Shown here: in pieces, positions 1 to 64,000 of the stretch
Position numbering within the stretch: position 1 is the stretch's first letter
Layout: every line of letters begins with the position of its first letter
The notes under the pieces: generated by a model
What the model was told of the DNA's origin: nothing
Seen by the model: the letters and a program-made list of their open reading frames with translations, nothing else
Database searches by the model: none
Program-made: the position numbers and the translations under genes
Assembly: GCF_026155325.1 (NCBI RefSeq)
Contig: NZ_JAPFPW010000016.1
Location: 1-64,000, forward strand
Source: Desulfobotulus pelophilus
Lineage (GTDB): Bacteria > Desulfobacterota > Desulfobacteria > Desulfobacterales > ASO4-4
Reading direction: 5' to 3'
DNA: 64,000 nt

Positions 1-107
1 GTTGTACACCGGACTTCCTCCGGGTGCATACCCCGTACCCGTTCAAAGGCTTTTTCCGCCGAAGCTACCAGCACTTCATACTGTTTAAAATACGGTGCAA
101 AATCCAT
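1..107 (-). CDS. YkgJ-like cysteine-cluster protein, N-terminus only (cut by window edge)
   Basis: Only the first 35 codons are present; the gene runs off the left edge. It starts at the ATG at 107-105 behind a good ribosome site (AGGAAAGG). The visible protein begins MDFAPYFKQYE and reaches a first cysteine in EVRCT. This start resembles YkgJ-type zinc/iron-chelating proteins of sulfate reducers, in which a CxxxCxxCC cluster follows at this point. The cluster itself lies outside the window, so the family is an inference from the opening residues. Confidence 0.55.
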   Translation of the reverse strand, partial: MDFAPYFKQYEVLVASAEKAFERVRGMHPEEVRCT

Positions 108-219
108 TAGGATCCTTTCCTGAAGCAGCACGTAACGGCCTGCCTGTTTCCATTTAAAATACCCACTTCCTATACCATCCGCAGAAAGACTGTTCAACCG
201 AAGAACGGACGGCACAGAC

Positions 220-1821
220 TCACCCAGCTATTCCGCCCGGTGTTCCACGTGGAACTTTCCGGGACGGCACAGAGGATGTTTCACGTGGAACCTTCTTCAC
301 GATTCTTCCTGAAGGAACTTCCAGAGATGCATCATGCCCATAGCCCATTCCTCCCTGAACTGTGCCCTGCTTTTCCGCACGCTTCTCAACGAAAACAGAC
401 GAATCCGAAGCATCCTGCCAGTCCTCCTGCTCCGCATCGCCGGCAGAGTGCCCGTCCATACGCTGCCAGAAAACCCTCTTGTCACCATATGTTTTGCGCA
501 ACCAGGAGAGATATTGGAGGTGATTCGGAAGATCTCCATAGCTGGAGATGAGAGAATCGAGAACCTCCAGGGTCTCGCAGTAGGCCACCGCCTTACCATA
601 GGCCCTGAACCGTGCTTCATCAAGGATCCCTTCAACCAGCGCCCGAAAACACAGAGATTGCCCTAGTGGAGAGCCAGCCGCATCAAATTTCCCCTGTATG
701 CGTAGCACAGCCGTGTAATCATAGGAAGACAGGGCATCCAACCGCTCTGCAAGCAGCCTTTCTGCCTCCTTCACCGCATTCACGGAAAGAAGAAGGTTCA
801 GGCCGGAATAAAGACTTGTGGTGTGTCGGGCAGTTTCCGGCGCAGAAGCAAGGAAGGCTTCCTTTTCATCGGCATCACAAACATCCAGGAGGGCCAGCAG
901 GTAGTCCGCTGAAGGCTGAGCACCATAACGTTCCCTTCGAATCTGGAACAGCATTTCCCGGTCATCCATGGCACCATACACCTTATCCAAGAGGTCCAGC
1001 CTTTCCAGCTCACGGTCACCCCAGTCACCTGCCAGCCATGCAAGAGCCGCTTCAGGCCCCTCATAATCCAGATAGGCCTGCACAATATCACCAATCTGGC
1101 GGGGGCTGGGCTCGGATTGCACCAGAGTCACGCTCCGGGCCATAAGTTCGGGGTCACGCAGAACCTGAGAAAGATAACGAAGCCCCATGGCGAGGCGGTA
1201 CCGGTACCATTCTCCCCCTGCATCCATGGCTTTGTCCTCCGCATCGGACACCATACGTTCTGCCAGCTTTTCCAGCTGATCAGCAGGCAAAAGAATGTCT
1301 GCATGGCGGAGAAGATTCACACGGACTCCGAAACGATCTTTCAGAAAGTGTTCCAGAATCCGACTTGACCAGTCCATGGCAAGCCCACTTTCTGCAGCAA
1401 GAGTCAGCCACAAGTCACAGGCATCACCAAAAACAGACTGCAATGGCCCGCCGCCATCCTCCAGACCTTCCAGAACCCTGTCCATATCCAGAAAACGATC
1501 CACAAGATCCAGAGCAACACCCGCATCCAGAGGGGCCATTAAAATAGACGTGTCTGACAGAAAAGCCCTGCAATCCCGGGCAAGAGGGAAAAGATCACGA
1601 AAACCCAGACTTTCGGGCAGAGCATGAAAGTGATCCAGCCGCTCCTTCAAATAATCCGACAGAGCCGAAGCATCCGAAGAACGATAGAGAGCCTCTACAC
1701 GCTCACGAATCCGGGGATCCTTTTCCGCCAGATCCTCAAGAAACCGCCCCACTGTATCGAGATCCAGCGACATAAGGGCTTCCTTACCCTTTGCGTCAGA
1801 ACCATGATTACTGTTTTCCAT
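220..1821 (-). CDS. Large helical hypothetical protein (DUF6880/SWIM-associated-like); 3' end carries two parS-like sites
   Basis: 533 residues, soluble, acidic and rich in Leu/Ala/Arg helices, with no signal peptide or membrane segment. The middle (about 200-330) has the TPR-like character of the DUF6880 region that follows SWIM zinc fingers (pattern ...YLDYEGPEAALAWL...); I see no SWIM motif here, so the family is tentative. ATG at 1821 has GAAAGG upstream; Met17 (1773) also has a ribosome site (AAGGAA) and could be the true start. The last ~30 residues are low-complexity and basic and are encoded by two parS-like palindromes, each read as VPRET or VPRGT. Function unknown. Confidence 0.7.
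   Translation of the reverse strand: MENSNHGSDAKGKEALMSLDLDTVGRFLEDLAEKDPRIRERVEALYRSSDASALSDYLKERLDHFHALPESLGFRDLFPLARDCRAFLSDTSILMAPLDAGVALDLVDRFLDMDRVLEGLEDGGGPLQSVFGDACDLWLTLAAESGLAMDWSSRILEHFLKDRFGVRVNLLRHADILLPADQLEKLAERMVSDAEDKAMDAGGEWYRYRLAMGLRYLSQVLRDPELMARSVTLVQSEPSPRQIGDIVQAYLDYEGPEAALAWLAGDWGDRELERLDLLDKVYGAMDDREMLFQIRRERYGAQPSADYLLALLDVCDADEKEAFLASAPETARHTTSLYSGLNLLLSVNAVKEAERLLAERLDALSSYDYTAVLRIQGKFDAAGSPLGQSLCFRALVEGILDEARFRAYGKAVAYCETLEVLDSLISSYGDLPNHLQYLSWLRKTYGDKRVFWQRMDGHSAGDAEQEDWQDASDSSVFVEKRAEKQGTVQGGMGYGHDASLEVPSGRIVKKVPRETSSVPSRKVPRGTPGGIAG
241..256. promoter_or_regulatory. parS-like ParB binding site 1
   Basis: TGTTCCACGTGGAACT, a near-perfect 16-bp palindrome. It matches the chromosomal parS consensus TGTTNCACGTGAAACA in the core CACGTG and both arms, and differs by one base from the form used by many proteobacteria (TGTTCCACGTGGAACC). 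It lies inside the 3' end of the 533-codon gene. Confidence 0.8.
277..292. promoter_or_regulatory. parS-like ParB binding site 2
   Basis: TGTTTCACGTGGAACC, a second parS-type palindrome starting 36 bp after the first and in the same orientation. Two close copies make a chance match unlikely. ParB would nucleate here and spread; parAB itself is not in the window. Confidence 0.8.
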
Positions 1822-2241
1822 TCTCTGGCCTTTCCACCGCGCTTTGACTTCCGGACTGTCCGGTACCCAATTCGCACAAAAGAGAGTATCCTGAAGTGCC
1901 TTACATTCCGATCACATCCTGCTGTGCATGCTTTGGACAGGACAAAAAGAAACTGTTCAGCACTACCCTTTCCGGGCAGTGCCGCTGACCGAACTGGCCA
2001 TGCGGAAACAAAATGAGATTATTTCTGATTACCTTTCAGAGTCGACATGGTATTCTGACCTTATCAGAAAAAACCATTCAAAGAATAAGGACCTGACATT
2101 TTCCCAAGCCCTGAGCCCGGCTGATGACGTTCCCCCTTGATCGGCAAACAAACGGAATCTTCGTCGCCCTTCTTCCAGCCTGGCCATCCGCAGGACCGAG
2201 GCAACCCATCACACACAATCCTTCAAAACCATAAGGCTGCC
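1822..2241. other. Intergenic region, divergent promoters, no gene recognised
   Basis: About 420 bases between the divergent 533-codon gene and the patatin gene. It must hold both promoters. A 70-codon frame on the plus strand (1928-2140) has no ribosome site or recognisable content and was not called. Confidence 0.5.
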
Positions 2242-3195
2242 ATGAGAAAACTGACCCGGACGGCTCTCACCATTCTGACCTTCTGTTGTGCCATACTACC
2301 GCTTCCCAAAACGGCACTCCCTGCAGAGACAAACGAGCCCACCCGGCCCACCATCGGACTTGCCCTTGGTTCCGGCGGGGCAACGGGCCTCTCTCACATT
2401 GCCATGCTGGAAGTACTGGATGAAATGGGCCTCAAACCCCAAAAAATTGCCGGGAGCAGCATCGGTGCCATTATCGGAAGCCTGTACGCCGCAGGGATGT
2501 CCGGAAAAGAAATCAGAGATCTTTTTCAGACTTTTGCCGGTAGCAACACCAAGGTAGTCATGAAGCTTATTCAGGGCAAATCCGGCCTTGCCCTCACTGA
2601 TCTTATGCAGATTGACCTTGAAAACGGGGGCCTGTTCAGCAGCGAGGGATTCATCCGGTTTCTGGGCGAGAAAATGGGAACCCTCACTTTTGAAAATTTA
2701 CCAATCCCCCTTATGGTCGTTGCCACGGACTACTGGTCGGGTGAGGAAATCATTTTTAAGAGCGGTGACCTTCTGACTGCGCTGCAGGCCAGCATGGCCG
2801 TTCCCGGCCTGTTTCCTCCAGAAGCTATCGATGGACGTCTCTACATAGACGGCGGCACAAGCAACCCGCTTCCCTATGATCATCTGCTCCAGACCTGTGA
2901 CATTGTGATTGCCATTGATGTGGCAGGAACGGGAAACCGCATACCGGGCAAAGAGATCAGGGCAACGGATGTCCTTTTTGACACTTTCAAAATCATGCAA
3001 CAGTCCATCACCTCAGCTAAAATGAAATACCTGCAGCCCCATATCTACATACGACCGGAAATTCATGACGTACGCCTCCTTCACTTCAACCGCATGGAAA
3101 CCATCCTCCAGCAGAGTCAGCCTGCCGCTGAAATCCTGCGGGAAAAACTGCATCAGGCCCTTCCCGAGGAAAGAGGCCCGGCAGAAAATTCCTGA
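2242..3195 (+). CDS. Patatin-like phospholipase, exported
   Basis: 317 residues. It has a Sec signal peptide (MRKLTRTALTILTF...LPAETN), then a RssA/YchK-type patatin domain: oxyanion loop GSGGATG, nucleophile elbow GSSIG (catalytic Ser) and the DGG motif of the Ser-Asp dyad in YIDGGTSNP. It should hydrolyse acyl esters of phospholipids in the periplasm or at the membrane. A longer frame starts at a TTG at 2137, but that would put 35 residues before the signal peptide; the ATG at 2242 (after ATAAGG) is chosen. It converges on the small hydrophobic gene downstream. Confidence 0.85.
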   Translation: MRKLTRTALTILTFCCAILPLPKTALPAETNEPTRPTIGLALGSGGATGLSHIAMLEVLDEMGLKPQKIAGSSIGAIIGSLYAAGMSGKEIRDLFQTFAGSNTKVVMKLIQGKSGLALTDLMQIDLENGGLFSSEGFIRFLGEKMGTLTFENLPIPLMVVATDYWSGEEIIFKSGDLLTALQASMAVPGLFPPEAIDGRLYIDGGTSNPLPYDHLLQTCDIVIAIDVAGTGNRIPGKEIRATDVLFDTFKIMQQSITSAKMKYLQPHIYIRPEIHDVRLLHFNRMETILQQSQPAAEILREKLHQALPEERGPAENS

Positions 3196-3313
3196 GCCGA
3201 AAAAGAACCCTTTCCACCGTTTATAAAGCGGCCCTCCCATAAAGCCTGCCTATTCCGGCATCCTGCCACAAGGGCATTTCAAAGAAACAGCCCAAAGCAT
3301 ATTTTTCAACAAA

Positions 3314-3658
3314 TCACTCCAGCAGGAGAGGGGCCTCCCTGTCCAACGCCTTCTCTTCTTCAGCAAGAGCAGCCTCTTCGGCACGCTCCCTATACCATGA
3401 GTAAAAACGGATCAGCCCGGCGGAGGTTCCCACAGCCACAGCCACACCGGCGGCAACAGGGGCTGCCGTCACAAGGAGAGGCGCACTGGAAATCTTCAAG
3501 GCCACTCCCAAGGCTGCCAATCCTTTGGGTGCCGCTGCCGCCGCCACCACACCCACACCTGCGGATGCCGCAGCGGCAAGCCCCGCTACCGCCGTACTGG
3601 TTTTGGCAATCCGTTTATGTTCAAACTCTCGCTTTATTCTACAGGGGAGTCGAGACAT
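3314..3658 (-). CDS. Small Ala/Gly/Val-rich membrane protein, hypothetical
   Basis: 114 residues. A basic N-terminus (MSRLPCRIKREFEHKRIAK) is followed by two hydrophobic stretches rich in alanine, valine and glycine (about 22-45 and 52-85), then an aromatic/charged segment (FYSWYRERAEEAALAEEEKALD). It looks like a helical hairpin membrane protein with a cytoplasmic coiled tail. No family recognised. It lies downstream of mnmE on the same strand with a gap of about 150 bases. Confidence 0.55.
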   Translation of the reverse strand: MSRLPCRIKREFEHKRIAKTSTAVAGLAAAASAGVGVVAAAAAPKGLAALGVALKISSAPLLVTAAPVAAGVAVAVGTSAGLIRFYSWYRERAEEAALAEEEKALDREAPLLLE

Positions 3659-3810
3659 ACCAACCTCCGTAAACCATACTTACGTTGAGGGTACACTACA
3701 CCCGCCATCATACAGCGCACAGAATAAGAGCTACATAAAAACAACCGGCACGCCGCCGTATCTTCTTCCGAACGAACCGGAAAAAACCATCCCGAATATC
3801 AGCCATGGAG

Positions 3811-5205
3811 CTATTTACCTATGCAGAAATCCGAAAAAATCCTGTCCAGAAGATCCGGATCAGAAACCTCTCCCAGAACCGTGCCAAGCTCCCGCACAGC
3901 ATCATCCACATCCACGGACAAAAGATCCCAGAAATATCCTGCCCCTAAGCCTTCCCGGACCCGCACAAGGGCATCCCGTGCCTTCTCAAAAGCACGGGTG
4001 TGCCTCAGGTTCGGCAGCACCGCATGCTCCGGCGAGGATACTCCCGCAAGATCTGCCAGCACTTTCCGTAAAGTGTCCACACCTTCACCGGTACGGGCGC
4101 AGATATCAACACGGGCTTCCGGCTGCCAGGACGGGGGCAAAGAAAACCGGCGGCTGTCTTCTACAAGATCTTTTTTATTCACAACAACCACATAGGGACA
4201 GGATGCCACTTCCTTTTCAAGAGCACAGCTGCCCTCATCCGCCCCCCTGCCAGCATCAAGGACCAGAAGGACACGGTCTGCATTGAGAATGCTGGCCCTT
4301 GCCCTCTCAACCCCGATACTTTCAACGGGATCCTCAGAGTCCCGTATACCAGCCGTATCTGTAAGTATAACGGGGAGACCTGAAAGATTCAATGATTCCT
4401 CAACCAGATCCCGCGTGGTACCCGGTATATCCGTAACAATGGATCGTTCCCTGTCCAACAGGCAATTCATGAGAGAAGATTTCCCCACATTGGGCACACC
4501 CGCTATCACAAGACGAATTCCTTCACGTAAACGGATTCCAGCCTCTCCCCGGTGAATCAAAGATTCAAGAGACGGGAGGTAGTCTTCTACCACTTCACGA
4601 AAAAGAACTGTCGTGTCCACCAGTTCACCCACATCCTCAGGGAAATCAATTTCTGCAGCCATTCGTGTGGCCAGATCCAGCAAATTTTCCCGAAGACGGC
4701 GCACCTCACTCCCCAGCTCCCCGCAGAGAAGGGCGGAACCCATCCTGCGCGCAGCGTTTGTGCGTGCGGCAATAAGATCCATAACTCCTTCCGCCTGCGT
4801 AAGGTCCATACGCCCTGCCAGAAAAGCCCTGCGGGTAAACTCTCCCGGATCTGCCGGGCGGGCCCCCTGCGCCACCACAAGGCCCAGAAGGCTACGGATC
4901 AGATAGGGTCCGCCATGGGCATGGATTTCCACAACATCTTCGCCTGTAAAAGAGGCCGGAGCGCTCATCACCACAGCCAGAACCTCATCCATTTCTTCAC
5001 CGCTCACAGGGTCACAGATCAGTCCCAGAGTAAGGCGGCGGGAAGCAAAATCAGCCGGCCCTGCGGGGCCACACATCCCCTTTTTACGAAATAAACGACA
5101 GAGAATGGCAATGGACTCCGGTCCGGAAATTCTTACAATACCGATGCCGCCGGCTCCGGGAGGTGTAGCGATAGCTGCAATGGTGTCTGTATGTTCAACA
5201 ATCAT
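3811..5205 (-). CDS. mnmE: tRNA uridine-5-carboxymethylaminomethyl(34) GTPase MnmE
   Basis: 464 residues. With MnmG it builds the cmnm5 modification at U34 of tRNAs reading NNA/NNG codons. It has the N-terminal tetrahydrofolate-binding domain (IAAIATPPGAGGIGIVRISG), a helical domain interrupted by a GTPase domain with P-loop GVPNVGKSS, switch DIPGTTRD, DTAG and NKKD, and the invariant C-terminal CIGK. An ATG at 5205 with AGGA upstream is chosen; an upstream in-frame extension to 5283 adds 26 residues not typical of the family. It is the last gene of the rpmH-rnpA-yidD-yidC-jag-mnmE cluster. Confidence 0.97.
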   Translation of the reverse strand: MIVEHTDTIAAIATPPGAGGIGIVRISGPESIAILCRLFRKKGMCGPAGPADFASRRLTLGLICDPVSGEEMDEVLAVVMSAPASFTGEDVVEIHAHGGPYLIRSLLGLVVAQGARPADPGEFTRRAFLAGRMDLTQAEGVMDLIAARTNAARRMGSALLCGELGSEVRRLRENLLDLATRMAAEIDFPEDVGELVDTTVLFREVVEDYLPSLESLIHRGEAGIRLREGIRLVIAGVPNVGKSSLMNCLLDRERSIVTDIPGTTRDLVEESLNLSGLPVILTDTAGIRDSEDPVESIGVERARASILNADRVLLVLDAGRGADEGSCALEKEVASCPYVVVVNKKDLVEDSRRFSLPPSWQPEARVDICARTGEGVDTLRKVLADLAGVSSPEHAVLPNLRHTRAFEKARDALVRVREGLGAGYFWDLLSVDVDDAVRELGTVLGEVSDPDLLDRIFSDFCIGK

Positions 5206-5383
5206 TCGTTTTTCCTGTATGGAAGCATTCATAGGATTCGACACAGAGGGTCCGGTTCCGTGAATCCGCTGACAAAACCCCATGTAATCTTCGTCAGCAC
5301 GGTCACCATGGTGGCTCCGTGGCCCATCGATATCAGCAAATCACCGGCTCTTCAACCGGGGTAGTGATACAGGCGGCCTTATA

Positions 5384-5422
5384 AAAAAAGTACCGTTCCA
5401 CACAAGGAAACGGTACTTTTTT
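5384..5422 (-). terminator. Intrinsic terminator between jag and mnmE
   Basis: A perfect 14-bp inverted repeat (5384-5397 / 5409-5422), AAAAAAGTACCGTT with its complement, around an 11-base loop. The A and T tails on both sides make it functional in either direction. It follows jag on the minus strand and separates it from mnmE, so mnmE (start 5205) probably has its own promoter. Confidence 0.85.
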
Positions 5423-5455
5423 CATGGATATTCTCTCTTCAATGCTCAGCTGGCG

Positions 5456-6652
5456 TCAGGAATCTTCACTACCGTTTCCATCGGATCTGCGACGCCGCAC
5501 TTTCTTGGGAAAGATCACCAGCCTGCGGTAATATCCCTCTCCCACGCTCTGGGTACGGACTCCCTTATCATCCTTCAGGGCCAAGTGAATGATCCGCCGG
5601 TCATGGGCATTCATCTGCCCAATAGTAGCCGGCTTCCCCGTGCGGCGGGCTTTTTCCGCCTGTTTCAGTGCCAGTTGCTGCAGATGCTCCCTGCGGGTTT
5701 CAATGTATCCTTCCACATCCATCTGGATACGAACCCGCCCTTCCGCATCACGGTTGACAATTTTATCCACTGCATACTGAATGGCTTCCAGGGTCTGCCC
5801 CCGCTTGCCAATGATAATGGCAGGGTTACCACCATCAAGGTTATAAAGAATACGGCCCGGAGAAACCTCCTCCCGTATGGTCACATCATCACTGATATAG
5901 GCCAGAATCTTTTCCAGAACCTCACGGCCCCTTGCCACCATTTCCTCCGTGACCTCAACGGGAACCTGGTCCTCTTCTTCTTTCCATCCGCCAGGAGCCT
6001 CTCCTTCACCGATACGAACATCGGGAGTTTCGGCCGCAGGGGGTAGTAATGGCTCTTCTTCGGAAAAGTCCGCGGCAGGCGAGGCAGCCTTCTGCTGCTG
6101 GTTGTTACGGCCACTCCGGGATCGGGAAGAGCGGGAACGACTTTTGGATGTCCCTTTGTCTCCATTTTTCTTCGGCACAACCAACCCCGGAGCCCCTTCA
6201 CCGTCAGGGCTGGATACGGGGGAATGGGGAACAGGAGGAAGGTCTGCCGGGCTGTCTGACGCAGGCGGGCCTGCAGCGGGAAGAGGCCTGGTTTCCCCTG
6301 CAGAAGCTTTCTGACCTCCCTGCCTGTTTTTTGCCTGGGAAGACCCTGAAGGCCGTTCATCCGCCGGACTGATCTTTGCCTCCTCTGTCGGAACATCCAG
6401 AGGACCAAAGGCTTCATCTACCAGGGAAAGGGCACTGACCTTTCGGTCCGCAACAGATGACACTCCATTTTTTCCCTGACCGGCGGCCACACGGATTTTT
6501 GCCTTTTTTACACCCACAAGCCCGAAAATGCCGGTTGATCCGTAGGAAAGAACATCATACTGTATTTTCTCCTTGGGGATTCTGAGCTTTCTGCTGGCAT
6601 TTTCCAGAGCGTCTTCAACGCTTTTACCTTCATATTCTACACTGGTATTCAT
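5456..6652 (-). CDS. jag: Jag/SpoIIIJ-associated RNA-binding protein (Jag_N-KH-R3H)
   Basis: 398 residues. Order of domains: Jag_N (VEYEGKSVEDALENASRKL...) in the first ~55 residues, a long Ser/Pro/Arg-rich low-complexity linker (about 75-230), a KH domain with the loop IIIGKRGQTLEAIQY, then R3H near the C-terminus (RRIIHLALKDDKGVRTQS). The ATG at 6652 has a strong GAGGGAG site; an upstream GTG overlaps the yidC stop and is less likely. It directly follows yidC, as in most bacteria. Expected role: RNA binding linked to envelope protein insertion or small-RNA regulation. The linker is long for the family. Confidence 0.93.
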   Translation of the reverse strand: MNTSVEYEGKSVEDALENASRKLRIPKEKIQYDVLSYGSTGIFGLVGVKKAKIRVAAGQGKNGVSSVADRKVSALSLVDEAFGPLDVPTEEAKISPADERPSGSSQAKNRQGGQKASAGETRPLPAAGPPASDSPADLPPVPHSPVSSPDGEGAPGLVVPKKNGDKGTSKSRSRSSRSRSGRNNQQQKAASPAADFSEEEPLLPPAAETPDVRIGEGEAPGGWKEEEDQVPVEVTEEMVARGREVLEKILAYISDDVTIREEVSPGRILYNLDGGNPAIIIGKRGQTLEAIQYAVDKIVNRDAEGRVRIQMDVEGYIETRREHLQQLALKQAEKARRTGKPATIGQMNAHDRRIIHLALKDDKGVRTQSVGEGYYRRLVIFPKKVRRRRSDGNGSEDS

Positions 6653-6663
6653 GCTCCCTCCCA

Positions 6664-8307
6664 CTACCGCGAGGTCCTGATAATGTAATACTGCTGCGCT
6701 ATGGACAGAATATTGTTCACGAGCCAGTAAAGAACAAGACCTGCGGGGAAATTGATGAAGATAACCGTAAAGATCAGCGGCAAAAACATCATGATTTTTG
6801 CCTGCATGGGATCCCCGGCAGGAGGCGCCATTTTCTGCTGTAAAAACATGGTGGCACCCATGATAATGGTCAGCACGGGTATACCATAGGGTTCCTGCAT
6901 GAAGGGAATGGAAAAACCGAACTCAAAAAGCCGGTCCGGAGCAGAAAGATCCTGAATCCATCCCATAAACGGCGCATGACGCAGCTCTATTGCCTCATAC
7001 AGCATACGGTACAGAGCAATAAAAATAGGCATCTGGACCAGGAGGGGAAGGCAACCACTCATGGGGTTCACCTTATAGGTCCGGTACAGATTCATAATTT
7101 CCTGATTCATTTTCTGCTTATCATGACCATATTTTTCCCTGAGTTCCATCATCAGAGGCTGCAGTTTTTTCATCTCATTCATGGCCCGGTAGCTCTTGTT
7201 TCCCAGAGGCCAGAACAGAAGCTTGATAAAAACGGTCAGAAGAATAATGGCCACACCATAGTTGGGAATCACATTGTAGATCTTGTTTAAAAGCCAGAGA
7301 CAGGGTTGAGCCAGAAGATCAAACCATCCGAAATCTACCAGTGCCTGCAGGCCGTATCCCGCTTCCTTCAGGACCGTAACACTTTTCGGACCTGCAAAAA
7401 ACTGGACCTGCTTGCTCACCAGGGCACCGGGGCCCATCTGAAAGGTATCTGTGTAATACGTAAGCCGATAAGCCTGATTGTCCTCCATGGACACACGCAT
7501 AACAGAAGGTTCTTCACTGACGGGAATAACGGCCGTAGCAAAATAGTGATCCTGAAGAGCCACCCAGCGGATATCACCACTGTACCGCCCTTTCTTTCGG
7601 ATATCCTTAGCCTTAAGCCGCTCCACATCCCTGTCTATCAGAGCCGTGGGACCTTCGAAGCCGATGGCCCTCCTGTCCGCAACGGCCGATGTCAGAGAAA
7701 AACCCAGCCGGTCCGCGATAACAAGGCTACCCGTATTCCGGATACGGACATCACAGGTGATCAGATAGCTCTCCGGACGGAAGGTATAGCGTTTTTCCAC
7801 CACGAAACCCTCTGGCGATGCCCATGTGAAGACAAGGGTTTCATCACGGGTTCCCAGAACCTGTTTCTCCCTGTCCGGGCCGGTGAAAAGAGCCGTTCCC
7901 AGCCCGGGGATACTGGAACCCTCCGTGGAAAGGGTAAAGTTCGGTCCCAGATAGGATTCCAGTATCTGCTTTTCCGGACTCCCCTTTTCAGAACTTTCCC
8001 GGTAATGTTTCAGGGAAAAACCTTCGAATGCAGCACCTTTTTCAGTAATAACGGCTGTATACAGTGGTGTTTCAACCGTATACAGTCGTGCTGCACGCTG
8101 TGGAGCGCTCTGAAGTACGCCGAAATCCGTCTGAGGGAAGGTCAGAAGATCCGGCGACGCAGACTCCGATCTTTCCGTCAACGGACTGAAGGCAACTTCC
8201 CGAGGCTCTTCCGGCAAAGACGAAGGCTCTGGCATGAAAAAATAATTCCATACAATAAATACCAGAAAAGACAACACTATGGCTGCGAGAAAACGAAACT
8301 GCTCCAT
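6664..8307 (-). CDS. yidC: Membrane protein insertase YidC
   Basis: 547 residues, Gram-negative type. N-terminal transmembrane anchor (residues ~6-23), a large periplasmic domain (about 30-335), then the five-helix insertase core starting at NYGVAIILLTVFIKLLFWP, with the diagnostic CLPLLVQMPIFIALYRML and a C-terminal helix pair ending LYWLVNNILSIAQQYYI. It inserts membrane proteins alone or with SecYEG. It lies between yidD and jag in the conserved cluster. No oddity in length or motifs. Confidence 0.98.
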   Translation of the reverse strand: MEQFRFLAAIVLSFLVFIVWNYFFMPEPSSLPEEPREVAFSPLTERSESASPDLLTFPQTDFGVLQSAPQRAARLYTVETPLYTAVITEKGAAFEGFSLKHYRESSEKGSPEKQILESYLGPNFTLSTEGSSIPGLGTALFTGPDREKQVLGTRDETLVFTWASPEGFVVEKRYTFRPESYLITCDVRIRNTGSLVIADRLGFSLTSAVADRRAIGFEGPTALIDRDVERLKAKDIRKKGRYSGDIRWVALQDHYFATAVIPVSEEPSVMRVSMEDNQAYRLTYYTDTFQMGPGALVSKQVQFFAGPKSVTVLKEAGYGLQALVDFGWFDLLAQPCLWLLNKIYNVIPNYGVAIILLTVFIKLLFWPLGNKSYRAMNEMKKLQPLMMELREKYGHDKQKMNQEIMNLYRTYKVNPMSGCLPLLVQMPIFIALYRMLYEAIELRHAPFMGWIQDLSAPDRLFEFGFSIPFMQEPYGIPVLTIIMGATMFLQQKMAPPAGDPMQAKIMMFLPLIFTVIFINFPAGLVLYWLVNNILSIAQQYYIIRTSR

Positions 8308-8482
8308 GAATGACTCCTAAAACTCCCATGGGTGCACGGATGCCCGCTATCCAAACACGGGCCGGAAACAGGTAAAACCGGCACAGACCGACAATGCTGT
8401 CTTTTCGCTCCCGAATCTACAGGAAAGCGGGAGATCAGTTCTTCATCGGCCACCAAAAACAATGGCGGCAGGATCTTTCCCT

Positions 8483-8692
8483 TCAGGGAACGGGATCCAC
8501 GCCGCCCGGATGAAACGGATGGCACTTCAAAACACGCCTGACAGCCAGATAGCCCCCCCGCAAGACACCATACTTCTGAACAGCCTCATAGGCATAGACA
8601 GAGCAGGTGGGATAAAACCGGCAGGCTGGCCCCAGTAATGGAGACAAAATCAGCTGATAGGTACGGATGAGTATCAGGATCAGACGTTTCAT
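8483..8692 (-). CDS. yidD: Membrane protein insertion efficiency factor YidD
   Basis: 69 residues, full length for the family: [20 protein letters not shown] followed by the signature [17 protein letters not shown] and [13 protein letters not shown]. The start at 8692 lies four bases after the rnpA stop, so the two are translationally close. YidD is a small amphipathic protein at the inner membrane that helps YidC-dependent insertion. A gap of about 175 bases to yidC holds nothing recognisable. Confidence 0.95.
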
Positions 8693-8696
8693 CACT

Positions 8697-9053
8697 TCAG
8701 GCACCCTGTTTCCTGGTAATCTTTTCAAACAGTTCCTGAAGGGATAAAAAAATGCGGTCCGCTGTCTGCTCCACGGCTTCGCGCTTGGCAATCACGTGGA
8801 TATCCAGACCGGCCGGAACAGTTATTCTGCCCCGGGTCCGGAAATATTCCCGCACAAGACGTTTGATACGATTCCTCTTCACGGCATTTCCCACTTTTCT
8901 GGAAGCGGTGACCCCCAACCGGGGTCTGGCCAGGCTGTTGCCGGAAAACAGGGCAAGAAAATAAGGGGAGTGAACCTTTTTTCCTGTTTTTGAAAGCTGA
9001 AGAAACATACTTCGCTTTCGCAGGCGATCTGCTTTTGTAAAACGTTCTTGCAA
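8697..9053 (-). CDS. rnpA: Ribonuclease P protein component
   Basis: 118 residues from a TTG start at 9053, which has GGGAGAGG about seven bases upstream and gives the usual opening [16 protein letters not shown] longer in-frame extension to 9167 lacks homologous character. The RNase P signature is [20 protein letters not shown]. It binds RNase P RNA and the 5' leader of pre-tRNAs. It lies downstream of rpmH as usual, but with a 262-base gap where many bacteria have an overlap. Confidence 0.95.
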
Positions 9054-9315
9054 TCCCGATCCTCTCCCGTTGTTAGGATCCTTTTCTCCGGACCCGCAGA
9101 ATCTGAATCCGTTGATAAAGGCATGCCTGACCGAAACCGGTGATGGCGCAAAAAAAGCCATCCGCACAGGTCTGAAACGGCAGACAACTCCATCTGTACC
9201 GCAGCAGACCCGAACGGTCTTCTCCCGACAATACGAAAGCCTTTTTCCAAGGGATCACTTCCGGCCTGGGGTAAACACACCGGGCCTCCGAGTCCGGCAG
9301 AAGACAGAAAAGGCA

Positions 9316-9450
9316 TCAGGCGGAAAGTCGCTTACGGCCTCTGGCTCTTCTGGCCTTAACAATGCGACGACCGGCTACTGTGGACATTCTTTTACGGAAT
9401 CCATGATTTCTTGCCCGCTTGATGCGGCTTGGCTGAAACGTTCTTTTCAT
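9316..9450 (-). CDS. rpmH: 50S ribosomal protein L34
   Basis: 44 residues, read directly from the minus strand: [20 protein letters not shown]... ending RGRKRLSA. The sequence is the canonical, very basic L34. AAGGGA lies 10 bases before the ATG. It heads the rpmH-rnpA-yidD-yidC-jag cluster. The upstream neighbour is RNase G, not dnaA, and no DnaA-box cluster is visible in the 226-base gap. Confidence 0.97.
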
Positions 9451-9676
9451 GATTTTTAATCCCTTACACCATACAGGTCTGTTGTTATGTTACTGTTTTA
9501 TCATTTGCCTGCCCGACATAACCCTACCCATTGGCAGGCAGTTGTTTCCGGGTGTTTCTGGACCCGGGCTCTCTACACGTACCCGGCAAAACACCTTGTC
9601 TGCCCATGCATGTCCGAAGGCATGTACCCTCTACTCCGGACAAATCGCGTCAGGGAATCACATTTCCCCTCGACTG

Positions 9677-11233
9677 TCAACCCGATTCTCCCTTTGTTCT
9701 ATGGGTTTTTCCCTTAAGATTCTCAACAATATCAAATTCCTCAGGGTGACATACCGCATCTGCCACAACATGAACCCGCATTCCCGTCTTCTTCTCCACC
9801 ACATCCACAATGGCCCGTGACCCACGGAGAAGCTCGTCGGCAGTTTCCGGATGACAGGTTACGGTAAAGGATTCGCCTTCCGCATCCCCTGCATACCGCA
9901 TCAGCTCCCTGTAGATCTGAAAACAAAGGGTTCCCGGAGAAGACAGATGCCCCCTGCCGTCACAGCAGGGACAGTTGCTGCACAAAATTCTTGACAATGA
10001 CTTCCGCGTTCTTTTCCGGGTCATCTGAACAAGACCCAGCTCACTCATGGGCAGAATGTTGGTTTTCACCCTGTCTGCCTGAACCGCATCCCGAAAGGCC
10101 TGAAAAACCCTTTCCTGGTTGACGGTTCGGGCCATGTCTATGAAATCTATAATAATAATACCGCACAAATTTCTCAGACGAATCTGATGGGCGATTTCCC
10201 GCACCGCCTCAAGATTGGTAAGCAGGATGGTTTCCTCAAAATTTTCCTTACCTACATAACGGCCCGTATTCACATCAATGGCCACAAGGGCCTCTGTCTG
10301 CTCTATAATGATATAACCGCCGGATTTCAGCCAGACCTTTTTCCTCAAGGCCCGCTGGATTTCCGCTTCAATGTTATAGGTATCAAAAATCAATGACTTT
10401 CCCTGATAATGAACCACATCCACTTCCAGATCGGGCATGGTTCTGGCAAGAAACTGACTCACAGCCTTACAGCCCTCTCTGGAGTCAATCACCAGCCTGC
10501 GGGCATCATCATGGGTCAGAAGATCCCGGAGTGAGCGGAAAGTAACGGAAAGATCCCTGTGAATACGAACAGGTGCCTTCTGATTTTTATACCGGTCCTG
10601 AACCATTTCCCAAAGACGGTCCAGCACGCTAATCTCCCTGGAAACGGCCTCCGGATCCACACCTTCCGCCGCCGTACGAAAAATATAGCCGTGCTCAGGG
10701 TTCCGAAAGGTTTCCACAAGTACCTTCAGGCGGGTCCGTTCCTCGTCACACAGAATTTTTCTGGAAACCCCCACATGGGGCACGGTAGGCATCAGCACCA
10801 GGAATCTTCCGGGCAGAGACACCTGTGTGGTGACCCTTGCCCCCTTGGTTCCAACGGGAGCCTTGATCACCTGAACCATAATCTCCTGCCCCTCCTTCAG
10901 GAGGGTTTCTATGCGATGCCTCGTTCCCCGACCGCTTTTACCGGCAGCATGAAGAGGGCCTTCCATTCCCTCATCCTCCGGGTCCACCACCTCCAGACCG
11001 CAGGGATCCGGCATCACGTCATCCACATAAAGAAATGACGCCTGCTTCAACCCTATATCCACAAAGGCGGCCTGCATTCCCGGCAGAACTCTCTGCACCC
11101 GGCCTTTATAAATACTGCCCGTAATATTCTCCTCGTCCCCCCGTTCCACAAAAAACTCCGCAAGGACGCCATTTTCCAGCAAAGCCACCCGGGTTTCACC
11201 CGGAGCCACGTTAACAATCAATTCTTTTCTCAA
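9677..11233 (-). CDS. rng: Ribonuclease G/E family endoribonuclease
   Basis: 518 residues starting at a TTG preceded by AGGGGG. It has an S1 RNA-binding domain (about 38-135), the 5'-sensor region and the DNase I-like catalytic core with magnesium-binding aspartates D320 (VAIDVNTGRY) and D363 (IIDFIDM). A Zn-link cysteine cluster CSNCPCCDGRG is at 418-424. There is no long RNase E tail, so it is RNase G-sized: it matures 16S rRNA 5' ends and degrades mRNA. It lies 20 bases after the TIGR03960-type radical SAM gene, a pairing common in this lineage. Confidence 0.96.
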   Translation of the reverse strand: MRKELIVNVAPGETRVALLENGVLAEFFVERGDEENITGSIYKGRVQRVLPGMQAAFVDIGLKQASFLYVDDVMPDPCGLEVVDPEDEGMEGPLHAAGKSGRGTRHRIETLLKEGQEIMVQVIKAPVGTKGARVTTQVSLPGRFLVLMPTVPHVGVSRKILCDEERTRLKVLVETFRNPEHGYIFRTAAEGVDPEAVSREISVLDRLWEMVQDRYKNQKAPVRIHRDLSVTFRSLRDLLTHDDARRLVIDSREGCKAVSQFLARTMPDLEVDVVHYQGKSLIFDTYNIEAEIQRALRKKVWLKSGGYIIIEQTEALVAIDVNTGRYVGKENFEETILLTNLEAVREIAHQIRLRNLCGIIIIDFIDMARTVNQERVFQAFRDAVQADRVKTNILPMSELGLVQMTRKRTRKSLSRILCSNCPCCDGRGHLSSPGTLCFQIYRELMRYAGDAEGESFTVTCHPETADELLRGSRAIVDVVEKKTGMRVHVVADAVCHPEEFDIVENLKGKTHRTKGESG

Positions 11234-11253
11234 AGTCCCCCTTTCATGACCCT

Positions 11254-13746
11254 TTAAACGGCATACACCTTCACAATTTCAAGGTCTCTTATGGCCTCCG
11301 GCGTCATGCCGAAAACCGCCATCAGTACCTGTGCAGGCCGAAGGGTTCTCCCTTCCAAGGCTCTCAGAGAAAGAGACAGTGTCTGTTCGTCCGTTCTGTC
11401 CATATGTACAATAAATTGTTTGATATCAAGAAAGCTGACCTTCCCTTTTTTCCCCGTCTTCTCCAGAATCCACTCCTTCTCCGCTGCAAAAGCCGCAAGC
11501 TTATCATCATGGAAAATCCCGGTTCCGCGCACATCATAATACAGAACGCTTGCATCCTTTTCACCCGGCCTTGCCTCCCGGCATGCCGTAATGCTGAGCC
11601 CCTGAGGAAGAAAGGGGTTTACCCTGTCTGCAAAACCCGCCGTTGCTACTTCCGCCCCTGCCGTCAGGGTAAAGCGTTCACAAAAACTGACCATACCCAG
11701 TGGCAGGGTATCTCCAAAACGGATTTCAGGTTTTGGATTAAACCCGGAGGAAAATTTAAAGGTAACACCGGCCATGCGCAGGGCCTTCAAAAGAATCTGA
11801 ATCATTTCAAGATGGCCAAAGAATCGGGCTGGTCCCGTCTTTTCAAATGCCACAGAGAGATCCCTGAAATGCTGTGGCTTACGCGGGGGCAGCACTTTTT
11901 CTGCAGCTGCGTGAGGAAAAAGTCTGGGCTCAATGCTGTCAAAATCACAGATTCCACACCCTGAACAGGCCCCTTCCCGGCAATCCGGGGTCATGGTCAT
12001 GGCAAAGGCCTTCTTCCACTCCTCCTTCAGGAAATCCTTTGCTACGCGAATATCCATCACATCCCAGGGCAGAGGTTCATCCAGAGAACGCTGGCGGGAA
12101 ACAAAAAAATCCACATCCAGCCCCTCCTCCACAATAGCTTGATCCCACAGGTGCTGCTTGAAGTAGTCGGACCAGCCATCCAACACACAGCCTTTTTCCC
12201 AGGCCCGAACCAGCAGGGGAGCCATGCGCCGGTCACCTCTGGAAAACAGCGCTTCCAGATGGCTGCTGGCCGGATGCTGCCACTTGAACTGAACTCCGGG
12301 CATTTTCAGCCGACTTCTCAGAAAACGGAATTTTTCCATGGCCTCTTCAAGGGAGATCATCCCGGCCCATTGAAAGGGCGCATGGGGCTTGGGGATAAAA
12401 GTGCCCACGCTTACGGTAACCTGCCCCCACTTACCCTGAGGAGTACGGAAACGGCGCAGCTTATCCGCAAGGTCAATAATGCCCTGAAGGTCTTCATCCG
12501 TCTCCGTGGGAAGGCCGACCATGAAGTAAAGCTTGATCTGATTCCATCCCAAAGAAATGGCATCCCTTACGGTATTGACGATTTCTTCTTCCGTAATATT
12601 TTTATTAATCACATCCCGCAACCGCTGGCTTCCCGCCTCCGGAGCAATGGTGAAACCGGTTTTGCGGACCTTTTTAATCTGTTCCATAAGCGCCGGAGTC
12701 AGGCGGCCGGCCCGGATGGAAGGCAGGCTGATGGCCCTCTGTTCTCCGGCATAACGATCCATGAGCTGTTCCATAAGATCCGAAAGGCATCCGTAGTCTC
12801 CCGTAGAAAGGGATAACAGGGACATCTCATCATAACCCGTTGCAGCCAGAGCCACCTCCGTTATCTGCAGGAGCCGCTCCACGGAACGCTCCCGTACAGG
12901 CCGGTACAGCATACCCGCCTGACAAAAACGGCAGCCCCTTGTACAGCCCCTTGCAATCTCAAGACGCAACCTGTCATGCACGGGATTGGTAAAAGGCAGA
13001 ACAGGTCTCAGGGGAACAGGAGCCGCCTCCAGAGAAGACAGTACGGCTTTTTTCACAGATGGGGGCTGGCCTTCTTCCGGTGCCAGACGCTGCAACCCCT
13101 TTTCATCCCAGGACGGGGTGTAAAAAGAGGGGACATACACGCCATCAATCAGGGCCAGTTTTGTAAGAAGGTCTCTGCGCGTACCGCCACCGGCTTTTTC
13201 AAAATCCTGCACACGGCGGCAGAGGGCAGGAAGCTGTTCCTCCCCATCCCCCATAAGCATGACATCAAAAAAAGGAGCCATGGGTTCGGGGTTGCACACA
13301 CAAGGGCCACCGGCAATAATAAGGGGATGGAATTCATTTCTGTCCCGGCTGTAAAAAGGCAGCCCTGCAAGACTCAGAATTTCCAGCACACCGGTATAAT
13401 TCAGCTCATAAAGCAGGCTGAAACCGAGAATCTGCAGATCCCCAAGAGGCGTACGGGTTTCAAGGGTTGCAAGGGGAAGCCCCGTCTCCCTCAGCATGGC
13501 AGCCATATCCGGAGCAGGCACATAGATGCGCTCTGCAGCAATGGTTTCATCTCGGTTTAAAATGTCATAAAGGATCTGAAGCCCGAAATGGGAGGAACCG
13601 ATCTCATACATATCGGGAAAGGCAAGGCCCACACGGAAACAGTCCCCGCCTTCCTTGCGGATGCTGTTAACTTCCGTGCCCAGATAACGGCTGGGCTTTT
13701 CCACCTTTGCAAGGATGGATTCAAATTGATAGCTGGATAAGGGCAT
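11254..13746 (-). CDS. TIGR03960-type radical SAM protein fused to a TIGR03936/DUF2344 domain
   Basis: 830 residues. An N-terminal cobalamin-binding-like region (about 1-230) is followed by the radical SAM core with C268xxxC272xxC275 (GCTRGCRFCQAG), then a cysteine-bearing segment (CREGACSGCGICDFD near 610). The C-terminal ~210 residues are the DUF2344 domain (LSVAFEKTGPARFFGHLEM). Two separate genes in some bacteria are fused here. The target is not established; the constant linkage to RNase G suggests an RNA- or ribosome-related modification (inference). It starts at ATG 13746 with a weak ribosome site. Confidence 0.92.
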   Translation of the reverse strand: MPLSSYQFESILAKVEKPSRYLGTEVNSIRKEGGDCFRVGLAFPDMYEIGSSHFGLQILYDILNRDETIAAERIYVPAPDMAAMLRETGLPLATLETRTPLGDLQILGFSLLYELNYTGVLEILSLAGLPFYSRDRNEFHPLIIAGGPCVCNPEPMAPFFDVMLMGDGEEQLPALCRRVQDFEKAGGGTRRDLLTKLALIDGVYVPSFYTPSWDEKGLQRLAPEEGQPPSVKKAVLSSLEAAPVPLRPVLPFTNPVHDRLRLEIARGCTRGCRFCQAGMLYRPVRERSVERLLQITEVALAATGYDEMSLLSLSTGDYGCLSDLMEQLMDRYAGEQRAISLPSIRAGRLTPALMEQIKKVRKTGFTIAPEAGSQRLRDVINKNITEEEIVNTVRDAISLGWNQIKLYFMVGLPTETDEDLQGIIDLADKLRRFRTPQGKWGQVTVSVGTFIPKPHAPFQWAGMISLEEAMEKFRFLRSRLKMPGVQFKWQHPASSHLEALFSRGDRRMAPLLVRAWEKGCVLDGWSDYFKQHLWDQAIVEEGLDVDFFVSRQRSLDEPLPWDVMDIRVAKDFLKEEWKKAFAMTMTPDCREGACSGCGICDFDSIEPRLFPHAAAEKVLPPRKPQHFRDLSVAFEKTGPARFFGHLEMIQILLKALRMAGVTFKFSSGFNPKPEIRFGDTLPLGMVSFCERFTLTAGAEVATAGFADRVNPFLPQGLSITACREARPGEKDASVLYYDVRGTGIFHDDKLAAFAAEKEWILEKTGKKGKVSFLDIKQFIVHMDRTDEQTLSLSLRALEGRTLRPAQVLMAVFGMTPEAIRDLEIVKVYAV

Positions 13747-13903
13747 GATAATTTACCGGAGGCTGAGGGTCCTGAAATAAGGGTCCGGTGGCAAAAAGGG
13801 GGGGCGGGAAAAGGCTTGTCCGATGCGTCTCTTCCAAAAAATGCGCAGACCAGAACACCACAAAAAACGTTCATATACAAAATAAAAAAGGATACCAGAA
13901 GTC

Positions 13904-15244
13904 ATGATCAAGGGCAAATGGATTCTGTTTTGTTTATGCTTTCTTCTTCCCCTGCAGGCCCAGGGCTCACTGCCGGACAGAGAAACACCCGTTGTTCTTG
14001 CCGTACGCAATGTAGCCCCGGCTGTGGTGAACATCAGTGCAGCCTACACAGAAACCCGGCACAGAAGCGGTTTCCGCGACCCTTTTTTTGATGAATTTTT
14101 CAGAGATTTCTTTGAGGACGGCCCAGAGATACGCCAACAGCGCACAAGTCTTGGCTCCGGTGTCATCATAGATGGGGAAAAGGGCTATGTGCTGACCAAT
14201 GCCCATGTGGTGGCAAGGGGAGAAACCATTACGGTGACCCTTGAAAACGGCAGCGAACTTCCTGCCCTGCTCGTAGGTGCGGATACGGAAAGCGATCTTG
14301 CCGTTCTCCGCATAGAAAGCAACAACTCTCTGCCCCAGGCAGCCATGGGAGTCAGCCGTGATCTCATGATCGGGGAAGCGGTGATTGCCATCGGCAATCC
14401 CTTCGGCTTCTCCCACACCGTGACCACGGGTGTCATCAGTGCCACCAATCGCCACGTACGCAGCAACCGCCATGTTTTCAAACGGTTTATCCAGACCGAT
14501 GCATCCATCAATCCGGGCAATTCAGGAGGCCCTCTCCTCAACATCCGGGGTGAGGTCATCGGTATCAACACCGCCATCCATGCCAGAGCCCAGGGTATCG
14601 GCTTTGCCATTCCCATTGACAGAGCCCGACGCATTGCCATGGACCTCATCGAACACGGCATGGTGATCCCCCTCTGGGACGGGCTCCGGAGCCAGGAAAT
14701 GGACAGAGACCTTGCGGGCTATCTGGGGAAGGGAGAGACGGAAGGCCTTCTTGTGCGGAATGTGGAAAAAAACTCCCCTGCCTCCCGCGCGGGAATACGC
14801 GCAGGAGATGTGCTCTCCGCCATGGATGGTCAACCAACGACAAAAATGGCAGACTACAGAGAACTTCTGGAAATGATGCTGCCCGAAACCCCTGTACGCG
14901 TGGATATCATACGAAAAGGAAAGCCCCTCACCCTTTCCATGACCCTACAGTCCTATCCCATGGAAAGGGCTTTGGATCTGCCGGAAAAACTCATGGGCAT
15001 TCAGGCTGCTGAAAAACCGGATTCTCCCCGTACCGTTATCCTGACAACCATACGAAAGGACAGTGCTCTGGACCGCGCCGGAGCCCGGCCCGGTGACCGA
15101 ATCCGGAGCCTGGGGGAAAGGGAAATAACAAGTCTTTCCGACCTCCATGCCGCCCTGATCCGCCATCGCATGGACAGGGAAGTCTCCCTGCGCATACAGA
15201 GAGGCAACCGGGTTTACACCCTGACCCTGCCACTGGAATCATAA
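13904..15244 (+). CDS. degQ: Do/DegQ-type periplasmic serine protease
   Basis: 446 residues with a Sec signal peptide (MIKGKWILFCLCFLLPLQAQG). Trypsin-like domain with triad H101 (TNAHVV), D131 (ESDLAVLRI) and S207 (NPGNSGGPLL). PDZ1 is at about 235-330 and a second, more divergent PDZ at about 365-440. The loop FFDEFFRDFFEDG before the protease domain matches the LA loop of Deg proteins. It degrades or refolds misfolded envelope proteins. It is divergent from the radical SAM/rng pair and converges on prmA. Confidence 0.95.
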   Translation: MIKGKWILFCLCFLLPLQAQGSLPDRETPVVLAVRNVAPAVVNISAAYTETRHRSGFRDPFFDEFFRDFFEDGPEIRQQRTSLGSGVIIDGEKGYVLTNAHVVARGETITVTLENGSELPALLVGADTESDLAVLRIESNNSLPQAAMGVSRDLMIGEAVIAIGNPFGFSHTVTTGVISATNRHVRSNRHVFKRFIQTDASINPGNSGGPLLNIRGEVIGINTAIHARAQGIGFAIPIDRARRIAMDLIEHGMVIPLWDGLRSQEMDRDLAGYLGKGETEGLLVRNVEKNSPASRAGIRAGDVLSAMDGQPTTKMADYRELLEMMLPETPVRVDIIRKGKPLTLSMTLQSYPMERALDLPEKLMGIQAAEKPDSPRTVILTTIRKDSALDRAGARPGDRIRSLGEREITSLSDLHAALIRHRMDREVSLRIQRGNRVYTLTLPLES

Positions 15245-15285
15245 AAAGCAGGAAGCCACCAGTTTCCCTGTCACAATCCGGCCGT

Positions 15286-15320
15286 GGGGCTGGGCTACGC
15301 CACGCAAACGGCCCAGCCCC
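15286..15320. terminator. Hairpin between convergent degQ and prmA
   Basis: A perfect 10-bp stem GGGGCTGGGC (15286-15295) pairs with 15311-15320 around a 15-base loop. It overlaps the last codons of prmA. There is no T-run, so it is a candidate shared termination signal only. Confidence 0.4.
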
Positions 15321-16206
15321 TGTCCAGCTCACTTTCTGCCGCAGAAAAACCACTGCCCGTCAGTGCATCCAGCACCATGGGGACTTTCTCTTCAATGATA
15401 CCGGAAAGGATCACCCTGCCTCCGGGCCGCAATACCCTCCGGATATCGGGAATCAGGATGACCACTACTTCCGCAAGGATATTGGCCACCACCAGATCAA
15501 ACAGGCCTTCGACACGATCCGCCAGGTTGCCCACAAAAAGCTCCCGCTTTTCCGGCCCGAAACCATTAAGGGAAAGGTTCGCCGCCGCCACGTCAACGGC
15601 AACGGCATCGTTATCCACCCCCACAAGCCGCCCTGCCCCCAGGGCTCCTGCGGCCATAAGCAGAATACCGGAGCCTGTGCCCACATCCAGCACCGCATCG
15701 CCGGGACGAACCAGTTCCTCCAGTTTCCGTATGCAGAGAGAAGTAGTGGGGTGAGTTCCCGTTCCAAAGGCCATGCCAGGATCAATTTTCAGGACAATAT
15801 CATCTCCTTCAGGCTCATAACTGCGCCAGGTGGGTTTCACCACAATACGCCTGCCTATTTTTTCCGGCCAGAAAAAAGCTTTCCAGCTTTCAGCCCAATC
15901 CTCCTCGTCAATCTCCACGCTCTGGGTCCGAAGACAAAAACCAGCAGCATCCACCAACGCGGAAGCAGCCTTCACAATGGCATCAATGCGGTCTTCAACC
16001 CCTTCCATTTTGGGAAGATAACCAGTCACTGCAGGGAACTCCGGCTTGGGCAGTGCATCATCCCCCCACCCCTCCTCGGGTTCGAGGTCCGGCTGGTCAA
16101 TACGGACTCCGCTGATACCATGATCGGCAAAAACCGATGCCAGAAGATCTTCCATCATGGCGGGGTTTTCACCTTCAAAAATTAATGTAAGGCCAATCCA
16201 CTTCAT
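15295..16206 (-). CDS. prmA: Ribosomal protein L11 methyltransferase
   Basis: 303 residues. N-terminal substrate-recognition domain, then a class I SAM-binding fold: motif I DVGTGSGILLMAAGALG, acidic end of strand 2 (VGVDNDAVAVD), and the PrmA-specific LVVANILAEV. The region before motif I (DPGMAFGTGTHPTT) is diagnostic of PrmA. AAGGTGG precedes the ATG. It trimethylates ribosomal protein L11. Convergent with degQ. Confidence 0.95.
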   Translation of the reverse strand: MKWIGLTLIFEGENPAMMEDLLASVFADHGISGVRIDQPDLEPEEGWGDDALPKPEFPAVTGYLPKMEGVEDRIDAIVKAASALVDAAGFCLRTQSVEIDEEDWAESWKAFFWPEKIGRRIVVKPTWRSYEPEGDDIVLKIDPGMAFGTGTHPTTSLCIRKLEELVRPGDAVLDVGTGSGILLMAAGALGAGRLVGVDNDAVAVDVAAANLSLNGFGPEKRELFVGNLADRVEGLFDLVVANILAEVVVILIPDIRRVLRPGGRVILSGIIEEKVPMVLDALTGSGFSAAESELDRGWAVCVA

Positions 16207-16329
16207 TTTTCCACCTTCACGATTGATTATCGGCCAACATCACCCTGACAGCACAGAATTACCTGATCCAAAAAACAGATTTCTCCTGCTGCAGGGAAAT
16301 GAACTGATTGCTGCCACCCGATTGTAACT

Positions 16330-17952
16330 TCACGGATAACCATCCACTTTCAGAACCTCCTCACCCTCAGGAGAGGGAAAGCTGTCATCAATCATCCTTC
16401 GCTTAACAAAGGTAAGCCCCTGCTCCTTTGCCATGGCATAGGCCGCTTTAGGGCCAGTCCAGAGCGAAGGCAAAAGTACAAGGGAAACAGGAATAGCCGT
16501 AATCACAATAAACTGCTGCAAAGCACTGATCTGGCCTGCCCCCATAAAGAGAAGAAGGCCTGCCATCAGGGCCATGGCGATACCCCAGAAAGCACGAACC
16601 ACTTTATTAGGTTTATCATGACCTGCTCCCACAACGGAGATGGCATAACTCATGGAATCTCCCGTGGTGGCAACAAAAACGGTTGTCAGCACAAGGATGG
16701 CAAGTGCCATGAAAGTCCCCCCGGGCAAAGCCTGCGCCACAGTCAGAGTCGCCACGTGAAACTGAAAACTGTTCAACGCCTCCGTCAGATCAATGATGCC
16801 CATAAGCTGATAATAAATTCCTGATCCTCCCAGGAGAGTAAACCAGACCGTTGTGGCAATAGGAGCCATGACAGCCACAGCCACAATCATTTCACGGATG
16901 GTCCGGCCTCTTGAAATACGCGCCACAAAAATGGCCATCAAAGGACCATAGCCAATAAACCAGGCAAAAAAGAAAACCGTCCACCACTGCATCCACCAGG
17001 CCGGTGCCGTTTCCGCCGTCATGGTTGCCATGGTAAAAAAGGAGGTGATGTATTGCCCCAGGCCCTGCGTAAGGGCATTGGTGAGAAAAAGAGTTGGACC
17101 AAAAATAAAAATCGCGGCGGCTATACCCAAAGCGAGAAAGACATTAAACCGGCTCAGAACCTGTATTCCTTTATGAACCCCGGTAATGGCGGACGTCACA
17201 TAAATGCAGGCCAGAAAAAACAGAATCCCGATCTGTGTACCAAAGCCGTCCGGAAGTCCGAACAGCACATGCAGCCCATAGCTGACCTGAGTGGCAAGAA
17301 AGCCGATGGGACCGACGGTTCCGGCCACAACAGCGATCACACAGCAGGCATCCACAACTCCGCCAAACCAGCCCTTCATGACCCTCTCACCCAGCACAGG
17401 ATACAAAAGGGTCCTCGGCTGTAAAGGCTGCCCCCTGTCATAGTGGGCATGGGCCAGGACCACAGAGCTCAGGGTTCCCAGCACAGCCCAGGCCAGAAAA
17501 CCCCAATGCATGAATGATTGTGCCAGTGCACCGGCCACAGCTTCTGCCGTTCCGGCCGCCGTATCAAAGGCCGGTGGCGTCACCACAAAATGGTATACAG
17601 GCTCGCCCGCAGCAAAAAAAACCCCTCCGCCTGCCAAAAGCGTTGCCATGATCATGGAAAGCCACTTAAATGTGCTGATTTCAGGATCATCCAGATCCCC
17701 TATTCTGGCACTGGAAGCCGGCGAAACCGCCAAACCCATGGCTATAAAAAACGTAAACAGCAAAAGTAGCTGGAAATAGGACCCCAGCACCCTTGCTGTC
17801 CAGGCAAAACCAGTGCCGATCATACCGGCAACGCTTTCCATGCTCACAAAGGAAGCAACAACAAAAAACACAATAAATCCAACGCTTAAAACTAACACAA
17901 CGGGGTCACCCAAACGGTGCTCTTCCACGCAGTCCGGTTCAGAGAGAGTCAC
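16330..17952 (-). CDS. BCCT-family betaine/carnitine/choline-type transporter
   Basis: About 540 residues with 12 predicted membrane helices. The family region AGGGVFFAAGEPVYHF and the helix 8/loop motif WTVFFFAWFIGYGPLMAIF followed by ARISRGRTIREM identify a BCCT carrier. The usual tryptophan-rich WISWSP segment reads WFIGYGP here, so the aromatic substrate box is altered and the substrate may not be a classical betaine. A GTG at 17952 with AAGGA six bases upstream is chosen over a TTG six codons earlier. Divergent from the sodium channel gene. Confidence 0.88.
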   Translation of the reverse strand: MTLSEPDCVEEHRLGDPVVLVLSVGFIVFFVVASFVSMESVAGMIGTGFAWTARVLGSYFQLLLLFTFFIAMGLAVSPASSARIGDLDDPEISTFKWLSMIMATLLAGGGVFFAAGEPVYHFVVTPPAFDTAAGTAEAVAGALAQSFMHWGFLAWAVLGTLSSVVLAHAHYDRGQPLQPRTLLYPVLGERVMKGWFGGVVDACCVIAVVAGTVGPIGFLATQVSYGLHVLFGLPDGFGTQIGILFFLACIYVTSAITGVHKGIQVLSRFNVFLALGIAAAIFIFGPTLFLTNALTQGLGQYITSFFTMATMTAETAPAWWMQWWTVFFFAWFIGYGPLMAIFVARISRGRTIREMIVAVAVMAPIATTVWFTLLGGSGIYYQLMGIIDLTEALNSFQFHVATLTVAQALPGGTFMALAILVLTTVFVATTGDSMSYAISVVGAGHDKPNKVVRAFWGIAMALMAGLLLFMGAGQISALQQFIVITAIPVSLVLLPSLWTGPKAAYAMAKEQGLTFVKRRMIDDSFPSPEGEEVLKVDGYP

Positions 17953-18201
17953 AAACAATCCTTGGTTCAAGTCAAAAGAAACCCCTCACAAACAAGGAGA
18001 AAAATTTTTATATGTATCACAAACAAAATTTTTCATCCATAAGAAAACACCGCCGAACAGGCTTCCGCATAACAACAGGGCCAATGGTAAAGAAACATAT
18101 TGTTAAAAATCCCGTTGCCTGAAAAACAGTGTTGAAGTAAAACCGTGCACAGTCGGGCAAAGCCCTGGTTTCAGAACATCATGGAGCAAAAGGAATCGTT
18201 A

Positions 18202-19044
18202 ATGGCACAAAAGGAAAACCAGAAACAGACAGGAATCAAGGCCCTATGTCATACCATTGCCCATAACCCTTATTTCAAAAACTTCATCATTGCCATGATC
18301 ATCCTCAATGCCATCGTCATCGGCATGGAAACCTATCCAGCTCTCTACCAGCCCTTTAAAACCGGCTTTTATCTGATTGAAAAAATATTCATTATCATTT
18401 TTACCATAGAAATCATCATCCGGATTACAGGCTCACGGCCCAGCTGGGAATTTTTCCGGGACGGTTGGAATCTGTTTGATTTCTTCATTGTAGCCAGCAG
18501 CCTCGCCCTTGCTGGCGGTCACTTTGTATCCGTTCTGCGTATTCTACGCATTCTGCGGGTGCTGCGTACCATATCCATCATTCCCTCGCTGCAGCGCATG
18601 ATCAGTGCCCTTCTGGCAACCATCCCGGCCATGGGAAACATCGCCTTTCTTCTGGGACTCCTTTTTTATGTATTTTCCGTGATGGGAACCATTTTTTTCG
18701 GCCATATCAGCCCGGAGTATTTCGGTTCCATACACATCACCCTTCTCACCCTTTTTCAGGTGGTTACTCTGGAATCCTGGGCCAGTGGCGTAATGCGCCC
18801 CCTGCTGGAGGAAAGCCCCTGGGCCTGGCTCTATTTTGTGACCTTTATCCTCATGGGCACCTTTATTATCATCAATCTTTTCATCGGGGTCATTGTCAAC
18901 AACATGCAGGAAGCCCAGACAGAAGCCGAAGAATGCAAGCGCCAGCTTGAAACGCAGGCCCTGAGACAGGAAATTGCCGAACTCAGAGTGCTGATTCTGG
19001 CACTGGGCCAGAATCGTGCCCCCGGCTCATCGGAAAATTCATAA
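18202..19044 (+). CDS. NaChBac-type voltage-gated sodium channel
   Basis: 280 residues, one six-helix channel domain. The S4 voltage sensor has regularly spaced arginines (VLRILRILRVLRTISI). The pore has LFQVVTLESWASGVMRP, the selectivity-filter sequence TLESWAS of bacterial Nav channels. S6 (GTFIIINLFIGVIVNNM) leads into a C-terminal coiled coil (EECKRQLETQALRQEIAELR) that would hold the tetramer. ATG at 18202 follows AAGGA; upstream in-frame Met codons (18145, 18181) have poorer sites. Expected role: depolarisation-gated sodium entry, plausible for motility or pH/sodium homeostasis. Confidence 0.93.
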   Translation: MAQKENQKQTGIKALCHTIAHNPYFKNFIIAMIILNAIVIGMETYPALYQPFKTGFYLIEKIFIIIFTIEIIIRITGSRPSWEFFRDGWNLFDFFIVASSLALAGGHFVSVLRILRILRVLRTISIIPSLQRMISALLATIPAMGNIAFLLGLLFYVFSVMGTIFFGHISPEYFGSIHITLLTLFQVVTLESWASGVMRPLLEESPWAWLYFVTFILMGTFIIINLFIGVIVNNMQEAQTEAEECKRQLETQALRQEIAELRVLILALGQNRAPGSSENS

Positions 19045-19058
19045 GGCGGCTGACAGAA

Positions 19059-19403
19059 TCATACCTTGAGGGTAAACCCACTTTCTGAAAGGGACTTGCC
19101 CCCCTTATCCGGGCTGCCCTCTTTGTTCTCTGCAAGGATTTTCAAACGAAGCGTATAGCTTCCCGTTTCCAGATCATGGGGCAGGCGGCTGCCATCGGGC
19201 ACCATCAGCACCAGCACCTTTCCCCGCATAGGATCGGAGCCCTCATTGCTGTCCCTGCGGTTTTCACCCTCCGGCTGCCCCCGCCGACCGGACCTTGCCG
19301 GACGAACCTTCAGCACACGCACAGGTACATCCCCCCGGGCCATGGGAGCCCCGCCATGTCCGGCAGAACCCAGCTCATTTATTTTACCGACAACAATTTC
19401 CAT
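19059..19403 (-). CDS. Small hypothetical protein
   Basis: About 113 residues from the ATG at 19403, which has a GGAAGGGGGG site upstream (the frame stays open to 19514). It is hydrophilic: a Gly/Ala/Arg-rich middle (ARSGRRGQPEGENRRDSN), then a beta-rich end (GKVLVLMVPDG, GSYTLRLKIL). No signal peptide and no family recognised. It lies 120 bases after the radical SAM gene on the same strand and may be co-transcribed with it. Confidence 0.55.
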   Translation of the reverse strand: MEIVVGKINELGSAGHGGAPMARGDVPVRVLKVRPARSGRRGQPEGENRRDSNEGSDPMRGKVLVLMVPDGSRLPHDLETGSYTLRLKILAENKEGSPDKGGKSLSESGFTLKV

Positions 19404-19524
19404 ACGCCCCCCTTCCTTTTCTCTATTATCGGCAACAGTGCGTGCTGTCTTGAACGGCATCAGGAGAAGAGAGAGGCGGTTACCTTTTCCATCCAAACCA
19501 AAGGATCTCTGCATGCCCCGCCTG

Positions 19525-20862
19525 TCACGTCAGCCTTTTGCCGAAACGGGAAGAGGGCGGATTAAAATACCCATGACAAAGACCGGGGAATATTTTCTGA
19601 AAATGACGGATCAGTGCCGCCATTCCCATACCCGGACCGGGATGGGCTGCCTTTTTGACAAGGTCATAATACCGCAGAGGGTCAAAGTTCAGATTACGCC
19701 ACTGAATAAGCTGCACACCGTGATTCTTCAAAAAAAACTCCATGGCAGCCACTTCGTCTGCCCCGTCACTGATCCCCGGAGCATTCAGGTAGTTGATAGC
19801 CACATGCTTTCCCCGTTTTTCCGCCCTGTCCACACTTTTCGCCACATCCGAAAAAGAGTAGCCCCTGGGCTGAAAATAGGCATTATAGACGACTTCCCTG
19901 CCACTGTTCATGCTGACCCGGATGGAATCCAGACCCGCCTCAAAAAGCCGGTCCAGCACCAGGGGCAGACTGGCATTGGTGTTCATGTTCAGCGTACCCC
20001 TGTCCGTCTTTTCCCGGATGAGGCGCAGGGCAGGTTCAATGACATGGGCCGCCAGCAAGGGATCTCCCTCACACCCCTGCCCGAAACTCACCACCCCGTC
20101 CGGCACCCTCTCTATATGCAGAAGAGCAATCTCCGCTATTTCCCTCGGGCTGGGAGTAAAGGCAATGCGATTCTGGCAACTCTGAAGCTCCGGGTTATCC
20201 TGCAGGGAAATACAACCCAGACACCGTGCGTTACAGGCACGGGAAGTGGGCAGGGGTGCTTCGTAGCGGCCAAGAAAAAAATTCTTTGCCGCAGGACACC
20301 CATAAAGAAGGGCACAGTTTTTAATATGAAGCAGAAGGCGGTTACGGGGCAGCAATTCACGGATGGTCATCACTCCATCCTGCACCTTTTCCACGGGCAT
20401 GCACCGAAGATCCTGGCGATCCTCCCTGTCCACCTGATACACGGCAGAAGCAAAGCCCTTTGCGGACCAGGCCACCGCCCCATAGGCAAACAGAGGCAGA
20501 ATTCCCGCTCCGGCCCTTTCCCTGTACGCCGGATGGTGGGTGATCACATAACCCGGAGAATTGAAGGCCGCCACAGGCAGAAGGGGCTCACCCGGCTCCC
20601 ATGGATTTTCATCCAGAATCTCCATACGGTGTTCCCGTATATTCCACAGAACGGGCATACGGTCCGGCAGCAGCAGGGTTTCACTGCCATGGGGCAGGGG
20701 AACCACATCCTTTTCCCTGAGGGGGACCATACGCTCTCCGCACATACCCAGAGCCGCATAACCATCCAGCTCAAACATTTCTCCTGCGGCATTGGCCACA
20801 AGCCCCAGCACATAGGGGGATTCCTTTCGCCTGTTTCCTGCCAGCGGCTTTTTCCGGGCCAT
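19525..20862 (-). CDS. Radical SAM protein of unknown function
   Basis: 445 residues. The N-terminal ~200 residues look like a beta-rich uncharacterised domain (PYVLGLVANAAGEMFELDGY, then LFAYGAVAWSAKGFASAVYQ). The radical SAM cluster C210xxxC214xxC217 (CNARCLGC) starts the second half, followed by a glycine motif VSFGQGCEGDPLL and SIRVSMNSGREVVY. C181-x7-C189 (CALLYGC) just upstream might bind another metal. No clear match to a named family. It is divergent from pabA, with a small hypothetical gene downstream. Confidence 0.85.
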   Translation of the reverse strand: MARKKPLAGNRRKESPYVLGLVANAAGEMFELDGYAALGMCGERMVPLREKDVVPLPHGSETLLLPDRMPVLWNIREHRMEILDENPWEPGEPLLPVAAFNSPGYVITHHPAYRERAGAGILPLFAYGAVAWSAKGFASAVYQVDREDRQDLRCMPVEKVQDGVMTIRELLPRNRLLLHIKNCALLYGCPAAKNFFLGRYEAPLPTSRACNARCLGCISLQDNPELQSCQNRIAFTPSPREIAEIALLHIERVPDGVVSFGQGCEGDPLLAAHVIEPALRLIREKTDRGTLNMNTNASLPLVLDRLFEAGLDSIRVSMNSGREVVYNAYFQPRGYSFSDVAKSVDRAEKRGKHVAINYLNAPGISDGADEVAAMEFFLKNHGVQLIQWRNLNFDPLRYYDLVKKAAHPGPGMGMAALIRHFQKIFPGLCHGYFNPPSSRFGKRLT

Positions 20863-20897
20863 ACTGCCACATCTCCCATAAGAAGTACGCCTTTTCC

Positions 20898-20926
20898 TTG
20901 ACAGGAAAAAGCGGCTCAGGTTATCG
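20898..20926 (+). promoter_or_regulatory. Possible sigma-70 promoter for pabA-pabBC
   Basis: TTGACA at 20898-20903, then about 17-18 bases to TTATCGG (20921-20927), a weak -10. It lies 120-150 bases before pabA. The -35 is perfect and the -10 is poor, so the call is tentative. Confidence 0.35.
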
Positions 20927-20967
20927 GTTCCATTCAGACTGACTGCTTACAGCAAAGCGTAATGCCA

Positions 20968-21007
20968 GGCGCAGAGCCATCCAGACGCTTCCGGATGGCT
21001 CTGCGCC
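20968..21007 (+). terminator. Terminator-like hairpin in the pabA leader (possible attenuator)
   Basis: A perfect 15-bp stem GGCGCAGAGCCATCC (20968-20982) pairs with 20993-21007 around a 10-base loop and is followed by TTTT. It lies between the divergent radical SAM and pabA genes, 40 bases before the pabA ATG, so on the plus strand it would interrupt transcription into pabA. No leader peptide with informative codons was recognised. Confidence 0.6.
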
Positions 21008-21046
21008 TTTTGCATAGCGAAAAAAAGGAAAAGCGAAAAGACTTTC

Positions 21047-21619
21047 ATGAAAACTCTTATCCTCATTGATAATTTTGACTCATTCACATTCAATCTGGCC
21101 CATCTTTTTGCCAGAGAAGGCCTGCAACCCAGAATTCTGCGCAGCGATGCAAGCCTGAAAAGCATCCGTGAAAAACAGCCTTGCGGCCTCATTATAGGCC
21201 CCGGCCCCGATGACCCGCAACGATCGGGGGTATCCATGGCAGCACTGCAGCATTTTTACCAATCCATCCCAATTCTCGGCATATGCCTGGGCATGCAGTG
21301 CATGGCAGAGCTTTTCGGCGGCAGAACCATCCGGTCGAGACTCCCCGTTCACGGGAAAACCAGCAGGATTCATCATGATGGCAGCGGCATTCTCAGAAAC
21401 ATCCCCAATCCCTTCACGGCCTGCCGCTATCACTCCCTCTGTGTGGAACTACCGGACACATCCCCCCTGCACATCTGCGCACGAAGCGAAGACGGCACCC
21501 CCATGGCCCTTGTCCACCAGCACCTTCCTGTTTTCGGCCTGCAGTTTCATCCGGAAAGCTTCATGAGCGAACACGGCGCTGCCATGGCCCGACATTTTCT
21601 GCAGGAGATGGCACCATGA
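21047..21619 (+). CDS. pabA: Aminodeoxychorismate synthase component II (glutamine amidotransferase)
   Basis: 190 residues, class I glutamine amidotransferase. It has ILIDNFDSFTFNL at the start, the nucleophile motif ILGICLGMQCMAE (catalytic Cys) and the His-Glu pair in LQFHPESF. It releases ammonia from glutamine for PabB. Its stop overlaps the start of the pabB-pabC fusion (ATGA-type), so they are coupled. TrpG anthranilate synthase subunits are very similar; the PabC domain of the partner favours the folate (p-aminobenzoate) role. Confidence 0.9.
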   Translation: MKTLILIDNFDSFTFNLAHLFAREGLQPRILRSDASLKSIREKQPCGLIIGPGPDDPQRSGVSMAALQHFYQSIPILGICLGMQCMAELFGGRTIRSRLPVHGKTSRIHHDGSGILRNIPNPFTACRYHSLCVELPDTSPLHICARSEDGTPMALVHQHLPVFGLQFHPESFMSEHGAAMARHFLQEMAP

Positions 21620-23844
21620 ACCCATTATCTTACCTGAAACCCGAGGGCTTTTGCACCCGCACCCTCCACCTGACAGAGGAATTCAGTCTTTCCGCCTTCG
21701 GACCGGCCGGAACCGAAGGCAGCATGATTCTGGTATCAGGCGGAGAGCACCCCGAGGCCGTTATGAACGGCTTTGCCTGCCTCCCCTTTCTTTCCATCCG
21801 CTGCGAAAAAGGCAGGGCACTCCTCAGGCACGGAGATACCTGCCTTCAAAGCAACCGTCCCCTTGACCTGATGGACACCCTGCTGAACGCCTGCGCCATG
21901 GAGGAAAAAGAAAGCAGCGGCTTCCCCTTCGGCCTGTTCGGATATTTTTCCTATGACCTGAAAAATCATCTGGAAAAACTGCCGGATACCGTAATGGATG
22001 ACCTGCAGCTGCCCGAATTTCTTCTTTTTGCTCCCCGGGTGGTGGGCTGGATCCCCCCCCATTCCAGTGAGCTGCACATGAAGGCCCTTTTTCTTCGGAA
22101 CGAAACATCTGAAACCGCAGAAAAAGCTCTGGATGAGGCGGAACGACTGCTGTCCTGCCGACCAGCTCAGGAAGAACTGAAAAAGGCAGAAGAAAGGGAT
22201 AAAACCTGCTCCCTTTCCTCCTCCTTTTCAAAAGAAAACTATCAAAAGGCTGTGCGCATCATCCGCGACCATATCAGCAAAGGAGAAGTCTATCAGGTCA
22301 ATCTTTCCCAGAGATTCAGCCTGACATACAAAGGCAATCCCTACCTCCTTTTTCTAAAAATGGCTACAGAAGCACCCCAGCCCTTTTCCGCATTTCTGCA
22401 GGCCGGAGATTTTCAGCTGGCCTCCCTTTCTCCGGAACGTTTTCTCCGCGTTCGCCACGGCCGCATCGAAAGCCACCCCATCAAGGGAACACGGCCCAGG
22501 GGACAGACACCCGAAGAAGACAGGCGTCTTCAGAAAGAACTGGAAACCAGCATCAAGGATGGCGCGGAACTGGCCATGATTGTGGATCTCGTTCGCAATG
22601 ACATCGGCCGCATTGGCGCATGGGGCAGCATATGCGTAGACGTACCCGCACGCACGGAAGCATGGCCCCATCTTTTCCACAGGGTTGCCATTGTTTCCGG
22701 CAATCTGGCGGAAGGAGCTTCCCCGGGTCAAATTCTGCGGGCAACCTTTCCACCGGGTTCCGTAACAGGTTGTCCTAAAATACGGGCCATGGAAATCATC
22801 GATTATCTGGAGCCCCTTCGCAGACACGCCTACACCGGAGCCATGGGCTATCTCGGCTTTGACGGCAGCATGGATCTCAACGTGGCCATCCGAACGGTTA
22901 TCTGCTCCGATGGAAAGGCCCACTACTCTGCGGGAGGCGGCGTGGTATGGGATTCTGATCCCGAAGAAGAATATGAAGAAACCCTGCACAAGGCAGCCCC
23001 CTTTTTCAGGGCCATGCACAAAGTACCGGAATCACCCGCCGATAGCAGAGAACCCCTTGTCTGGCAGGACGGCCACTTCCTACCCCTTTCACACTCAGGT
23101 TTTCCCATGCACATCCCAGCCCTTCGCCACGGCAGGGGAGTTTTTGAAACCATCAGGATACGGCAGGGCAGCCCCCTTCACCTCGGGGAACATCTCCAGC
23201 GGCTTAATGATTCTGCCGAACCCGTCACGGGAAAACGTCTGCCTGCAATCCAATGGAAACACATCATTGCCACACTGACGAAGGCCAATCCCATGGCTGC
23301 CAAAGAGGGGCAGCTCCATATCCTGGCACTGGATACGGGCCGCCCGTGCCTGTCTCCCGCCGCCATGCTCACGCCCCTGACCGCCGCAGCCAACAAGGAA
23401 GGCATCCGGCTCATCTGCCACCCCGAACCTTTTTTTTCACCCATGGCCCGGCACAAAAGTCTGGCCTATGTATTCTTTGCAAGGGCACGGGAAAGGGCTC
23501 TGGCAGAAGGTGGGGACGAGGCACTCATACGGGCACCGGATGGAAGCATTTTAGAAGGCTCCTTTTCCAGCCTGCTTCTTTTTTCAGGAAAGCGCCTGCG
23601 GATCCCAGAAGGGCCTTCTCTTACTGGAATCACAAGAAAAAAACTACTGGACTATCTGCAGACTCAGGGGTGGCTGGCAGAGGAGACAAAACTCTTTATG
23701 GAAGATCTGGAAGGGGGGAATCTGCTTCTGTGCTGCTCCAGCCTGAGAGGCCTCTCATGGGTCAGGTCCGTTGACCATATTCAGTTCCCGGAGCCAGATC
23801 CTGCCTGGCTTGCCTCCATGAGAAAGGCTCTGGGATATGAATAG
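21616..23844 (+). CDS. pabB: Fused aminodeoxychorismate synthase I / aminodeoxychorismate lyase (PabB-PabC)
   Basis: 742 residues. The N-terminal ~470 are the chorismate-binding enzyme: HPIKGTRPRG carries the PabB-type active lysine, followed by LAMIVDLVRNDIGRI, PGSVTGCPKIRAMEII and the C-terminal GGGVVWDSDPEEEYEE. The last ~245 residues are a fold-type IV PLP lyase (HGRGVFETIRI, catalytic Lys in ARHKSLAYVF, then LEGSFSSLLLF). With PabA it turns chorismate and glutamine into p-aminobenzoate in one polypeptide. Such fusions are known. Convergent with the pentapeptide gene. Confidence 0.93.
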   Translation: MNPLSYLKPEGFCTRTLHLTEEFSLSAFGPAGTEGSMILVSGGEHPEAVMNGFACLPFLSIRCEKGRALLRHGDTCLQSNRPLDLMDTLLNACAMEEKESSGFPFGLFGYFSYDLKNHLEKLPDTVMDDLQLPEFLLFAPRVVGWIPPHSSELHMKALFLRNETSETAEKALDEAERLLSCRPAQEELKKAEERDKTCSLSSSFSKENYQKAVRIIRDHISKGEVYQVNLSQRFSLTYKGNPYLLFLKMATEAPQPFSAFLQAGDFQLASLSPERFLRVRHGRIESHPIKGTRPRGQTPEEDRRLQKELETSIKDGAELAMIVDLVRNDIGRIGAWGSICVDVPARTEAWPHLFHRVAIVSGNLAEGASPGQILRATFPPGSVTGCPKIRAMEIIDYLEPLRRHAYTGAMGYLGFDGSMDLNVAIRTVICSDGKAHYSAGGGVVWDSDPEEEYEETLHKAAPFFRAMHKVPESPADSREPLVWQDGHFLPLSHSGFPMHIPALRHGRGVFETIRIRQGSPLHLGEHLQRLNDSAEPVTGKRLPAIQWKHIIATLTKANPMAAKEGQLHILALDTGRPCLSPAAMLTPLTAAANKEGIRLICHPEPFFSPMARHKSLAYVFFARARERALAEGGDEALIRAPDGSILEGSFSSLLLFSGKRLRIPEGPSLTGITRKKLLDYLQTQGWLAEETKLFMEDLEGGNLLLCCSSLRGLSWVRSVDHIQFPEPDPAWLASMRKALGYE

Positions 23845-23911
23845 GCCGGGAATAACCATCCGGTCAAAACAGAGCGATTCTTCGGAGCATCTGTCTTTTG
23901 AGGAAACCATC

Positions 23912-24886
23912 CTACCAGTCTTCCGTCGCATCCGGAGGCAGAAAAACATCGGGCAGCCGCCTGCGCAGTTCCGCCTCCAGATCCGCATCAAGGATAGCAC
24001 CCTGCAGCGTACGGATGCGCACAAAAGAATCAACACTGAGGCCTGCCGCCTGATCAAAATTTACTCCCCGCAGATCGGCCCCGTCCAGACAGGCTCTGGT
24101 GAGATCCGCATGACGGAGGTCCGCTCCCATGAGGTTGGCATCTTCCAGAACGGCACCGGCAAGATCCGCATACATGAGATTGGCTCCCGCAAGATCGGCC
24201 TTGGCAAGGCGGGATTCCCGGAGAATGGCGCGCTCCAGACAGGCCTGCTGTAAATCCACACTTTCCAGGTTGGTTTTCCATAGATAGGCCCGATAAAGAT
24301 TGGCTGCCGTAAGGTTGGCCGCCTCCAGATTCACATTTTCAAGGTTGGCCTCTTCGAATATACTGTCCCGGAGATCGGTCCAGCTCAGGTCCGCTCCCCA
24401 GAGATAGCTTTCGGAAAGATCCACCCCTCGCAGATCCATGCTTCTCAGGTAACAGTTGCTCAAATCCATGCGGGTAACTCCATACTTATTCAGCCTGCGG
24501 ATATTCCCTCTGGTTTTGCGGGCCGCTTCTTCACTTTCCCAGTTTCTGAAATCATCAATTTCATCCCTGTAATGACGCTTTTCCATCAGGTTTTTGCCTT
24601 TCTGCTGAAACCAGAAGAGCACCACTCCGATCAGAAGAATATCCATCAGAACGCCATGGGCCTCTGCCATCACTTCTTCACGAAAGGAGTCGGAATAGTA
24701 CCCCAGGTGCAGGGTAATCCCCACAACCAGCATGGTTGCCGCCACAAAAACCACTACGGTCATGATAATGGGGCTGGCAATGATCAAATCGTATACCTGC
24801 CGGAAGCGCCCCATATTTTTGCCCCCACTTTTTTTTTTATCAACTCCCGGATTCCAGGGGGGAGGGGGAGGCAAAAGGTCAACCAT
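23912..24886 (-). CDS. Pentapeptide-repeat membrane protein
   Basis: About 324 residues. A proline-rich start (MVDLLPPPPPW) is followed by two membrane helices (IIASPIIMTVVVFVAATMLV and GVLMDILLIGVVLFWF), a charged linker, and from about residue 140 some 25-30 pentapeptide repeats of the A(D/N)LxX type (for example ADLAGANLMYADL), which fold into a right-handed beta-helix. The repeat domain should face the cytoplasm. Function of such proteins is mostly unknown. ATG 24886 has AAGGA upstream; an ATG at 24919 has none. Confidence 0.88.
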   Translation of the reverse strand: MVDLLPPPPPWNPGVDKKKSGGKNMGRFRQVYDLIIASPIIMTVVVFVAATMLVVGITLHLGYYSDSFREEVMAEAHGVLMDILLIGVVLFWFQQKGKNLMEKRHYRDEIDDFRNWESEEAARKTRGNIRRLNKYGVTRMDLSNCYLRSMDLRGVDLSESYLWGADLSWTDLRDSIFEEANLENVNLEAANLTAANLYRAYLWKTNLESVDLQQACLERAILRESRLAKADLAGANLMYADLAGAVLEDANLMGADLRHADLTRACLDGADLRGVNFDQAAGLSVDSFVRIRTLQGAILDADLEAELRRRLPDVFLPPDATEDW

Positions 24887-25060
24887 GGCGGGTATTTCCT
24901 TGAAAAGGTTCAACAACATAAAACCGATGATTCTTCTTTATAACAAAAGCCCTTGTCATTTAAAAGGTATTGATGCAAAAGTCTGCTGCGGTACAAAATG
25001 CCTCCTGACCCGCAGCATGAAAAAAATGAGGCAGACTTCTTATCTGTTAAGGGGGTTACC

Positions 25061-25384
25061 ATGACAGAACTCAAAGGATTTCAGAAGCAATATCTCAAGG
25101 GCCTTGCCCACCACCTGAAGCCCCTTGTCATTATTGGCCAGCAAGGTATCACTCCGGCGCTTATGGCTTCCATTGAAGAGGCCCTGCATGCCCATGAACT
25201 GATTAAGGTTCGCTTCAACGATTTCAAGGAAAAAGAAACGAAAGAAAGCCTCACCCTTGAAATCATTAAAGGAAGCGGAGCAAGCCTTGTATCCGCCATC
25301 GGGCATATGCTGATACTCTACAGACCTTGTAAAATAACAGAAAAACGAAAAATAAAGCTCCCCAGAACTCCTGCTGCCAGCTGA
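25061..25384 (+). CDS. yhbY: YhbY (CRS1-YhbY/CRM) RNA-binding protein
   Basis: 107 residues. Full-length CRM domain: LKGFQKQYLKGLAHHLKPLV, then IGQQGITPALMASIEEAL with the GxxG-like loop, and HELIKVRF. It associates with pre-50S ribosomal subunits in other bacteria. ATG at 25061 follows AAGGGGG; an in-frame upstream extension to 24998 has no homologous character. The C-terminus KRKIKLPRTPAAS is typical. Stands alone, divergent from the pentapeptide gene. Confidence 0.93.
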   Translation: MTELKGFQKQYLKGLAHHLKPLVIIGQQGITPALMASIEEALHAHELIKVRFNDFKEKETKESLTLEIIKGSGASLVSAIGHMLILYRPCKITEKRKIKLPRTPAAS

Positions 25385-26042
25385 AACCCGCCGTTCCTCC
25401 AGAGGGGGCAACATGTCCATGGCTGCCCCCTCTGGCCGGTGGCGCTCCGCGGACCATGGTCTTGCGTTCAAAAGGAAGCCTTTCCTCCGTCCGGCCCTCA
25501 AGCCTGCCACACACTCTTTTCATGGCAAAAGGTGTGTGCAGGTGCCGGATAAAGCCATCCTAGCTACCGGCTCTGCCTTGCCAATCCCCTCATTTTCCTT
25601 CCCATACCATCCTCCCCCATGCAGAATCAGGCCCGGAGTTCCCGCCCTTCGCCATCGAAACGGGCTGCTCCCACAGCATCCATCTGTGACTTTTTTGATC
25701 CAAAAAGAGACACAAGCCACATACAAAATCTATCCATCCGAATTAAAGAGCTATTTTTTTTAAACGGACAGCACAGAGTCAAGGACAATAAAAAAACTTT
25801 CTAGTTTTATATTTTATTATCAGTACCATAAGAACCCAACTATCCGTTCACAGAAAACGGAACATGCCATCCTGAAAATGTGACACAATTGCCACGCGCG
25901 CCACATGAAAGCCCCGTCCATCCCCTGTTTCCATTCTGGCATGCTTATTGAACTACTTCCCAGAGCCAACCACAGAGAAACCTCAGCCCGATGAGACAGA
26001 CACATCGGGCCTAAAAAACGCTGTCATAAAAAGGAGACGTTC
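25385..26042. other. Long intergenic region before the CoA-transferase gene
   Basis: About 660 bases with no convincing gene. The last ~270 bases turn AT-rich, as expected for a promoter. The only signal seen is a sigma-54-like element at 25937-25952. No stable terminator was found after yhbY. Confidence 0.5.
25937..25952 (+). promoter_or_regulatory. Possible sigma-54 promoter of the CoA-transferase gene
   Basis: TGGCATGCTTATTGAA resembles TGGCACG-N4-TTGCA with two mismatches. One is in the -12 GC dinucleotide (GA here), which is usually invariant, so the match is weak. It lies about 90 bases before the start codon. Confidence 0.25.
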
Positions 26043-27395
26043 ATGAGCGATGTAATGGAACTGTACCGGCAGAAATGTGTTTCCGCTGAAAAAGCCGTTT
26101 CCATTGTCAAATCACACGACGTGGTGGACTATGGTTTTTTTAACGGCAAACCCGTTGTCTGTGATCAGGCTCTGGCCGCACGTCACGAGGAACTGAAGGA
26201 TGTGTTCATCCACACAGCCGTCACCATCCCCCCCATACCGGAGGTGATCAAATACCCCGGAAGCTTTGTCTACCATGACCTTCAGTTCAGCAAACTCACC
26301 CGGGTTCTGAAAAGCAGCGGCCTTCCGGCCTTCTATTTGCCCATCATGTATCATCAGGCACCCGCATGGTTCCGCGATGGCGTGGCGGATCACAGAAATG
26401 TGGTCATCTGTGCCGTCTGCCCCATGGACCGGCATGGATACTTCAACCTCGGCCCCCACCCTTCCGCCACCCTTGCGTCCATGGAACAGGCGGACGCGGT
26501 CATTCTTGAAGTGGTACAGGACATGCCCCGCTGCCTAGGCGGCTCGGAAGAATCCGTCCATATCTCCCAGGTGGACTATGTTGTGGAAGCACCGGCAGAT
26601 CAGAAAATGACCGACCTGCCCGTTGCCGAACCTACCGACACAGACAGACGGATTGCAGGCCACATCATGCCATTCATTCAGGATGGCAGCTGCATCCAGC
26701 TGGGTATTGGCGGCATGCCCAATGCCGTTGGAAAAATTATAGCCGAATCAGACCTGAAAGATCTCGGCGGTCACACGGAAATGCTTTCCGACGCCTATGT
26801 GGATATGCTGCTTTCCGGCCGCATGAACGGAGCCCGCAAACCCTTTGACATCGGCCGGGTTCCCTACACCTTCGCCCTGGGTTCCCGCAGAATGTACGAG
26901 TTCATGGATAACAACCCTGCGGTCTCGGCCTACCCGGCCAGCTATACCAATGACCCCAAAGTCATCGGCCAGATCGACAACTTCGTTTCCATCAACAACG
27001 CCCTGCAGGTGGACCTTTTCTCCCAAATCAATGCGGAAAGCCTTGGCACCACCCAGGTTTCCGGTAATGGGGGGATGTGGGACTTTGTCATTGGTGCCCA
27101 GTGGTCCAAAAACGGAAAAAGCTTTATCTGCCTTGCCTCCACCTACAAAGACAGTGAAGGCAACCTCCGTTCTCGGGTCATGCCCCGACTCAAGGAGGGC
27201 AGCATTGTCACCATTCCACGGCATCAGGTGGACTATGTGGTTACGGAATTCGGAGCCGCCAGAATGCGTGGCCAGTCCACATGGAGCCGGGCTGAAAGGA
27301 TCATCGGCCTCGCCCATCCTGATTTCAGAGAAGAACTGATCCGCGAAGCCCAGTCCATGGGCATCTGGCGTCAGTCCAGCAAAAAAGACGCCTGA
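26043..27395 (+). CDS. Acetyl-CoA hydrolase/transferase family CoA-transferase (4-hydroxybutyrate/butyrate-type)
   Basis: 450 residues, the AbfT/Cat2-like class I CoA-transferase. The catalytic glutamate is E246 in GGHTEMLSD, which forms the glutamyl-CoA thioester in the family. Other motifs are QLGIGGMPNAVG and INAESLGTTQVSGNGG, and the C-terminal HQVDYVVTEFG. It should exchange CoA between an acyl-CoA and acetate or a similar acid in fermentative or fatty-acid metabolism; the exact acid cannot be told. It starts at ATG 26043 after AAAGGAG and ends before a hairpin shared with the convergent CBS gene. Confidence 0.9.
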   Translation: MSDVMELYRQKCVSAEKAVSIVKSHDVVDYGFFNGKPVVCDQALAARHEELKDVFIHTAVTIPPIPEVIKYPGSFVYHDLQFSKLTRVLKSSGLPAFYLPIMYHQAPAWFRDGVADHRNVVICAVCPMDRHGYFNLGPHPSATLASMEQADAVILEVVQDMPRCLGGSEESVHISQVDYVVEAPADQKMTDLPVAEPTDTDRRIAGHIMPFIQDGSCIQLGIGGMPNAVGKIIAESDLKDLGGHTEMLSDAYVDMLLSGRMNGARKPFDIGRVPYTFALGSRRMYEFMDNNPAVSAYPASYTNDPKVIGQIDNFVSINNALQVDLFSQINAESLGTTQVSGNGGMWDFVIGAQWSKNGKSFICLASTYKDSEGNLRSRVMPRLKEGSIVTIPRHQVDYVVTEFGAARMRGQSTWSRAERIIGLAHPDFREELIREAQSMGIWRQSSKKDA

Positions 27396-27404
27396 TACAC
27401 AAAA

Positions 27405-27449
27405 GGGGCTCCGGCAGAAAGGCATTATGCCATCCCTGTCCGGAGCCCC
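27405..27449. terminator. Hairpin between convergent CoA-transferase and CBS genes
   Basis: A 10-bp stem GGGGCTCCGG (27405-27414) pairs with CCGGAGCCCC (27440-27449). The loop contains a small second hairpin (GGCATTATGCC). No T-run follows, so termination efficiency is uncertain. Confidence 0.55.
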
Positions 27450-27480
27450 TGAAAGCCAGGCCATATCAGGCCTGCCGGTT

Positions 27481-28059
27481 TTACTCCCCTTTTTCCTCAC
27501 GAATCAGTTCAACAGCCTTCACAAAAACATCTCCCAGCCGAAGAATACCCACCACTTTATGGCCCTCTCCCCGGGTCACCAGCAGGGACTGATGCTGCCC
27601 CAGAAGCAGCTGGTGCACACCCTCATCCAGCGTAGCTTCCTCATCCACATACTCACCGGCGGAAGGCGTGTACATCACATCCTTCACCTTGATGCGCGAA
27701 GTTTTTTTGGCAATATCCTTCAGGGGTTTATCCCAGAGACTGAACTGTTCCAGAAGCCCCTTCATAAACTTCGGACTCAGGCCGAAACGGGAAAGCCCCA
27801 GACTCATGGGACTGCCATCTCCCACCTCAAAATACTTGGGCTCCATGGCCCGTAGCACATCCAGATGGCTGAGCTTACCTACAATTTCACCCTTGTCATC
27901 AAAAACAAGGACCGCCCTGTGGCCTTCACCACAGGTGGCCTTTACCGCCTTCAACGCATCCTCCAGAACCAGCATGGCATCATACAGACTCTGTTCACCG
28001 GAAATGGTTGTGTATTCATCCAAAGGAATCATTACCTCTTTTACCATTACATTTTTCAT
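27481..28059 (-). CDS. CBS-domain pair protein
   Basis: 192 residues from ATG 28059, which has AGGAG at a proper distance; an ATG six bases earlier would touch the ribosome site. Two CBS motifs: the first around VMIPLDEYTTISGEQSL...GKLSHLDVLRAM, the second around VKDVMYTPSAGEYVDEEATL...GILRLGDVFVK. A helical insert (LSRFGLSPKFMKGLLEQF) separates them. CBS pairs bind adenosine nucleotides and regulate partners; no enzyme domain is attached, so it is probably a stand-alone sensor. Confidence 0.9.
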   Translation of the reverse strand: MKNVMVKEVMIPLDEYTTISGEQSLYDAMLVLEDALKAVKATCGEGHRAVLVFDDKGEIVGKLSHLDVLRAMEPKYFEVGDGSPMSLGLSRFGLSPKFMKGLLEQFSLWDKPLKDIAKKTSRIKVKDVMYTPSAGEYVDEEATLDEGVHQLLLGQHQSLLVTRGEGHKVVGILRLGDVFVKAVELIREEKGE

Positions 28060-28216
28060 GACCATCTCCTTTTCTGCCTTTATTATTTTTCCAGCGGCCG
28101 CCCGCGGAAAGCCTCAGAAACCTGACCTATCACCCAAAATGAGAAACAATTAAACAAACTCAAAAAAACCCTCGCAACCACAACCTGTACACAGGGAAAC
28201 AAAAGAGGAGGGGCCG

Positions 28217-29197
28217 CTACAGCTTCCAGAGAATCAAAAACACCAGACCGGCCATCACAAGAATCCAGACAAGAAGCCCAAGGCGGCCCACGATCCTTGC
28301 CGGGGTTTTATGCCATGAATTCATGGGAGAGATGCCCTGGGCAATCAGGGTCAGAATGGCGGCAAGATTAACGCCGCTGATATTCACAAAACACAGCAGA
28401 AAGGCCCCCCCGGCAAGGGTCCATGCCCCATCGCCAAGGAGCATTCCGCAGACCACAAGGGGTGGCATCAGGGCAACGGCCACCATCACCCCCGTAAGGG
28501 CTGCGGGTACGCCCGCAGTAAAAGCCAGGGTTCCGGCACATCCGGAGGCAAGGGAAAGAAACACATCTCCCAGCCCCACCTCTGTCCGGTTCATGATGGC
28601 GGAGACATCCCTGTCCACTCCCATCAGAAAACCGATACCGCCCGCAATGGCAAGGGTAATCAGGATTCCTGCACCACTGGCCCGCACCGCACTCACGGCA
28701 AGAGTGCGGCTACCCAGCACCAGAGAAAGGGCAAAAGCAATGTTCGGCGTTAAAAGCGGGGCAATGACCATGGCACCAATGACTATGGCCGTATCCCCGC
28801 GACGCAGACCGATGGCAGCTACCACAGCGGAAAGTATAACCGCCGCCACAAAAATACGGGAAACTTCCGCTCCGGAAGCAACATCGGTATACAGTTCTTC
28901 CCGACTGATGCGACCCTGCGTGGCTACCGTGTCATCCCTTCCGCCATCATAATGGGGGATGGTGGCTTCCACTGGAAAAAACACAGCCCTGAAGCCAGGC
29001 TGGTTCCCAAAGTGCCGACGCATAAGATCGGATACGGATTCTGTATGATTCTGGGGAAGAAGCAGGCGTACCAGAAAACCGCCCCCTTCCAGAGGCTCCT
29101 CCCAGCGATCAATAATCTGCTCTTCTTCCCGGAGCACAACATCCAGAAAGTCCCGGGTAACATCCGGTATTCTGGCCTGAAGCAAGCGCAGTGCCAT
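28217..29197 (-). CDS. TIGR00341/DUF389 family membrane protein
   Basis: 326 residues from ATG 29197 (AAGGA seven bases upstream; starts MALRLLQARIP). A ~100-residue cytoplasmic ferredoxin-like N-terminus precedes about six or seven membrane helices with the family motif IVIGAMVIAPLLTPNIAFAL and the repeat-like TLAFTAGVPAALTGVMVAVA-LMPPLVVCG. The function of the family is unknown. It is the last gene of the pyrR-moaB-hypothetical-DUF389 series on the minus strand. In-frame Met codons further upstream lack ribosome sites. Confidence 0.9.
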   Translation of the reverse strand: MALRLLQARIPDVTRDFLDVVLREEEQIIDRWEEPLEGGGFLVRLLLPQNHTESVSDLMRRHFGNQPGFRAVFFPVEATIPHYDGGRDDTVATQGRISREELYTDVASGAEVSRIFVAAVILSAVVAAIGLRRGDTAIVIGAMVIAPLLTPNIAFALSLVLGSRTLAVSAVRASGAGILITLAIAGGIGFLMGVDRDVSAIMNRTEVGLGDVFLSLASGCAGTLAFTAGVPAALTGVMVAVALMPPLVVCGMLLGDGAWTLAGGAFLLCFVNISGVNLAAILTLIAQGISPMNSWHKTPARIVGRLGLLVWILVMAGLVFLILWKL

Positions 29198-29296
29198 CAA
29201 CAGATCCTTCATTGAAGAGGTCGGCATAAACCGACAGCCAAACGTACCTGACAAAGCAAAAGGAGCAGGCCCGAATTACCGCCGGCTTACGGTTTT

Positions 29297-29698
29297 TCAG
29301 CCCTTTGCCGCCTCAGCGCAAGCTTCTGCCAGCCTTGCGCGCAGATAGGGAGCGGCCTCTGCCTCTTCCAGATCAAAGCAGTATCCGTCTTCGCCCAGAA
29401 GACCACCGGGAACCAGATCGCCCACCTCATCCGGATCCGTGACCATGTCTCCGTAAAAACATACGGAAAGCCAGCGGTTCTCCGGATCATCATCAATGAT
29501 GTCCACCATGGCAAAGAGGCGGCGGTTTTTCTGGTTCTCATGTTTTGCCCTGAGAGAAAAACTGACCCCCGGGCGCTCATTGAAATCCAGCTCTACGCCC
29601 TCCTGTTCCCTGAGAAACCGTAGAAACGCCTCAAACACCGGCCGGATGCCCGCAACGTCTGCGGTCCAGCCCGCCACAAACCTGTCTATGGATGACAT
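29297..29698 (-). CDS. Conserved-looking hypothetical protein, acidic
   Basis: 133 residues, soluble and acidic. It starts at ATG 29698 with GAGGT six bases upstream. Alternating strand/helix pattern (GVSFSLRAKHENQKNRRLFAMVDI and RWLSVCFYGDMVTDPDEVGD, then YLRARLAEACAEA) suggests a single compact alpha/beta domain. No family recognised. It sits about 100 bases after moaB and 100 before the DUF389 gene on the same strand. Confidence 0.7.
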   Translation of the reverse strand: MSSIDRFVAGWTADVAGIRPVFEAFLRFLREQEGVELDFNERPGVSFSLRAKHENQKNRRLFAMVDIIDDDPENRWLSVCFYGDMVTDPDEVGDLVPGGLLGEDGYCFDLEEAEAAPYLRARLAEACAEAAKG

Positions 29699-29794
29699 AA
29701 CCATACCTCAAAAACTCCTCCCGGTAAAAATAAAAATAAACAAAAGATTCATCATCCCCATCCTCCGCCATGGCCTTACCTTTTCCATGGCACG

Positions 29795-30301
29795 TCAATT
29801 CCGCAGATGGGAAACCAGATGACCTGCTTCCATGAAAATCAACTCCCTGCATGCCAGCTTACAGGCCTTGAGGCTTCCGGGTATGCAGAAAACCGCACTT
29901 TCACCGATACTGCCCGCAGCAGCCCGGGAAAGCATGGCAGCAGCCCCTATTTCCACAAAGGAAAGCTGCGCAAAAAGAGGACCAAAGGCTGTCAGTTCCT
30001 TGTGGAACAAAGGCCTGCAGGCTTCAATGGTCACATCTTTTCGGGTCAGTCCCGTACCACCGCTGACAATGACCACATCGGCCCTGTCTTCCCGCACCGC
30101 ATCCAGAACAGCTCCGCCGATGGCCAGAAAATCGTCCGGAATAATCCGGCGGCACACCAGCTCATGCCCCTCCTTCCGCACTTCTCCAGACATCCATCTG
30201 CCACTTTTATCATTATCCGGCGTGCGTGTACTGGAAACAATAAGAATGGCCATCCTAAGCTTTGGGATGGCCCCATGGTCTTTTATCCCTGGAAATTTCA
30301 C
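29795..30301 (-). CDS. moaB: Molybdenum cofactor biosynthesis protein MoaB/MogA
   Basis: 168 residues. MoCF_biosynth fold with IAILIVSS-type first strand (MAILIVSSTRTPDNDKSG), the signature VVIVSGGTGLTRKDVT and the late PGSLKACKLA. It adenylylates or inserts metal in the molybdopterin pathway, depending on subtype. It starts at a GTG overlapping the pyrR stop (GTGA) behind GGAGGT, so it is coupled to pyrR; an internal ATG at 30253 would remove the normal N-terminal extension. Confidence 0.92.
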   Translation of the reverse strand: MKFPGIKDHGAIPKLRMAILIVSSTRTPDNDKSGRWMSGEVRKEGHELVCRRIIPDDFLAIGGAVLDAVREDRADVVIVSGGTGLTRKDVTIEACRPLFHKELTAFGPLFAQLSFVEIGAAAMLSRAAAGSIGESAVFCIPGSLKACKLACRELIFMEAGHLVSHLRN

Positions 30302-30828
30302 AGCACCTCCACCAGCACAAGATCTTCCCCATCCTCCTCAACCACGCGGACATTGACGGTCTGGCCCTTTGCCGTTTCCACATACCGGCCGACAAAATCG
30401 GCATGAACAGGCAACTCCCTGTGGCCCCGGTCCACCAGCACGGCAAGACCGATACAACGGGGCCGTCCGAAATCAATCAGGGCATCCATGCCCGCTCTTG
30501 TGGTCCGGCCCGTATACAAAACGTCATCCACCAGCACCACATCCATTCCATCCACATCAAAGGGAATATCCGTAGAGCGCAGTACGGGATGCTGTGCGAT
30601 ACGCGTCCAGTCATCCCGGTACAGGGTAATATCCAGCGTTCCCTGCATTACGGGCACTTCCGATATCTCCTGAATCAGCGATGCAAGCCGTCTGGCCAGA
30701 AAAACGCCCCGGGTATGAATGCCCACAAGGGCAAGACGATCTGTTTCCGTATATCTTTCCAAAATTTCATAGGCCATACGGGTAAGAATGCGCTCCATAT
30801 CCCGTGGTCCAAGGATCTGCTTTTCCAT
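30298..30828 (-). CDS. pyrR: PyrR bifunctional pyrimidine regulator / uracil phosphoribosyltransferase
   Basis: 176 residues. Type I phosphoribosyltransferase with the PRPP loop VVLVDDVLYTGRTTRAGMD and the PyrR hallmark LVGIHTRGVFLARRL. Start at ATG 30828 with GGGAGGAT upstream; the frame extends to 30897 without homologous content. In Gram-positives PyrR binds pyr mRNA for attenuation; in many proteobacteria its role is unclear. No pyr operon adjoins it and no PyrR-binding leader was recognised at carA (54.9 kb). Confidence 0.95.
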   Translation of the reverse strand: MEKQILGPRDMERILTRMAYEILERYTETDRLALVGIHTRGVFLARRLASLIQEISEVPVMQGTLDITLYRDDWTRIAQHPVLRSTDIPFDVDGMDVVLVDDVLYTGRTTRAGMDALIDFGRPRCIGLAVLVDRGHRELPVHADFVGRYVETAKGQTVNVRVVEEDGEDLVLVEVL

Positions 30829-31147
30829 ATGGTATCCTCCCTGTTTGTACCCCATACACCTTAACGGATTCCACAACAGCTTACAAGAATCAGCCACGCT
30901 TCCCGCAAGCGGCAGGCCCAGCCAAAAAAGTTCAGTTTTTTTACAAACTGACTGTCTGATGAACAGGGATCCTTGTACACCATTGTTTCGTCACAAAAGA
31001 CTCTCACAACAATCGGCTTATGAATTAAAGGCTTATTTCTCTGAGAAGTCAAAAAAAACTCTCTGGAACAATATTTGCTGTTCCAATACTCCCGGAGCCA
31101 GCCCCAGCTGTGGGGCTGACAGAAAGTACTGAACAGGAGTGTACATC
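30829..31147. other. Divergent AT-rich promoter region with a short hairpin
   Basis: About 320 bases between pyrR and the zinc-ribbon/HAMP gene. It holds CAGTTT-TTTTAC-AAACTG (about 30937-30954) and a leader hairpin CAGCCCCA (31099-31106) / TGGGGCTG (31111-31118) with a GCTG loop, 30 bases before the start codon. Neither has a T-run. Confidence 0.45.
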
Positions 31148-32158
31148 ATGATTCTATTCTGTAAGGAATGCGGCCAGCGTTACCGCATCGATGACCGGAA
31201 GATTCCCGACAGCACCACGCAGCTGAAATGCCCCCAGTGTTCGGCAGCCATTCTCCTGCCCTCCAACCGGGCGGATGAATCGGAAGAAAGCCCGTTGCCA
31301 TCCGCCGAAGAAACCCCTGCCGAAACCCGGCCGGATCAGGCCACAGCCCCAAGATCCGGATCTTTTACCCAAAAAATCACCTTTCGCCTGCTCATGCCCT
31401 TTGTGCTTATTCTGTTGTCTGTGGCGGGTTGCATCCTGTATTCCTACTGGCAATCCATACCCTCCCTCATGGAAGAGCAGATCAACCAGCGAGCCTTTGC
31501 CATATCCCGTTCCTTCAGCGTATCCGTAACCCAACCCCTTCTCCTGAGAAACTATCTCGCCGTGAATCAGTCTGCCGCCCTGCATGCAGAACTGCCCGGC
31601 GTCGCCTATGTTGCCGTAAAAAACCGCGAAAACGCCATCGTAACGGGTCTTTTCGGCAGCATGGACCGATTTGACCCGGATTTTTCCAAAAATGCCATTG
31701 CCCGAGGCTTTCCCGCAGAAATTCTCCTGATGAATCCCATTGACCAAAACGAGGTATTTTCCGCCCGCAACATTCAGGTGGGAAACCGTAAAATTCATGA
31801 TGTGGCCGTAACCATACGGGGCAATGGCGGCGTGGTTCATGTGGGCCTTTTCATGGAAGATGCCGAAGCAGCCATCAAAAACAGCCTGAAACCCCTTGCT
31901 TTCATTCTCTCCTTTGTCTTTCTGGCAGGGGCCATCAGCCTGATATGGGTCAGCAGCAGCCTGACCGTGCCGCTGAAAAAACTGACCCGCTCTGCCAATG
32001 CCATCGCCCTTGGTGAGCTGAATACTCCCGTAAGCATCCAGGGCACAGGAGAAATAGCGGAGCTGGCAAAAGCCATCGAAGCCATGCGCATAGCCATCCG
32101 GTCGGCCTTCAACCGGCTTACAAACCGTTCCTCATCCACCGGAGCTTCCCGCCATTAA
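31148..32158 (+). CDS. Zinc-ribbon / HAMP membrane sensor-like protein without output domain
   Basis: 336 residues. An MJ0042-type zinc ribbon (FCKECGQRYRIDD...LKCPQCS) at residues 3-38 faces the cytoplasm. A Pro/Glu linker, a first membrane helix (FRLLMPFVLILLSVAGCILY), an extracytoplasmic sensor segment of about 150 residues, a second helix (AFILSFVFLAGAISLIW) and a HAMP domain (VPLKKLTRSANAIALGELNT) follow. There is no kinase, cyclase or methyl-accepting region after HAMP. ATG 31148 follows AGGAG. It is followed 30 bases later by a PhnD-like binding protein and probably works with it. Confidence 0.85.
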   Translation: MILFCKECGQRYRIDDRKIPDSTTQLKCPQCSAAILLPSNRADESEESPLPSAEETPAETRPDQATAPRSGSFTQKITFRLLMPFVLILLSVAGCILYSYWQSIPSLMEEQINQRAFAISRSFSVSVTQPLLLRNYLAVNQSAALHAELPGVAYVAVKNRENAIVTGLFGSMDRFDPDFSKNAIARGFPAEILLMNPIDQNEVFSARNIQVGNRKIHDVAVTIRGNGGVVHVGLFMEDAEAAIKNSLKPLAFILSFVFLAGAISLIWVSSSLTVPLKKLTRSANAIALGELNTPVSIQGTGEIAELAKAIEAMRIAIRSAFNRLTNRSSSTGASRH

Positions 32159-32188
32159 CAAACACCGCCTCTGCAGGAGGGTTTAATC

Positions 32189-33001
32189 GTGAGACTATCC
32201 TTTGCCGTGCTGCTGCTGTCTTTGCTCGCCCTGGTATCCGCATCCGCAGAAACCTACCGCCTTTCCATGCTTCCCCTGCACAGTCCCGAAGAGGTCATGG
32301 AAAGAATCAGCCCACTGGCCCTTTATCTTTCCGTCAGAACGGGGAAAAATATTATCCCCGTCATCTTCCGAAGTTACGGGGACTATGAAACAAGAGCCCT
32401 CTCCGGCGACATTGCCATTGGCTATCAGAACCCATCCGTATACATCCGCATATCCGATGTGCACGAACCCCTGTTCGTGGCAGAAGACAGCCTTGGCGGA
32501 ACCCGCTTCAGGGGACTGATCATAACCGCAGCAGACAGCCCCATCCAGTCCATTGAAGAGCTCAGGGGCAAACGGATAGCCATCGTCGGCCGCACATCCA
32601 CCGGTGGCTACCTGTCTCCCAGACTGGCCCTGATGGAAAAAGGCATTGATCCGGAAAAAGACTGCCACATCATTGAAGCCACGGACAACACCCAGGAAAA
32701 TGTAATCTTTTCCGTACACATGGGAGAGGTGGATGCGGGCTTTATCCGCGAATCAGCCCTTCACATGGCGGACACCTACCTGCCACCGGGCCGCATCCGG
32801 ATTCTTGCCGAAGGCCAGTGGATTCCCAACTACTGCCTTTCCGTCCACCGGAATATGCCGGAAGCCGTCAAAACGGCCATCCGGGAAGCTGTCATGGCCA
32901 TAAGACCCGAAGATCCTGTTCTGAAAAGCCTTCATATCCAGGGCTGGCACCCCATTGATGACGCAGCCTATCATCCCATACGGAGCCTCTCTCCTCCCTG
33001 A
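32189..33001 (+). CDS. PhnD-like periplasmic binding protein
   Basis: 270 residues with a GTG start behind CAGGAGGG. A Sec signal (MRLSFAVLLLSLLALVSASA) precedes a PBP2 fold with PhnD/TctC-like motifs: LHSPEEVMERISPLALYLS, AIGYQNPSVYIRI, SIEELRGKRIAIVGRTSTGGY and GEVDAGFIRESAL. Such proteins deliver phosphonate/phosphite to an ABC importer or act as ligand sensors for histidine kinases. No ABC permease or ATPase is nearby, so a sensory role with the upstream HAMP protein is the better guess. Followed by a terminator. Confidence 0.85.
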   Translation: MRLSFAVLLLSLLALVSASAETYRLSMLPLHSPEEVMERISPLALYLSVRTGKNIIPVIFRSYGDYETRALSGDIAIGYQNPSVYIRISDVHEPLFVAEDSLGGTRFRGLIITAADSPIQSIEELRGKRIAIVGRTSTGGYLSPRLALMEKGIDPEKDCHIIEATDNTQENVIFSVHMGEVDAGFIRESALHMADTYLPPGRIRILAEGQWIPNYCLSVHRNMPEAVKTAIREAVMAIRPEDPVLKSLHIQGWHPIDDAAYHPIRSLSPP

Positions 33002-33018
33002 ACCCGGCACAACCCCAT

Positions 33019-33048
33019 GAAGGGCGGACTCGTTTCCGCCCTTCTTTT
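33019..33048 (+). terminator. Intrinsic terminator after the PhnD-like gene
   Basis: Nine-base stem GAAGGGCGG (33019-33027) / CCGCCCTTC (33036-33044) with an 8-base loop and TTTT. It ends the zinc-ribbon/HAMP-PhnD two-gene unit. Confidence 0.85.
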
Positions 33049-33162
33049 CACCCAACCCCAACCGTTATCCATTTTTACAAAACCTGCCATTGCACGAAAA
33101 CCATGGAGTGGTATAATATAAAATTTATGAGCAAACGCCCCTCCCACTGGATTTGATACCCC

Positions 33163-34398
33163 ATGCCACTTGATTCTGACCTTCTCAACCTTGCCTCCAT
33201 CCTGTTTTGCATCCTTATGCTTTTCCTTTGTTCCGGACTTCTCTATTCCAGACAGAAACTGAAAGAAAAACTTCGGGATACGGAGTATTCTCTTGCCATC
33301 AGCGAAGAAAAGCGGCTTTTTATCCAAAAGGGGCAGGAATCTCTGGAACGTTCTCTGGAGAACCTCTGCGCTAAAATATCGGAAGAAAATCAACGCCACT
33401 TCCTGGAAATGGCGGACAGAAATTTTCGCCATCATCTGGAAAGCGCCGGTCATGCCATGGAAACAAGGGAGCTGAATTTCCGCAACCTTCTGGATCCTGT
33501 GCGGGAAATGCTTGTATCCTATGAAAAGGAAGTACACACCTTTGCCAAAGACCGGGAGCGCACCCTTGGCGACCTGCACCGTCAACTCTCCCTTCTGGGA
33601 AAGGCTCAGGAAGACCTTCAAAGCGAAACCCGGCGTCTTGTTTCCGCACTCCGACAGCCCCAGACCCGGGGCCGATGGGGAGAAAGCACCCTACGAAGGG
33701 TGGTGGAAATCAGCGGTCTTTCCAGCCACTGCGATTTCATGGAGCAGGTGCACACGGAAAACGAAGACGGACGGTTCCGGCCGGACATGCTGATTTCCCT
33801 GCCCGGCGGAAGGCAGGTGGTGATTGATGCCAAGGTTCCCCTTGCCGCCTATCTGGATGCCATGGAGGCGGAGAGTGATGAGAAACGCAAACAGTCCCTC
33901 ACCGCCCACAGCCGACAGGTAGCGGAACATGTGCGCCTGCTTTCAAAAAAAAACTACTGGCAGCAGTTTCAGCCCTCACCGGAATTTGTCATCCTCTTTA
34001 TTCCCGGTGAAAACTTCTTTTCCGCCGCACTGAATGAAAAACCGGAACTGCTGGAGCAGGCTGCTGCCAAAAATGTGCTTCTGGCCACACCGGGAACCCT
34101 CATTGCCATGCTGAAAACCATTGCCCTTGTATGGAGGGAACAGGAATCCTTTGAAAACAGCAAAAAGATTGTTTCCATGGGAAAAGAGTTGCACCAGCGG
34201 CTGCTGCGTTTCTGTGGTCACATGAACAAAATGGGACAGGAACTTGAAAAAAGTGTTAGCACATACAACCAGATGACCGGATCCTTTGAACGCCGCGTGA
34301 TTCCCTGCCTGCGTCAGTTTGAGGATCTCGGCATTGCCGGGGATACCCGCATTCCCGAACCAGGGCTGGTGGAAAACACCACAAAGCTGAAAGTCTGA
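33163..34398 (+). CDS. rmuC: DNA recombination protein RmuC
   Basis: 411 residues. One N-terminal membrane anchor (LASILFCILMLFLCSGLLY), a long coiled coil (about 30-150), then the RmuC nuclease-like domain with TRGRWGESTLRRVVEISGL, GRFRPDMLISLPGGRQVVID followed by AKVPLAAYLDA, and the VATPGTL-type segment (LLATPGTLIAMLKTIALVWR). In E. coli it limits rearrangements at short inverted repeats. A strong terminator lies 120 bases after its stop codon. Confidence 0.94.
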   Translation: MPLDSDLLNLASILFCILMLFLCSGLLYSRQKLKEKLRDTEYSLAISEEKRLFIQKGQESLERSLENLCAKISEENQRHFLEMADRNFRHHLESAGHAMETRELNFRNLLDPVREMLVSYEKEVHTFAKDRERTLGDLHRQLSLLGKAQEDLQSETRRLVSALRQPQTRGRWGESTLRRVVEISGLSSHCDFMEQVHTENEDGRFRPDMLISLPGGRQVVIDAKVPLAAYLDAMEAESDEKRKQSLTAHSRQVAEHVRLLSKKNYWQQFQPSPEFVILFIPGENFFSAALNEKPELLEQAAAKNVLLATPGTLIAMLKTIALVWREQESFENSKKIVSMGKELHQRLLRFCGHMNKMGQELEKSVSTYNQMTGSFERRVIPCLRQFEDLGIAGDTRIPEPGLVENTTKLKV

Positions 34399-34458
34399 TC
34401 CATAGTGCCCGCACATGAACAGAACCACACCCAGGGAGTCTATCAGGAGCTGAGCCGT

Positions 34459-35772
34459 ATGAATGTCCCGTTTTTTCCCGGAAAGAAGCAAAAAAAGACA
34501 GGAAATCCTGCTACGGAAAAAAAGCGGAGCCGCATGGGCTCCGCTTTTTTCCTCACTCTGTTTCTGGTGCTGCTGATCACTCTGGCAGCCTGCTCCGGTA
34601 AAACACCGCCCGTCCCACCAAAACAGGAAAGCCCGCCCCCCCTGATCCGGCTGGCCCCGGAAGCCTATCCTGTTTTCGGTGATGACCTCCAGTATGAAGG
34701 CCTGCTGTCCGTCCTGTATAAGAGCCTGGAATTCTACAGACGTCTTTCACCGGACCGGCCTGTCCGTTTTGGCGAAGATGTCTATCCAGCAAGCCACATG
34801 ATCACCACAACCCGGGAGCTGATGGCCATTGTGCACAGCGCCCCGGACCCGGAAACCCTGAACAGGGTAATCAAAGATAATTTCCTTGTATACAGGGCCG
34901 CAGGAACCCCACCACCGGGCAGCGAATCAAGGCCTCAGGGGAAAGTACTCTTTACGGGCTATTATGAACCCCTTCTGAAGGGAAGCCTGAGTCCCGGAAA
35001 AGACTTCTCTGTTCCTTTACACGGCATGCCCGATGACCTCAGAGAGGTGGATCTTTCACCCTTCGGCCAGGAATATGCGGGCAAACGCATTCGCGGTCGC
35101 TGGACAGGCCGGACCTTTGAACCCTATCCGGACAGGGATGCCATCTGTCATGAAAATGCCCTCGCAGGAAAGGCCCCTGTCATTGCCTATCTCTCCTGCC
35201 CCATCGACAAATTTTTTCTTCAGGTACAGGGCTCGGGCATTGTGTATCTGGAAGAAGGCGGCTTCATTCGCGTACACTACAGGGGCCAGAACGGCAGAGC
35301 CTACCGCTCCATCGGTACCCACCTCATTCAGACAGGCAAAGTGCCCAGAGAAGAGATGTCCATGCAGCGCATCCGTCGGTATCTGGAGGAAAATCCTCAG
35401 GAGCAGCGCTCCATCATGGCCTTCAATCCTTCCTATGTCTTTTTCCATACGGTAAGTGAAGGGCCCATCGGTGCCCTTGGCTTCTCCCTCACCCCGGGAA
35501 GATCTCTGGCCGTTGACCGGAGAATTTTTCCCGACGGCGCTCCGGTTTTCATTAAAACGCAGAAACCTCTTGTCTATGCCGATGGCAGCATCGCCGCATG
35601 GCAGAATTTTTCCCGTTTCATGGCGGCTCAGGATACGGGAGGAGCCATCCGCGGCAGCGGAAGAGCCGATATTTTCTGGGGGAACGACGGGTATGCGGAG
35701 ATTGCAGCAGGCCACCTGCAGCACCCGGGAGAAATGTATTTTCTGGTGCTAAAAAACCCTGATCCAGCCTGA
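34459..35772 (+). CDS. mltA: Membrane-bound lytic murein transglycosylase A (lipoprotein)
   Basis: About 437 residues. Lipoprotein signal with lipobox LAAC (LFLVLLITLAACSGK), then the MltA domain (FTGYYEPLLKGS) and the 3D domain with the catalytic aspartate in MAAQDTGGAIRGSGRADIFWG. It cleaves peptidoglycan glycan strands at the outer membrane. Start choice is uncertain: ATG 34459 has AGGAG ten bases upstream and gives a long basic leader; ATG 34534 gives a compact signal peptide but lies in the loop of a strong terminator hairpin. In-frame codons reach 34405. Confidence 0.9.
   Translation: MNVPFFPGKKQKKTGNPATEKKRSRMGSAFFLTLFLVLLITLAACSGKTPPVPPKQESPPPLIRLAPEAYPVFGDDLQYEGLLSVLYKSLEFYRRLSPDRPVRFGEDVYPASHMITTTRELMAIVHSAPDPETLNRVIKDNFLVYRAAGTPPPGSESRPQGKVLFTGYYEPLLKGSLSPGKDFSVPLHGMPDDLREVDLSPFGQEYAGKRIRGRWTGRTFEPYPDRDAICHENALAGKAPVIAYLSCPIDKFFLQVQGSGIVYLEEGGFIRVHYRGQNGRAYRSIGTHLIQTGKVPREEMSMQRIRRYLEENPQEQRSIMAFNPSYVFFHTVSEGPIGALGFSLTPGRSLAVDRRIFPDGAPVFIKTQKPLVYADGSIAAWQNFSRFMAAQDTGGAIRGSGRADIFWGNDGYAEIAAGHLQHPGEMYFLVLKNPDPA
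34518..34550 (+). terminator. Strong intrinsic terminator overlapping the mltA signal-peptide start
   Basis: Perfect 14-bp stem AAAAAAGCGGAGCC (34518-34531) / 34537-34550 with a 5-base loop (GCATG) and a T6 tail. It reads as a textbook terminator for rmuC, yet it is inside the mltA reading frame and its loop contains an in-frame ATG (34534). Confidence 0.8.
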
Positions 35773-35811
35773 CAACAGAGTGAGGGATACGGAAACAGGA
35801 GCCCAAAAAAT

Positions 35812-35853
35812 CAGGTACCGTTCCGGCGGCTGTTCTTTCCGGAACGGTACCTG
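35812..35853 (-). terminator. Hairpin terminator downstream of etfA
   Basis: Perfect 15-bp stem CAGGTACCGTTCCGG (35812-35826) / 35839-35853 with a 12-base loop. On the minus strand it is followed by ATTTTTT, so it terminates leftward transcription from the acd-etfB-etfA operon about 210 bases after etfA. It may also act after mltA, convergent on the other side. Confidence 0.7.
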
Positions 35854-36065
35854 CTACCAGCCCTTACCTGAAGACAAGGCACCTGTTCCCTACCCTTTTC
35901 GCTTGATAACAGCCAGGCTCCCGGGCGGATGCGAACCCCCCATGCTGACGCAATCTCATCCTCAGAATATCTTTCCCTCTGCAGAAGCAGGCAAAATTCG
36001 CCGCCTCAGACAGGTTGAGCTCTTTGATTACCATTGCAGCATGCAAGCGTACGGCCCCGCTCCTC

Positions 36066-37097
36066 CTACGAAACCTTTCTGGCTTTGCGGATCTGCTCAA
36101 TAAGGGCAGGGACAACCAGAGAGGCATCGCCGACAATGCCATAATGGGCAAAATTAAAAATTTCTGCATTGGAATCTTTATTAATGGCAACAATGGTTTT
36201 CGCACCGGACATGCCCGTAGTATGCTGCACCGTTCCGGAAACCCCACAGGCCATATAGAGTTCCGGCCTGACAGTCTTGCCGGTCTGCCCGATCTGGCAG
36301 TCATGGGTAATCAGACATGCCTCCACCACCGGACGGGTACCACCGACCTGAGCGTCCAGCTCCCGGGCCAGCTCTTCCAGCTTAGCAAAGGTCCGGGTAT
36401 CTCCGGCTCCCATCCCCACACAGACAATCCTCTCCGCTTCCCGGATATTGATACCACTGTGCTCCCGCTTTTTAACGGAAAGGACTTTCACCGGATCCGA
36501 CGCCTCGTCAATGGAAAGCTCCAGCCGGACCACCTCACCCTCACGGGAAGAATCTTTATCCGGCATTTCCATCACTCCCGGCCGTACGGTGGACATCTGG
36601 GGCCGGTGATCCGGGCAGAGAATGGTAGCCATAACATTGCCGCCAAAGGCAGGACGGGTGGAAACGAGTATTTTCTTTTCCTCATCAATATCCAGATGGG
36701 TACAGTCCGCCGTGCAACCGGTGTGCAGCCGGAAAGAAATACGGGGAGCCAGATCCCGGCCCACGGGGGACGCACCCACAAGCAGTACATCGGGCTTTCT
36801 CTTCCGGGCTTCCTCACATATGATATCCGTATAGAGGCCTGTGCGATACTGGGCCAGAGCCGGATCATCGGCAAGAAGAACAATGTCTGCGCCATATGCG
36901 ATCAGCTCTTCTGCCAGCGCTTGCACATTGTGACCGAGAAGGAAAGCCGTAAGGGGTACACCGAGTTTATCGGCAAGTTTGCGCCCTTCTCCCAGCATTT
37001 CCAGGGAAAGGGTGGTACGGGCCAGGTTGCCGTCCTGCTGCTCCGTGAAAACCCATACTCCCTTGTCATCACTGAAATCTTTTACTGTATCCGTCAT
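36066..37097 (-). CDS. etfA: Electron transfer flavoprotein alpha subunit (bifurcating-type)
   Basis: 343 residues. N-terminal domain, then the C-terminal FAD domain with GAGDTRTFAKLEELARELDA, CGVSGTVQHTTGMSGAKTIV and AINKDSNAEIFNFAHYGIVG. The segment TRPAFGGNVMATI followed by CPDHRPQMSTVRPGVM is the type seen in electron-bifurcating ETFs of anaerobes. It shuttles electrons with EtfB from the adjacent acyl-CoA dehydrogenase. It is the last gene of acd-etfB-etfA, 14 bases after etfB. Confidence 0.95.
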   Translation of the reverse strand: MTDTVKDFSDDKGVWVFTEQQDGNLARTTLSLEMLGEGRKLADKLGVPLTAFLLGHNVQALAEELIAYGADIVLLADDPALAQYRTGLYTDIICEEARKRKPDVLLVGASPVGRDLAPRISFRLHTGCTADCTHLDIDEEKKILVSTRPAFGGNVMATILCPDHRPQMSTVRPGVMEMPDKDSSREGEVVRLELSIDEASDPVKVLSVKKREHSGINIREAERIVCVGMGAGDTRTFAKLEELARELDAQVGGTRPVVEACLITHDCQIGQTGKTVRPELYMACGVSGTVQHTTGMSGAKTIVAINKDSNAEIFNFAHYGIVGDASLVVPALIEQIRKARKVS

Positions 37098-37111
37098 GAT
37101 AACTCACCCTG

Positions 37112-37894
37112 TTAAATAAAATTGTGTTCTTTCAGCTTTTCCACAAGCTTCCGGGCGGATTCTTCAGCATCGCCTTCGAGAATTTCCACCTGTCCCTTGA
37201 CCCGCTTAGGCGTAAACACCTTGCGCAGCCGTGTGGGCGAACCCTTGAGGCCAAAGTTAGCAGGATCGCCGCCCAGGACATCCATCCCCCATATTTCAAT
37301 TTCCTTGGCATAGGCTTCCATGATCATGTCCATGGGCGCAACACGGGGTTCATTCAACTCCTTTTCTGCGGTGATGAGGCAGGGCAGGGGGGCTTCCAGT
37401 TCCCGCACCATATCGCCCATGTTCTGAAGAACCGAGACCCTGCCCCCTTCACACCGAATATTCAGAGCATAGGAACAAAGGGGCAGTTTCAGATAATCCG
37501 CCAGCTCAGGCCCCACCTGTGCGGTGTTGCCGTCCATGGCTTCCACACCGGTTATGACCATGTCAAAATCAGCAATTTTCTGAATGGCAAGGCCCAGAGT
37601 ATAGGCCGTGGCCCAACAATCGGCGCCACCGAACCGGCGATCCGTCAGCAGGATAGCCCTGTCACAGCCCATGCCCAGTGCTTCCCGCAGGGCTTCCTCC
37701 ACCTGAGGCGGTCCCATGGACATGACCGTTACTGTGCCACCGTGGCTATCTTTCAGGGTGAGGGCTGCTTCCAGAGCGTTTTTATCATTGGGGTTGATGA
37801 TACTGGGAAGTCCGGTACGGATCAGTGATCCATTTTCATCCCATGTGACTTCCGTTACGTCCGGGACCTGTTTAATACAGACAATAATGTTCAT
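37112..37894 (-). CDS. etfB: Electron transfer flavoprotein beta subunit (bifurcating-type)
   Basis: 260 residues from ATG 37894 (AAGGA upstream). MNIIVCIKQVPDVTEV start, then ALGMGCDRAILLTDRRFGGA followed by DCWATAYTLGLAIQK and EAMDGNTAQVGPELADYL, which match the EtfB of bifurcating systems (as in Acidaminococcus) better than the housekeeping ETF. In those, EtfB holds a second FAD in place of AMP. Whether bifurcation occurs here is an inference. Between acd and etfA. Confidence 0.95.
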   Translation of the reverse strand: MNIIVCIKQVPDVTEVTWDENGSLIRTGLPSIINPNDKNALEAALTLKDSHGGTVTVMSMGPPQVEEALREALGMGCDRAILLTDRRFGGADCWATAYTLGLAIQKIADFDMVITGVEAMDGNTAQVGPELADYLKLPLCSYALNIRCEGGRVSVLQNMGDMVRELEAPLPCLITAEKELNEPRVAPMDMIMEAYAKEIEIWGMDVLGGDPANFGLKGSPTRLRKVFTPKRVKGQVEILEGDAEESARKLVEKLKEHNFI

Positions 37895-37960
37895 AATACG
37901 TCCTTCAGAGACTCCTTGGGAAACGGCCGAAGGAGTGCCCACGGCCGGTTCCGGATTCTG

Positions 37961-39106
37961 TCAGCGACCGGCCAGATAGGCCATGCCCGCAATGGTTTTA
38001 TTGATTTCAAGACTGGAAGCCACAATGCCGCCGTGCATGGCATTCCGGAAGAGCTTTTCCACCTTATATTCCTTGGAGTACCCATAGGAACCATGAATCT
38101 GAACCGCCATACGGCAGACCTCCTGGGCCATAGGCACAACAAAAACCTTAAGTTCCGCCGAGGGTACCTCGAAGGGTTGTTTCTGATCCTGAAGCAGTAT
38201 GGTTCTGTAAACCATAAGACGGCAGGCATCCACTTTGGTTTTCATTTCAGCCAGCATCCAGGTGAACCCCTGCATAAACCCCAGAGGGAAACCACCGACT
38301 ACACGCTCTTTGCTATAACGGGCCGCTTCTTCCAGAGCACCCTGGGCTCCTCCCACCATCGCCGCACATTGCTGAATACGTTCTCCTGCAATCCACCGCA
38401 GCAGAATTTTGAAGCCCTTACCCTGTTCCCCAAGGATATTGGCTTTGGGTACCCGCACATCCTTGAAAAAGACATCGCAGGTGTCCGCGCCATCAAGACC
38501 CATGAGCTCATAATGACCGGAAAAGGAAATGCCGGGACTGCTTTTATCAACAATGAAGGCTGTGGTATCCTTTTTACTACCCGTAAGGGACAAATCTTTG
38601 GCAAAAAAGACGCCGCAGCCGGGCTTGTTGGCCATGCTGATGAAACGTTTGGTGCCGTTCAGGATAAAATCATCGCCATCGGGCTCCGCCACCATGGTGA
38701 GGGCCTTGGGGTCCGAACCGGTTCCAGGCTCGGTAAAAGCCATACTGGCCCAGGAACTGCCATCACAAAGGGGAGGAACAAATTTCTGCTTCATCTCATC
38801 TGTACCCCAGTAACAGATGGTTTCCGCAACGGAGTTGTTCATAAAAAAGGGAAGCATGGAGGTGGAACCGGTTTTACCGATCTCTTCTGCAAACAGGATG
38901 AGATTAAAATTGGTACTGCCGATTCCACCGAATTCCTTGGGAACATCCATGCCCAGCAACCTTGACTTGGCAAATCGCTGCAGGAGGTCGGGAGGATAGT
39001 CGTTGTGCTCGGCCATGTAGGCATCAATTTTGGTGATTTCTTTTTCACAGAAATCCCGGGCCGTTTTCTGAACCATCTTTTCAAGGGGGGAGAAATTGAA
39101 ATCCAT
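37961..39106 (-). CDS. Acyl-CoA dehydrogenase with an unusual active site
   Basis: 381 residues, full-length ACAD: FTEPGTGSDPKALTM, the mid-domain FAD contact, the helical C-terminal domain, and QIHGSYGYSKEYKVEKLFRN. At the canonical base position, family IYEGTSEI reads IVASSLEI, so the catalytic glutamate is A363. E242 in IAGERIQQ sits on helix G, where isovaleryl- and long-chain-CoA dehydrogenases carry their base, and could substitute. It heads acd-etfB-etfA and is divergent from a dienoyl-CoA reductase. Substrate unknown; it may also be a reductase working with bifurcating ETF. Confidence 0.92.
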   Translation of the reverse strand: MDFNFSPLEKMVQKTARDFCEKEITKIDAYMAEHNDYPPDLLQRFAKSRLLGMDVPKEFGGIGSTNFNLILFAEEIGKTGSTSMLPFFMNNSVAETICYWGTDEMKQKFVPPLCDGSSWASMAFTEPGTGSDPKALTMVAEPDGDDFILNGTKRFISMANKPGCGVFFAKDLSLTGSKKDTTAFIVDKSSPGISFSGHYELMGLDGADTCDVFFKDVRVPKANILGEQGKGFKILLRWIAGERIQQCAAMVGGAQGALEEAARYSKERVVGGFPLGFMQGFTWMLAEMKTKVDACRLMVYRTILLQDQKQPFEVPSAELKVFVVPMAQEVCRMAVQIHGSYGYSKEYKVEKLFRNAMHGGIVASSLEINKTIAGMAYLAGR

Positions 39107-39558
39107 GGCAACTCCTTACATTGGGTTGATTCATAAAAAAAGAGCAGGCAAGCCGGAACAGGGTTTTCTTACCTAGATCAAAAGTTTGAATACATAGCAA
39201 ATACTTTTTACTGCCTTGCGGACAAATCCACCTTTTTTTGATTTTTTTCCATAAAATCAGGAGAAAATACGAGAAAAAATGTTTTTGCACGGCACAAAGC
39301 TAACCACCCATATAGTTTGTATGCAAAAAGATACCAGACTGTTTGTTTCCTGGAATAAAAACAGATATACATTTAAAAAAACAAGAAATAGCATGCTGCA
39401 TAAAACCATGGGCATTCAAAAAATCCCTGAGTCCCTTTCCACGCACTTCTGCCCTTCAATTATGAGCACATACACATAACAAGCGAGAAAGACTTGTTTT
39501 TTTAAAAAACACATACTATTTCAAGGAAAACCTTGACCATTACCTAAATAAGATTTAG

Positions 39559-39575
39559 TTTGTGTACAATATAAT
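39559..39575 (+). promoter_or_regulatory. Operator-like element 1 next to a perfect -10 box
   Basis: TTTGTGTACAA (39559-39569) directly abuts TATAAT (39570-39575). Its exact reverse complement occurs at 39689-39699. No good -35 was found, which fits an activator- or repressor-controlled promoter. Confidence 0.4.
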
Positions 39576-39688
39576 ATTCTTTTCGGAACTCCCTCTTTTT
39601 TACCAGCGTAAACGGACAAAAACCCAAAAAACCGATATTCACGTGACATAAAATTCCTGATCTGGCAAAAAAACAACCGCCAGAAAAT

Positions 39689-39699
39689 TTGTACACAAA
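39689..39699. promoter_or_regulatory. Operator-like element 2
   Basis: TTGTACACAAA, the exact reverse complement of element 1, about 130 bases further on and just before the ribosome site of the dienoyl-CoA reductase gene. Core TGTACA is palindromic. Confidence 0.4.
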
Positions 39700-39724
39700 A
39701 CGTTCTCGCCCAAAGGAGACTTGT

Positions 39725-41746
39725 ATGACAAAAGAACTCAGAGGAATAGACCCCCTGTTCCAGCCCATCCAGATCGGCAGCATGACAGTAAAAAATCGTA
39801 TTTATATGCCTGCCATGCACCTTGCCATGTGTGATAATTATGAGGTTTCCGATCAGGTTACGGCTTTTTATGAAGAAAGGGCCAGAGGCGGTGCCGGTGC
39901 CATCTGCGTGGGCTATGCCTCCGTCAACGAACTTTCCGCCAATATCACCCACATCGGCGCCCACGAAGATGCCCATATTCCCGGCCTCACAAAGCTGGCC
40001 AATGCCATAAAACAGCATGAATGCCGTGCGCTGGTGCAGCTGAACCATGCAGGCCGCTACAACCATTCCATGCTGCTGAACGGCAAACAGCCCGTTGCTC
40101 CGTCTGCCATTGCCTCCAATCTTACCCGTGAAGTTCCCAGAGAAATGACAAAGGAAGACATTAATCAGACCGTGGCGGATTTTGCTGCTGCCGCAGGCCG
40201 TGTCAAAACTGCCGGTTTTGACGGCGTGGAAATCCTGAGCGGCACGGGCTACCTCATCAGCGAATTCCTTTCCCCTTTGACCAACAAGCGGGAAGACGAA
40301 TACGGTGGTCCCTTTGAAAACCGCTGCCGTTTTGCCATGGAAATCTTTTCAGCCATCCGAAAAACCGTAGGACCAGATTATCCCGTTGTAGTCCGCATGA
40401 ACGGCAACGATCTCATGCCCGATGGTATGGGCCGGGTGGAGCTGCGGGAATATGCAAGAAAACTTTCCGATTCCCGCCTTGTGGACGCGGTGTGCATCAA
40501 TGTGGGCTGGCATGAGGCCCGCATTCCCCAGATTGTCACCAGCGTTCCCAGAGGGGTGTATGCCTATCTGGCAAGGGGCATTAAAGAGGTGGTTTCCATT
40601 CCTGTGATTGCCAGCCACCGCATCAACGACCCCAAAGATGCCCGCAGGCTCATTGCCGATGACATGTGCGACATGGTGGCCATGGGCCGCAGCCTCATTG
40701 CCGATTCCTTCCTGCCGAAAAAAACGGAAGAAGGCCGGGAAAATGAACTTATTCACTGCATTGCCTGCGCCCAGGGCTGTTTTGACAACCTCTTTAAATT
40801 CAAGCATGTGGAATGCCTCTGCAACCCGAGGGCAGGCTATGAATTTAAAATGGCTGCGGTTCAGACAGATACGGCTAAAAAAGTCTTTGTCATCGGTGGG
40901 GGGGCCGCTGGCATGAGTGCCGCTCTCGCAGCCAAAGAGAAGGGCCACGACGTTACCCTTTTGGAAGCTTCCAGCCGCCTGGGAGGCCAGCTCTATCTGG
41001 CAGCCGCACCTCCGGGACGGGAAGAATTTGCAGAGCTTGCAAAGGACCTTGCCACCCAGGTGCAGGTGAACAATATCCGGGTCATGCTGAAAACCACGGT
41101 GGATAAGGCCCTGCTGGAAAAAGAAAAGCCCGATGCCGTTATCCTTGCCACCGGTGCGGAACCCATCTCCCCCCCCATTCCCGGTGCAAACCTTCCCCAT
41201 GTGGTGCAGGCCTGGGATGTGCTGGAAGACCGGGCCCATACGGGTAAAAACGTGGTTGTCATCGGCGGGGGTGCCGTGGGTGTGGAAACGTCCATCTTCC
41301 TTGGGGAAAAGGGCACTCTTTCCGGAGAGGAGCTGAAGTTTCTCTTTGTAAACAGGGCCGATGACGTGGACAAACTCTATGAGCTGGCCACAAAGGGCAC
41401 CAAGAACGTAACCCTCATCGAAATGACCCAGTCTGTGGGCAAAGACATCGGAAAATCCACCCGCTGGACCATGCTGCAGGAAATGAAGCGCATCGGTATC
41501 CGCACGGATGTAACCACCAAAGCTCTTGAAATCACAAAAGAAGGCGTAAAGGTGGAAGGCAACGATGGCCTTGAGATGATCCCTGCTGACTCCGTAGTAC
41601 TGGCCGCAGGCTCAAAGCCCGTTTCCGCACTGAAAGAAACAGTGGAAGGCCTTGGCATTTCCTGTCAGGTCATTGGTGATGCGGCAAAAATCGGCCTTGC
41701 CTTTGACGCCGTTCATCAGGGGTATGCTGCTGGAAGGGCTGTGTAA
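39725..41746 (+). CDS. 2,4-Dienoyl-CoA reductase / Old Yellow Enzyme-type NADH:flavin oxidoreductase
   Basis: 673 residues. N-terminal FMN-binding TIM barrel (FQPIQIGSMTVKNRIYMPAM; ALVQLNHAGRYNHS; SPLTNKREDEYGGPFENRC), a 4Fe-4S binding cluster HCIACAQGCFDN...CLCNP, then two dinucleotide-binding motifs: FVIGGGAAGMSAALAAKEKG (FAD) and VVVIGGGAVGVETSIFLGEKG-like (NADH). This is the FadH/enoate reductase architecture that reduces conjugated double bonds in acyl-CoAs or enoates. ATG 39725 follows AAAGGAG. Divergent from acd-etfBA, so the two transcripts probably act in one acyl-CoA pathway. Confidence 0.94.
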   Translation: MTKELRGIDPLFQPIQIGSMTVKNRIYMPAMHLAMCDNYEVSDQVTAFYEERARGGAGAICVGYASVNELSANITHIGAHEDAHIPGLTKLANAIKQHECRALVQLNHAGRYNHSMLLNGKQPVAPSAIASNLTREVPREMTKEDINQTVADFAAAAGRVKTAGFDGVEILSGTGYLISEFLSPLTNKREDEYGGPFENRCRFAMEIFSAIRKTVGPDYPVVVRMNGNDLMPDGMGRVELREYARKLSDSRLVDAVCINVGWHEARIPQIVTSVPRGVYAYLARGIKEVVSIPVIASHRINDPKDARRLIADDMCDMVAMGRSLIADSFLPKKTEEGRENELIHCIACAQGCFDNLFKFKHVECLCNPRAGYEFKMAAVQTDTAKKVFVIGGGAAGMSAALAAKEKGHDVTLLEASSRLGGQLYLAAAPPGREEFAELAKDLATQVQVNNIRVMLKTTVDKALLEKEKPDAVILATGAEPISPPIPGANLPHVVQAWDVLEDRAHTGKNVVVIGGGAVGVETSIFLGEKGTLSGEELKFLFVNRADDVDKLYELATKGTKNVTLIEMTQSVGKDIGKSTRWTMLQEMKRIGIRTDVTTKALEITKEGVKVEGNDGLEMIPADSVVLAAGSKPVSALKETVEGLGISCQVIGDAAKIGLAFDAVHQGYAAGRAV

Positions 41747-41779
41747 GGGTTCATTCTATACGGTTTTGCAGTGTGTGTG

Positions 41780-42006
41780 GCACACAGGCCATTTGTTCAT
41801 GACGCAATCTTATTCGGGAGCTTCTTGGCCTGTGCTGAATCGCCAAAACTTGTCGGCACAGGCAGGATGAACATTTTTATTGCCATAGCAAACTGAAGTA
41901 CGCTGCCTTTTGTGCCGACTTCAGACAGTTGGCGATTCTTTACGCACAGGCCTTCGAAGCTCTGATCCGAAACGATTGCGATGTCACTTACAAAGGGCCT
42001 GTGCGC
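41780..42006. repeat. Long imperfect palindrome (MITE-like or structured RNA element)
   Basis: About 227 bases that fold back on themselves. Outer arms: CACAGGCC-TTTGT-TGAC-GCAATC-CGG-GAGCTTC-GGCCTGTG on the left (41783-41835) match the reverse complement of 41945-42003 with small gaps. Inner arms: GAATCGCCAA-TGTCGGCACA (41837-41860) match the complement of 41911-41937. Each outer arm is itself bounded by CACAGGCC/GGCCTGTG. No reading frame is inside and no transposase adjoins. Confidence 0.75.
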
Positions 42007-42093
42007 CTTGTCAATGCCCAGCTTATTTTCATGAGATGACAGTGTTGTAGCATCAACAGAGTCTGAACAGATTTTAATTTCCCGCCATAAATG

Positions 42094-42134
42094 CTCCGGA
42101 CACCTTATTTTAAGGAAAGGGTCCGGAGTTTTTT
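42094..42134 (+). terminator. Intrinsic terminator
   Basis: CTCCGGAC (42094-42101) pairs with GTCCGGAG (42121-42128), with inner CCTTA-TTTTAAGG pairing, followed by T6. It terminates rightward transcription coming through the palindrome from the dienoyl-CoA reductase gene. Confidence 0.8.
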
Positions 42135-42175
42135 ATCTGAAATCCTTCCGCAGCAATAAACAGAATGGCCTGCCG

Positions 42176-42934
42176 TCAAAGGCTGAGATCCATCTGGATA
42201 CCCGTCAGCATCTCCTCCGTATCCGCCGCACGGATGGCCTGCACACAGCGCAGCCCATCTCCTGTATCTTCCCTTGACGTGTGTACCCTGACGCTGCGGG
42301 GAGGGCCGATATCATGGTGGTATCGGATAGCAAGCTTTCTGATGCGGCAGGGAAAAAGCTCCGATGGCGAAAGGGCTTCCAGCGCCCACTTGAGGTAGGC
42401 AGCATTATTGGCATGGCGGTTGTAGTCCATATCTTCCTGAAGTACTGTAAAATCCATGGCCTGAGCCCTATCCGGTGGCAGAGGTATCTCATCAGAATCA
42501 AAAGGAATGCTTCCGTCATTCTCGCAGAGTTCCGGAGGCATGGCCCTCGACAGCCGTACCGGCTTCCCCGTATTTTTATCCACCAGCACCCAGGCACAGG
42601 TACTTCCCATAAGGAGCTGACCCTTTTCATCAAACAATTCAAAGCGGCGGATCTCATAGAGCCTGCGGAGAGGCGCCCGCCACGACCGCAGGGTAAACAC
42701 CTCATCCCATGCGGGGAATCGATAAAAATCAAAGTGATATCTGTTCACCACCCATATTTTGTCCTGGGCTGCCACATGCAGAGCCGAAACACCCAGAGCA
42801 AAGGCATGACGGCTGGCAATATCCTGGCAGAGGTTCAGCACCGACACCGGCTTCAGACATCCATCCAGCCCCACATGAGAATAGGGCACCCTGCCGGTCT
42901 GAGTAAATACAGCGTTCATATCTTCTTTATTCAT
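42176..42934 (-). CDS. Acyl-ACP thioesterase-like hotdog protein
   Basis: 252 residues. Two hotdog halves: the first with QDIASRHAFALGVSALHVA and KIWVVNRYHFDFYRFPAW, the second with QEDMDYNRHANNAAYLKWAL, the motif holding the Asn/His catalytic residues of FatA/FatB-type thioesterases. It should release fatty acids from acyl-ACP (or acyl-CoA). ATG 42934 follows CAGGA; a 15-codon upstream extension has no homologous character. It converges on the dienoyl-CoA reductase region. Confidence 0.9.
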   Translation of the reverse strand: MNKEDMNAVFTQTGRVPYSHVGLDGCLKPVSVLNLCQDIASRHAFALGVSALHVAAQDKIWVVNRYHFDFYRFPAWDEVFTLRSWRAPLRRLYEIRRFELFDEKGQLLMGSTCAWVLVDKNTGKPVRLSRAMPPELCENDGSIPFDSDEIPLPPDRAQAMDFTVLQEDMDYNRHANNAAYLKWALEALSPSELFPCRIRKLAIRYHHDIGPPRSVRVHTSREDTGDGLRCVQAIRAADTEEMLTGIQMDLSL

Positions 42935-43000
42935 ACATACTTCCTGCTCGTAACGGTCAGGAGAAAGGCGGAGCCCCATGCTCCTCCAGAGACAGAGTTC

Positions 43001-43180
43001 CTACCCGTGCATTGTACCGCCGGTGGCAAAATCACTGGGCGAAAAATCATCAAAACGGATCCAGATCTTGGAAGGATCCACCTCCATATGCTCAGAAACA
43101 ATGCGGGTGATTTCTTCGGCAACCTTTTTTTTCTGTTCCTGACTTCGCCCTTCCTTAAGGGCAATGGTGATAATAGGCAT
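43001..43180 (-). CDS. 4-Oxalocrotonate tautomerase family protein
   Basis: 59 residues read directly from the minus strand: MPIITIALKEGRSQEQKKKV... ending FATGGTMHG. Pro1 after Met removal is the catalytic base of the family, and the basic pair in the 8-12 region and KIWIRFDD fit 4-OT subunits (usually 60-62 residues). A GGAGAA site precedes the ATG. These enzymes tautomerise enol/keto acids; the natural substrate here is unknown. It lies between the FAD oxidoreductase and the thioesterase on the same strand. Confidence 0.9.
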   Translation of the reverse strand: MPIITIALKEGRSQEQKKKVAEEITRIVSEHMEVDPSKIWIRFDDFSPSDFATGGTMHG

Positions 43181-43242
43181 TCATTTCTCCTTCTTCATGA
43201 AAAACAACAGAGAGCAGACATGACGGACTGCCACGGCAAATG

Positions 43243-44793
43243 CTACAGCATAGCTACATATCTTTCCACAGCCTCTGCACTGGCCATACCATCCATGGCC
43301 GCCGATGCAATACCACCAGCATAACCCGCCCCCTCACCACAGGGGAAGAGACCGTATACCTCCGGATGCATGCGGGTCTGGGGGTCTCTTGGTATACGAA
43401 CGGGTGAGCTGGTACGGGATTCCACCGCCAGAAGGGTGGCCTCTTCAGTCAGGTATCCCCGGTGACGACGATCCAGAAGGCGAAGACCCTCGGAAAGCCC
43501 CTTTGTCACCACAGGCGGCAGCCACTGATGCAGGGGAGCACTGTATATACCCGGGATATAGGATGTCCGGGGAAGATCCGCAGACAGCCGCGCAGCCACA
43601 AAGTCAGAAGCCCGCTGGGCAGGAGCTTTCTGGCTGCCGTCTCCTTTTCGGAAAAGAAACTGCTCAACCGCCTGCTGAAAATGGAGTCCGGCAAAGGGAT
43701 TTCCATCCGGATCATCAAGATCCGTAAGCCGGAGTTCCGTTACCAAACCCGCATTGGCAAAGGGTCCGCTGCGTTCGGCAAAGCTCATGCCATTTAAAAC
43801 CAGCTCCCCCGGAGCTGTGGATGCGGGAACCACAGATCCTCCCGGACACATGCAAAAAGAAAAAACCCCTCTGCCCGAAGCCTGGCAACTGATTCGGTAG
43901 GAAGCGGGCGGCAGGGCAGGGTGGCGGGGCGATGCCCCATAAAAAATCCGGTCTATGCGTTCCTGAGGATGCTCGATGCGCACCCCCATGGCAAAGGGCT
44001 TGGCCTCCACAAGAACACCCTTTTCATGGAGAAGGGCATACACATCACGGGCCGAATGGCCCGTGGCAAGGATCAGGGCATCGCCTTCCACCCTTTCCCC
44101 GTCTTCCAGCACCGCAGCCCGAAAACGTCCGTCTTTTGCCATAAAATCCTTCATAAAGGCATTGAAATGCACCTCGCCACCTGCGGAGACAATGGCTTCC
44201 CGCATGGCTTTTACAATGGCCGGAAGCCGGTTGGAGCCGATGTGGGGATGGGCCTCCGTACGGATGGATGCACTGGCACCAAAGGTGCGGAAGAGATCCA
44301 GTACCCTCCGGATATCTCCCCTTTTTGTGGCACGGGTATAAAGCTTGCCATCGGAATAGGTGCCAGCCCCCCCTTCGCCGAAACAATAGTTGGAATGGGG
44401 ATGCACCTCACCTTTGTACAGGGTCTTAATGTCAAAAAGACGGGAACGCACATCCTTTCCCCGTTCCAGCACAAGGGGCTGGATGCCCCTTTCCAGAAGA
44501 CGTAAAGCCGCAAAATATCCCGCAGGTCCGGCACCTGCAATGACAACCCTTCTGCCGGAAAGGGCCTTCGGTTCAAAACCCCGGATTTTTTCCAAAGGCG
44601 GGGCTTCGTCTTCCCAGCATTCAATCAGAAGAACAAAAAGGGGCTTTCTGCCCCTGGCATCTAAAGACTGTTTACGGATGCGCCAGTCAAAACGCTTTGG
44701 ATCTCCGGGTGCTGCCCTGGCAAGGATCATGTGGTGGAGCTTTTCTTTGTCTTCCATCTCTTCCGGAGAAACCCGTATGTCAAAACGTTGCAT
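43243..44793 (-). CDS. FAD-dependent dehydrogenase (COG2509-type)
   Basis: 516 residues. The N-terminal ~75 residues (MQRFDIRVSPEEMEDKEKLH...) form the small domain typical of this family; then the FAD motif VVIAGAGPAGYFAALRLLERG, HSNYCFGEGGAGTYSDGKLY, a GDALILATGHSARD motif and the C-terminal FPCGEGAGYAGGIASAAMDG. Reaction unknown; members occur widely in anaerobes. It is about 60 bases upstream of the tautomerase on the same strand. Confidence 0.9.
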   Translation of the reverse strand: MQRFDIRVSPEEMEDKEKLHHMILARAAPGDPKRFDWRIRKQSLDARGRKPLFVLLIECWEDEAPPLEKIRGFEPKALSGRRVVIAGAGPAGYFAALRLLERGIQPLVLERGKDVRSRLFDIKTLYKGEVHPHSNYCFGEGGAGTYSDGKLYTRATKRGDIRRVLDLFRTFGASASIRTEAHPHIGSNRLPAIVKAMREAIVSAGGEVHFNAFMKDFMAKDGRFRAAVLEDGERVEGDALILATGHSARDVYALLHEKGVLVEAKPFAMGVRIEHPQERIDRIFYGASPRHPALPPASYRISCQASGRGVFSFCMCPGGSVVPASTAPGELVLNGMSFAERSGPFANAGLVTELRLTDLDDPDGNPFAGLHFQQAVEQFLFRKGDGSQKAPAQRASDFVAARLSADLPRTSYIPGIYSAPLHQWLPPVVTKGLSEGLRLLDRRHRGYLTEEATLLAVESRTSSPVRIPRDPQTRMHPEVYGLFPCGEGAGYAGGIASAAMDGMASAEAVERYVAML

Positions 44794-44832
44794 GGTTGCT
44801 TCTTTATTGGAGGGTAAATATTATTGCACCGG

Positions 44833-45210
44833 TTAAGGCCGGAATTTTATGACTTCAAGATTTTTAAGTATTTTATAGTGTTTATCATTGGCGGTAAGAA
44901 CGGGCAGGCCCTGTGAAATTGCAGTGGCTCCTATCAGGGCATCTGCCAGCGGTATGGAATGGCTGAGATAATGCTGCTCTACAAAAAACATTGCCTGAAT
45001 GGATATTTCTTCTGAAATATAAATGATTTTTGACTTCCAGTTGTGGAGAGCCTTACGAAGGGCATTGAGTTCGCCTTTATTTCTCATACCCTGAACCAGC
45101 TCCATATATGTAACAACGGAAACGAAAAAAATCCCGGCCTCCTCAATGATACGGTATGCCTTTTCATTTCCCTTCATGTACCAGATCAGGACATCGGTAT
45201 CGACAAGCAT
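44833..45210 (-). CDS. PIN-domain toxin (VapC-type)
   Basis: 125 residues. PIN nuclease acidic residues are all present: D4/D6 in MLVDTDVLIWY, E in VVTYMELVQG, D in SIPLADALIGATA and D in VLTANDKHYK. It should cleave RNA when free of antitoxin. Its ATG directly follows the antitoxin stop (TGAATG), so the pair is coupled. Confidence 0.92.
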   Translation of the reverse strand: MLVDTDVLIWYMKGNEKAYRIIEEAGIFFVSVVTYMELVQGMRNKGELNALRKALHNWKSKIIYISEEISIQAMFFVEQHYLSHSIPLADALIGATAISQGLPVLTANDKHYKILKNLEVIKFRP

Positions 45211-45444
45211 TCAAAATCTTTCTTTTCTTAAGCCACGGACATAGGCAGCCACATCCTGAATTGTATCCTTATCTTTCCAGATTCCAAACAGTTCGTTTTC
45301 AGCAGGATCTTCTTTTTTTTCACTGTAGGGTATTAGCTTTGCGCAGGGTTTGCTGCGATAGGTTATGATCACTTCCTCACCCCTGCTTATTGTATCCAAA
45401 AGCCTTTTTGAGTTAAACCGAAGCTCTTTTGCCGTTGCTTTCAT
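45211..45444 (-). CDS. Phd/YefM-family antitoxin
   Basis: 77 residues. The N-terminal Phd/YefM DNA-binding fold (MKATAKELRFNSKRLLDTIS, then GEEVIITYRSKPCAKLIPY) is followed by an acidic/helical C-terminus (YVRGLRKERF) that would wrap the PIN toxin. GGAGGA precedes the ATG. A palindrome 22 bases upstream is the likely autorepression operator. Confidence 0.9.
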   Translation of the reverse strand: MKATAKELRFNSKRLLDTISRGEEVIITYRSKPCAKLIPYSEKKEDPAENELFGIWKDKDTIQDVAAYVRGLRKERF

Positions 45445-45466
45445 GGTCTGTCCTCCATTGCTTGAA

Positions 45467-45488
45467 GTTTATATCTTGAAATATAAAC
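45467..45488. promoter_or_regulatory. Palindromic operator of the Phd/PIN toxin-antitoxin pair
   Basis: GTTTATAT-CTTGAA-ATATAAAC, an 8-bp perfect inverted repeat with a 6-base centre, 22 bases before the antitoxin start. It fits autoregulation by the antitoxin or complex; its AT-rich arms also resemble a -10 box. Confidence 0.65.
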
Positions 45489-45504
45489 TGCTGGACAGGC
45501 TGTG

Positions 45505-48402
45505 TCAATTTTTTCCCGGAGCAGAATGATCTGTTCCCATGTAGCGCTGCCAGATATGTCGAACCCCTTCCCTGAGTTTTTCAAACCGGAATTCCGGTAC
45601 ACGGGAAGGCTGATTCTGAAGATTTTTCCGGTGCACGGCCACCCGGAAAAGCAGATAGGCGCTGCGTAGAAAGGTGGCCTCTTCCGGCCGCATGACCCCG
45701 GTTTCCGAAAGGGTTTCCAGAATGCGGATGTTGTCCGTCCAGCGGGTGATGGCCGGAGTATCGTGGGCATGGGCCAGAACCATATACTGAACCAGAAACT
45801 CGATGTCCATGATACCGCCGGGGTCCTGCTTGAGATCAAAAATACCCGGCTCCGGTCTGGCATGGGCGCTGCGCAGTTTTTCCCGCATATTCACAATTTC
45901 TGTCCGAAGGGGCCCACTCTCCCTTTTCAGGCAGAGCACTTCACGGCGGACGGCTTCAAAACGTTCCGCCATGCGGTGGTTGCCACAGACAGGCCGGGCA
46001 CGGACAAGGGCCTGATGCTCCCAGGTCCAGGCCTGACGGCGCTGATAATCTGCAAAGGCGGCAACGGGCACCACAAGAATCCCCGTATTGCCGTCGGGCC
46101 TCAGTCGCAGGTCAGTTTCGTACAGGGTACCTGCACGGGTATGGGCCTTGAGGCAGTGAATCACCCTCTGACCGAGGCGGGTGAAAAACTGGGATGAAAG
46201 CAGGGGCTTTTCTCCGCCTTCGGTCATGCCTTCCGTATCTTCATGGAGAAAAACCAGATCCAGATCCGAACCATAGCCCAGCTCAAGCCCTCCGAGCTTG
46301 CCATAGGCAATAACAGCAAAACCCCAGCCTTCCATGGGTTTTTCATGAATATCCAGCGGCCTCCCATGGCGCTGGACCAGATTCCTGTGAGAAAAATCCA
46401 CAATTTCATTCACCACACACTCGGCAATTTCCGTAAGACGGTCACTAACCTTCATCAGGGGGAATTCCCCTGTCACGTCAGCCGCCGCCACCCGCAGAAG
46501 ACCGGACTGTTTGAACACACACAGGTTTTCCAGTCGGGTTTCCAGATCCTCCGGATCCAGTTCTTCCATACGACGACGGAGATCTTCCACAAGCTCCCCC
46601 CGCACTGGCGGACGGTAAAGGGTGCGGGGATCCAGAAGTTCATCCAGCAACACGGGGTGGCGGGAAAGAAAATCCATAATCCACGGGCTGGCATTGGCCA
46701 GACGTACCAGATGATCCAGGGCGGAAGGATATTCCAGAAAAAGAGCCAGATAGGTGCTACGGCGCTGAATGGCCTTCAACAGGTCGAGAATACGACCAAG
46801 GGCCTGTGCCGGGTTCTCGCCTCTGGCACAGGACTCCAGCAGAAAAGGCATCAGAGTATCCAGCCGACGTTTGCCCTGACTGCTCATGGCCTGGGCCTGA
46901 AGGCTGTCACGAAAATACCCGAGCATGCGAATGGCGGCAGATGGATCTCTGTAGCCGACCTGAGCAAGAAGACCTTCTGCCCTGTCCGTATCCATGTGTG
47001 GCTGGGTCCACAGGGCTACCATGGGTCGCACGGATTCCCTGCTTTCATCATCAACGGTCAGCAGCTTCCGGAAGTGGGCATGCACCCGCTGACGGTGACC
47101 CTCCAGATCAGCCATAAAAAGACCCCAGTTTTCAAAACCCATGGCGGCCGCCAGGGCTTTTTGGGGCACGTCTTCCTTTGGCAGGAGGTGGGTCTGGCGG
47201 TCTTCCCAAGCCTGAATGCGGTGCTCCGTATGGCGGAGAAAAACATAGGCATTCGTAAGATTTTCCCTTGTTTCCGGAGGAATAAAGCGAAAACGAACAA
47301 GGGTTTTCAGAATTTTCAGAATTTCCCGCTGCTGAAGACCCGGCACCACCCCCCCCCGGAGCAGCTGAAAGGCCTGACCGAAGAATTCCACTTCCCGAAT
47401 ACCGCCGGAACCGGTTTTGATATTATTTTCCATCCCTTTTTTACGGATTTCCAGCATGATGGACTGTTTCATTTCACGCAGACTGTCAAACACACCAAAA
47501 TCCAGATACCTCCTGAAAACAAAGGGTTTCAGGCTTTCCATCAGCTCCCTGGCGTCATCTTCATTACCGGAAACGGGACGGCATTTGATAAGGGCATAAC
47601 GTTCCCATTCCCGACCCTGGGTCTGATAGTAAAACTCCATGGCATCAAAATGCATGACCATGGGACCGTTTTCGCCAAAGGGCCTCAGCCGTAAGTCCAC
47701 ACGGAAAAGGGGCCCTCCGGTGTTCCCGCTGAAAACCGCTGTCAGCTTACGGGCAAGGCGGGTAAAGAAGGTCTCGTTGGTTATGATGTCCGGACCACGG
47801 GTCTCTCCCGGTTCGGGGTAAGCATAGATCAGGTCGATGTCCGAAGAAAAATTCAGCTCACCGGCCCCCAGCTTTCCCATGGCCAGAACCACAAGTCGCT
47901 GACATTTTCCGGACTCCTCTCCCACGGGTTCTCCATAAAGGGACGCCATTTTTGCATGAAGATAGCTGGCAGCTCCGTCCACCACGGCTTCGGCCAGTTC
48001 GGAAAGGGAGGCCATGGTTTCCCCCAGGGAAGCTCTGCCGGAAAGGTCCCTGAAGCAGATTCCCATCATGGAAAGATGGCGGATTTTTCGCAGGCACAGA
48101 GACAGAAGACTTTCGGAATCCACGGTCTGAAGTGCCGCAAAAACCCTTTCTCTGGCCGGTCCGGGGAAAGCCGTCAGCCCACCCCCATCCATAAGCTCCC
48201 CAAGGGTGTCCGGATCCCGGAGCAGACCCCTTGCAAAAAAATCACTCATGGCAGCCACCCGGCGCAGATCATCCCCAAGCCCATCGGGAAGGGAGCCGGA
48301 AGCTGCATCCAGCAAGGCAAGGGTATCCGGATGGCGTTGTGCCAGAAGGTCCAGAAGCTCCACGGATATCAGAGGAACTGGGGTTTGCATTTCTTCTGTC
48401 AT
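45505..48402 (-). CDS. glnE: Bifunctional glutamine synthetase adenylyltransferase/deadenylase
   Basis: 965 residues, two nucleotidyltransferase halves. The deadenylase half has GELNFSSDIDLIYAYPE, and the adenylyltransferase half LGGLELGYGSDLDLVFLHED; each is followed by its helical GlnD_UR_UTase-like region. It adenylylates and deadenylylates glutamine synthetase according to PII state. ATG 48402 overlaps the stop of a small cysteine-containing frame (ATGA). A nitrogen role fits the nearby glutamate synthase operon. Confidence 0.95.
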   Translation of the reverse strand: MTEEMQTPVPLISVELLDLLAQRHPDTLALLDAASGSLPDGLGDDLRRVAAMSDFFARGLLRDPDTLGELMDGGGLTAFPGPARERVFAALQTVDSESLLSLCLRKIRHLSMMGICFRDLSGRASLGETMASLSELAEAVVDGAASYLHAKMASLYGEPVGEESGKCQRLVVLAMGKLGAGELNFSSDIDLIYAYPEPGETRGPDIITNETFFTRLARKLTAVFSGNTGGPLFRVDLRLRPFGENGPMVMHFDAMEFYYQTQGREWERYALIKCRPVSGNEDDARELMESLKPFVFRRYLDFGVFDSLREMKQSIMLEIRKKGMENNIKTGSGGIREVEFFGQAFQLLRGGVVPGLQQREILKILKTLVRFRFIPPETRENLTNAYVFLRHTEHRIQAWEDRQTHLLPKEDVPQKALAAAMGFENWGLFMADLEGHRQRVHAHFRKLLTVDDESRESVRPMVALWTQPHMDTDRAEGLLAQVGYRDPSAAIRMLGYFRDSLQAQAMSSQGKRRLDTLMPFLLESCARGENPAQALGRILDLLKAIQRRSTYLALFLEYPSALDHLVRLANASPWIMDFLSRHPVLLDELLDPRTLYRPPVRGELVEDLRRRMEELDPEDLETRLENLCVFKQSGLLRVAAADVTGEFPLMKVSDRLTEIAECVVNEIVDFSHRNLVQRHGRPLDIHEKPMEGWGFAVIAYGKLGGLELGYGSDLDLVFLHEDTEGMTEGGEKPLLSSQFFTRLGQRVIHCLKAHTRAGTLYETDLRLRPDGNTGILVVPVAAFADYQRRQAWTWEHQALVRARPVCGNHRMAERFEAVRREVLCLKRESGPLRTEIVNMREKLRSAHARPEPGIFDLKQDPGGIMDIEFLVQYMVLAHAHDTPAITRWTDNIRILETLSETGVMRPEEATFLRSAYLLFRVAVHRKNLQNQPSRVPEFRFEKLREGVRHIWQRYMGTDHSAPGKN

Positions 48403-48587
48403 ACAGATTCTTTCTCGGCTTCCGTCATGCGGCAGGATGCCGTATGTTGTTGTTTTCCGCCTTGATAACAGGTCTTTTTTTCAGCGACAACCCCATGTTT
48501 TTTCAAATTTTTAAAACATGTTTCGCATATTTCCGGAGAAGAAATACGGTGGTCTGCCTTTTCCTCGCCTGATGCACCTGAATTCAA
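48399..48587 (-). CDS. Possible small cysteine-rich protein coupled to glnE
   Basis: A 62-codon frame with a TTG start and a CETC...C...C pattern (EICETCFKNLKKHG, KKTCYQGG, TASCRM). Its stop overlaps the glnE start as ATGA. No clear ribosome site and no known family, so it may simply be the glnE leader. Confidence 0.3.
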   Translation of the reverse strand: MNSGASGEEKADHRISSPEICETCFKNLKKHGVVAEKKTCYQGGKQQHTASCRMTEAEKESV

Positions 48588-48590
48588 GGC

Positions 48591-48683
48591 TCATTTTTTG
48601 ATGATAGTGCCTTCAGAAATGGATGCCGGAAGGGATTCCAGTTTCATGGTTTCAAATTGAATGAAATCAAAAGGATGGATCAT
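48591..48683 (-). CDS. Possible 30-residue peptide between cupin and glnE
   Basis: ATG 48683 with AAAGGGAA upstream, reading MIHPFDFIQFETMKLESLPA... and ending GTIIKK. It follows the cupin stop by 12 bases. Plausible as a small expressed peptide but unsupported by homology. Confidence 0.3.
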   Translation of the reverse strand: MIHPFDFIQFETMKLESLPASISEGTIIKK

Positions 48684-48694
48684 ATCGTTCCCTT

Positions 48695-49012
48695 TCAGTA
48701 ATGCACGGCCAGCCAGATGGTTTCCACATCGGAAGCCGTCCATTCCACCCTGTGCTCGGATCGGGCGGGAATAATCAGATAGTCCCCCGGCTCCAGAATA
48801 ACGACGGATTCAGGATCTTTGAACCGTATCCCGGCCCGGCCCTGCACCACAAGAACAAACTCATTTTTTTCCTGATCGTACCAGAAGCCCTCAGGTGAGG
48901 CATGACCCTTTGACAGAATACGCTCAATCACAAGTCCCTGATGCCGGACAAGGGGCTCTATAATTTCTTTTTCCATAGGGGAGGGCAGATTGGCGAACAG
49001 GGACTCTTTCAT
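48695..49012 (-). CDS. Small cupin protein
   Basis: 105 residues from ATG 49012 (AAAGGAAA upstream; the frame extends to 49114). Single cupin: FWYDQEKNEFVLVVQGRAGI (motif 1, with Glu replacing one usual His) and LEPGDYLIIPARSEHRVEW (motif 2). Similar small cupins occur next to nitrogen or one-carbon genes; ligand and reaction are unknown. Divergent from glutamate synthase. Confidence 0.85.
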   Translation of the reverse strand: MKESLFANLPSPMEKEIIEPLVRHQGLVIERILSKGHASPEGFWYDQEKNEFVLVVQGRAGIRFKDPESVVILEPGDYLIIPARSEHRVEWTASDVETIWLAVHY

Positions 49013-49615
49013 GGTATTTCCTTTCTTCTTCAAGGCTTTGAGATGGAAAAACCTGTATAAAAAAACATACCACCTTACACATTTCAAAAAAATATGACGC
49101 TTTTTTGCAAACATGGTAGAAAAAAGACATTCTGTTCAGCCCGCACACAACATTACACATTTGCAACATTACAATACCTGCAGACGAGCCCGGCCCGGAG
49201 ATGCCCCCTTTTTACCCTGCAAGCAAGGGGAAACCGACTTTTTCCCCTTCCACCGGCAGAAATACCCATTCCGCCCCATTCCCTCAAGGGCCGCCCCTGC
49301 CTTACAGCATAACAGCTTTTTCCCATACACATAAAAGAACAACCCGGCTCCACAGGGCTGCGCCGGAGCCCCAACAAATTACATTTTTGTATCACACATC
49401 ACAAAAACATCTTTTATGGCAAATAATTCGTCCTTGAAAAAGGGATAGCCAACGCAAGACCCGAACAAAACAAAAACCATAAATACCATTCTTTATTAAT
49501 AAAAAAGCAATACAAAGAAAAAACATATCAAACATGGCATGATTGATGCAAAAACCCCAAAGAGCAGGGAACTCTTCACTACGTCCCCAAGCCTTTTTCT
49601 GAAGGAGACAGATAT
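49013..49615. other. Divergent regulatory region of cupin and glutamate synthase
   Basis: About 600 bases. It holds a hairpin AAGGGGAAA (49225-49233) / TTTCCCCTT (49241-49249) and a sigma-54 promoter at 49535-49550. The right half is AT-rich. No gene was recognised. Confidence 0.55.
49535..49550 (+). promoter_or_regulatory. Sigma-54 promoter for the glutamate synthase operon
   Basis: TGGCATGATTGATGCA fits TGGCACG-N4-TTGCA with only two mismatches and keeps the invariant GG-N10-GC. The -12 GC is at 49548-49549, giving a start near 49561 and a leader of about 55 bases before the first start codon. Nitrogen genes are classic sigma-54 targets. Confidence 0.7.
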
Positions 49616-50746
49616 ATGTGCCGTTTATTTGCCGTAACCAGCGACACGCCCCTTTCCCCCATGAAGGCTCTGGAAGCACTGGATGCCATGAGGGAAGGCC
49701 ATGACGGTTCCGGAGTGGGACTGTTTATGCGGGATCTGGGCGGCCCCTTTGCCACCATCAAGGGTGCTCCCATCCTCTCCGGGATTTTCACGGACGCAGG
49801 ACTTAAAAAACTCGATGCCCTTATGATGGACATTGGGTTCATGACCAAATACCGCATGGGAATCCGCCTGCCGGACACCCCGCCCGAAGGAACACCATCC
49901 CGGGACATCTACCTGATCCGTGCCTACGACTATCCCAGAGCCTGGGAAAATCTGGCGGAAGAAGAAAAGCTGCGCCGCCTCCTCAAAGTCAGGCTGCAGC
50001 TCCGCGAAATGGGCGAGACCGATGGAGATATGATTGTGTTCTCCTTCTGGCCGGATGTGGTCATGATCAAGGAAATCGGTGATCCCCTGACCGTGGGCCG
50101 CTATCTGGATCTCGACCGCCATGGCATAACCGCCCGGGTCATCATGGCCCAGGGACGTCAGAACACCAATTATGCCATCAACCTCTATGCCTGCCACCCC
50201 TTTTTTCTGGAAGGTTTTGCCACCATGACCAACGGGGAGAACACCGCCTTCATTCCCGTAAAGGAATTTCTGGAATCCCGGGGTTTTGACGGCTACATCG
50301 GCTTTCAGTCGGACTCCGAGGTCTTTGTTCACATCCTTCATTATATGAGCCGCTTTCTGGACCTGCCCCTGGATGCCTACAAGCACATCATTACCCCCCT
50401 CAATGATGCAACCATGGATATCCATCCCAATTCCAGAATGCTGCGACTGCTCAAACAGAGCTGCCGAAGACTGATCATTGACGGACCCAACTGCATCATC
50501 GGCAATCTTCCGGACGGCACTCTCTTCATGGCTCAGGACAGCAAAAAACTCCGGCCCGGAATTGTGGGTGGCAAGCCCGGCATATGGGCCTTTTCATCGG
50601 AAGTCTGCGGCCTGGACACCGTGATCCCGGACAGGGATAAAAGCAAAGATGTTCAACCCATGCACCTCGATATGGCCATGGTGGGCCCGGATCGCAAGGA
50701 GGTTAGAGTATGTCGGCAAACGGACAGATTATCCCGTCAAGCTTAA
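49616..50746 (+). CDS. Glutamate synthase amidotransferase subunit (GltB domain 1, stand-alone)
   Basis: 376 residues, class II glutamine amidotransferase with catalytic Cys2 (MCRLFAVTSD) and the GHDGSGVGLFMRD motif. It releases ammonia from glutamine for the FMN subunit. AAGGAG precedes the ATG. Its 3' end overlaps the start of the next gene by 37 bases. This split arrangement is the archaeal/anaerobe type, in which the GltB large subunit is divided among genes. Confidence 0.9.
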   Translation: MCRLFAVTSDTPLSPMKALEALDAMREGHDGSGVGLFMRDLGGPFATIKGAPILSGIFTDAGLKKLDALMMDIGFMTKYRMGIRLPDTPPEGTPSRDIYLIRAYDYPRAWENLAEEEKLRRLLKVRLQLREMGETDGDMIVFSFWPDVVMIKEIGDPLTVGRYLDLDRHGITARVIMAQGRQNTNYAINLYACHPFFLEGFATMTNGENTAFIPVKEFLESRGFDGYIGFQSDSEVFVHILHYMSRFLDLPLDAYKHIITPLNDATMDIHPNSRMLRLLKQSCRRLIIDGPNCIIGNLPDGTLFMAQDSKKLRPGIVGGKPGIWAFSSEVCGLDTVIPDRDKSKDVQPMHLDMAMVGPDRKEVRVCRQTDRLSRQA

Positions 50747-52344
50747 GCATCAGTGATTTGCCCTGGCAGATCCGCTGGGATCAGGACAAATGTACCCTCT
50801 GCGGCAGCTGCACCGCCGTATGTCCGGTGAACGCCATAGAACTGGGAGTATTCCGCAAACGGGAAATCAAAGCAGGCACAGGGTTTGCGGAAAAACCATC
50901 CTCCTCCCAGACTGTCCGCTACGGCATCCGCCAGCGTACCAGCCCGGCCTATGCCTGCGTGGGCTGTGCCATGTGTTCTTTAGTCTGTCCCAATGATGCC
51001 ATTGCTCCCGCCCGCAATGATGGCAGCGACAGGCTTCGCTACCACATCAATCAGGGAGGCCAGCCCAGAAGCAGGGGCGGGCGGCGGAACGATTCTTCGG
51101 GCCTTCTGGATCAGATTAAATTCATCCGTATTTCCATGCTCACGGATCCGGCACTGGACGCAGGACGCCACACCTTTGACGTGAATACCCTTCTGGGCCG
51201 GGTGCTGGAACCCAGAGATGCCCTGAAGCACCAGCGAGAACACGGATGGATGCCCCCCGTTCGGGAAATCTATCCTCTGGTCATCGGCGGCATGAGCTTC
51301 GGCGCCCTTTCGCCTACCATGTGGGAAGGCCTTCAGATGGGAGTGGCCTACCTCAATGAGGAAATGGGCATGCCCGTGCGGATCTGTACGGGAGAGGGCG
51401 GATGCCCGCCAAGACTTCTGCGCTCCCGTTTCCTCAAATATGTGATTCTCCAGATTGCCTCCGGCTATTTCGGCTGGGATGAGATCATCCACGCCATTCC
51501 CGAAATGAAGGAAGACCCCTGCGCCATAGAAATCAAATATGGTCAGGGAGCCAAGCCCGGAGATGGCGGACTTCTCATGTGGCATAAGGTCAATAAACTG
51601 ATTGCCGCCATCCGCGGTGTACCGGAAAGGGTCAGCCTGCCAAGCCCTCCCACCCATCAGACCCAGTATTCCATAGAAGAATCCGTGGCCAAGATGATCC
51701 AGAGCATGAGCATGGCCTGGGGATTCCGGGTTCCGGTCTATCCCAAGATATCCGCCACATCCACAAGCCTTGCGGTGCTCAACAACCTCACCCGAAACCC
51801 CTATGCCGCAGGACTTGCCATTGACGGTGAAGACGGAGGAACCGGGGCCGCCTACAATGTGTCCATGAATCACATGGGGCATCCCATCGCTTCCAACCTG
51901 CGGGACTGCTACGTAAACCTTGTGAAGGTAGGCAAGCAGAATGAAATTCCCCTTTTTGCAGGGGGCGGTGTAGGCAAAAACGGCAACCTCGCAGCCAATG
52001 CGGCCGCCCTCATCATGATGGGCGCTTCCGGAGTGCAGACAGGTAAATACATCATGCAGGCCGCAGCAGGCTGCCTCGGCTCCGAGCAGGACCGCTGCAA
52101 CATCTGCAACATCGGGCTCTGCCCCAAGGGCATCGCCTCCCAGGATCCAAGAATCTACCGCAGACTGGATGCGGAAAAGGTAGCCGAACGGGTGGTGGAC
52201 CTCTATCTGGCCTTTGACATGGAGCTGAGAAAGATTCTTGCCCCTCTTGGCCGTTCCACCTCCCTGCCCATCGGCATGTCCGATGCCCTGGGAATCAACG
52301 ATTACCATACCGCCGAACGCCTCGGCATCCGCTATGTGGTGTAG
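50710..52344 (+). CDS. Glutamate synthase FMN subunit with N-terminal ferredoxin domain
   Basis: 544 residues. An N-terminal 2x[4Fe-4S] ferredoxin (CTLCGSCTAVCP and CVGCAMCSLVCP) is joined to the FMN-binding glutamate synthase barrel: GGMSFGALSPTMWEGLQ, TGEGGCPPRL, IEIKYGQGAKPGDGGLL, AIDGEDGGTGAAYNVSMNHM and the 3Fe-4S loop CNICNIGLCPKGIASQDP. It makes glutamate from 2-oxoglutarate and channelled ammonia, with electrons from ferredoxin and/or the third subunit. Confidence 0.93.
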   Translation: MSANGQIIPSSLSISDLPWQIRWDQDKCTLCGSCTAVCPVNAIELGVFRKREIKAGTGFAEKPSSSQTVRYGIRQRTSPAYACVGCAMCSLVCPNDAIAPARNDGSDRLRYHINQGGQPRSRGGRRNDSSGLLDQIKFIRISMLTDPALDAGRHTFDVNTLLGRVLEPRDALKHQREHGWMPPVREIYPLVIGGMSFGALSPTMWEGLQMGVAYLNEEMGMPVRICTGEGGCPPRLLRSRFLKYVILQIASGYFGWDEIIHAIPEMKEDPCAIEIKYGQGAKPGDGGLLMWHKVNKLIAAIRGVPERVSLPSPPTHQTQYSIEESVAKMIQSMSMAWGFRVPVYPKISATSTSLAVLNNLTRNPYAAGLAIDGEDGGTGAAYNVSMNHMGHPIASNLRDCYVNLVKVGKQNEIPLFAGGGVGKNGNLAANAAALIMMGASGVQTGKYIMQAAAGCLGSEQDRCNICNIGLCPKGIASQDPRIYRRLDAEKVAERVVDLYLAFDMELRKILAPLGRSTSLPIGMSDALGINDYHTAERLGIRYVV

Positions 52345-52353
52345 GAGGAAAGC

Positions 52354-54684
52354 ATGCAGAACACGACAACGTTTATTATAGAAGGCAGGGATAGTGACGG
52401 TATCCGCCTGGAGTCCCGCCTTCTGGAAGAACATATTCAGGAGGCCGTCCATGCGGGCTTCCGCAGGCTGGAAATCCGGGCGGCGGGTCAGCACGGCATC
52501 GGCGGCAGACTCTGGCAGACAGAAGAACCCGTACGTATACGCATCGAAGGTACAGCGGGCCAGCGCCTGGGGAGCTTCGGCTATCCCAACACAGAAATAG
52601 AAGTCATGGGTTCCGCCTCCGAAGACACGGGCTGGCTCAATGCCGGAGCCACCATACTCGTCCATGGCAATGCCGGTAACGGAACCTGCAACGGCATGGC
52701 CCAGGGCAAGGTCTGGGTAGCCGGATCCGTGGGCTCCCGCAGCATGACCATGACCAAACGCAACCCCCGTTTTGAACCACCCGAACTCTGGGTTCTTGGT
52801 TCCGCCGGAGATTTTTTCGGAGAATTCATGGCAGGCGGAAAAGCGGTTATCTGCGGATGGCAGCCTCAGAATCCTGCCAATATTCTGGGGCACCGGCCCA
52901 TGGTGGGCATGGTGGGCGGTCAGGTCTTTTTCCGGGGCCCCATGAACGGATTCAGTCAGCCCGATGCCCGCATGGTTCCCATTGAAGAAGAAGACTGGGT
53001 CTGGCTGAAAAAGGGGCTTTCGGATTTTCTTATAAAAATTCAAAAACCCGAACTCTACGACATCCTCAGCGTACGGGAAGACTGGCAGTGCCTCGCAGCC
53101 CGCTCTCCCATGGAAAAACGGGAGGTGGAGCGCCGCTCCATGGCGGATTTCCGCAAAGGCATCTGGGACAAAGAGCTGGGCAAGGGCGGACTCATCGGTG
53201 ATCTGACGGATCTGGACATGAGCCCCATCCCCCTGATTACCAGAGGAAGACTGCGGCGCTTTGTACCCGTATGGGAGAACCGGAAATACAAAGCCCCCTG
53301 TGAAGGCACCTGTCCCACGGGCATTCCCGTTCAGCAGCGCTGGCAGCTGATCCGGGAAGGCCGCATGGACGAAGCCGTGGATATGGCCTTGAGCTACACG
53401 CCCTTTCCCGCAACGGTCTGCGGTTATCTCTGTCCCAACCCCTGCATGGAAGCCTGCACCCGAAGCAGTGCCTTTATGGCCCCTGTGGATATAAAACCCC
53501 TGGGAAAAGCTTCCGTTACCGCATCCATGCCGATATTTCCCCCCGCCGATGGCAGAAAAGTAGCCGTTGTCGGTGGCGGGCCTGCGGGTATTTCCGTGGC
53601 CTGGCAGCTCCGATCCAAAGGGCATGATGTGGTAATTCTGGACCGGAGCGAGGTGCTGGGCGGAAAAATGCGCTCTGTGATTCCCGAATCCCGCATTCCA
53701 CAGGAAGTACTGAAAAAAGAACTGGAAAGGGTTGCGGAAATCATACCCCACATCCACCTCAAACAGTCCCTTACCCGAAAGGATGTGGAGCGGCTGAAAA
53801 GCGACCACGACCACATCATTATAGCCACCGGCGCATCCGCACCCAGACGCCTTAGGATAGAAGGCGGAGAGCGGCAGATCACTTCCCTTGATTTTCTGGA
53901 ACAGGCCAAAGCCAACACCCTAAAACCCGGAAAAAATGTGGTGATTATCGGTGCGGGCAACGTGGGCTGCGATGTGGCAACGGAAGCAAAACGTCTGGGC
54001 GCAGAGAACATCACCCTCATAGACATACAAAAACCAGCTGCCTTTGGTGTGGAAAAGGAAGATGCGGAAAAAGCCGGTGCCGTCTTCCGCTGGCCCTGTT
54101 TCACCAAAGCCCTCACGAAAGAAGGCGTGCTGCTTGAAAACGGTGAGCTGATTCCGGCGGACACCATTGTAACATCCATAGGCGACATGGCAGTGCTGGA
54201 TTTTCTGCCGGAAAGTGTGGTGGTGGAAAAGGGACGCATCCGGGTCAATGAATACGGACAGACCACGGACGCTCAAATCTTTGCCATCGGCGACATGGTG
54301 GGGCAGGGCCTCATCACCGATGCCATCGGTGCGGGACGCAGAACAGCCCAGGCCATCGACGACATGGCCAAAGGCAGGCTTCCGGAAATGGATGCAAGGG
54401 AAATACTGAAACTGGAAAGGGTGCATCTGGAATATTTTGATCCCCGCATTCCTCCGAAGGAAGATCTGGGTGGCTGCGGTTCCCAGTGTGCCTCCTGCGG
54501 CAACTGCCGTGATTGCGGTATCTGTGTGGAGCTCTGTCCCGGAGGAGCCATTTCCAGAAAAGACCTTGGAAAAAACAGCTTTTCCTATGAAGTGGACGCA
54601 GATCGCTGCATGGCCTGCGGATTCTGCGCCGGTGCCTGCCCCTGCGGCATCTGGGATCTGCATCCGGCCGAACCCATCGGATAG
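52354..54684 (+). CDS. Glutamate synthase GXGXG domain fused to the FAD/Fe-S electron-input subunit
   Basis: 776 residues. Residues ~1-230 are the GXGXG beta-helix (GNAGNGTCNGMAQGKVWVAG). After a linker comes the small-subunit module: cysteine-rich CEGTCPTGIPVQQRW and VCGYLCPNPCMEACTR, FAD motif VAVVGGGPAGISVAWQLRSKG, NAD(P) motif VVIIGAGNVGCDVATEAKRLG, a GDMVGQGLITDAIGAG end motif and a C-terminal ferredoxin (CGNCRDCGICVELCP, CMACGFCAGACPCG). It feeds electrons from NAD(P)H into the FMN subunit. GAGGAAAGC precedes the ATG. Confidence 0.93.
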   Translation: MQNTTTFIIEGRDSDGIRLESRLLEEHIQEAVHAGFRRLEIRAAGQHGIGGRLWQTEEPVRIRIEGTAGQRLGSFGYPNTEIEVMGSASEDTGWLNAGATILVHGNAGNGTCNGMAQGKVWVAGSVGSRSMTMTKRNPRFEPPELWVLGSAGDFFGEFMAGGKAVICGWQPQNPANILGHRPMVGMVGGQVFFRGPMNGFSQPDARMVPIEEEDWVWLKKGLSDFLIKIQKPELYDILSVREDWQCLAARSPMEKREVERRSMADFRKGIWDKELGKGGLIGDLTDLDMSPIPLITRGRLRRFVPVWENRKYKAPCEGTCPTGIPVQQRWQLIREGRMDEAVDMALSYTPFPATVCGYLCPNPCMEACTRSSAFMAPVDIKPLGKASVTASMPIFPPADGRKVAVVGGGPAGISVAWQLRSKGHDVVILDRSEVLGGKMRSVIPESRIPQEVLKKELERVAEIIPHIHLKQSLTRKDVERLKSDHDHIIIATGASAPRRLRIEGGERQITSLDFLEQAKANTLKPGKNVVIIGAGNVGCDVATEAKRLGAENITLIDIQKPAAFGVEKEDAEKAGAVFRWPCFTKALTKEGVLLENGELIPADTIVTSIGDMAVLDFLPESVVVEKGRIRVNEYGQTTDAQIFAIGDMVGQGLITDAIGAGRRTAQAIDDMAKGRLPEMDAREILKLERVHLEYFDPRIPPKEDLGGCGSQCASCGNCRDCGICVELCPGGAISRKDLGKNSFSYEVDADRCMACGFCAGACPCGIWDLHPAEPIG

Positions 54685-54687
54685 TTA

Positions 54688-54725
54688 CAGGGGCAGCCTT
54701 TACGGGTGCCCGCGGACAGCCACAT
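54688..54725. repeat. Dispersed repeat, short copy A
   Basis: CAGGGGCAGCCTTTACGGGTGCCCGCGGACA shares the CCTTTACGGGTG(C/T)CC core with copies at 61.26 and 63.2 kb. GGGCA/TGCCC can pair as a small hairpin. It sits directly after the glutamate synthase operon. Confidence 0.45.
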
Positions 54726-54924
54726 GCAGACACCGGACAGGGGCAGGGATACATTGCGACTACCTTGTTTTTTCTCTACGGCTCTTTACACAAAACAAAA
54801 ACAGTGCTAACTGAATAAGGTTTTTCATTATGGCATCAATCACTCTGCCTGTATTTTTATTTTGTGAAAAATGGCGCATTTTTCCTTCGGGGATTACTGC
54901 GCCGTTTCCATGCAAGGGGGTTCA

Positions 54925-56082
54925 ATGAAAGCAATTCTGGCCCTGGAAGACGGCCGCATTTTTCCCTGCACAAGCTTTACCGGAGCAGGAGAAGCAGGCG
55001 GCGAAGTGGTGTTCAACACCAGCATGACCGGCTATCAGGAAGTTCTCACCGATCCTTCTTACAGGGGGCAGATGGTCACCATGACCTGTCCCCTCATGGG
55101 CAACTACGGCGTCAACCCGGAAGATGTGGAATCCGACCGCATTCAGGTGGCGGCCTTCATTGTCAGGGAATATCAGGATTTTTACAGTAACCACAGGGCC
55201 ACATCATCCCTTGCGGCCTATCTGAAATCCCAGGATGTGATGGGCATTGAAGGTCTGGACACCCGTGCCCTTACCCGACACCTCCGGGAAAAAGGTGCCA
55301 TGCGTGCCGTCATTTCCACCCTGGAAACGGATACGGTAAAACTTGTGGAAAAGGCAAAAGCCCTGCCATCCATGACTGGCCGGGATCTGGCAAGGGAGGT
55401 TTCCACAGAAATACCCTACTTCTGGCGGGACGGACGGCGCATTTCCCTGGGGCCTTCGGCAGAACTCAATGAAAACATATGGAAGAAAAACAAAAACCAT
55501 ACGGTGGCAGCCTTTGACTTCGGAATAAAATACAATATTCTCCGTTCTCTGGAAACGGCAGGCTTTGAGGTGCTGGTTCTTCCCGCCACCACATCCGCCT
55601 CCACGGTCAAGGCCCTGAATCCAGACGGTATTTTCCTTTCCAACGGCCCCGGAGACCCCGAACCCGTAAGCTATGCCGTACAAACCATCGGCGAGCTGAT
55701 CGGCTTTAAGCCCATCTTTGGTATCTGCCTTGGTAATCAGCTATTAGGCCTTGCCATGGGTGCCAAAACCTTCAAACTGCCCTTCGGGCACAGGGGCGGC
55801 AATCAGGCCGTACGCAACGAGGTCACAAAACGCGTGGAAATCACCAGCCAGAATCATGGTTTTGCCGTAGACATCAGCACACTGGACTCCGCCCTTGTCA
55901 CCGTTACCCACGTGAATCTCAATGATGGCACACTGGAAGGCTTCCGGCACAACACCCTTCCCATATTCACGGTGCAGTACCATCCGGAAGCCTCCCCCGG
56001 CCCCCATGACGCCCATTATCTGTTTAATGATTTTTCTGAAATGGTGGCGGAGCAAAAGAATAAAAAAACAAAAGGGGTCTGA
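54925..56082 (+). CDS. carA: Carbamoyl-phosphate synthase small (glutaminase) subunit
   Basis: 385 residues from ATG 54925 behind AAGGGGG; 18 upstream in-frame codons have no homology. N-terminal CarA domain ([39 protein letters not shown]) and class I glutaminase with catalytic Cys in [14 protein letters not shown] and His-Glu in [13 protein letters not shown]. It supplies ammonia to CarB for arginine and pyrimidine synthesis. carB follows within 30 bases. Confidence 0.96.
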
Positions 56083-56111
56083 CCCCTTTTTTGTACGGAG
56101 AAGACACTTCC

Positions 56112-59100
56112 ATGCCAAAACGGACGGATATCCATAAAATCATGATTATCGGCGCAGGCCCCATCATCATCAGCCAGGCCTGCGAATTTGACTACTCCGG
56201 TACCCAGGCCTGCAAAGCCCTGCGGGAAGAGGGCTATGAGGTGGTGCTGGTCAACTCGAACCCCGCCACCATCATGACGGACCCGGAAACCGCAGACCGC
56301 ACCTACATTGAGCCCGTAACCCCGGAAACCGTGGCCCGCATCATTGAAAGGGAAAGGCCGGACGCCATCCTGCCCACCCTGGGGGGCCAGACCGGACTCA
56401 ATACAGCCCTGAGCCTTGCCCGCATGGGCGTTCTCGAAACGTACAGGGTAGAGATGATTGGTGCCTCCATAGACGCCATTGAAAAGGCCGAAGACAGGGA
56501 ACGCTTCCGGGATGCCATGAACAAAATCGGCCTTCGCATTCCAAAGAGCGGCTTTGCCCATAACATGGATGAGGTCCGAAGCATCGGAAAAGAAATCGGC
56601 TTTCCCATCATTATAAGACCGAGCTTCACCCTGGGCGGTACGGGCGGCGGCGTTGCCTACCACATGGAGGAACTGGAGCGGATGGCAAGGGCAGGGCTGG
56701 ATGCCAGCCACATCACCCAGGTCATGCTGGAAGAATCCGTTCTCGGATGGAAGGAATATGAGCTGGAAGTGGTGCGGGACAGGGCCGACAATGTAGTCAT
56801 TATATGCTCCATAGAAAATATTGATCCCATGGGGATTCATACGGGGGATTCCATCACCGTTGCCCCGGCCCAGACCCTTTCCGACCGGGAATATCAGGTG
56901 ATGAGGGATGCGGCCATTGCCATCATCCGTGAAATCGGCGTGGATACGGGCGGCTCCAATGTTCAGTTTGCCGTAAACCCTGAAAACGGGGAAATGATCA
57001 TCGTAGAGATGAACCCCAGGGTTTCCCGCAGCTCGGCCCTGGCATCCAAGGCCACGGGCTACCCCATTGCCAAAATCGCCGCCAAGCTGGCCGTGGGCTA
57101 TACCCTGGATGAGCTGAAAAACGATATCACCGGTGAAACACTGGCCGCCTTTGAGCCAAGCCTTGATTATTGTGTTGTGAAAATTCCTCGCTGGACCTTT
57201 GAAAAATTTCCGGAAAGCCCGGATGTGCTCACAACGGCCATGAAAAGCGTTGGAGAAACCATGGCCATAGGCCGTACCTTCAGAGAAGCCCTGCAGAAAG
57301 CCCTGAGAAGCCTTGAGATTGGCCGCTTCGGCCTTGGTGCCGACGGTCGGGATATCGAGGATCTCGAAGGAAGAAAACCCGGTCAGGCGGAGATTTATCA
57401 CAAACTTGCCACCCCCAACTCCCGCCGTCTTTTCTATATCCGGGAAGCTTTCCGCCAGAAAATGAGCGTGGAAGCCATCCATGAGCTGACCTCCATAGAC
57501 CCATGGTTTCTCCACCAGATCCGTGTGCTTGTTTCCTTTGAGGATACCATCCGCAGGGCCGGAGAAAAAATGGACAAAGACCTTCTTCTGCAGGCCAAGC
57601 AGATGGGTTTTTCCGATGTGCAGATCGCATGGCTTACGGGAAGTACTGAAAAAAAGATCTCGGAAAAACGCAAAGAACTTGGCCTTGCTCCGGTCTTCAA
57701 GCTTGTGGACACCTGTGCTGCGGAGTTCCGGGCAGCCACACCCTATTACTATTCCACCTGGGAAGAAGAATGCGAGGCCAGGGTATCGGACAAAAAAAAG
57801 GTGATGATTCTGGGCGGCGGACCCAACCGCATCGGGCAGGGCATTGAGTTCGACTACTGCTGTGTGCATGCGGCCTTTGCCCTGCGGGAGATGGGTGTTG
57901 AATCCATAATGGTGAACTCCAACCCGGAAACCGTTTCCACGGATTATGATACCTCGGATAAACTCTACTTCGAGCCCCTGACCAGAGAAGATGTGCTGCA
58001 CATCATTGAAAAGGAAAAGCCCGACGGAGTTATCGTGCAGTTCGGCGGGCAGACCCCCCTCAACCTCTCCGAAGCCCTCCATGCCGAAGGCGTTCCCATT
58101 CTGGGAACCCAGCCCGAAAGCATAGACATGGCCGAAGACAGGGAGCTTTTTCAGGCCATGCTGCATAAACTGGGCCTGCGCCAGCCCGCCAACGGGACGG
58201 CCAGCTCCGTGGAAGCAGCCCTGAAGGTGGCACAGAAGATAGGCTATCCCGTGGTGGTACGGCCTTCCTATGTACTGGGGGGAAGGGCCATGAAGATAGT
58301 CTATGACGATGATTCCCTGCTTTCCTTTACCCGGCTTGCCATGGAAGCCTCACCGGGTCATCCTGTGCTGATAGATAAATTTGTTTCCGATGCCGTGGAG
58401 CTGGATGTGGATGCCATCAGCGACGGAGAAACCACCATCATCGGTGGCATCATGGAGCATATCGAGGAAGCAGGTGTCCACTCCGGAGACTCCGCTTGCG
58501 TGCTGCCGCCCTACAGTATCGGCGAAAAGATGCTGGAAGAGGTGAGTGCCGCAACCAAGGCCATGGCAAAGGAGCTGAAGGTGGTGGGGCTTATGAACGT
58601 TCAGTACGCCATACAGGGCCAAGAACTCTTCGTGCTGGAGGTAAACCCCAGAGCTTCCCGCACCATTCCCTTTGTGAGTAAGGCCACGGGTGTTCCTCTG
58701 GCAAAACTTGCCACGAGGGTTATGATGGGTGAAAAACTTTCCGGTATGGGGCTGACGGAAAAACTTACTCTAGGGCATTACTCCGTCAAGGAAGTTGTGC
58801 TGCCCTTTGACCGCTTCCCCGAATCCGATACCCTGCTGGGGCCTGAAATGAAATCAACGGGCGAAGTTATGGGCATTGATATGGATCTGGGTATGGCCTT
58901 TGCTAAGGCCATGCACGGTGTGGGTCAGAAAATCCCCTTATCCGGCTGTGTTTTCATCAGTGTTAAAGATGCTGACAAAGCAGCAGCCCTGAGGCTTGCC
59001 AAGGAATTTGCCGCCTTAGGCTTTTCCATTGCCGCAACCAGAGGCACATCCACCTGGTTTAAGGAAAATGGCGTTGAAAACCGCATGATCAAAAAGGTTT

Positions 59101-59339
59101 CCATCGGCAGACCCCATGTGGTGGATGCCATCAAAAACGGAGAAATTCAGCTCATTGTGAACACAGCCAGCAACGATACCCGTATTCAGGAAGACGGATA
59201 CCGCATCCGAAGGGCAGCCCTGCAGTACCGTGTTCCCTATACCACCACCATGGCAGGGGCAAGGTCCATTCGCCATGCTGTATCCGTTCTACAGCAGGGT
59301 GCTCCGGATGTACGCAGCCTGCAGGAGTACCATTCCTGA
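56112..59339 (+). CDS. carB: Carbamoyl-phosphate synthase large subunit
   Basis: 1075 residues, full length. Two ATP-grasp halves ([20 protein letters not shown] at the start; [20 protein letters not shown] near 560), the oligomerisation region between, and a C-terminal MGS-like allosteric domain ([17 protein letters not shown]). It makes carbamoyl phosphate from bicarbonate, ammonia and 2 ATP. It follows carA; the frame could start at 56091 but ATG 56112 gives the family start [10 protein letters not shown]. Confidence 0.97.
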
Positions 59340-59387
59340 TACCCCTCTCCCCCAGAAACAATGACCGGGCTAAGGGCATAATATCGT

Positions 59388-59411
59388 AGGGGCAGGCCCC
59401 TGTGCCTGCCC
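59388..59411. repeat. REP-like hairpin 1
   Basis: GGGCAGGC (59390-59397) pairs with GCCTGCCC (59404-59411), loop CCCTGT, preceded by GTAG. The GTAGGGGCAGG...CCTGCCC form is a common REP type. A related inverted copy is at about 63145-63170. Confidence 0.7.
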
Positions 59412-59413
59412 TT

Positions 59414-59473
59414 CACCCTCTCCCCCTGGGTGGTGGCTGAGGCTCTCGAAGCCAGAGGGCCGGGGTGAGGGTA
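59414..59473. repeat. REP-like hairpin 2
   Basis: CCCTCTCCCCCTGG...CCGGGGTGAGGG forms an imperfect outer stem, and GGCT-CTCGA-AGCC an inner one. It abuts the previous hairpin and forms a composite element between carB and purF. The CCCTCACCCC motif recurs at 63136. Confidence 0.65.
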
Positions 59474-59527
59474 TAGTTTCAGAAAAATTCAAACAAGAAA
59501 TACGGCCACAATATAAGGAAATACACC

Positions 59528-60934
59528 ATGACCAGCCAGCGCCCCAGAGAAGCCTGCGGAATCTTCGGTGTCCATCAGCATCCCGATGCCGCCCAGCTCT
59601 GTTATTTCGGACTCTACGCCCTACAGCACAGGGGCCAGGAAAGCGGCGGTATTGCCGTCAGCCGTGACAAAACCATCCTCTGCCACAAGGGCATGGGGCT
59701 GGTTCCGGATATCTTTCAAAAACAGGATATCCAGACTCTGGGGGGCGGCACGGGCATCGGCCATGTGCGCTATTCCACCACAGGCGGCTCCAACATCCTT
59801 AATGCCCAGCCCTTTGTGGTACAGCACAAGGGCAGACACTACGCCCTTGCCCACAACGGTAACCTCGTCAATGCCCATATTCTCAAACGGGAACTGGAGG
59901 ATGAAGGCTCCATCTTCCAGACCACCATGGATTCGGAAATCGCCATCCATCTTTTCATCAAGAACCTGAAAAACGCCACTTTGGAAGAAGCACTGTCCCG
60001 CACGGCTCTGCGCCTCGAAGGGGCCTATTCCTTTGTGGCCTCCACCAGCCACGGGGAGCTCATCGGCATGAAAGACCCCAACGGCTTCAGGCCCTTATGC
60101 CTCGGAAAACTCAACGGCCGCTATGTGCTGGCCTCGGAAACCTGCGCTCTGGATCTGGTGCAGGCGGAGTTCATCCGGGAGCTGGACCCCGGCGAGATTG
60201 TCATCATCCATGAAGACGGCATCCGCTCCTTTAATCCCCATCCGGCACCCAAAAGGCATTTCTGCATTTTCGAATACATTTATTTCGCCCGGCCGGATTC
60301 CACCATCTTTGAAAAAAATGTGTATGAAACCCGCAAGGCCCACGGCAGGGCTTTGGCACTTGAGGCACCGGTAAAGGCGGATCTTGTCATGCCCTTTCCC
60401 GACTCCGGCATGTATGCCGCCATCGGCTACGCCGAAGCCTCGGGCATTCCCTTTGAAATGGGTATGATCCGCAACCACTACGTGGGCCGTACCTTTATCC
60501 AGCCCACCCAGGAGATGCGGGATTTCAGCGTTCGGGTGAAGCTCAACCCCGTAAAGGAAGTGCTCCGGGGAAAGGACATCATTATTATTGAAGATTCCAT
60601 CATTCGGGGCACCACGGCCAAAACCCGAGTAAAGGCACTGCGGGAGCTTGGTGTCAACAAGGTACACATGCGCATCAGTTGCCCGCCACACCGCTTTCCC
60701 TGCGTCTATGGCATTGATTTTTCCAGCAAGGGCGAGCTGATAGCAGCCAGCAAAACAGTGGAAGAGTTAAGGGATTATCTGGGGCTGGATTCCCTGCATT
60801 ACCTTTCCATTGAGGGCCTTGTAAAGGCCACGGGGATTGAAAAGAAGGGGGATGGGTTTTGCATGGCCTGCTTTGACGGGAAATATCCTGTGAACTTTGA
60901 TGCCAGCCTTACCAAGGGGTGTCTGGAGGGGTAG
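59528..60934 (+). CDS. purF: Amidophosphoribosyltransferase
   Basis: 468 residues. Short propeptide MTSQRPREA precedes the N-terminal nucleophile Cys10 (CGIFGVHQHP) of the class II glutaminase; ALQHRGQESGG and HNGNLVN complete that domain. The C-terminal phosphoribosyltransferase has the PRPP loop IIIIEDSIIRGTTAKTRVKA. It catalyses the first committed step of purine synthesis. The propeptide and C-terminal cysteines fit the Fe-S B. subtilis-type enzyme. Separated from carB by REP hairpins, so it may have its own promoter. Confidence 0.97.
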   Translation: MTSQRPREACGIFGVHQHPDAAQLCYFGLYALQHRGQESGGIAVSRDKTILCHKGMGLVPDIFQKQDIQTLGGGTGIGHVRYSTTGGSNILNAQPFVVQHKGRHYALAHNGNLVNAHILKRELEDEGSIFQTTMDSEIAIHLFIKNLKNATLEEALSRTALRLEGAYSFVASTSHGELIGMKDPNGFRPLCLGKLNGRYVLASETCALDLVQAEFIRELDPGEIVIIHEDGIRSFNPHPAPKRHFCIFEYIYFARPDSTIFEKNVYETRKAHGRALALEAPVKADLVMPFPDSGMYAAIGYAEASGIPFEMGMIRNHYVGRTFIQPTQEMRDFSVRVKLNPVKEVLRGKDIIIIEDSIIRGTTAKTRVKALRELGVNKVHMRISCPPHRFPCVYGIDFSSKGELIAASKTVEELRDYLGLDSLHYLSIEGLVKATGIEKKGDGFCMACFDGKYPVNFDASLTKGCLEG

Positions 60935-61013
60935 GGGGAGTATATGAAAATCTGTGTTTCTCAAGCCCTCAACACATGGTGCTTTCCAAAAATTACTGAG
61001 AATATCTAACAGC

Positions 61014-61193
61014 TTATCTGTTTAAAAGCATTCTCACGGCCCTGCCTATGATGATCAGTACGACAACAGCAACAACAAGCTTGATCAACTGGCTGGCAGT
61101 CCAGAATAAGGTCTGAAAAATAACCATTCCCAAAGGAACAAGGATTACCAAAGCTATTAAAACAAGGCATCCCAGAGAAAAATCCTTAAACAT
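61014..61193 (-). CDS. Small membrane protein
   Basis: 59 residues from ATG 61193, which has AAGGAG at the right distance. Almost entirely two hydrophobic helices (SLGCLVLIALVILVPLGMVI and LIKLVVAVVVLIIIGRAV) with a short basic tail (RMLLNR). It looks like a helical hairpin inner-membrane protein; no family recognised. Convergent with purF. Confidence 0.65.
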   Translation of the reverse strand: MFKDFSLGCLVLIALVILVPLGMVIFQTLFWTASQLIKLVVAVVVLIIIGRAVRMLLNR

Positions 61194-61588
61194 GCGGTCT
61201 CCTTCATTCAGCCATAGCTTGTTGGTCCGTTTGATGTCAGGCAATAAGGTTTTTTACGGTCATAGAGAAACCCTTTACGGATGCCCACTGACAGGTACAA
61301 AATCTGATCATAGAATTTTCCTTACCTGAAGCAGGTTCATACCATCGACACGGCCAAACAGGGATGTCGAAACTTCTGGATTCTATCGACACATAACCAT
61401 AGCACACGACAGGCTTCGTTCACACTGCCAGGCAACCTTGGGGGCTGCGGATTCAGGATTGGGTCTGTGCATAAAAAGGCTGATACCTGCCAAAAACCGA
61501 AAATCCCAGAATCCCCTTTTTTAAAATTAAGGCCCGAATCATCTGACAATTACAATTGACAGGAGATCTTCTTGTAGTCGCATTACAA
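61194..61588. other. Gene-free region containing dispersed repeat copy B
   Basis: About 395 bases with no convincing coding frame. It holds repeat copy B at 61264-61340; the rest shows no clear structure to me. Confidence 0.5.
61264..61340. repeat. Dispersed repeat, copy B
   Basis: Starts AGAGAAACCCTTTACGGATG and continues through GGTACAAAATCTGATC and AATTTTCCTTACCTGAAGC. It aligns without large gaps to copy C at 63201-63275 (roughly three quarters of positions identical by eye). Confidence 0.65.
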
Positions 61589-62101
61589 TTATGTCAACCG
61601 CATCTGGAGGCTGAAAATGATCTGTATCCTTTGGCCTTCAAGCCATAGGGAAGCGTCCATAAAAAGATAGACCAAAGCCAGTTTTATGATTTCTTCGGGG
61701 ATATTTTTTTCTGCAAGGGCCTGTTTTAATTCTTCAGGTATGCTTTTTTCCAAAGTGATGAGATAGTGGTCGATGGCTTCGGTGACGGTCTCGGTCATGT
61801 CCCCTGTATGCTGATTGTTTTCAAGAAGGGTTTCGGCAAGCTCTTTGATCTTTTTTTCAATCAGAAAAAAACGGCCTGCTCATGGAGTTCTTTGGATATC
61901 CGGCCCGTAAATTCCGCAGAGTATTCACCGGAAGTGGTCTTGAAATGAGACCCGTTTGCATGGGTAAACTTTTTTCCAGCACCGTGGCTGTGCTTTCCGG
62001 GGTTCCGGAAAAAAAGCAGTCCTTTGTACTGTTTCGATGCCAGTCTCAAGGCATGCCACCATAAGAAATACGGAAACAAGGAAAGGAAGACAGGTTCTCA
62101 T
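61589..62101 (-). pseudogene. Lipoprotein gene with two compensating frameshifts at T7 runs
   Basis: ATG 62101 starts MRTCLPFLVSVFLMVAC, a lipoprotein signal with VAC lipobox. The frame breaks at an A7/T7 run (62009-62015), continues in the +1 frame (KTTSGEYSAEFTGRISKELH) and returns at a second T7 run (61865-61871) to the original frame (LIEKKIKELAETLLENNQ...). With one T removed at the first run and one added at the second, an uninterrupted lipoprotein of about 170 residues ending FSLQMRLT is obtained. Function unknown. It may be a pseudogene, a slippage-controlled gene or a pair of sequencing errors. Confidence 0.6.
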
Positions 62102-62206
62102 ATAATGCCCTCTGTTTTGAATGGTTTTTCCTCTTCAAACCTGGGCACATTATAAACCATCCATGCGACAGTTCAGGTCGCATAAAAACAAAGGAGCAAA
62201 AAAAAT

Positions 62207-62397
62207 TTCAGGCCGGATTCCTATTCCAGAGAATTATGATGCTTTAGCCTTGACTTCCGCTTCCCCATTGTCAAACTTATGGACTGGAAGATCCTTGGGA
62301 TACACTGGAAGCCAGCGACAATGACTTCTCTCTGATGGTCATGGCCCAGATCAAAGCCAAAAGCAGTAAATCAAAGGATATTAGAGAAAAAAAATGA
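62207..62397 (+). pseudogene. Fragment of an Rpn/COG5464-type nuclease
   Basis: The first part reads CFSLDFRFPIVKLMDWK; after a one-base loss near 62284 another frame continues LEDPWDTLEASDNDF and SLMVMAQIKAKSSKSKD, then stops. The pattern ...DFRFPVVxLLDW-(E)DxLEASDNPFAxVVxAHLKAK is typical of Rpn-family recombination-promoting nucleases. Both ends of the protein are missing and an in-frame TGA is also present. Its TGA overlaps the antitoxin ATG. Confidence 0.6.
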
Positions 62398-62621
62398 GAG
62401 TGACAACCAAAGGACAGGTTACGATACCCATTCATATACGGGAAAAATTAGGGATAACTCCAGATACAAAGATTGATTTTGGAGAAGAGGGAAGCCGGAT
62501 CTTTTTGGCAAAACGAAATGGAACAGACCGTGCAACCAACAGGTTTAAAAAACTTCGTGGTGTGGCAACTGTCAAAATGACCACAGATGAAAGAATGGCA
62601 CTCACAAGAGATGATTTATGA
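62394..62621 (+). CDS. AbrB/SpoVT-type (VapB) antitoxin
   Basis: 75 residues. AbrB swapped-hairpin DNA-binding start MRVTTKGQVTIPIHIREKLG, then a C-terminal helix for toxin binding (ATVKMTTDERMALTRDDL). Stop overlaps the toxin start as ATGA. The antitoxin frame is intact although its toxin is not. Confidence 0.88.
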   Translation: MRVTTKGQVTIPIHIREKLGITPDTKIDFGEEGSRIFLAKRNGTDRATNRFKKLRGVATVKMTTDERMALTRDDL

Positions 62622-63026
62622 AAGGTCTTCTTGTTGATTCCAAATAGAATCCTGGATATTTTTCTCGCTGATCCTGTTTGGGCTGAATGGTCAGAGGCCT
62701 CTCTTTTTGAAAATGCCCAACAGACTCCTTTATACATTAACCCCATCATATATTCTGAAATTTCCATTGGATTCAATAAGATTAAGGAATTGGAAGTTGC
62801 TGTTTCAAAAAGCGGATTTAAAATGTTAGAAATTCCAAAGAAAGCCCTTTTCCTTGCTGGTAAAGCTTTTCTCAAATATCGAAAGCAGAAAGGTACAAAG
62901 AAGTCTCCATTGCCGGATTTTTTTATCGGGGCACAAGCCGCTGTACTAGATCTTGCGTTAATCACACGAGATAAAAACAGGTACCCAACCTACTTCCCAA
63001 AGATTAAAATCATTTCTCCTGAATAA
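62618..63026 (+). pseudogene. PIN-domain (VapC) toxin, frameshifted at codon 9
   Basis: From ATG 62618 the reading is MKGLLVDSK then a TAG. Removing one A from the AAA at 62642-62644 gives MKGLLVDSNRILDIFL and an intact PIN protein to 63026 (YINPIIYSEIS, LPDFFIGAQAAVL, ITRDKNRYPTYFP). A restart at TTG 62631 would lose the first catalytic aspartate (D7 in LLVDSN). So the toxin is probably inactive; a sequencing error is the alternative. Confidence 0.75.
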
Positions 63027-63135
63027 GCAAGCCCATCGAACCGGTTTAAAAAGATATTTTCAGATCCCAGGTGATCCCATGATGAAATCGGGTTGATTCT
63101 TCGATAATGTTGCCATCTATGCACCCAGGCATTAG

Positions 63136-63173
63136 ACCCTCACCCCAGGGCAGGCTTAAAGACCTGCCCCTAC
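63136..63173. repeat. REP-like element (inverted relative to 59.39 kb)
   Basis: CCCTCACCCCAGGGCAGG...CCTGCCCCTACG combines the CCCTCACCCC and GGGCAGG...CCTGCCCCTAC motifs of the hairpins at 59388-59473, in opposite orientation. Stem GGGCAGG/CCTGCCC around CTTAAAGA. Confidence 0.65.
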
Positions 63174-63200
63174 GAATGCTTTTTACTTCCCCTGTTTTGT

Positions 63201-63275
63201 AGAGGCACCCTTTACGGGTGTCCACCGGCAAGTACAGAATCTCGTCTTCCAATTTTCCTGAACTGAAGCGATCCG
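63201..63275. repeat. Dispersed repeat, copy C
   Basis: AGAGGCACCCTTTACGGGTG, then GGCAAGTACAGAATCTCGTC and CAATTTTCCTGAACTGAAGC; homologous to copy B at 61264-61340. It overlaps the 3' end of the broken Fic gene, replacing its normal C-terminus. Confidence 0.65.
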
Positions 63276-64000
63276 CCATGAACATGAAGCAGCTCGTGAT
63301 GCCAGCCAGGGTGTGTGTTGCTGTCCTGGGACATCCGTCGCATGAGCTTCGTATGGATGAATACTTTCTCCTTGCCACAGGCCTCTTCTCCCAGAACACC
63401 GATCTCCACGGGTTTCTTCAGATAAACCGATGCTGTCTGCCGCCTGGCGATATCCCGTTCCACCAGCGAGCTGATCCGGCAACAGAGCTGTTCGAAAAGC
63501 AGCTACAGCCATTCGTGGCTGTAGATCTTTGGCAGCTTTTCATTAACATGGAGCCTCGTTTGCTCCATCAATGACCGCACAACGGCAATTTTCAGGCAAG
63601 TCCAGCGGGCTACCTGCTCAACCCCTTTGAGCATGAAAAGAATCCATTCTTCCCACCCTGCCTTCTGCGTCACCTGATTCAGGATATGGTAATATGCGGA
63701 TTTAATCTGCACAATATAACGGCTCAGATAGGGTATCGGCAGGGTCAGCAGGCCCTGCCGATCAGATAAAGAACATTGAGGATATGCCCGGTGCGGCCAT
63801 TGCCATCGTAAAAAGGATGAATGGCCTCGAACGGGTAGTGACGGATGGCCTCAAGAGGGCTGCCGCCCGAGGTCCGGATATCCCTGCATGGGCATGTATT
63901 TTGAAAAAATGGGAAGCCCTTGGTTCTGGACAGCCCTTCGTGTAAAGGCTATCTTTCATGGGTTCTTTGGAAGCCGTTCACCATTTCGGAAAAGGAAGCT
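63212..64000 (-). pseudogene. Fic-domain protein gene, broken (continues beyond window)
   Basis: The minus strand encodes [20 protein letters not shown], the Fic active-site motif HPFxxGNGR, followed after a one-base loss near 63752 by YLSRYIVQIKSAYYHILNQV, WEEWILFMLKGVEQ, LPKIYSHEWL, then an in-frame TAG (63503-63505) and LLFEQLCCRISSLVERDIAR and RRQTASVYLKKPVEIGVLG, the winged-helix C-terminus of stand-alone Fic AMP-transferases. The sequence upstream of the motif is also scrambled. The final Arg of HPFxxGNGRxxR is His. At least two lesions make it a pseudogene. Confidence 0.75.

Follow-up and report, generated by a model that had tools for sequence, protein, structure and literature searches.

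In the window, the 64,000-nucleotide stretch of Desulfobotulus pelophilus DNA analyzed here, the active-site carboxylate of an acyl-CoA dehydrogenase (ACAD; P0001) appears from its sequence to have been relocated from the J-K loop, where A363 is found, to helix G, where E242 is found. The enzyme is encoded together with EtfB (P0003) and EtfA (P0002), which show signs of a bifurcating-type ETF. We put at roughly 45% the probability that this ACAD/bifurcating-ETF complex is an enoyl-CoA reductase in which NADH supplies electrons to both ferredoxin and the enoyl-CoA, with E242 handling the α-proton.

The first-pass annotation had proposed that the family motif IYEGTSEI reads IVASSLEI in P0001, placing A363 at the position of the catalytic base. 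Local alignment bears this out: I-V-A-S-S-L-E-I of P0001 aligns gap-free with I-Y-E-G-T-S-E-V of Clostridioides difficile Bcd (5ol2), and A363 therefore occupies the place of the canonical Glu. P0001 is without the J-K loop Glu of the IYEGTSE motif of Bcd/CarC-type ACADs and has V362-A363 where the family has Tyr-Glu. The column of E242 (GERI in P0001) holds Gly in Bcd and CarC, Thr in Thermus MCAD, and Glu in an annotated isovaleryl-CoA dehydrogenase (IVD); at the canonical position, Thermus MCAD has Glu and IVD has Ala. That E242 lies on helix G, where IVD and LCAD have their base, had also been suggested, together with a check in a structural model. In the AlphaFold2 model of P0001 (mean pLDDT 91.7), residue 242 falls within a long helix (231-267), and residue 363 within the loop that connects helix 348-358 to helix 366-380. 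The modeled layout of E242 and A363 thus matches that described for LCAD and IVD, with the base on helix G.

A passage in the literature on LCAD names LCAD and IVD, whose base is located on helix G, as the sole known exceptions to the canonical base position (PMC11153573), and a passage elsewhere adds benzylmalonyl-CoA dehydrogenase as a further exception (PMC11659651). The helix-G glutamate is an already known alternative, previously described in few ACADs, and the genome encodes two more ACADs, L002 and L003, with Glu in the helix-G column and either Gly or Thr in the canonical one. Because IVD, LCAD, L002, and L003 have a helix-G Glu, the swap in P0001 is less unusual than first thought. 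What is distinctive is the occurrence of the swap in a lineage that the tree places beside a canonical enzyme and apart from IVD, and that has its own ETF.

After seven duplicates were dropped, the group comprised 29 distinct sequences, the window included. A363 is kept in all 29, and E242 in each of the 28 that cover its column (L064 lies outside the coverage), so the E242/A363 swap is beyond chance. Residue 362, preceding the Ala, is Val, Thr, or Ile across the group. Two clades can be distinguished, clade I with 62-91% and clade II with 53-57% identity to P0001, and L037 stands apart at 39%.

The swap enzymes appear to be a rare family of sulfate reducers. Of 291 genomes from the class, 10 have close relatives at E <= 1e-85; this count takes in the window's own genome and a 40% match (L022/L037). 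In the phylum sample, close relatives were found in five of the 395 genomes, the own genome again included. The two other genomes of the genus were searched and gave a 34% match at best. A scan of named genomes yielded 37 loci, 22 of which can be assigned to the swap group by the two motifs or as a truncated fragment (L038-L057, L071, and the fragments L064 and L065; 23 if both fragments are counted). Among the host titles are Desulfoluna butyratoxydans, D. limicola, and D. spongiiphila. The remainder are mostly MAGs of Deltaproteobacteria/Desulfobacterales, with Pseudomonadota (L055) and Ca. Methanomethylicus (L056) as outlying titles. Among plasmids, 1880 records match P0001, and among the matches listed all are below 60% identity. 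Viral contigs gave a single weak partial match (34%), and none with alignment A3; a phage link for P0001 was rejected on this basis. A search of the open-licence literature found no description of this acd-etfB-etfA operon.

Phylogenetic trees were calculated with the trait columns excluded and with duplicates and fragments removed from the earlier tree alignment; they contain one IVD and no LCAD, and have long branches. For the later trees, the reference tree included, 26 long-branch or near-duplicate rows were dropped. Since L002 and L003 were among them, the relation of these two ACADs to the swap clade lies outside the scope of those trees. All 22 swap rows fall into a single clade (100/99). 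Sister to this clade (97/91) is L058_10, a sequence from a Bathyarchaeota MAG; it combines a helix-G Gly and the canonical Glu with Val at the position of residue 362. Grouping of the swap clade with IVD, represented by one sequence, was rejected (p-AU 0.026 in the reference tree, calculated without the misread L099). It was also rejected in two other trees, with p-AU values of 0.040 and 0.0055, the latter with one wrongly read row, L099. Since the clade adjoins a canonical-Glu enzyme and joining it to IVD was rejected, relocation of the Glu in the swap group looks independent of IVD. Moreover, as Val at 362 is already present in the canonical sister, we infer that widening of the pocket may have preceded the relocation.

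The operon claimed in the first-pass annotation was confirmed. Its three ORFs are intact, with acd first, and are separated by 66 bp (acd-etfB) and 14 bp (etfB-etfA) [Table 1]. Of the 28 other distinct loci, 26 have acd, etfB, and etfA in consecutive order, a few of them with a contig end truncating the ACAD or EtfA. No ETF gene is present in the 17 kb examined at L037, and in L071 etfB is reduced to its start, which continues into the end of etfA. Upstream of acd, in divergent orientation, lies an ene-reductase gene of OYE type, for which the start position is a reading from the sequence. The same divergent arrangement recurs in L026 and L030, which makes a link to the operon likely. The promoter region between the two genes contains TTTGTGTACAA as two perfect copies in opposing orientation, at 39559-39569 (+) and 39689-39699 (-). 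When one mismatch is permitted, as many copies turn up in 17 of 100 shuffles, and the pair may therefore be a chance occurrence.

Table 1. Features of the acd-etfB-etfA locus in the window.
Feature	Positions	Strand	Supporting observations
Acyl-CoA dehydrogenase (ACAD) P0001, 381 aa	37961-39106	minus	Pfam ACAD N, M, and C domains above cut-off
EtfB P0003, 260 aa	37112-37894	minus	ETF Pfam domain above cut-off; DGNTAQVGP and Gly122
EtfA P0002, 343 aa	36066-37097	minus	Two ETF Pfam domains above cut-off; Arg148 in TRPAFGGN
FMN/FAD ene-reductase, FadH/BaiCD (OYE) architecture	39725-41746	plus	BaiCD model 510.6 bits, cut-off 825
Divergent promoter region	39107-39724		Two exact TTTGTGTACAA copies

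The sequences of the two ETF subunits point to a candidate bifurcating-type ETF, in line with the motifs that had been noticed initially. The best PDB matches of EtfB are the C. difficile protein (1.3e-74) and CarD (4.3e-71), with ETFs of the 1o94/1efv kind at 2.5e-25 or weaker; EtfA matches CarE (1.8e-99) and C. difficile EtfA (8e-88), and human EtfA at 8.2e-34. Papers on the ETFs of C. difficile and Fusobacterium nucleatum contain descriptions of residues of this kind for β-FAD (PMC5691135, PMC12630350), among them an Arg of EtfA at N5 of β-FAD in the C. difficile protein (PMC5691135) and the EtfB residue corresponding to Gly122, described as invariant in bifurcating ETFs (PMC12630350). Gly122 of P0003 aligns with Gly122 of C. 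difficile EtfB, the small residue of β-FAD-binding ETFs; equating it with Gly123 in Acidaminococcus fermentans numbering is a reading of the motif. Its column holds 28 Gly and four Ala in the 32 covering EtfB rows, duplicates included. Arg148 of P0002 aligns with R136 of C. difficile EtfA, the β-FAD Arg, and is Arg in all 15 clade I rows. The genome has three other ETF pairs; two of their EtfBs, L076 and L078, were read and lack DGNTAQVGP, with Ala (L076) and Leu (L078) in the Gly122 column. Because L076 has Ala there, Gly122 alone is a weak test.

The EtfA proteins of clade II (L034-L036, L049-L054, L056, L057, L064, and L065) have Lys in place of the Arg at N5 of β-FAD in 13 of 13 covering rows, and their GxR motif near α-FAD is without its Arg where covered. 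The bifurcating set is thus not retained throughout the group, and judged by these residues the clade II ETFs may behave differently. These changes also count in favor of a reading in which the ETF is a plain carrier to the quinone pool, with AMP instead of β-FAD or with a β-FAD that does not bifurcate. For sulfate reducers and syntrophs, electron flow from ETF to menaquinone is what is commonly proposed (PMC5109826). For the window ETF we regard such a role as rather improbable, since Arg148, Arg255, Gly122, and DGNTAQVGP are all retained and bifurcating ETFs match better than canonical ones by many orders of magnitude. In the L071 locus (L071:8388-8811), EtfB residues 1-53 are fused directly to EtfA residues 251-340; this junction is a deletion or an assembly fault.

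Two characterized systems, Bcd-EtfAB of C. difficile (5ol2) and the caffeyl-CoA reductase CarCDE of Acetobacterium woodii (6fah), resemble the window in combining an ACAD with a bifurcating-type EtfB/EtfA, and they supply the best PDB matches for all three subunits. On helix G, Bcd and CarC have Gly where P0001 has Glu; in the J-K loop, their Tyr-Glu corresponds to Val-Ala of P0001. CarE matches P0002 from CarE residue 61 on; P0002 is without the CarE N-terminal part, and no CarE-type N-terminal iron-sulfur (ferredoxin) domain is present in addition to its two ETF Pfam domains. The acryloyl-CoA reductase AcrCAB of Clostridium propionicum, compared via models, supplies the best-scoring NCBIfam models for P0001 and P0002. 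Identity with AcrCAB was rejected because the scores (293.5/640, 355.2/600, and 233.6/475 bits) are all far below the curated cut-offs; in NCBIfam, all three subunits have below-cut-off matches only and reach no named family. The best PDB match was also rejected as evidence of clade, as the unrelated ACAD L003 of the same genome has CarC/Bcd on top as well. Likewise, structure ranking of P0001 placed 50 structures among the matches listed at Z 46-50, which does not separate Bcd, SCAD, IVD, and LCAD, and its use for family assignment was rejected.

With respect to the base, the closest parallels lie elsewhere. IVD (1ivh, L086), which partners with a canonical ETF, is 26% identical to P0001 and does not form one clade with it. 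It resembles P0001 in having the helix-G Glu, Ala at the canonical Glu, and a small residue for Tyr, and in the account given in PMC12369846 the Gly-Ala in place of the Tyr-Glu of MCAD makes room for the branch of the substrate. LCAD (8w0t), for which part of PMC11153573 describes Glu291 on helix G as the base, like E242, is likewise 26% identical to P0001. An engineered equivalent of the swap, judged by the structure title, is the T255E/E376G double mutant of the straight-chain MCAD (1egd, 1ege). By analogy with IVD, Val-Ala in P0001 suggests a β-substituted, bulky, or conjugated acyl group as substrate.

Drawing on the swap, its conservation, the operon, and the bifurcating signature of the sequences, we infer the following mechanism, including its flavin content, direction, and substrate. 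The complex would be built like Bcd-EtfAB and CarCDE. The FAD in EtfB would accept a hydride from NADH and split the electrons, one passing to ferredoxin and the other via the EtfA FAD to the ACAD FAD. After two such rounds, the ACAD flavin would donate a hydride to Cβ of the enoyl-CoA and E242 would protonate Cα, with the space freed by V362-A363 admitting the acyl group suggested above.

The neighboring genes bear on this reading in both directions. Counted in its favor are neighbors that act on C=C bonds: the OYE-type reductase in four loci (the window, L026, L030, and L045), an NMO/FabK-like gene in two distinct loci (L028 and L033), and a crotonase resembling dienoyl isomerases in L033 (298.5 bits, cut-off 308). 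Counted against it is the variation of the neighbors among loci. A MarR-type gene occurs in six distinct loci (three members were confirmed as MarR); clade II loci instead carry HMG-CoA-synthase-like, thiolase, and OB-fold genes (six distinct loci). Beyond the ETF genes no gene common to all loci was found, nor was a shared CoA ligase. Also against reduction, Rnf-like genes in the genome (contigs C36 and C18) score below the model cut-offs, and part of PMC5109826 describes sulfate reducers as mostly oxidizing acyl-CoAs, with the ETF feeding quinone.

An oxidizing dehydrogenase for branched, aryl, or unsaturated acyl-CoAs has to be weighed in this context. It would use E242 as base in the manner of IVD and LCAD and be confurcating or work with reduced ferredoxin/NAD+ partners. 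IVD and LCAD, in the accounts cited above (PMC11153573, PMC12369846), oxidize branched or bulky acyl-CoAs, the named hosts include sulfate reducers (Desulfoluna), and in L047 genes for a branched-chain amino-acid-type ABC transporter and an AMP-forming acyl-CoA ligase lie behind the ETF genes. Oxidation nevertheless strikes us as unlikely: with an acyl-CoA potential near -10 mV, the value given for crotonyl/butyryl-CoA in a section of PMC5691135, electron transfer to NAD+ would need much reduced ferredoxin, and ordinary oxidation could use the three other ETF pairs of the genome.

Both directions presuppose a catalytic E242. That P0001 has instead lost ordinary α,β chemistry, with E242 not catalytic, and is a dehydrogenase/reductase of the 1,4-type or an ACAD-fold enzyme of another sort, for instance decarboxylating or desulfinating, would accord with the second ACADs without Glu in both columns encoded behind etfA in L050, L064, and L065; we consider it very improbable, as E242 makes up for precisely the Glu that is missing and never varies in the group, which is what a working base would show.

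If the reductase reading is correct, the base position in ACADs can shift again while the fold and the ETF partner are kept, and the known bifurcating enoyl-CoA reductases are joined by one whose substrate pocket is opened up. It is conceivable, if on the doubtful side, that the swap group combines a further independent base relocation with bifurcation and provides the first such reductase for β-branched, aryl, or conjugated enoyl-CoAs, by which sulfate reducers would save energy as reduced ferredoxin and use such compounds as electron sinks. A clean test would be possible between P0001 and L058_10, which carries the canonical Glu along with Val at 362 and is distinguished from P0001 at the two key columns. 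For annotation, a missing catalytic Glu need not mean an inactive enzyme.

Other active-site combinations were seen among related ACADs. The second ACADs mentioned above (L050:13662-14834, L064, and L065, three clade II loci) lie directly behind etfA and belong with L061, L066-L070, and L072-L074 to a group ~33% identical to P0001; the 12 rows of this group fall on a single branch and carry Asn in the helix-G column and Leu or Ile in that of the canonical Glu. In the ACADs of L100 and L103 (37-38% identical to P0001), the helix-G column holds Ser and the canonical one Gly, so that these too have neither Glu. The Bathyarchaeota MAG that harbors the canonical sister encodes several ACADs and two adjacent EtfB/EtfA pairs (L058:1345-11146), and another of its ACADs, L058_9, carries an Asp on helix G together with Ala in the canonical position.
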